Shown here in pieces: positions 1 through 20,841 of a DNA stretch of 20,841 bases. The stretch is from a bacterium. Lineage in GTDB: Bacteria; Chloroflexota; Dormibacteria; UBA8260; Bog-877. The notes under the pieces are model-generated. The model worked only from the letters and a program-made list of their open reading frames with translations, searched no databases and was not told the DNA's origin. Numbering within the stretch: position 1 is the stretch's first letter; the number at the start of each line of letters is the position of its first letter. The stretch lies in NCBI GenBank assembly GCA_021817025.1, contig JAKAWF010000030.1, positions 1-20,841 of the forward strand. Direction: 5' to 3'. The translations under genes were made by a program, and so were the position numbers.

Positions 1-2305
1 CCATGTCCATGGAGACGTCCCCGACCAGCCGATGGAGACGGCCGCGGATCAGCACCGCGGCCCAGTTGGCGGGCCCGCGCCGGAAGCCGTCTCCGTAGCC
101 GACCGAGATCGTCGCTACCCGCATCGCGCGCTCCGCCTGAAAGGCATCCCCATAACCCACGTAGGTGCCCGCCTCCAGCTCATGGATTTCAACCACAGTG
201 GTCTTGAAGGAGAGCACCGGCAGCCGCCGCCGGCCGTCGGCGGTGCGCAACCCCAACAGCTCCCCCCCGCAACGGACCAGATCCAGCCTGGCGGCGGGCA
301 GATGTCGCCAGGCCGCGCTGCTGGCCGCATGCCGGATCCGGAACCGGTGGCCCGTATCCTCGGCCGCCTGCACCGACGCCAGCAGCCGGGCCAGCTGCTG
401 CCCGGCCGAGGCATTATCCTGCCCCATTCGGAAGTGCGTGTAGATCCCCTCCAGATCGACGTGAGGAAACCCTCGGGCTTGGGCCACAAAGTCACCAACC
501 CCAGCCGGTGGGATCCCCAGGCGGGACATCCCGGTGTCAACCTTGAGGTGGGCCCGGGCCAGTCGTCCGGCCCGCTCGCCCGCCGCCTCCAGCGCCCCCA
601 GCACCTCCTGGTCGAACACCGTCACCACCAGGTCGAGCTCCAGCGCCTGCCCGATCTGGCTCGGTGGCGTGTAACCCAGCACCAGACACGGGGCGTCGAT
701 TCCCGCGCCACGGAGTTGACCGGCCTCCGCCAGAGTCGCGGTGGCGACCCACTTCGCTCCGCTGGCGAGCGCGGTCCTGGCGACCTGGACCGCCCCGTGA
801 CCGTAGGCGTCCGCCTTGACCACCGCCATCAGCGGAACCGGCGCCAGCTCGGAGACCACCTCCGTCACGTTGGCCGCCAGCGCAGCCACGTCGACCTCAA
901 CCCAGGTGGGCCGCTGCGCGGATCTGAACCCGAGCAGACGCCAGCCGCGATCCTGGCGCACCACCGGGGAGCCGGGCTCGGCCAGCCGAGCGGAGAGTCG
1001 CTCCAGCCTCTGGAGCGCCGTTCCCTTCACCAGCACGGTCCCGCCGGCGGCGAGCACGGGCGCGGCCAAGGCCTGCGCCTCGCCCAGGCTGGCCACCGTG
1101 GTCACCCTGTGGCGGTTGCGGCCGCTGCCGTTGGAAGGGTGCTCCTCCAAGACCACGAGCTGGGCTCCCGCCCAGCTCCGCGGCCACGACCTCTCTCCGC
1201 TCACGACCGCCATTCGAGGTCCGGGCAGGTCTCGCAACGCCTCCTGCGCCAACGCCGTCGACTGGGGTGTGGCATCGACTGAGTCGTCGAGGACACAGCC
1301 TCCGGCCGCCCCCTTGAGGAGGGACAGCCGACCCGGCAGCGGTCCCAGCTCCGAGAGCGCCTCCAGGGCTGCGGCAGGCTCGATCTGCAGGGCCAGGAGA
1401 GACGCCAGAGCGGCGCCCCAGGCCGGCGGCCCCACCACTGGGTGGAGCCGGGCCGGCAGCTCCCACCGGCGCTTCCCGATGAGCACCAGGCATCGCCATC
1501 GACCCGGCCACTGCGTCCCCAGGTCCAGCGGCCCCACCTCGACGGTGGCGCCGCTGCCCAACCCGCCGAAGGTGACCTGGGGGTGCTCCTGGAACCGGTG
1601 CCGCAGCGCCGAATCCGAGCTTGGCAACACCACCGTGGCCCCGCCCGGGAGCAGGGCGCCCATCTGGTCGGCCAGAGCCGCCGGGGACCTCCAGTAGAGG
1701 GCCCCGGCGTCCACGGTGGTGGTGACGCAGAGCACCCGGGGATCGAGCATCCCGGCCAGGAGCCGCTCTTCCCGGCGGCTGGCGGCGGCTACCTCCAGCA
1801 CCAACCTGCTCGGATGGGCCGGCAGCGCCGCCAGGGCGATCGGGATTCCGAGGGAGTCATTGCGGTCCCCGTTGCCGACGACCCGCTGCCCACACTCGGC
1901 CGCCCAGGCGGCCAGAATGGCCGCTTGGGCTGTGCTCTTGCCAAGGCTCCCCCCAACCACCACCAGCTGGCCGCGCTCGAGCCGCCTCGCGGCCCACTCC
2001 ACCAGCGCCTCCCGACAGCTGGCGACCCTGACCACGGTCGGCTGACGGCCTCGCCACCCGGCCTCCGACCAGGGCACCAGACCCTCGATGGGCCGGTCGA
2101 CCAAGAACCCGGTGGCCCCCCGCGCGAACGCCTCCCCGATGTATGTGTGGCCGTCGCCGGTGGCGGTCCGGATCGCCACGAACAACTCGCCCCCTACCAC
2201 GTTGCGGGAGTCGTGGGCGATGGCGGTGAATTCCCCGTCTCCCACGGAGATCACCACCGGCGCCTGAGCGGCACACCCCGCTACAAGTTCGCCCAGCTGG
2301 AGCAT
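1..2305 (-). CDS. MurF-like domain fused to alanine racemase (3' end outside window)
   Basis: One uninterrupted frame from ATG 2305 to the window edge (768 residues seen). Residues 1-455 resemble MurF, the D-Ala-D-Ala-adding ligase: HDSRNVVGGELFVAI, P-loop GGSLGKST with Lys123, NDSLGIP, LEVAA with Glu171, DDSVDATPQS at 340-349, and VLVKGTALQRLE near 427. Several catalytic motifs of MurF are altered, so ligase activity is doubtful. Residues 469-768 are alanine racemase (L-Ala to D-Ala): PLP lysine 497 in AVVKADAYGHG, HLKVDTGMSRLGI, IYTHF, the catalytic Tyr718 (YVGYGDAF), SVGYGDGF, and the GDVSMDM loop. The start overlaps the upstream stop by one base. MurF-Alr fusions are known in Bacteroidota. 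Confidence 0.88.
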   Translation of the reverse strand, partial: MLQLGELVAGCAAQAPVVISVGDGEFTAIAHDSRNVVGGELFVAIRTATGDGHTYIGEAFARGATGFLVDRPIEGLVPWSEAGWRGRQPTVVRVASCREALVEWAARRLERGQLVVVGGSLGKSTAQAAILAAWAAECGQRVVGNGDRNDSLGIPIALAALPAHPSRLVLEVAAASRREERLLAGMLDPRVLCVTTTVDAGALYWRSPAALADQMGALLPGGATVVLPSSDSALRHRFQEHPQVTFGGLGSGATVEVGPLDLGTQWPGRWRCLVLIGKRRWELPARLHPVVGPPAWGAALASLLALQIEPAAALEALSELGPLPGRLSLLKGAAGGCVLDDSVDATPQSTALAQEALRDLPGPRMAVVSGERSWPRSWAGAQLVVLEEHPSNGSGRNRHRVTTVASLGEAQALAAPVLAAGGTVLVKGTALQRLERLSARLAEPGSPVVRQDRGWRLLGFRSAQRPTWVEVDVAALAANVTEVVSELAPVPLMAVVKADAYGHGAVQVARTALASGAKWVATATLAEAGQLRGAGIDAPCLVLGYTPPSQIGQALELDLVVTVFDQEVLGALEAAGERAGRLARAHLKVDTGMSRLGIPPAGVGDFVAQARGFPHVDLEGIYTHFRMGQDNASAGQQLARLLASVQAAEDTGHRFRIRHAASSAAWRHLPAARLDLVRCGGELLGLRTADGRRRLPVLSFKTTVVEIHELEAGTYVGYGDAFQAERAMRVATISVGYGDGFRRGPANWAAVLIRGRLHRLVGDVSMDM

Positions 2306-3549
2306 CAGGCCCGGGTGGGGTCCTCCATGCCCAAACGCACCTGCTCTTGGACCTCGACCAGCGCGTCCGCCACCTCGCTGGCGAGAATCCCGGCCCGACC
2401 ACGTTGCCGGGCCAGCTGGCTGCCCGCCTCTGCGTGCAGGAACACCGCCGCCTGAGCCGCCTCAAACGGCGGCTGGCCCTGGGCGAGCAGCGCTCCGATC
2501 AGACCGGCCAGGACGTCACCGGTGCCCCCCGAGGCGAGCGCGGCGGTCGCGTGGTCGTCGCTCCACAGCTGGCCCTCAGCCCCGGCCACCACCGTCCTGG
2601 GACCCTTGAGCACGACTGTGCAGGAGAGCTGGCGCGCCAGCTCGACCGCCGCCCCCACGCGATCTGCCTGGAGGGCGTCCACGGGCACGCCCAGGAGCCG
2701 GGAGGCCTCGAGCGGGTGGGGCGTCAGAACCGCCCCCGGCGGCACCAGGCTCCGGAGCCCGGCCCCACGCGCAATCGCGTTCAGGGCATCCGCGTCCAGC
2801 ACCAGCTGGCGGCCCCGGTCGGCCAGCTGCCGGAGGACTCCGCTCAGGAACTCTAGCAAGGACTCGCCATCGCTGAGCCCGGGGCCGCAGACCACCCCCT
2901 GGGCGGCTGCCAGCGGCGTGCTCAGGGCCGCGGCCGACAGCCCCGAGTAACCGTCGGGAGCGGAAGGTAGAGCGACCCTGATGGTCTCGGGCGCGAACCC
3001 GCCCTGACCGCCCTCGGGGCCAACGATCACCTGCACCTTGCCGGCTCCGCCGCGGTGAGCGCCCCGGCACGCCAGGACCGCTGCGCCCGGGAAGGCCGGG
3101 CTCCCGGCCAGTACCAGCACGGTCCCGAAGGTCCCCTTGTGACCCTCGTTGGGGCGCTCCGGAAGGCGAAGGTCCACCGGCCACCTGGACAGGAGCCCGA
3201 GCTTCTGAGCCGGGCGCGGATCGAAGGCGGCGACCGCCACCGCCAGCCCGACGTCATGGGACAGGCTCAACTCGAGACCCGGCACCGGCCGGCCGTCGAT
3301 CAGAACCTCGGGAGCGCCACCTGCTCGATGGGTGACCGCAATGCTGGGGTAGGTGGGAATCGACCGGCCCTGGCTGCCGTACACCTTGCGGACAGCCTCC
3401 TTGGCAGCCCAGCGGGCCGCCAGCCGCTCGGGGCGACCCTGGCAGTAGTCGACCTCCTCCGGGCTGAACATCTTGGCGGCAAACCCAGGCCGCCGCGAAC
3501 TCAGGCGGGCGATTCTCTCGACCCCTGTGACGTCGACTCCGACTGCCAT
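2305..3549 (-). CDS. Holo-ACP synthase / ADP-dependent NAD(P)H-hydrate dehydratase fusion
   Basis: A single 414-residue frame joins two enzymes. Residues 1-110 are AcpS, which transfers phosphopantetheine from CoA to acyl carrier protein: GVDVTGVERI with Asp6, LAARWAAKEAV with Glu51, and LSLSHDVGLAVAV. Residues about 125-414 are NnrD, which repairs hydrated NADH/NADPH using ADP: KGTFGTVLVLAGSPAFPGAA, VLTPHPLEASRLLG, VVLKGPRTVV, and GTGDVLAGLIGALLAQ at about 342 with the catalytic Asp. ATG at 3549 has GGAGG 5 nt upstream, so it is preferred over a TTG at 3576. NnrD is more often fused to the NnrE epimerase, which is absent here. The TGA shares a base with the next ATG (TGATG). Confidence 0.92.
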   Translation of the reverse strand: MAVGVDVTGVERIARLSSRRPGFAAKMFSPEEVDYCQGRPERLAARWAAKEAVRKVYGSQGRSIPTYPSIAVTHRAGGAPEVLIDGRPVPGLELSLSHDVGLAVAVAAFDPRPAQKLGLLSRWPVDLRLPERPNEGHKGTFGTVLVLAGSPAFPGAAVLACRGAHRGGAGKVQVIVGPEGGQGGFAPETIRVALPSAPDGYSGLSAAALSTPLAAAQGVVCGPGLSDGESLLEFLSGVLRQLADRGRQLVLDADALNAIARGAGLRSLVPPGAVLTPHPLEASRLLGVPVDALQADRVGAAVELARQLSCTVVLKGPRTVVAGAEGQLWSDDHATAALASGGTGDVLAGLIGALLAQGQPPFEAAQAAVFLHAEAGSQLARQRGRAGILASEVADALVEVQEQVRLGMEDPTRA

Positions 3550-3592
3550 CGGAGCCTCCGGCAGCGGGTCTGTCAAGTGGGCTTCCCGCCGC

Positions 3593-5425
3593 TCACTCGA
3601 CGGTCACCGACTTGGCCAGATTGCGGGGACGGTCGACATCGCAGCTTCTGGTCATGGCGGCGTGGTAAGCCAGCAGCTGGCCCACCAGGGCGTTCACCAA
3701 TGGGGAGACGACCTCGGGCACCCGGGGCACCTCGACGGTGAACTGCACATCGTCGACCAGGGACCGGTCGCCCTCGCTCACGACCGCCAGGACCGGACTC
3801 TGACGCGCGCACGCCTCCTGGATGTTGCTACGCGTCTTGTCCCGCGTCGCCGCCTCCGTGGCGAAGGCGATCACCGGCATGTCGGGCTCCAGCAGGGCGA
3901 TCGGGCCGTGCTTCAACTCCCCCGCCGGATAGGCCTCGGCATGCAGGTAGGAAACCTCCTTCAGCTTCAGCGCCGCCTCCAGGGCGGCCGGATAGTTGTA
4001 GCCCCGCCCCATGTAGAGCGCGCCCTGATGCTCTGCCAGCCAAGCTCCCAGAGGCGCGAACTCGTGCTCCCGGGCGAGCACCTGCCGCTGCACGTCGGCA
4101 ACTGAGCGCAGGGCCGTCGCCAGCTCGCGGAGGTCACCCTGATCCTGGGTCCGGCGCACCTGCGCCATCCTGAGGGCCAGCAGCAGTGAGCAGGCCACCT
4201 GGTTGACGTATGTCTTGGTCGACACCACGCAGACCTCGGGGCCAGCATGCAGGTTGATGACGGCGTCGGCCTCCAGGGCGAGGGTGCTGCCCACCACATT
4301 GGTCAGGCCCAGCACAAAACTGCCCCGCTCTCGGGCCAGCCGCGCCGCCGCCAGGGTGTCAGCAGTCTCGCCGGACTGGGAGATTGCGATGGTCAGAGTG
4401 GAGTCGTCGACGGGCTGGGGCCGGTACCGCCACTCTGACGCCACCTCCACCGCGGTGGGCAGTCCCGCCAGGTCCTCCAGCGCGTACTTGGCCAGAATCC
4501 CCGCATAGTAGGCACTGCCCGCAGCCACGATCTGGACTCGTTGAAAGCGTGAGAGCAGCCGATCGTCGGCTCCCCAGTCGGAGAACTCGACCTGGCCGTC
4601 TCCGAGCAGCCGGCCGCGCAGCGCGTTCTCCAGCGCTGCCGGTTGCTCGTGGATCTCCTTGGACATGAAATTGGGATACCCGCCTCGCTCGGCCTGGATC
4701 ACGTCCCAATCCACTCGCAGCACCCGGGGGACGAGTTCGGTGCCATCGACGATGGACGTCACCACGGGTCCCACCGGCGTGAGCACCACCATCTGCCCCT
4801 CTCCCAACACCAGCGCTTGTTTGGTGTATGGGATTACGGCCGTCAGATCGGAGCTCAGGAACCACTCCTTCTGGCCGACACCCACCACCAGGGGAGCGTT
4901 CAGACGAGCCCCGATCAGGGTGTCCGGGTCGGTGGAGCTCAGCACCACCACCGCGTAGGCTCCCCGCAGCCGGCCGAGTGCCCTCCTGGTCGCCGCCACC
5001 AGGTCCCCTGCGTAGTACTCCTCGATCAGATGCGGCAGAACCTCGGTGTCGGTCTCCGACTTGAAGGTGTGGCCAGCCATCTCGAGTTCGCGCCGGAGCT
5101 CGGCGAAGTTCTCGATGATCCCATTGTGAATCACGAAGAAGCGCCCGCTGCAGTCGGCGTGGGGATGGGCGTTGTCGTAGCTGGGACGGCCGTGGGTGGC
5201 CCAGCGGGTGTGCCCCATCCCAACTCGGCCCAAGATGTCCTCGCCGTCGATCCTGTGCAGGAGCGCCTCGACCTTGCCAGCCGACTTGACCAGCATGGGA
5301 GCCCCACCTTCACCCAGCACCACCACCCCCGCCGAGTCGTAGCCCCGGTACTCCAACCGCTGGAGGCTGTCGAGCAGGACGGGAGCCGCGACCCGCTCTC
5401 CCAGGTAGCCGATTATTCCGCACAT
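3593..5425 (-). CDS. glmS: Glutamine-fructose-6-phosphate aminotransferase (isomerizing)
   Basis: Makes glucosamine-6-phosphate from fructose-6-phosphate and glutamine, the first committed step to UDP-GlcNAc and peptidoglycan. It has 610 residues. The N-terminal Ntn glutaminase domain (about 1-235) has the nucleophile Cys2 (MCGIIGYLGE), HTRWATHG at 72-79 and HNGIIEN at about 100. Two SIS isomerase domains follow (about 290-430 and 460-600) with AAGSAYYAG, ISQSGETADTLAA, EVSYLHAEAYPAGELKHGPI and the C-terminal DRPRNLAKSVTVE. ATG at 5425 has a GGGAGG ribosome-binding site 6 nt upstream. glmM, the usual companion of cdaA-cdaR-glmS, is absent here. Confidence 0.97.
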   Translation of the reverse strand: MCGIIGYLGERVAAPVLLDSLQRLEYRGYDSAGVVVLGEGGAPMLVKSAGKVEALLHRIDGEDILGRVGMGHTRWATHGRPSYDNAHPHADCSGRFFVIHNGIIENFAELRRELEMAGHTFKSETDTEVLPHLIEEYYAGDLVAATRRALGRLRGAYAVVVLSSTDPDTLIGARLNAPLVVGVGQKEWFLSSDLTAVIPYTKQALVLGEGQMVVLTPVGPVVTSIVDGTELVPRVLRVDWDVIQAERGGYPNFMSKEIHEQPAALENALRGRLLGDGQVEFSDWGADDRLLSRFQRVQIVAAGSAYYAGILAKYALEDLAGLPTAVEVASEWRYRPQPVDDSTLTIAISQSGETADTLAAARLARERGSFVLGLTNVVGSTLALEADAVINLHAGPEVCVVSTKTYVNQVACSLLLALRMAQVRRTQDQGDLRELATALRSVADVQRQVLAREHEFAPLGAWLAEHQGALYMGRGYNYPAALEAALKLKEVSYLHAEAYPAGELKHGPIALLEPDMPVIAFATEAATRDKTRSNIQEACARQSPVLAVVSEGDRSLVDDVQFTVEVPRVPEVVSPLVNALVGQLLAYHAAMTRSCDVDRPRNLAKSVTVE

Positions 5426-5442
5426 GGCCGCCTCCCCGCGCT

Positions 5443-5476
5443 GTCGGCAGATTCGCTGCGGTTAACGCTGGCCGAC
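5443..5476. other. Imperfect inverted repeat in the cdaR-glmS gap
   Basis: GTCGGCAG at 5443-5450 pairs with CTGGCCGAC at 5468-5476 with one bulged base, around a 17-nt loop. The repeat lies within the 86-nt gap between cdaR and glmS, upstream of the GGGGAGG ribosome-binding site of glmS. It could be a leader structure. It has no T-run, so it is not an obvious terminator, and it is far too small for a glmS ribozyme. Functional significance is uncertain. Confidence 0.3.
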
Positions 5477-5511
5477 CCCGCCAGGTTACGGGAAAGTGGC
5501 CCGGGCAGGTC

Positions 5512-6501
5512 TCAGGGGCTCGGGCTCGGGGTCGGGGTTGGCGTCGGTGCCGGCGTCGGGGTTGGGGTGGCCGACGGCACTGGCGAGATGCTGACCACAA
5601 CCGTCACCACCGTGACCGAGGAGCTGACCCCGCTCGGGGTCACCAGGGCCACCTGCACGGTGGTGTCCTTGCTCAGCCCGTTCACGTTGACGGGTTGGGT
5701 GTCGAGCGCGGTCAGGCCCGCCAGGACCCCCGCTTGACCGGTGGCGACAACCGTCAGGGGAGTGGTCTGGACGCCGGTCAGCGTGTACCCAGAAGCAACC
5801 TGGCCAGTGACCGTGGCGAGGACCGCAAGGGTGCTCTCGGTGGTCTGCGAGGTGATCACGGCATGGACGGTCACCACGGTGGGCTGAAATGTGACCTGCT
5901 GGGTCAGATTACCGGTGTTGACCAGGCTGACCGGGGAGGAGATCGAAATCGAGGTTCTCACCGAGCCGAGGTCGACTCTCGCCTCCACCAAGATGTTGGG
6001 CAGGATGCTGGAGGGCGCCCTGACCGCGACATAGCCAGGGACGGCGGCGGTGGCGGCGTTGTTCACGCTGTAGCCGGCCGGGGGCGCCCTGGAGACCACC
6101 ACGTGGACCGGCAGGTTGGCTGTCTTCCAGACATCGATCACCACCAGCACCGTGGCCGGCCAGCTCCAGAGCACGAAGTTGGGATCGGACTTGGTCACCG
6201 TGAGCTTCACCTGATACTCACCGGGGCGGCTGATCTTGCTCAGGTTCACCGAGGCGAAGAGATGAGCCGACACGGTCGCCGCCCGCACCTGGGAGGCGAC
6301 CCCGGCGACCTTGATCGGGACCGCCTCGATGCGATGCAACAGCAGCAGGTCGGGGCTGAGCCCGTTGACCTGGACGGGCACGTCCACACTCGTGATGGCG
6401 GGGGGGTTGGTGGCGTAGACGACGGCGACCCACATCCCGCAGGCCACCACCAGCGCGATCAGCTTCAACCGCCAGTTGCCGAAGATGAACCGGGATCGCA
6501 T
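5512..6501 (-). CDS. cdaR: YbbR-domain protein (CdaR-like regulator of CdaA)
   Basis: Probable membrane-anchored extracytoplasmic partner of the diadenylate cyclase. In Firmicutes, CdaR binds and modulates CdaA. It has 329 residues from ATG 6501, which has a GGAGGGG ribosome-binding site at about 9 nt and lies 5 nt after the cdaA stop. A short cytosolic N terminus (MRSRFIFGNWRLK) precedes one transmembrane helix (about 13-32, LIALVVACGMWVAVVYA). Several beta-rich YbbR-like repeats follow, each with a P-V-x-V-like pattern (VDVPVQVNGL; NLPVHVVVS; QPVNVNGL). The protein ends in a Pro/Thr/Ser tail (ATPTPTPAPTPTPTPSPSP). YbbR identity comes from the architecture and the neighbouring genes. Confidence 0.82.
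   Translation of the reverse strand: MRSRFIFGNWRLKLIALVVACGMWVAVVYATNPPAITSVDVPVQVNGLSPDLLLLHRIEAVPIKVAGVASQVRAATVSAHLFASVNLSKISRPGEYQVKLTVTKSDPNFVLWSWPATVLVVIDVWKTANLPVHVVVSRAPPAGYSVNNAATAAVPGYVAVRAPSSILPNILVEARVDLGSVRTSISISSPVSLVNTGNLTQQVTFQPTVVTVHAVITSQTTESTLAVLATVTGQVASGYTLTGVQTTPLTVVATGQAGVLAGLTALDTQPVNVNGLSKDTTVQVALVTPSGVSSSVTVVTVVVSISPVPSATPTPTPAPTPTPTPSPSP
5515..5568 (-). repeat. Low-complexity Thr-Pro/Ser-Pro repeat at the 3' end of cdaR
   Basis: The DNA encodes alternating proline with threonine, serine or alanine up to the stop codon. The plus (template) strand is a G-rich tract. It has four runs of at least three G within 5515-5537 (GGGG, GGG, GGGG, GGGG, separated by 2-3 nt) and further GGGG runs at 5558 and 5564. 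It satisfies a simple G-quadruplex motif on the template strand. Confidence 0.8.
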
Positions 6502-6506
6502 GGGGA

Positions 6507-7391
6507 TCAGCCCCTCCCCGCCGGAGTCACATGGCCGCCATGGGAACTCCGGGCCCGCAGGCGCAGCATCCGGCGCTGGCCCTCGTACATCGGCAGGCGC
6601 AAGAAGGCTCCGATGTGGTTGGTGAGCGAGTCCCCATCCAGGCCGCTCTCGAGCTCCCCCCCGGTCGCCCAACTGAGCCTCCCGGTCTCCTCGGAGACCA
6701 CCACCACCGCCGCGTCGGTGGCCTGGCTGAGCCCCACCGCCGCCAGGTGGCGCGTGCCGCTGCGATGGGCTCTGGCCGCCTGCTCGGCCAGGGGCAGCAC
6801 GCAACCGGCGGCCACCACCCGCCCCAAGTGCACGATCGCAGCCCCGTCGTGGAGGGGGGACTTGTAGGTGAAGATGGTCTCCAGGGTTTCGGCCGTCAGG
6901 ATCGCATCGAGCCTGACCCCGGTGGCGGCGATCTCCTCCAGCCCGATGTCCCCCTGCAGCACGATCAGAGCGCCGGTGTGGGACTCGCTCAGCCGCAGCG
7001 CCGCCCGCGCCACCTCGTCGACCTCGCGACGGAGCTGGGCGGTGTCAGGGGCGAGCAGCCCATAGCGCAAGCGGCCCAGGCTGCCCATCTGGTCCAGAGC
7101 CCGGCGGAGCTCGGGTTGGAAGAGCACGAACACGCCGATCAGGATCACCTGCCCACCGTTGACGTAGATGAACTTCAGGACCGGCAGGTTGAGGATGATC
7201 GCGATCGCCCCCAGGGCCCCGATCACCAGCAGGCCCAGCAGCAGCTGCACCGCCTGGGTGCCCCGGATCAAGACCAGAAGCCGGTACAGCAAGAAGGTGA
7301 TGATCGCCACGTCGAGGGCGTCCCGCCAGCCCACCCCCTGGACCATCACCCCGAAGGTCTCGCCCAGATTCAAACCACCCAGTACGAGCAT
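6507..7391 (-). CDS. cdaA: Diadenylate cyclase, CdaA type (c-di-AMP synthase)
   Basis: Membrane-bound enzyme condensing two ATP into cyclic di-AMP, a regulator of potassium and osmolyte balance and the cell wall. It has 294 residues. Three hydrophobic segments lie at about 27-42, 48-68 and 80-92, ending in the typical FQPELRRALDQMGSLGR. The DAC (DisA_N) domain has the DGA motif at 182-184 (SPLHDGAAIV). The second catalytic motif reads GTRHLAAVG at 212-220, where the family usually has GTRHRAA. SEETG follows at 233-237. The start is ATG 7391 with a weak ribosome-binding site, 25 nt after argF. It is next to a YbbR-like gene and glmS, the typical CdaA neighbourhood. Confidence 0.92.
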   Translation of the reverse strand: MLVLGGLNLGETFGVMVQGVGWRDALDVAIITFLLYRLLVLIRGTQAVQLLLGLLVIGALGAIAIILNLPVLKFIYVNGGQVILIGVFVLFQPELRRALDQMGSLGRLRYGLLAPDTAQLRREVDEVARAALRLSESHTGALIVLQGDIGLEEIAATGVRLDAILTAETLETIFTYKSPLHDGAAIVHLGRVVAAGCVLPLAEQAARAHRSGTRHLAAVGLSQATDAAVVVVSEETGRLSWATGGELESGLDGDSLTNHIGAFLRLPMYEGQRRMLRLRARSSHGGHVTPAGRG

Positions 7392-7416
7392 CAGAGGACG
7401 CCGCCGCAGCGATCGA

Positions 7417-8337
7417 TCAAACGACCTCCCCTGCCTTCGAGAACACCGCCTGCAGCAGCGCCAGCTGCACCCAGTAGCGGTTCTCCGCCTGGTCGAAGAC
7501 GATGGACTGGGGTCCGTCGATCACCCCGTCGGTGATCTCCTCACCGCGATGAGCGGGCAGGCAATGCATCACCCTGACCCCGGCCGGGGCCCGCGCCAGC
7601 ACGGCCTCGTTGATCTGGTAGGGCCCGAAGTCCTGACGGCGGTCCTCGTGCTCGTCCTCCTGCCCCATGCTGGTCCAGACATCGGTGTAGATCACGTCTG
7701 TATCCGCCAATCCCTGATCGAGGTCGTTGGTTACTACCACCCTTCCGGTTCCGGGCGCGGACGGCCCGGCTGGACCGTACCCGGGCGGGGTCACCACCCG
7801 CAGGTCGAGTCGGGCCACCTGGGCCGCCTCGATCCAGGAGTTGCAGACGTTGTTGCCGTCCCCGACGAACGTGACCCGGGCTCCCTCCAGGTGGCCCACC
7901 GCCTCCTGCACGGTGAGACAGTCGGCCAGGATCTGGCAGGGATGGCCCAGGTCGGTCATCGCATTGATGACCGGGCCCTCCATCGACCGAGCCAGGCCGC
8001 GCAGGTCCCGGTCCGACGGGACCCGCGCCACCAGGCCCGCCACGAAGCGGTCCAGGATCCGCCCCACGTCGCTGACCGACTCCCGGCGGCCGATCTCAAT
8101 TTCCCGGTCGAAGAGGGCGATGGGATGGCCACCGAGGCGGCTGATCGCGGCCTCGAAGGAGACCCGGGTGCGATTGCTCGGACGCAGGAACACCATGGCG
8201 ATCGAGCGCCGGCTCAGTGGGGTCCCGGGGTCCTCCCCCGCCTTGAGCCTGGCCGCCGACTCCAGCAGCTCGGTCAACTCCGCCGGCGCGAGTTCCCCAA
8301 TCGCGAGAAAGTCTCGCCCCTGAAGTCGGCTCGCCAA
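7417..8337 (-). CDS. argF: Ornithine carbamoyltransferase
   Basis: Cytosolic enzyme making citrulline from ornithine and carbamoyl phosphate in arginine synthesis. It has 306 residues. The carbamoyl-phosphate motif is FLRPSNRTRVSFE (54-58 SNRTR, where most family members have STRTR or SLRTR). The HPCQ motif is at 132-135, DVWTSMGQEDE at about 219, HCLP at 258-261, and the ending GPQSIVFDQAENRYWVQLAL is classical. DVWxSMG plus HCLP favours OTC over aspartate or acetylornithine transcarbamylase. The start is TTG at 8337, with GGAG 4 nt upstream and a stronger AGGAGG further away. No other arginine genes are nearby. Confidence 0.9.
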   Translation of the reverse strand: MASRLQGRDFLAIGELAPAELTELLESAARLKAGEDPGTPLSRRSIAMVFLRPSNRTRVSFEAAISRLGGHPIALFDREIEIGRRESVSDVGRILDRFVAGLVARVPSDRDLRGLARSMEGPVINAMTDLGHPCQILADCLTVQEAVGHLEGARVTFVGDGNNVCNSWIEAAQVARLDLRVVTPPGYGPAGPSAPGTGRVVVTNDLDQGLADTDVIYTDVWTSMGQEDEHEDRRQDFGPYQINEAVLARAPAGVRVMHCLPAHRGEEITDGVIDGPQSIVFDQAENRYWVQLALLQAVFSKAGEVV

Positions 8338-8377
8338 AGGTCTCCACCCCTCCTGATGGCCGAGAAGTCCTGCGGCC

Positions 8378-8383
8378 AGTATA
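8378..8383 (-). promoter_or_regulatory. Candidate -10 box upstream of argF
   Basis: The minus strand reads TATACT in the 75-nt gap between rpsI and argF, the same hexamer as the one before infA. A transcript start about 7 nt downstream would leave a leader of roughly 35 nt. No convincing -35 box is present at 16-18 bp (the region reads TCGGGA), so this is a weak call. No terminator-like hairpin with a T-run was seen in the gap. Confidence 0.3.
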
Positions 8384-8412
8384 GGAACGAGGCGCGACCT
8401 TCCCGAGGGTCC

Positions 8413-8820
8413 CTACCGCTTGGTGTACTGGGGCGCCTTGCGCGCTCGCTTCAGACCCGGCTTCTTGCGCTCCTTCATGCGCGGATCCCTGGTCAGCAAG
8501 CCGGCGGCCTTCAGCTGGGGCCGCAGCTCGGAGTCCAGCACGCACAGCGCACGCGCCAGCCCGTGGGCCACCGCCCCCGCCTGTCCAGACACTCCGCCAC
8601 CGTCAACCTTGACCGTGATGTGCACCCGATCAAGGAGTCCGGTGACCCGAAGCGGCCGCAGCGCCGCCTCCTCCAGTTCGCGGCGGCCGAAGTGCCGCAG
8701 GGGCTCGCGGTCGTTGATCACAGCCGTGCCCGGCCCGGGATAGATCCGCACCCGCGCCACCGCGGTCTTACGACGACCGGTGCCGTAGGCGTACCGAGAC
8801 TGGGCCTCTTCTTCGCTCAC
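8413..8820 (-). CDS. rpsI: 30S ribosomal protein S9
   Basis: Small-subunit protein whose C-terminal tail reaches the P-site tRNA anticodon loop. It has 135 residues from GTG at 8820 (MSEEEAQSRYAYGTGRRKTA), overlapping the rplM stop as GTGA. The frame is open far upstream across rplM, but that part is out-of-frame noise. Family features: VKVDGGGVSGQAGAVAHGLA, RDPRMKERKKPGLKRARKAP and the terminal QYTKR. This is the last ribosomal gene of the block, and a 75-nt gap follows. Confidence 0.97.
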   Translation of the reverse strand: MSEEEAQSRYAYGTGRRKTAVARVRIYPGPGTAVINDREPLRHFGRRELEEAALRPLRVTGLLDRVHITVKVDGGGVSGQAGAVAHGLARALCVLDSELRPQLKAAGLLTRDPRMKERKKPGLKRARKAPQYTKR

Positions 8821-9287
8821 AGCTGCACCACCTCTCCGCATTCGCCAAACCGGATCGCCACCGGCTGCTGCGCCTCGTGGGGATGTTCCGCTCCCGCGTA
8901 GACCTTCAACCGCTTCAACTGCCTGCTCCCCAGGGTGTTGTGCTGCAACATCCCTCGCACCGCCTCCTGCAAGGGCAGGGTGGGGTCGCGCTTGACCACC
9001 TCGGCGTAGGTCCGCTCCCGCCGGCCCCCGGGAAAGCCGGTGTAGTGATCGTAGATCTTGGTGGTCCGCTTGTTGCCGGTGACCACCAGGTCGCCGGCAT
9101 TGATGACCACCAGGTGGTCGCCCATGAGCGCGTGCGGGGTGTAAGTGGGCAGATGCTTGCCCCGCAGCACCCGCGCCAGGTTCACGGCCAGGCGCCCCAG
9201 GGTTTCCCCGCGGGCATCGACCAGCCACCACCGGGCCGGGGAGCTCGCCTCGTTGGCCACCAAGGTGCGCTGCACCACTGCTGTCAT
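8817..9287 (-). CDS. rplM: 50S ribosomal protein L13
   Basis: Early-assembly large-subunit protein. It has 156 residues from ATG at 9287, which overlaps the truA stop. The frame is open further upstream inside truA, but family similarity begins only after this ATG. Conserved parts are WWLVDARGETLGRLAVNLAR, then INAGDLVVTGNKRTTKIYDH, and MLQHNTLGSRQLKRLKVYAG with EHPHEAQQP. The N-terminal stretch ([18 protein letters not shown]) is a little longer than usual. The stop overlaps the rpsI GTG. Confidence 0.96.
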   Translation of the reverse strand: MTAVVQRTLVANEASSPARWWLVDARGETLGRLAVNLARVLRGKHLPTYTPHALMGDHLVVINAGDLVVTGNKRTTKIYDHYTGFPGGRRERTYAEVVKRDPTLPLQEAVRGMLQHNTLGSRQLKRLKVYAGAEHPHEAQQPVAIRFGECGEVVQL

Positions 9288-10063
9288 ACCTTGGCTCCCA
9301 GCATTCGCGGCCGTTGGTAGTCGACCCGCCATTGATGAAGTCCGTGGGCGGGCGCCAGCCGCCATGAGGCCGACCCCAAAGGCCCGCCGGCAAGCGCCGT
9401 GGCGAACTCTGGGAGCCCCATCCGGCCCTCTCCCACCGCCACCAGAGCACCCACCAGACTGCGCAGCATGTGGCGCAGAAAGGCGTCTCCCCGGACCGCC
9501 ACCGCGACCAGGCCCTGCCCCGCTTCGACGGCCGCCATGTCCACGGTGCGGACCGTCGAGCCGCCCGGCTGGGGGCTTCGTCCGAAGGCACCAAAGTCAT
9601 GCCGACCCACCACCAGGCCAGCGGCCTCGCGCATGGGCTCGATCTCCAGCTGCTGACTCACCCGCCAAGCATACTGGCGCCCGATCGGAGCCGCCACCGC
9701 GGACGGCGCCAGCAGGTAGCGGTAGGTCCGCCGCCAGGCGCTCCGCCGGGGATCGAATCCGACCTCAGCCCGCTCCGCCTCCACCACGGCGATGTCCTCG
9801 GGAAGCCGGGCGTTGCAGGCGGCCTGCAACCGGGCCGGAGCCCAGTCGCGACTCAGCGTGAACGCCGCCACCTGCCCGTGGGCGTGAACCCCGGCATCGG
9901 TGCGGCCCGCAGCCCGAATCGGAGGACGCTCACCGGTGCACGAGGCGATCGCGTCCAGCACCGCGCCGGCCACCGTGCTCACGCCCCGCTGCTCCTGCCA
10001 GCCGTGGTAGGAGCTGCCGTCGTACGAGAGGACCAGCCTGTAGCCGGTGCCGCTCCCGCTCAA
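9284..10063 (-). CDS. truA: tRNA pseudouridine(38-40) synthase TruA
   Basis: Modifies uridines 38-40 in the anticodon arm of many tRNAs to pseudouridine. It has 259 residues. The catalytic Asp is D56 in [12 protein letters not shown]. Other family features are [20 protein letters not shown] at the N terminus, the Y in RRTYRYLL, and [20 protein letters not shown] near the C terminus. The start is TTG at 10063, overlapping the rplQ stop; no ATG/GTG alternative lies before the conserved core. The stop overlaps the rplM ATG (ATGA). Linkage with L17 and L13 is widespread. Confidence 0.95.
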
Positions 10064-10413
10064 TCGACGAACTCCATGACCACGACCGGGGCGCCGTCCC
10101 CCTGGCGGGGACCCTTGCCGATGATCCTGGTGTACCCACCCGGACGGTCCTTGAACCGCTCCGCGTATTGGTTGAAGAGCTTGGCGGCGACATCCTCCCT
10201 GGTCACCACCGCCGCCACCTGCCGGCGAGCGTGCAGGTCATCGGTCTTGGCCAGCGTCACCAGCTTCTCGACCCAGCGCCGGAGCTCCTTGGCCTTGGCC
10301 TCGGTGGTCTCGATGCGCCCGTGCTCCAGCAGCGCGGTCGCCAGGTTCTTGGTGAGCGCGATGCGGTGGGCAGAGGTTCGGTTGAGCTTGCGCCCGGACT
10401 TCATGTGTCGCAT
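10060..10413 (-). CDS. rplQ: 50S ribosomal protein L17
   Basis: Large-subunit protein near the exit-tunnel rim. It has 117 residues, the compact bacterial form. It begins [20 protein letters not shown], followed by [20 protein letters not shown]. The C-terminal [20 protein letters not shown] and VVVMEFVD are canonical. ATG at 10413 follows the rpoA stop by 4 nt. The TGA stop overlaps the TTG start of truA (TTGA). Confidence 0.97.
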
Positions 10414-10417
10414 CGGG

Positions 10418-11389
10418 CTAGTGATCTCCAGCCGGGAACACCGTGGCGATCTCTTCCTCGGGCACGAAGCCGCGCGTCACCAGCTTCTGCTTGATCTCGT
10501 CGAGTGACTTGGCCCCGAAGTTGCGCAGAGCCAGCAACTCGTCCAGGCGCATCGCCAACAGGTCACCCAGCTTGGTGATGTCATTGGCCTTCAGGCAGTT
10601 CAGCGCGCGCACACTCAGCTCCAGCTCCTCGACCGGCACCTCGGTCAGCCGCCCCCGCAAGTCCGTGCCCCCCGCCCCCGCCTCACTGGTCGCGCTCAGG
10701 CTCTCCCCGAAGCTGGCGAACAGGTTCAGATGCCGGGTGTAGTACTGAGCCGCGTGGCTGACCGCCTCGACCGGGGTGATGGTGCCGTTGGTCCAGACCT
10801 CCAGCCCCAGCTTCTCCCAGTCGGTGTCCTGGCCCACGCGAGTCTTCTCGACCATGAAGTTGGCCTTGACCACTGGGGTGAAGATGGAGTCGACCGGAAT
10901 CACCCCGATCGGCTGACCTTCCTTCTTGTTCCTCTCCGCCGGGGTGTAGCCGCGCCCCATCTCCACTGTGAGGTCCATCCGGAGGCTGGCCTGGGGCCCG
11001 TCCAGGGTGCAGATGTAGAGGTCGGGGTTGGCAATCTCCACATCGGTGTTCGGGGAGATCTCGGCGGCCGTCACGCGCTTGCCGCCGTGGACCTCGAGCG
11101 TGAGATGGGCTCCCTCGGGATTGTGGCAGGTGAGACTCAACTGCTTCAGGTTGAGCAGGATCTCACCGACGTCCTCCTTCACATGCTTGATGCTGGAGAA
11201 CTCGTGGGCCACCCCATCGATGGATACCGCCGTCACCGCCGCCCCGGTGAGCGAGGACAGGAGCACCCGTCGCAACGAATTGCCCAGGGTCGTCCCATAA
11301 CCGGTCTCCAACGGTCCGATCTCGAAGCGTCCGTGATCGCGGGAACTGGCGATCTCGCGGACCGTCGGTTGAATCGCAGTCTCTGGCAT
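10418..11389 (-). CDS. rpoA: DNA-directed RNA polymerase subunit alpha
   Basis: Alpha subunit, which dimerises to nucleate RNA polymerase assembly and contacts UP elements and activators. It has 323 residues from ATG at 11389. A TTG three codons upstream is possible, but it leaves only about 2 nt to the GAGGA ribosome-binding site. The N-terminal domain (about 1-230) contains [20 protein letters not shown] and [14 protein letters not shown]. The C-terminal domain (about 250-315) contains [20 protein letters not shown] and [17 protein letters not shown] 45-nt gap separates it from rpsD. The TAG stop is 4 nt before rplQ. Confidence 0.97.
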
Positions 11390-11434
11390 GTGAAGCAATT
11401 TCCTCGTGGCTGGTGGGCACAGCTGCCCTGGTGG

Positions 11435-12067
11435 TTAGCGGGAGTAGAACTCGACGATCAACTGTTCGTCGATGCTGGTCTCCATCTCCCCGCGCTCGGG
11501 TTGCCGGGTCACGTCGACCCTGAGCTCCAGGGGATACAAGGTGAGCCAGCCGGGAACGGCCTGACCGCCGCGGAACTCGACGGAGCGTCGGATCGGCTCC
11601 TTCTCCCGGCTCCTGTCCCGGACTTGCACGATCTGGCCGGCCCGGAGCTGGTAGGAGGGGATGTTGACCGTGCGGCCATCCACCTGGAAGTGGCGGTGGG
11701 ATACCAGCTGACGGGCCTCCTGGCGCGATGAGGCGAAGCCCGCCCGATAGACGACGTTGTCCAGGCGCTGCTCCAGCATCTGCAGCAGCACGGTGCCGGT
11801 GACCCCTTTCCGAGCCGACGCCGAGTCGAAGTAGTTCTGGAACTGGGTCTCGAGCACGCCATAGATGCGCCGCCCGCGCTGCTTGGCCCGCAGTTGGATG
11901 CCGTATTCACTGATCCGCCGTCGCCGCGCCAGACCGTGCTGGCCGGGGGGGGTCGCATTGCGCTTGGTGAATGTGCAGCGGTCGCCCAGGCACTTCTGCC
12001 CCTTCAGGAAGAGCTTGACGCCCTCGCGACGGCAGAGCCGACATACCGGGGGGTGTGGATTCGCCAT
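11435..12067 (-). CDS. rpsD: 30S ribosomal protein S4 (zinc form)
   Basis: Primary 16S rRNA-binding assembly protein. In several bacteria it is also the translational repressor of the alpha operon. It has 210 residues. The N terminus carries four cysteines (CRLCRREG, then GQKCLGDRC), the zinc-binding C+ form. The S4 RNA-binding domain is clear: LEQRLDNVVYRAGFASSRQE and ARQLVSHRHFQVDGRTVNIP. The conserved ending is IDEQLIVEFYSR. ATG at 12067 has a GAGGGAG ribosome-binding site within the rpsK stop region. Confidence 0.97.
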   Translation of the reverse strand: MANPHPPVCRLCRREGVKLFLKGQKCLGDRCTFTKRNATPPGQHGLARRRRISEYGIQLRAKQRGRRIYGVLETQFQNYFDSASARKGVTGTVLLQMLEQRLDNVVYRAGFASSRQEARQLVSHRHFQVDGRTVNIPSYQLRAGQIVQVRDRSREKEPIRRSVEFRGGQAVPGWLTLYPLELRVDVTRQPERGEMETSIDEQLIVEFYSR

Positions 12068-12077
12068 CTCAGCTCCC

Positions 12078-12473
12078 TCAGACCCGACGCCGCTTGGGGG
12101 GGCGGCAGCCGTTGTGCGGGATCGGCGTGACGTCCACGATCGAACTGATCTCCAGACCGGCGGCCTGCAGGGATCGGATCGCGGCCTCCCGGCCAGACCC
12201 CGGCCCCTTGACCAAGACCTCGATCGACTTCAGGCCGTGCTCCATGGCCCGCTTGGCAGCCTGCTCCGCCGTCACCTGCGCCGCGAACGGCGTGCTCTTG
12301 CGCGAGCCCTTGAAGCCCGACGAGCCCGCACTGCCGCAGGCAATCACGTTGCCATGGGGATCGGTCAGAGTCACGATCGTGTTGTTGAAGGTGCTGAGCA
12401 CATGGGCACGGCCCACGGCAATATTCTTGCGCTCCCGCCGCCTGGTGCGGACCACCTTCTTTTTCTTCGCCAA
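12078..12473 (-). CDS. rpsK: 30S ribosomal protein S11
   Basis: Small-subunit platform protein contacting mRNA in the E-site. It has 131 residues. The start is TTG at 12473 ([17 protein letters not shown]), strongly supported by GAGGAG 5 nt upstream. Family stretches include [20 protein letters not shown], then [20 protein letters not shown], and the C-terminal [19 protein letters not shown]. The gene precedes rpsD by 10 nt. A TTG start on an abundant ribosomal protein is uncommon but well supported here. Confidence 0.96.
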
Positions 12474-12521
12474 ACCGTCTCCTCGACTAGAAGCCTCGCG
12501 CCCCGCCGGGGGCCGCGGACA

Positions 12522-12908
12522 TTACTTGGTGGCCTTCTTCCGCCGCACGCCGACTGTCTTGCGGGGACCGCGGCGGGCTCTGGCGTTGGTCCGAGTGCGC
12601 TGGCCCCTGACCGGCAGGCCGCGCCGATGGCGCAGTCCCCGATAGGTCCCGATCTCCATGAGCCGCTTGATGTTGAGGGCCACCTGACGCCGCAGGTCCC
12701 CCTCAACCCGGCCCGGCAGCTCCTTGGTGACCACATCGCGGAGCCGGCTGACCTGGGCCTCGCTCAGGTCATGGACCTTCACGCCAGGATCGATCTGGGC
12801 GGTCCGGAGCAGCCGCTGGCTGGTGTGGAGCCCGATCCCGAAGACATAGGTCAGACCGATCTCGATCCGCTTGTCGCGGGGAAGGTCGATGCCGGCGATA
12901 CGTGCCAT
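12522..12908 (-). CDS. rpsM: 30S ribosomal protein S13
   Basis: Small-subunit head protein contacting the P-site tRNA and bridging to L5. It has 128 residues and starts [20 protein letters not shown], with [14 protein letters not shown] just after. The C-terminal signature is present ([20 protein letters not shown], then [12 protein letters not shown]) and the tail is lysine-rich. ATG at 12908 is preceded by an AGGGGG ribosome-binding site overlapping the rpmJ stop. The TAA stop is followed by a 48-nt gap to rpsK. Confidence 0.97.
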
Positions 12909-12917
12909 CGGTGCCCC

Positions 12918-13031
12918 CTATCCCTGCCGCTGCTTGTGCTTGGGGTTCTCGCAGATGACCCGCACTACCCCGGCACGCCGAATGACCTTGCACTTGTCGC
13001 AGATCGTCTTCACCGAGGCCCGCACCTTCAT
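12918..13031 (-). CDS. rpmJ: 50S ribosomal protein L36 (zinc form)
   Basis: The smallest large-subunit protein, 37 residues, starting at ATG 13029-13031 ([19 protein letters not shown]) and ending with the TAG stop at 12918-12920. The zinc-binding residues of the C+ form are present: CDKC, then a later Cys in VICENPKH, and the His. The sequence ends NPKHKQRQG, as typical. A GAGGAG-like ribosome-binding site sits about 6 nt upstream of the start. It fits between infA and rpsM as in the standard alpha operon. Confidence 0.96.
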
Positions 13032-13059
13032 CGTCAGCTCCTCACCGTATCAGTCACCC

Positions 13060-13284
13060 TCAAACCAACCGCGACAAGATCCGTCCGCGCCCTGGGTCGG
13101 TGGCCGAAAGCTCGACCATCACCCTGTCGCCGGGAAGCAGACGCACGCTCGCCAGACGGGCCCGCCCCGCCGCGTGGGCCACCACCTTGCCCCCGCCCTC
13201 CAGTTCGACTCGAAAGAGCGAGTTCGGCAGAGGCTCAAGGACTCGACCCCGGAGACCGCCGGGCTCACTCAAGGTGGAGGGCAC
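13060..13284 (-). CDS. infA: Translation initiation factor IF-1
   Basis: OB-fold factor that occupies the 30S A-site during initiation. About 74 residues. The family core is clear: [19 protein letters not shown], then [20 protein letters not shown] and GRILSRLV. The N terminus is unusual. The usual AKxDxIExEG segment is replaced by [12 protein letters not shown]. The start is ambiguous between GTG at 13284 and TTG at 13272, and neither has a clear Shine-Dalgarno. An upstream in-frame stop rules out a longer form. It lies between map and rpmJ, as in many bacteria, and has a candidate promoter of its own. Confidence 0.9.
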
Positions 13285-13315
13285 ACGAAAGCCAGGCAGG
13301 CTTCGCCCGGCTCAG

Positions 13316-13321
13316 AGTATA
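13316..13321 (-). promoter_or_regulatory. Candidate -10 box upstream of infA
   Basis: The minus strand reads TATACT here, close to the sigma-70-type consensus TATAAT, in otherwise GC-rich DNA. It lies just downstream of the hairpin and would place a transcript start about 20-30 nt before the infA start. The nearest -35-like sequence (TTGATC, on the other side of the hairpin) is about 22 bp away, longer than the usual 16-18 bp. The promoter call is therefore tentative. Confidence 0.35.
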
Positions 13322-13324
13322 GCC

Positions 13325-13347
13325 GATCTGCGCCGCCGGCGCAGATC
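13325..13347. other. Perfect 10-bp inverted repeat (hairpin) at the map stop codon
   Basis: GATCTGCGCC at 13325-13334 and its exact complement GGCGCAGATC at 13338-13347 flank a 3-nt GCC spacer. The transcript could form a strong hairpin that includes part of the map TGA. No T-run follows on the minus strand, so a classical Rho-independent terminator is unlikely. It may be a processing or attenuation element, or a protein-binding palindrome next to the candidate infA promoter. Confidence 0.6.
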
Positions 13348-14107
13348 AAACCGTTGGGCCGCCGACAGCCGTCATCACCTCGGGCCCGGACTCCGCGACC
13401 GCGATCGTGTGCTCGAAGTAGCACGACCGCAGGCCATCGGTAGTGATCACGGTCCAGCGGTCGGGCTTGACCGCCGTCGCCGGAGTGCCCTCGTTCACGA
13501 TCGGCTCGATCGCGATGCACAGGCCCGGCCGGATCTCCACCCCTCGGCCCGCCGTGCCGTGGTTGGGCACCTCGGGATCCTCGTGCATGTCCCGGCCGAT
13601 CCCGTGGCCGGTGTAGCCCCGCACGATCGAGAACCCATGCGCCTCCACGTGCTTCTGCACCGCGTGCCCGATGTCCCCCAGGCGATTGCCGGGCTGGGCG
13701 GCCGCGATGCCTAGCCCCAGCGCCTCCCGGGTGACCCGGAGCAGCAGGCTCGCCTGCGCGTCCACCTCCCCGCAGGGCACGGTGAGGCCGGCGTCGGCCC
13801 ACCAGCCCTTGTAGATCAACCCGCAATCCAAGCTGACCAGGTCCCCCTCGCCGAGCCGGCGGCCACCGGGAATGCCGTGGACCACCTCCTCGTTCACGGA
13901 GACGCAGAGATGCTTGGGAAAGCCCTCGTAGCCGAGGAAGCCGGGGAAGCAGCCGCGCTTGCGGATCTCCCTGTTGGCGGCCCTGTCCAGATCGGCTGTG
14001 GTGAGCCCGGGGCGCACCAGCCGACCCAGTTCGTCGAGCACCTCGGCCAGCTGGCGCCCCGCGTGGCGCATGAGGTCGATCTCCTCGGCACGTTTCAGGG
14101 TGATCAC
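13346..14107 (-). CDS. map: Methionine aminopeptidase, type I
   Basis: Metalloprotease that removes the initiator methionine from nascent proteins. It has 253 residues. All five metal ligands of the pita-bread fold are visible: D94 (SLDCGL), D105 (ADAGLT), H168 (GYTGHGIG), E201 (IAIEPIVNEG) and E232 (YFEHTIAV). It lacks an N-terminal zinc/SH3 extension, so it is the minimal type Ia form. The start is GTG at 14107, overlapping the adk stop. The TGA stop (13346-13348) lies at the edge of a perfect hairpin, after which infA begins. Confidence 0.97.
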   Translation of the reverse strand: MITLKRAEEIDLMRHAGRQLAEVLDELGRLVRPGLTTADLDRAANREIRKRGCFPGFLGYEGFPKHLCVSVNEEVVHGIPGGRRLGEGDLVSLDCGLIYKGWWADAGLTVPCGEVDAQASLLLRVTREALGLGIAAAQPGNRLGDIGHAVQKHVEAHGFSIVRGYTGHGIGRDMHEDPEVPNHGTAGRGVEIRPGLCIAIEPIVNEGTPATAVKPDRWTVITTDGLRSCYFEHTIAVAESGPEVMTAVGGPTV

Positions 14108-14685
14108 GCGAGCAGCGCCACCAGGGCATGGCTGACATCCTCGGTAGTGCCAGCGCCGTTGACGTGGACCACCGAAACCTCCCGGCCCAGGTACTCGAGC
14201 ACGGGCTCGGTCTGCTGCCGGTACACCTGCAGACGCTCCTTGATCACGTCCGGCCTGTCGTCATCCCGATGCTCCTCCTGGGCGCGCCGACCCAGCCGCC
14301 CCATGATGACTTCGGCCGGGACGTCCAGGACCACCACCATGTCCAGCGGTCGATCGAGATGAGCCAACAGCTCCTGGAGGGCTCGGGCCTGGGCGAGCGT
14401 GCGCGGGAACCCGTCCAGCACGAAGCCCAGCCCGCCCGCTTCTCCCTCGAGCCGCCGGCGGATCATGTTCACTATGATCTCGTCCGGAACCAGCTTGCCC
14501 GCCGCCATGTAGCCGGAGGCCACCCGCCCGAGTTCCGTGCCCTGGTCCCGGTGCTGGCGCAGCATGTCGCCAGGCGCTATGTGGTCCAGACCGTAGTGCT
14601 CCCGCAGCAGCTCCGCCTGAGTGCCCTTGCCCGAACCCGGCGCCCCAAAGAGGACCAGGTTCCGCCGCACCGTACCCCCTGCCAT
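14104..14685 (-). CDS. adk: Adenylate kinase (short-lid type)
   Basis: Cytosolic enzyme interconverting ATP + AMP and 2 ADP, needed for adenylate homeostasis. It has 193 residues. The P-loop GAPGSGKG is at residues 14-21, and the AMP-binding region and DGFPRT motif follow (GFVLDGFPRTLAQARAL). The lid is short: GRRAQEEHRDDDRPDVIKER lacks the four-cysteine zinc finger seen in many Gram-positive Adks. ATG at 14685 has an excellent AAGGAGGGG ribosome-binding site that overlaps the secY stop region. The stop overlaps the map GTG (GTGA). Confidence 0.96.
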   Translation of the reverse strand: MAGGTVRRNLVLFGAPGSGKGTQAELLREHYGLDHIAPGDMLRQHRDQGTELGRVASGYMAAGKLVPDEIIVNMIRRRLEGEAGGLGFVLDGFPRTLAQARALQELLAHLDRPLDMVVVLDVPAEVIMGRLGRRAQEEHRDDDRPDVIKERLQVYRQQTEPVLEYLGREVSVVHVNGAGTTEDVSHALVALLA

Positions 14686-14695
14686 ATCCCCTCCT

Positions 14696-16048
14696 TCACC
14701 GAATGAAGCCGCGGTACTGCCGCATCAACAGCTGGGTCTCCAACTGCTTCATGGTGTCCAGGGAAACGCCGACTACGATCAGGATGGCGGTACCGCCCAG
14801 GTACAACCCCCCGTTCAGCGCCTGGCCGGTCAGAGTCGCGGTCAAGAGCGGCACCACCACGGTCACCAAGCCCAGGAAGATAGCCCCGGCCAGGGTGATC
14901 CGGCTCATCACCCGAGCCAGGTATTGAGCCGTCGCCGCCCCCGGCCGGATCCCCGGGATGTAGGTGGCACTCTTCTTGAGGTCGTCGGCGGCGTCCTCCG
15001 GATCAAATGTGACCGCGGTGTAGAAGAACGTGAAGCCCATGATCAAAGCGAAGTAGAAGATCTCGTAGGCGACGTCGACGAACACGTTGGGGCCGAAGGG
15101 ATTCCAGTACGTGTGCAGCCAGGTCGCCAGCTGACCCATGACTCCCCCCGTCTGCCCCACCGGCGGCAGGAAGAAGTTGGCGAAGATGGTGGGAAAGAAC
15201 ATGATCGAGATCGCGAAGATGATCGGGATCACGCCCGCCTGATTGACCCGCAGCGGCAGGAAGCTGCTGCGCCCCTGGTAGACCTGCCGCCCCACCACCC
15301 TTTGCGATGACTGGATGGGGATCTTGCGGGTGGCCTGCTGCACGAAGATGATCCCGGCCGCGACCACGATCCCGATCACGGCGAACTCGAACAGGGCCAG
15401 AGTCTGGGCGTGGAAGCCGTTGGTGAAGCTGATCACCGTGCCCGGAATCTGGGCCAGGATGCCGGTCATGATGATGATCGAGACGCCGTTCCCAAGGCCG
15501 TACTCCGTGATCAGCTCCCCGAACCACATGATCACAACGGTGCCTCCGGTGAGCACGATTATGATGCCCAGGGTCTCGGCGAAGGAGATGTTCGAGGGCA
15601 GGATGGACTGGCCCTGGAAGCTGAAGCTCTCGAACAGCCTCGTGTATCCGAACGCCTGCAGGAGACCCAATCCGACGGTTAGGTAGCGCGCGTACTGGGT
15701 CAGGCGCCGCCGCCCCAGGTCACCCTCCTTCGACATCTCCTTGACCCTGGTTGAGATGACGGTCATCAGCTGCATGATGATGGTGGCATTGATGTACGGG
15801 TTAAGGCCCAGCGCCACGATCGAGATGCCCGCGTTGCTGCCCGAGCTCACCCCACTGCCCGAGAAGAGGTTGATCAGCCCCAGCAGGCTGTTGCTCTTGT
15901 ACAGCTGGGACAGCGCGGCGCTGTTGACCCCGGGAATCGTGATCGTGGCCAGCATCCGAAAGACGATGATCAGCCCCAGGGTGATCAGGAGCTTACGACG
16001 AAGCTCCGGGACATGCATGGCCGCGCGAAGCGCGCCGAACAGGTTCAC
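14696..16048 (-). CDS. secY: Protein translocase subunit SecY
   Basis: Central channel of the Sec translocon, which moves unfolded preproteins across and inserts proteins into the cytoplasmic membrane. It has 450 residues with about ten hydrophobic segments. Family features include the N-terminal PELRRKLLITLGLIIVFRM, the conserved ITIPGVN plug region, SIVALGLNPYINATIIMQL, and the C-terminal STRT-like cytosolic loops (FDPEDAADDLKKSATYIPGI, then RPG). The start is GTG at 16048, overlapping the rplO stop as GTGA. The adk gene follows after 10 nt. SecY between L15 and Adk is the canonical spc-operon arrangement. Confidence 0.97.
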   Translation of the reverse strand: MNLFGALRAAMHVPELRRKLLITLGLIIVFRMLATITIPGVNSAALSQLYKSNSLLGLINLFSGSGVSSGSNAGISIVALGLNPYINATIIMQLMTVISTRVKEMSKEGDLGRRRLTQYARYLTVGLGLLQAFGYTRLFESFSFQGQSILPSNISFAETLGIIIVLTGGTVVIMWFGELITEYGLGNGVSIIIMTGILAQIPGTVISFTNGFHAQTLALFEFAVIGIVVAAGIIFVQQATRKIPIQSSQRVVGRQVYQGRSSFLPLRVNQAGVIPIIFAISIMFFPTIFANFFLPPVGQTGGVMGQLATWLHTYWNPFGPNVFVDVAYEIFYFALIMGFTFFYTAVTFDPEDAADDLKKSATYIPGIRPGAATAQYLARVMSRITLAGAIFLGLVTVVVPLLTATLTGQALNGGLYLGGTAILIVVGVSLDTMKQLETQLLMRQYRGFIR

Positions 16049-16554
16049 GGCGCGCTAACCTGCCCTCCCTCGGCTGCTGCCGGCTCGGCCTGGCCGGCCG
16101 ACTCCGGCGCCGCCAGGAGCTCCACTGCGCCCCCCGCCGCCTCCACCGCCGCGACTGCGGCTCGACTTGCTCGATGAACCCTGATCGTGACTTGGGGGGG
16201 TGCCCCCCCACCTGCCAGCAGCTTCACCGGGCGGCCGGCGTGCCGGACCACGCCGGCCGCCCGCAACGCCTCCAGGTCAACCGTCGAGCCCGCTTCAAAG
16301 CGGGCCAGCTTGCCGCAGTTGACCACCTGGTACTCGACCCGGAAGCGGTTGTGGAAGCCCCGCAGCTTGGGAACTCGCTGGGTGAGAGGCATCTGGCCCC
16401 CCTCAAACCCCCGGGGCACGCTCCATGAGGTACGTGAGCCCTGCCCCTTCTGGCCCCGCCCCGCGGTCTTCCCGCCACCGGCGGAGATCCCTCGCCCGAC
16501 CCGCTTCCGCGCCTTGCGACTGCCCTTGGCTGGTCTCAGCTCGTCCAGCCTCAC
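16045..16554 (-). CDS. rplO: 50S ribosomal protein L15
   Basis: Late-assembly large-subunit protein. It has 169 residues. The glycine-rich, basic N-terminal region is characteristic (GRGISAGGGKTAGRGQKGQG, then FEGGQMPLTQRVPKLRGF). The globular C-terminal half has VDLEALRAAGVV and VKLLAGGGAPPQ. The last 20 or so residues are a low-complexity Ala/Glu/Gly tail (ESAGQAEPAAAEGGQVSAP) that is probably disordered and not part of the family core. The start is GTG at 16554, overlapping the rpmD stop. Its own TGA overlaps the secY GTG start. Confidence 0.96.
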   Translation of the reverse strand: MRLDELRPAKGSRKARKRVGRGISAGGGKTAGRGQKGQGSRTSWSVPRGFEGGQMPLTQRVPKLRGFHNRFRVEYQVVNCGKLARFEAGSTVDLEALRAAGVVRHAGRPVKLLAGGGAPPQVTIRVHRASRAAVAAVEAAGGAVELLAAPESAGQAEPAAAEGGQVSAP

Positions 16555-16778
16555 TTGGACTCCTCCGGGGCGGCCGCGCCTCGAGCCCCGATCACCTCCG
16601 ACCGCACCAGGTGGGCCACGGTCAGCACCATCCCGCGGATGGCGGGGGTGTCCGCATGCTCGACCGTCTGGTGCAGCCGTCTCAGCCCCAGGGCCGCGAT
16701 GGTGCGCTTCTGATTGCCCGCGTACCCGATCGCGCTCTTGGTCCAGGTGACCCGGAGGCGGCCCGTCACTTCACTCAC
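16551..16778 (-). CDS. rpmD: 50S ribosomal protein L30
   Basis: Small large-subunit protein that binds 23S rRNA. Diagnostic stretches are [20 protein letters not shown] and [20 protein letters not shown]. Two tandem GTG codons could start it, at 16781 and 16778. The GGAGG in the end of rpsE lies 3 nt before the first and 6 nt before the second, so 16778 (75 residues) is preferred. Either way the start lies inside the last codons of rpsE. The stop TGA overlaps the GTG of rplO (GTGA). The C-terminal tail ([12 protein letters not shown]) extends beyond the usual 60-residue core. Confidence 0.92.
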
Positions 16779-17331
16779 CACCCGCCTCCGCTGCCACCGG
16801 CTCAGCCTGGGACGGGCGCAGTCCCAACTCCTTGAGAGTCTTGCCGCGTAGTCGCGCCACCGTCTCAGCCGTCCGCAGCTCGCGCAGCGCGGCGATGGTG
16901 GCCCGGACGGTGTTGATGGGGTTGTCGCTGCCCAGCGACTTGGTCAGGATGTCCTTGATCCCGGCCAACTCCACCACCGCCCGCATCGCCCCCCCGGAAA
17001 TCACCCCGGTACCCGGCGAGGCCGGCCGCAGCAGAACCCGGGCCGCGCCCTCCTTGCGGAGCACGTCGTGGGGGATCGTGCGCCCCACCATCGGCACCCG
17101 GATCATGTGCTTCTTGGCGTCATCGACACCCTTGCGAATCGCCTCGGGAACCTCCCCGGCCTTGCCCAGGCCGGCACCCACGCGGCCGGCTCCGTCGCCG
17201 ACCACCACCAGCGCGCTGAAGGAGAAGCGCCGGCCGCCCTTCACCACCTTGGCCACCCGGTTGAGGCTGACCACGCGCTCGGCGAACTCGCCTCTGGCCT
17301 CCCGGTCGCCGCGTGCCATGTTCATGCTCAT
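16771..17331 (-). CDS. rpsE: 30S ribosomal protein S5
   Basis: Small-subunit protein involved in decoding accuracy. About 186 residues starting at ATG 17331 ([16 protein letters not shown]). In-frame ATGs at 17325 and 17319 are also possible, and none has a clear Shine-Dalgarno. The N-terminal double-stranded RNA-binding fold is seen in [20 protein letters not shown]. The C-terminal domain has [20 protein letters not shown] and [17 protein letters not shown]. The rplR stop is 10 nt before the chosen start. The 3' end overlaps rpmD by a few bases. Confidence 0.95.
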
Positions 17332-17341
17332 GAGATAGTTT

Positions 17342-17698
17342 TCAGAACTCCAGACCGGCCTCGCGGGCCGCATCGGCTAGGGCTTGAATTCGACCATGGT
17401 ACAGATAGCCACCCCGGTCGAATACCACCCGCTTCAGACCAGCCGCAAGGGCTCGCTCTCCGACGACTCGCCCCACCACCGCGGCGGTGGCTCTGGTCGA
17501 TCCCTTCACGCCCAGCTCATTCTCGGCGGTGCTGGCCGCCACCAGGGTCCGCCCCTGGCTGTCGTCCACGACCTGCGCGTACACGTGCCGCAAGCTGCGG
17601 TAGACGCAGAGGCGGGGCCTCTCGGCGGTGCCCCGGACGTGTTTGCGGACCCGCCGATGCCGGTGCCGACGCGCCGCTTCACGGTCTTCAATGCTCAT
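17342..17698 (-). CDS. rplR: 50S ribosomal protein L18
   Basis: 5S rRNA-binding protein of the central protuberance. ATG at 17698 was chosen, giving 118 residues. It lies 1 nt after the rplF stop and begins [19 protein letters not shown], matching the basic N terminus of L18. The frame is open about 50 codons further upstream, but that stretch overlaps rplF and does not resemble L18. Family features follow: [20 protein letters not shown], and the C-terminal [20 protein letters not shown]. An AAGGG-like ribosome-binding site overlaps the rplF stop. Confidence 0.95.
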
Positions 17699-17699
17699 C

Positions 17700-18248
17700 T
17701 CAGCCCTTGGCCCCCTTGCCACTCTTGCCGGCCTTGCGCCGAACGATTTCGCCCCGATAGCGCACTCCCTTGCCCTTGTAGGGCTCGGGCGGGCGGGTCG
17801 ACCTGATCCTGGCTGCCAGCTGCCCCACCGACTCCTTGTCAGTGCCACTGACCGCGATGCGGGTGGGTTCGGGCACCTCCACCTTGACTCCGGGGGCCGG
17901 AGTCATCCGAATTGGATGCGAATAGCCCAAAGAGAGCTGCAGGTCACTGCCTTGCAGAGCGGCCCGATAGCCCACCCCTTGCAACTCCAGCTCCCGCCGG
18001 AACCCCGTCGTCACCCCGGTCACCATGTTGGCGACCAAAGTCCGGCTCAGGCCGTGCAGAGACCGGTTGGTCGAGGAGTCGGTCGGCCGCTCGACCAGGA
18101 CCTGGGCCTCCTCCTGGCGCACCCTGATCGGGTAGGGCAAGGTGCGGCTCAACTCCCCCAGGGGTCCAGAGACCCGCACCGTCTGACCCTCGATGGTCAC
18201 CGTCACACCGGCGGGAATGGGGACCGGCGACCTTCCAATTCGGGACAT
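17700..18248 (-). CDS. rplF: 50S ribosomal protein L6
   Basis: Large-subunit protein near the sarcin-ricin loop and factor-binding site. It has 182 residues and starts [20 protein letters not shown]. Two L6-type domains are present: residues about 10-80, and about 85-170 containing [20 protein letters not shown]. The hallmark C-terminal motif [18 protein letters not shown] is intact, followed by a basic tail ([13 protein letters not shown]). The gene begins 8 nt after the rpsH stop, with only a weak ribosome-binding site. Confidence 0.97.
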
Positions 18249-18256
18249 CTCGGCGG

Positions 18257-18652
18257 CTACCAGACCTCGGCGATGACTTCACCGCCGACCCCGAGCTGCC
18301 GCGCCTGGCGACCGGACATGATTCCCTTCGGCGTCGACACGATCGCGATCCCCAGCCCCCCCAGCACCCGGGGGATGACCCGGCTTCCGCGGTAGACCCG
18401 CAAGCCCGGGCGGCTGACGCGGCGCAGCCCGTTGAGAGCCTTGCCCTCCTTGGTGGCGCGCTTCAACTCCAACCACAACTGCACGTGCGGGGCCTCGCCA
18501 ACAGTCCCAAACGCCGCGATGTACCCCTCTTCCTGGAGTACCCGCGCGACTTCGGCCTTGAGCTTGCTGGCCGGCATCTCCACCCGGTCGTGGCTGGCCA
18601 GGTTGGCGTTGCGCACCCGTGTGAGCATGTCGGCAATCGGATCGCTGAGCAT
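18257..18652 (-). CDS. rpsH: 30S ribosomal protein S8
   Basis: Primary 16S rRNA-binding protein of the central domain. In several bacteria it is also the translational repressor of the spc operon. It has 131 residues and begins [20 protein letters not shown]. The C-terminal RNA-binding signature is visible as [20 protein letters not shown], and the protein ends [12 protein letters not shown] at 18652 has AGGA about 5 nt upstream. The rpsZ stop is 7 nt upstream. No S8-binding mimic was recognised in the mRNA by eye. Confidence 0.97.
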
Positions 18653-18659
18653 ATTATTC

Positions 18660-18845
18660 CTACCAACTCGACTTCCGCACCCCGGGGATCTCGCCCTGGG
18701 AAGCGTGGATTCTAAAGCAGATCCGGCAGAGACCGAACTTGCGCATGTAACCCCGGGGGCGCCCGCACAGATTACAGCGACTGCGTGCCTGCACCGGGAA
18801 ACGGGGCGCGCGCCGACTGGCCATGATCTTGGACTTCTTGGCCAC
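18660..18845 (-). CDS. rpsZ: 30S ribosomal protein S14 type Z (zinc form)
   Basis: Small-subunit protein of the 3' major domain (head). This is the short 61-residue zinc-binding form. Four cysteines sit in two CxxC pairs (CNLC and CRIC), spaced as in zinc S14, and the protein ends with the typical IPGVRKSSW. The start is GTG at 18845, preceded by GGAGG about 9 nt upstream. The rplE stop is 11 nt upstream. The long zinc-free S14 found in some bacteria is not in this window. Confidence 0.96.
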
Positions 18846-18856
18846 TGCCCGCCCTC

Positions 18857-19408
18857 CTAGCGCCTAAACGGCATGCCCAGGGCAGCCAGCAGGCTGCGCC
18901 CCTCGGCATCCGTCTCGGCGGTGGTTACGATCGTTATCTCCAGCCCGCGCAGCTTGTCGATCTTGTCGTAGTCGATCTCCGGGAACACCAGCTGCTCCCG
19001 CAGGCCGAGAGTCAGATTGCCGTGGCCGTCGAAGTGAGCCGCGATACCTCGAAAGTCCCGAATCCGCGGCAGCGCCACGCTGATCAGGCGGTCCAGGAAC
19101 TCCAGCATCCGGCCTCCCCTGAGGGTGACCTTGAGGCCGACCGGCATCCCTTCCCGCAACTTGAAGGCAGCCACCGACTTCTTGGCCTTGCGAACCGTGG
19201 GCTGCTGACCCGTGATCAGGCGAAGGTCGATAGTGGCGGCATCCAAGGCCTTGCCGTTCTGGGCGGCCTCGCCGACGCCGACGTTGACCACGATCTTCTC
19301 CAGGCGCGGCACCTGCATCACGTTGAGATACCCGAACTCGGTGATCAGAGCCGGCACCACCGTCTCCCGGTAGAGCTCGCCAAAGCGAGGGGCGGGGAGA
19401 GCGGTCAT
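18857..19408 (-). CDS. rplE: 50S ribosomal protein L5
   Basis: Large-subunit protein that binds 5S rRNA and contacts P-site tRNA in the central protuberance. It has 183 residues, the usual length. Diagnostic stretches include [40 protein letters not shown] and [20 protein letters not shown]. The C-terminal part has the [17 protein letters not shown] motif. ATG at 19408 overlaps the rplX stop (ATGA), implying coupled translation. The family ending is present ([11 protein letters not shown]). Confidence 0.97.
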
Positions 19409-19785
19409 GCTCGTGGCGCCCTCAAGTAGGCCTCCCCGCAGCGCTTGCAGTAAGGCTCATAGTGATCACCCTCCAGCCGCCGTCCCAGCCGCGTGGGACG
19501 GTCGCAACGGCTGCAGACCAGTTGCACGTTGCTGTAACTGAAGGGAGCCGGGAAGTCGATGATGCCTCCCTGGAGGGCGGTGGTGCCGCCCCGCTGCTCG
19601 CCGGAGCGCTGGTGGCGCTTGCGAATGTTGATCCCCGCCACCACTATCTTTCGCTGCGCCGAGAAGGTGCGTTGCACCACCCCCCGCTTGCCCCGCTCGC
19701 TGCCCGCGATCACCACCACGGTGTCCCCCGAACGGATGTCAAGAGAACGCACGTGGGGCCGGTGCTGAGGCTTCGGTCCCCGCAC
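19405..19785 (-). CDS. rplX: 50S ribosomal protein L24, zinc-ribbon type
   Basis: Assembly-initiating large-subunit protein with a KOW domain: residues about 15-50 read [20 protein letters not shown], with NIRKRHQR downstream. It has 126 residues, longer than the roughly 100-residue minimal L24. The extra length includes a C-terminal CxxC...CxxC pair (CSRC and CKRC), which is a probable zinc ribbon. The start is GTG at 19785. The TGA stop overlaps the ATG of rplE (ATGA). The zinc form fits the zinc-type S14, S4 and L36 in the same operon. Confidence 0.95.
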
Positions 19786-19787
19786 AG

Positions 19788-20156
19788 CTAGAGCACCTCC
19801 GGCGCCAGCGAGACGATCTTCATGAAGTTGCGCTCGCGCAGCTCCCGCGCCACCGGTCCGAAGATCCGGGTGCCACGAGGATTGTTCTGGGGGTTGATCA
19901 GCACCGCCGCGTTGTCATCGAAGCGGATCCGGGTGCCATCCGGGCGCCGACACTCCTTGGCGGTCCGCACCACCACCGCCTTGACGACATCGCCCTTCTT
20001 GACCCCGGAATTGGGCTGCGCCACCTTGACCGCGCCCACGATGATGTCGCCCAGGGACGCGTAACGCCGATAGGATCCGCCCAGCACCCGAATGCACAGG
20101 ATCTCCCTGGCGCCGCTGTTGTCAGCCACCTTCAGCACCGTCTCTTGCTGGATCAC
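19788..20156 (-). CDS. rplN: 50S ribosomal protein L14
   Basis: Large-subunit protein that binds 23S rRNA and forms intersubunit bridges with 16S rRNA. It has 122 residues, exactly the normal family length. It begins [20 protein letters not shown] and ends with [19 protein letters not shown], both characteristic. The start is GTG at 20156, supported by a GAGG motif that overlaps the end of rpsQ with about 6 nt spacing. The TAG stop lies two bases before the rplX start. No anomalies were seen. Confidence 0.97.
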
Positions 20157-20159
20157 CGG

Positions 20160-20435
20160 CTACCTCGCCCTCTCCACGATCTCGACCACACGCCAACGCT
20201 TGGTCCGGCTGAGGGGCTTGGTCTCCATGATCCGGACCCGGTCGCCCGCCCGGCACTCGTTGGTCTCGTCGTGGGCCTGGAAGCGCCGCCGGCGCCGCAG
20301 CACCTTGCGATAGAGGTTGTGGGCGCGGAGGTCCTCGACCTGAACCACCACCGTCTTTTCCATCTTGTCACTCACGACCAAGCCGACCCGAACCTTGCGG
20401 CGGGGCCGCGCCTCGGGGGCCACGACCTCAGCCAT
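20160..20435 (-). CDS. rpsQ: 30S ribosomal protein S17
   Basis: Primary 16S rRNA-binding protein of the small subunit with an OB fold. It has 91 residues. After a short basic N-terminal extension ([16 protein letters not shown]) comes the family core [20 protein letters not shown], then the HDE and [20 protein letters not shown] signature. ATG at 20435 overlaps the rpmC stop by one base. A GAGG Shine-Dalgarno-like sequence near its 3' end probably serves the following gene, rplN, which begins 3 nt after the TAG stop. Confidence 0.96.
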
Positions 20436-20659
20436 CAGCCCTGCTCCAACAGGTCGGCCAGCTGCCGACCCCGCAGCAGAGTGTGAATCCGCGCGATCCC
20501 GCGCCGAATCTCACGGATCCGGCGATGCTGCTCCAGCTGTCCGGTGGCGCGCTGCAGACGCAGCTGCAGCAGCTCTTGGCGGCGCTCGCCCAAGGTCTGG
20601 CGGAGCCCAAAGTCGTCAAGGTCGCGGAGCAGCTGGAGCTCATCCCGATGCTTGCTCAC
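20435..20659 (-). CDS. rpmC: 50S ribosomal protein L29
   Basis: Small helical large-subunit protein near the polypeptide exit tunnel, where it helps form the docking area for trigger factor and SRP. It has 74 residues and is highly charged and helical throughout. The L29 signature region is visible as [20 protein letters not shown] followed by [15 protein letters not shown]. The start is GTG at 20659, overlapping the L16 stop as GTGA, so translation is probably coupled. The stop TGA shares one base with the ATG of rpsQ (TGATG). It is slightly longer than the usual 60-70 residues. Confidence 0.93.
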
Positions 20660-20841
20660 TCCGCCACCTCCACCCCGGACGCGGGCTCCTCGCGGGCCAC
20701 AAATCGGGTCTTCACCGGCAGCTTGTGGGCGGCCAGACGCATCGCCTCGCGGGCAGTCTCCAATCCAACTCCATCCATTTCGAAGAGGATCCTCCCCGGC
20801 AGTATCACCGCCACCCAGCCCTCGGGGTTTCCCTTGCCGGA
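20656..20841 (-). CDS. rplP: 50S ribosomal protein L16, C-terminal part (5' end outside window)
   Basis: Large-subunit protein L16, which binds 23S rRNA near the peptidyl-transferase centre and A-site tRNA. Only the last 61 residues are present. They include the family C-terminal pattern [20 protein letters not shown] followed by [18 protein letters not shown]. The stop TGA at 20656-20658 overlaps the GTG start of rpmC as GTGA. L16 directly before L29 and S17 is the standard S10-operon order. The tail after KTRFV is short and acidic ([11 protein letters not shown]). Identity is secure; the N-terminal half cannot be assessed. Confidence 0.95.

Follow-up and report, generated by a model that had tools for sequence, protein, structure and literature searches.

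A degenerate MurF-like domain fused to alanine racemase in Dormibacteria

The window (the whole 20,841 nt stretch of DNA analysed here), from a lineage of soil bacteria, begins with a gene whose product joins a MurF-like half to an alanine racemase (Alr) half. Across the sequences compared, the degeneracy of the MurF-like half is confirmed as a real observation: the nucleotide-holding side is kept and the chemistry side is lost, as would be expected of a binding module more than of free decay. Judged by its residues, the half is very probably dead as a MurF enzyme. The explanation that best accounts for the whole is, with reasonable confidence, a retired MurF paralogue kept as the N-terminal domain of an alanine racemase in a regulatory or scaffold function; it is supported by purifying selection, an intact fold, the retention of ATP-side residues and the presence of a replacement MurF in relatives.

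RESULTS

The fusion gene and its neighbours

The following features lie in the window, all on the minus strand.

2..2305, minus: pseudo-MurF-Alr fusion gene, an open frame with 768 aa visible and its 3′ end beyond the window edge
941..2305, minus: MurF-like half, residues 1-455
2..910, minus: alanine racemase half, residues 466-768, with its C-terminus beyond the window
2204..2212, minus: N-domain signature D32-S33-R34, kept (E. coli D30-T31-R32)
1928..1951, minus: P-loop GSLGKSTA, residues 119-126, Lys123 kept
1793..1795, minus: Glu171 (E. coli E158), kept
1655..1723, minus: degenerate catalytic loop, residues 195-217, with G201 at the His188 site and M215 at the Lys202 site
1409..1447, minus: LHPVVGPPAWGAA replacing HNxxN, residues 287-299
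1328..1330, minus: Arg326 of LPGR (E. coli R316), kept
1265..1288, minus: DDSVDATP, residues 340-347, both Asp kept and YN lost
2305..3576, minus: acpS-nnrD frame (ACPS and NAD(P)H-hydrate dehydratase domains), 423 aa, directly upstream of the fusion

No stop codon interrupts the 768-aa frame before the window edge (window 2-2305), and the 18 fused relatives, all full length, have 809-842 aa. The first-pass annotation had located the degenerate region at 1262-1960; these coordinates correspond to residues 116-348 of the frame, and every motif that it quoted is present in the window translation. The Alr half, whose PLP-Lys site is K497, retains the motifs of the catalytic Lys and Tyr (VVKADAYGHG and VGYGDGF by alignment with E. 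coli Alr) and, although truncated, scores as an alanine racemase with TIGR00492 (239 bits versus a cut-off of 168).

The acpS-nnrD frame matches Pfam ACPS (46.8 bits) and Carb_kinase (166.1 bits), its TGA overlaps the ATG of the fusion (TGATG), and the same gene order is found in loci L001 and L121-L123. Window positions 3593-7391, also on the minus strand, hold consecutive frames of the DAC (cyclic-di-AMP cyclase), YbbR and SIS/glutamine-amidotransferase (glmS-like) types by Pfam.

Residues kept and lost in the MurF half

Residues were mapped by aligning the window protein with E. coli MurF. Lys111 (K123 in the window), Glu158 (E171), Arg316 (R326) and Asp330/331 (D340/D341) are kept; His188 (G201), Lys202 (M215), His281/Asn282 (V291/G292) and Tyr333-Asn334 (V343-D344) are lost. 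The annotation's reading is confirmed: the P-loop and the metal-binding Glu remain, a Lys is missing at what we take to be the carbamylated position (202 in E. coli MurF), the HN motif is replaced from residue 287, and YNANP has become VDATP. The HN motif presumably forms the adenine side of the Mur ligase site; since it is also lost, ATP binding by the MurF half may be weak. H288 in LHPVVG does not correspond to the catalytic His. In all Mur ligases a Mg ion is coordinated by a conserved His; uridine is bound by the N-terminal domain, and asparagines of MurT are assigned to adenine (PMC6085368).

The three-domain Mur ligase fold is intact. In the window protein, Pfam places the N domain above its cut-off and the C domain slightly below, and the middle domain is undetected. 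The MurF family model TIGR01143 gives 105.9 bits, short of its curated cut-off of 288.6, and the range is 85.9-128 bits for five proteins when four Dormibacterota-type relatives are included; this cut-off is strict, being passed in 9 of 14 known genomes that served as control.

The same losses in Dormibacterota-type fusions

An alignment of Dormibacterota-type fusions comprised 42 rows (the window, P0001-P0018, P0159-P0170 and 11 genome loci, leaving out the fragment P0158), some of which are one protein reached twice and few of which carry an organism name. The class is taken here as Dormibacteria and the phylum group as Chloroflexota; fusion proteins P0008, P0014, P0018 and P0168 are named Dormibacteria or Dormibacteraeota. 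K111, E158, R316 and D330-D331 are each present in 42/42 rows, while H188 and K202 are each present in 0/42. The Lys202 site is hydrophobic throughout (L, V, M, A, F or W). Further, in 12 rows read after DD[ST], neither the Y nor the N of the YNAN motif occurs once (VDAT in the window), and the D and R of the N-domain signature are kept in all 12 rows formed by the window and the 11 class genome loci. The replacing residues are largely conserved among themselves (G/D-D-x-ND, DA..LYW and DD[ST].D). Aligned standalone MurFs of the same class keep both H and K in 19/19 rows. The recurrence of the same losses across the 42 rows excludes sequencing error as their source.

Selection on the MurF half

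Nei-Gojobori dN/dS values were compared among the 23 pairs listed, whose MurF halves are more than 60% identical and which are not independent of each other. The MurF half ranges from 0.229 to 0.409 and the Alr half from 0.091 to 0.193, with the MurF-half value higher in 23/23 pairs by a factor of 1.3 to 4.1. Values far below 1, yet above those of Alr, indicate that the MurF half is under purifying selection that is weaker than on the racemase. The annotation's broader proposal, an inactive or repurposed ligase, appears well supported by the residues, the family scores and this selection.

A non-functional relic, or a folding or solubility appendage tolerated on the racemase, is rather unlikely. 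The relaxed selection relative to Alr fits such a weakly constrained appendage, many residues are lost, and at least one class genome without the fusion (G002, locus L002) has a plain unfused alr, making the MurF-like domain dispensable there; it fits poorly with a dN/dS far below 1, with ATP-side residues kept in every one of the 42 rows, and with 18 fused relatives that are all full length.

The MurF step within the class

The class set consists of 110 genomes in the class group of G001 (whose locus L001 carries the complete fusion), their completeness unstated, which were sorted by reading match tables at E <= 1e-30 with a membrane-type MurF (L055) and an ordinary MurF (L036) as queries. 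The fused half is found in 12 genomes (11 plus G049, where only its last residues remain at a contig end), membrane-type MurF in 35 (G021, G022 and G031 by partial matches), ordinary MurF in 72 (in some cases, such as G071 and G084, from fragments), and neither MurF type in three (G011, G032 and G107). The two types occur together in 0/110 genomes. All 12 fusion genomes fall within the 35 with membrane-type MurF, and the other 23 of these show no fusion. Ordinary-MurF genomes with a long murF frame were considered as hidden fusions, and no Alr was found in G007, G101, G027, G016, G018, G052, G064 or G061. G007 also has a second MurF-like frame of 548 aa (C13, 20988-22076) besides its ordinary dcw murF, without a match to the membrane-type query at 1e-30.

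A separate murF had been predicted, and relatives do contain one, in an unexpected form: a MurF-like protein, anchored in the membrane, in which the catalytic residues are retained (His in 15/15, Lys in 14/15 and YN in 15/15 rows). In the two proteins scanned it comprises the Mur middle and C-terminal domains and has no N-terminal Mur domain; in one protein, two strong hydrophobic segments precede the Mur domains. An ordinary murF was not found. In particular, no protein in the 12 class fusion genomes exceeds the TIGR01143 cut-off, itself passed in 9 of 14 control genomes, and the best matches (188-223 bits) are the membrane-type proteins, aligned from profile position 56-68 onward. A canonical three-domain MurF elsewhere in these genomes was accordingly rejected, neither TIGR01143 nor the class murF query having found one.

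Gene order agrees with this. Where both neighbours lie in the stretch, ordinary-MurF genomes have the order ftsI-murF-mraY in 10/10 cases (L114-L117, L287 and L289-L293); in L288, murF and mraY are adjacent, and the stretch gave no match to ftsI. Among the nine membrane-MurF genomes examined, six with the fusion (G001, G036, G045, G047, G049 and G050) and three without (G002, G005 and G033), no murF lies between ftsI and mraY in 9/9, and the two frames overlap, which argues against a mere assembly gap. For MraY, the 12 genomes gave no match to the signature family PF10555 and did match the full MraY model. The membrane-type gene is directly followed by ddl in 5/7 copies from fusion genomes and G002 (L107-L109, L111 and L125, not L110 or L124), and in G033 and G005 it is flanked by ddl and ftsA within the dcw cluster.

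Other features of these genomes were observed. G001, G047 and G050 each have two membrane-type MurF copies, the second of which in G001 (L124) and G047 (L110) has no adjoining ddl match. The dcw cluster of the six fusion genomes examined and of G002 shows no murD match in the interval from mraY to ftsW (L278, L279 and L282-L286); G033 and G005 (L280 and L281) keep murD at this position, and in G001 a murD-like frame, read by eye, lies at another place (L009).

MurF-Alr fusions across the phylum

An Alr-half query with a length filter favouring fusions returned many MurF-Alr fusions among the matches listed (120 of 903); outside the Dormibacterota type, the few organism names among the matches listed are Anaerolineae or Chloroflexi, with one partial Chthonomonadales protein. 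Both halves matched in one frame is a common arrangement in 400 sampled phylum-group genomes, among the matches listed. The view of the fusion as a singular oddity is thus not borne out, as the phylum has many such fusions, most of them degenerate.

Ninety-two fusions from outside the class were fetched from the matches listed. They keep K111 in 92, E158 in 91, R316 in 91 and D330 in 92 cases, and the N-domain residues D30, R32 and F40 in 91, 90 and 92. The catalytic residues are far less frequent: H188 in 44, K202 in 23, both in 23, and H, K and YN together in 3; allowing +/-2 positions gives 45 with His, 27 with Lys and 24 with both. TIGR01143 scores form a gradient, from P0179 (339.7 bits) through P0197 (288.6) and P0172 (201.5) to the five Dormibacterota-type proteins. 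In a quick tree, the 12 class fused halves (the window and 11 loci) form one firm clade (support 1.0). A single origin of all MurF-Alr fusions was not accepted: the 104 fused halves group together in the same tree with a support of only 0.179. Separately, G148 (C8) and G291 (C6) each carry a murF-type frame at most ~4 kb from the MurF-Alr gene, which would fit an origin by tandem duplication.

For 80 of the 92 genomes with these fusions the match tables were read for a separate MurF-type frame, and 76 have one, of membrane type in 7 and ordinary type in 69. Degeneration of the fused half thus extends through the phylum and is not tied to the membrane MurF; displacement by the membrane MurF as a general cause of decay was therefore rejected, most other fusions being degenerate beside an ordinary-type MurF. 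A separate MurF was unseen in G331, G304, G178 and G223, whose completeness is unstated. In the first three, the fused half has lost His, Lys or both, and that of G223 is one of the three keeping H, K and YN.

Loss of Lys202 was rejected as sole proof of inactivity, as Glu occupies this site in 4/26 standalone MurFs of the phylum. With MurT working without its His, neither the His nor the Lys loss proves inactivity by itself. The four standalone proteins (L232, L242, L245 and L254) have Glu at the carbamylated-Lys site and keep the His, and the Glu may be a carboxylate substitute.

Retained ligase activity of the MurF half is unlikely, be it as a MurF working by altered chemistry or as an amino-acid ligase that uses the retained ATP site on a new substrate. 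In its favour, the P-loop, Glu, Arg and Asp-Asp residues are fully conserved (42/42 rows), the replacement motifs are largely conserved, purifying selection acts on the half, no separate MurF was seen in three genomes whose fused half is degenerate, and MurT is active without the His (PMC6085368). Against this, both catalytic residues, HN and YN are lost jointly with a hydrophobic residue at the Lys site, and the class fusion genomes contain a MurF-type protein with catalytic residues.

A two-protein MurF, in which the fused half would provide in trans the UDP-MurNAc-tripeptide site that the membrane MurF lacks, is very improbable. For it speak the kept N-domain signature, the absence of a Mur ligase N domain from the two membrane MurFs scanned and the presence of the membrane MurF in 12/12 class fusion genomes; against it, the 23 of 35 membrane-MurF genomes without a fusion imply that the membrane MurF must work alone there, and 69/80 other fusion genomes have an ordinary-type separate MurF.

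DISCUSSION

Comparison with known systems

The architecture is already known to databases, as NCBIfam NF008897 (PRK11930, bifunctional MurF/alanine racemase), which has the same architecture as the window fusion, and as the 'Alr-MurF fusion protein'. NF008897 is, we assume, the Bacteroidota type. It gives 225.7 bits on the truncated window protein against a cut-off of 804, with the best stretch in the Alr half, and 268.7-310.3 bits on four complete relatives; even the intact-looking P0179 scores 444.5, so the cut-off seems suited to another lineage. Among the titles listed by a literature search, none was about a MurF-Alr fusion, and the search found no paper on its degeneracy.

MurF-Alr fusions elsewhere in the phylum have the same domain order and a similar length (812-965 aa when complete), and many are degenerate too; P0191 and P0200 are named 'Alr-MurF fusion protein' in JGI, and P0177, P0201 and P0206 are examples with Anaerolineae/Chloroflexi names. 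Some other fusions of the phylum keep His, Lys and YN and pass the murF cut-off (P0179), whereas the Dormibacterota type is uniformly without His and Lys. With MurF itself (TIGR01143; structures 1gg4, 4cvm and 4qf5), the window half shares the fold and the ATP-side residues; unlike MurF, it has no catalytic His, Lys, HN or YN.

Two further Mur ligase relatives are informative. PAP11, the MurE-like plastid RNA polymerase subunit, is among the sequence and fold matches and is a precedent for a Mur ligase homologue that has come to serve in a different complex (PMC12681378); unlike the window half, it is a MurE relative with no relation to alanine racemase. MurT of MurT/GatD is a Mur-type ligase without the catalytic His, as is the window half, and is active despite this absence (PMC6085368). 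MurT acts on lipid II with its partner GatD and is closer to the membrane MurF than to the fused half.

A possible role for the MurF half

A regulatory or scaffold role of the MurF half is slightly favoured. As a retired paralogue on the racemase, the half would bind ATP-Mg, and perhaps UDP-MurNAc-tripeptide, without ligating them; its open or closed state, or its binding to Ddl or to the membrane MurF, might tune or localise the racemase, so that D-alanine supply would follow what the D-Ala-D-Ala branch requires. A separate MurF-type protein, the membrane-anchored one in the nearest genomes, would carry out the MurF step. A more specific version is considerably less likely: a sensor of ATP and UDP-MurNAc-tripeptide would set Alr allosterically, coupling D-alanine to the pool of MurF substrate, with the MurF step moved to a Ddl-paired membrane MurF without a UDP domain, possibly acting on a lipid-linked precursor as MurT does.

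The label of a 'two-in-one enzyme' is probably wrong for the fusion, because the MurF half has lost its catalytic residues and a separate protein appears to perform the MurF step. Overall, by residue counts, most of the fusions sampled in the phylum probably do not work as ordinary MurF enzymes, and reconstructing the pathway with the fusion in the MurF role may therefore be mistaken. The combination of conserved ATP-side residues and lost chemistry gives a concrete case, open to testing, in which a ligase of wall synthesis would have become a regulator or scaffold. Moreover, the two MurF types, ordinary and membrane-anchored without a UDP domain, exclude each other among the class genomes, which points to a nearly universal enzyme having been replaced within one class.
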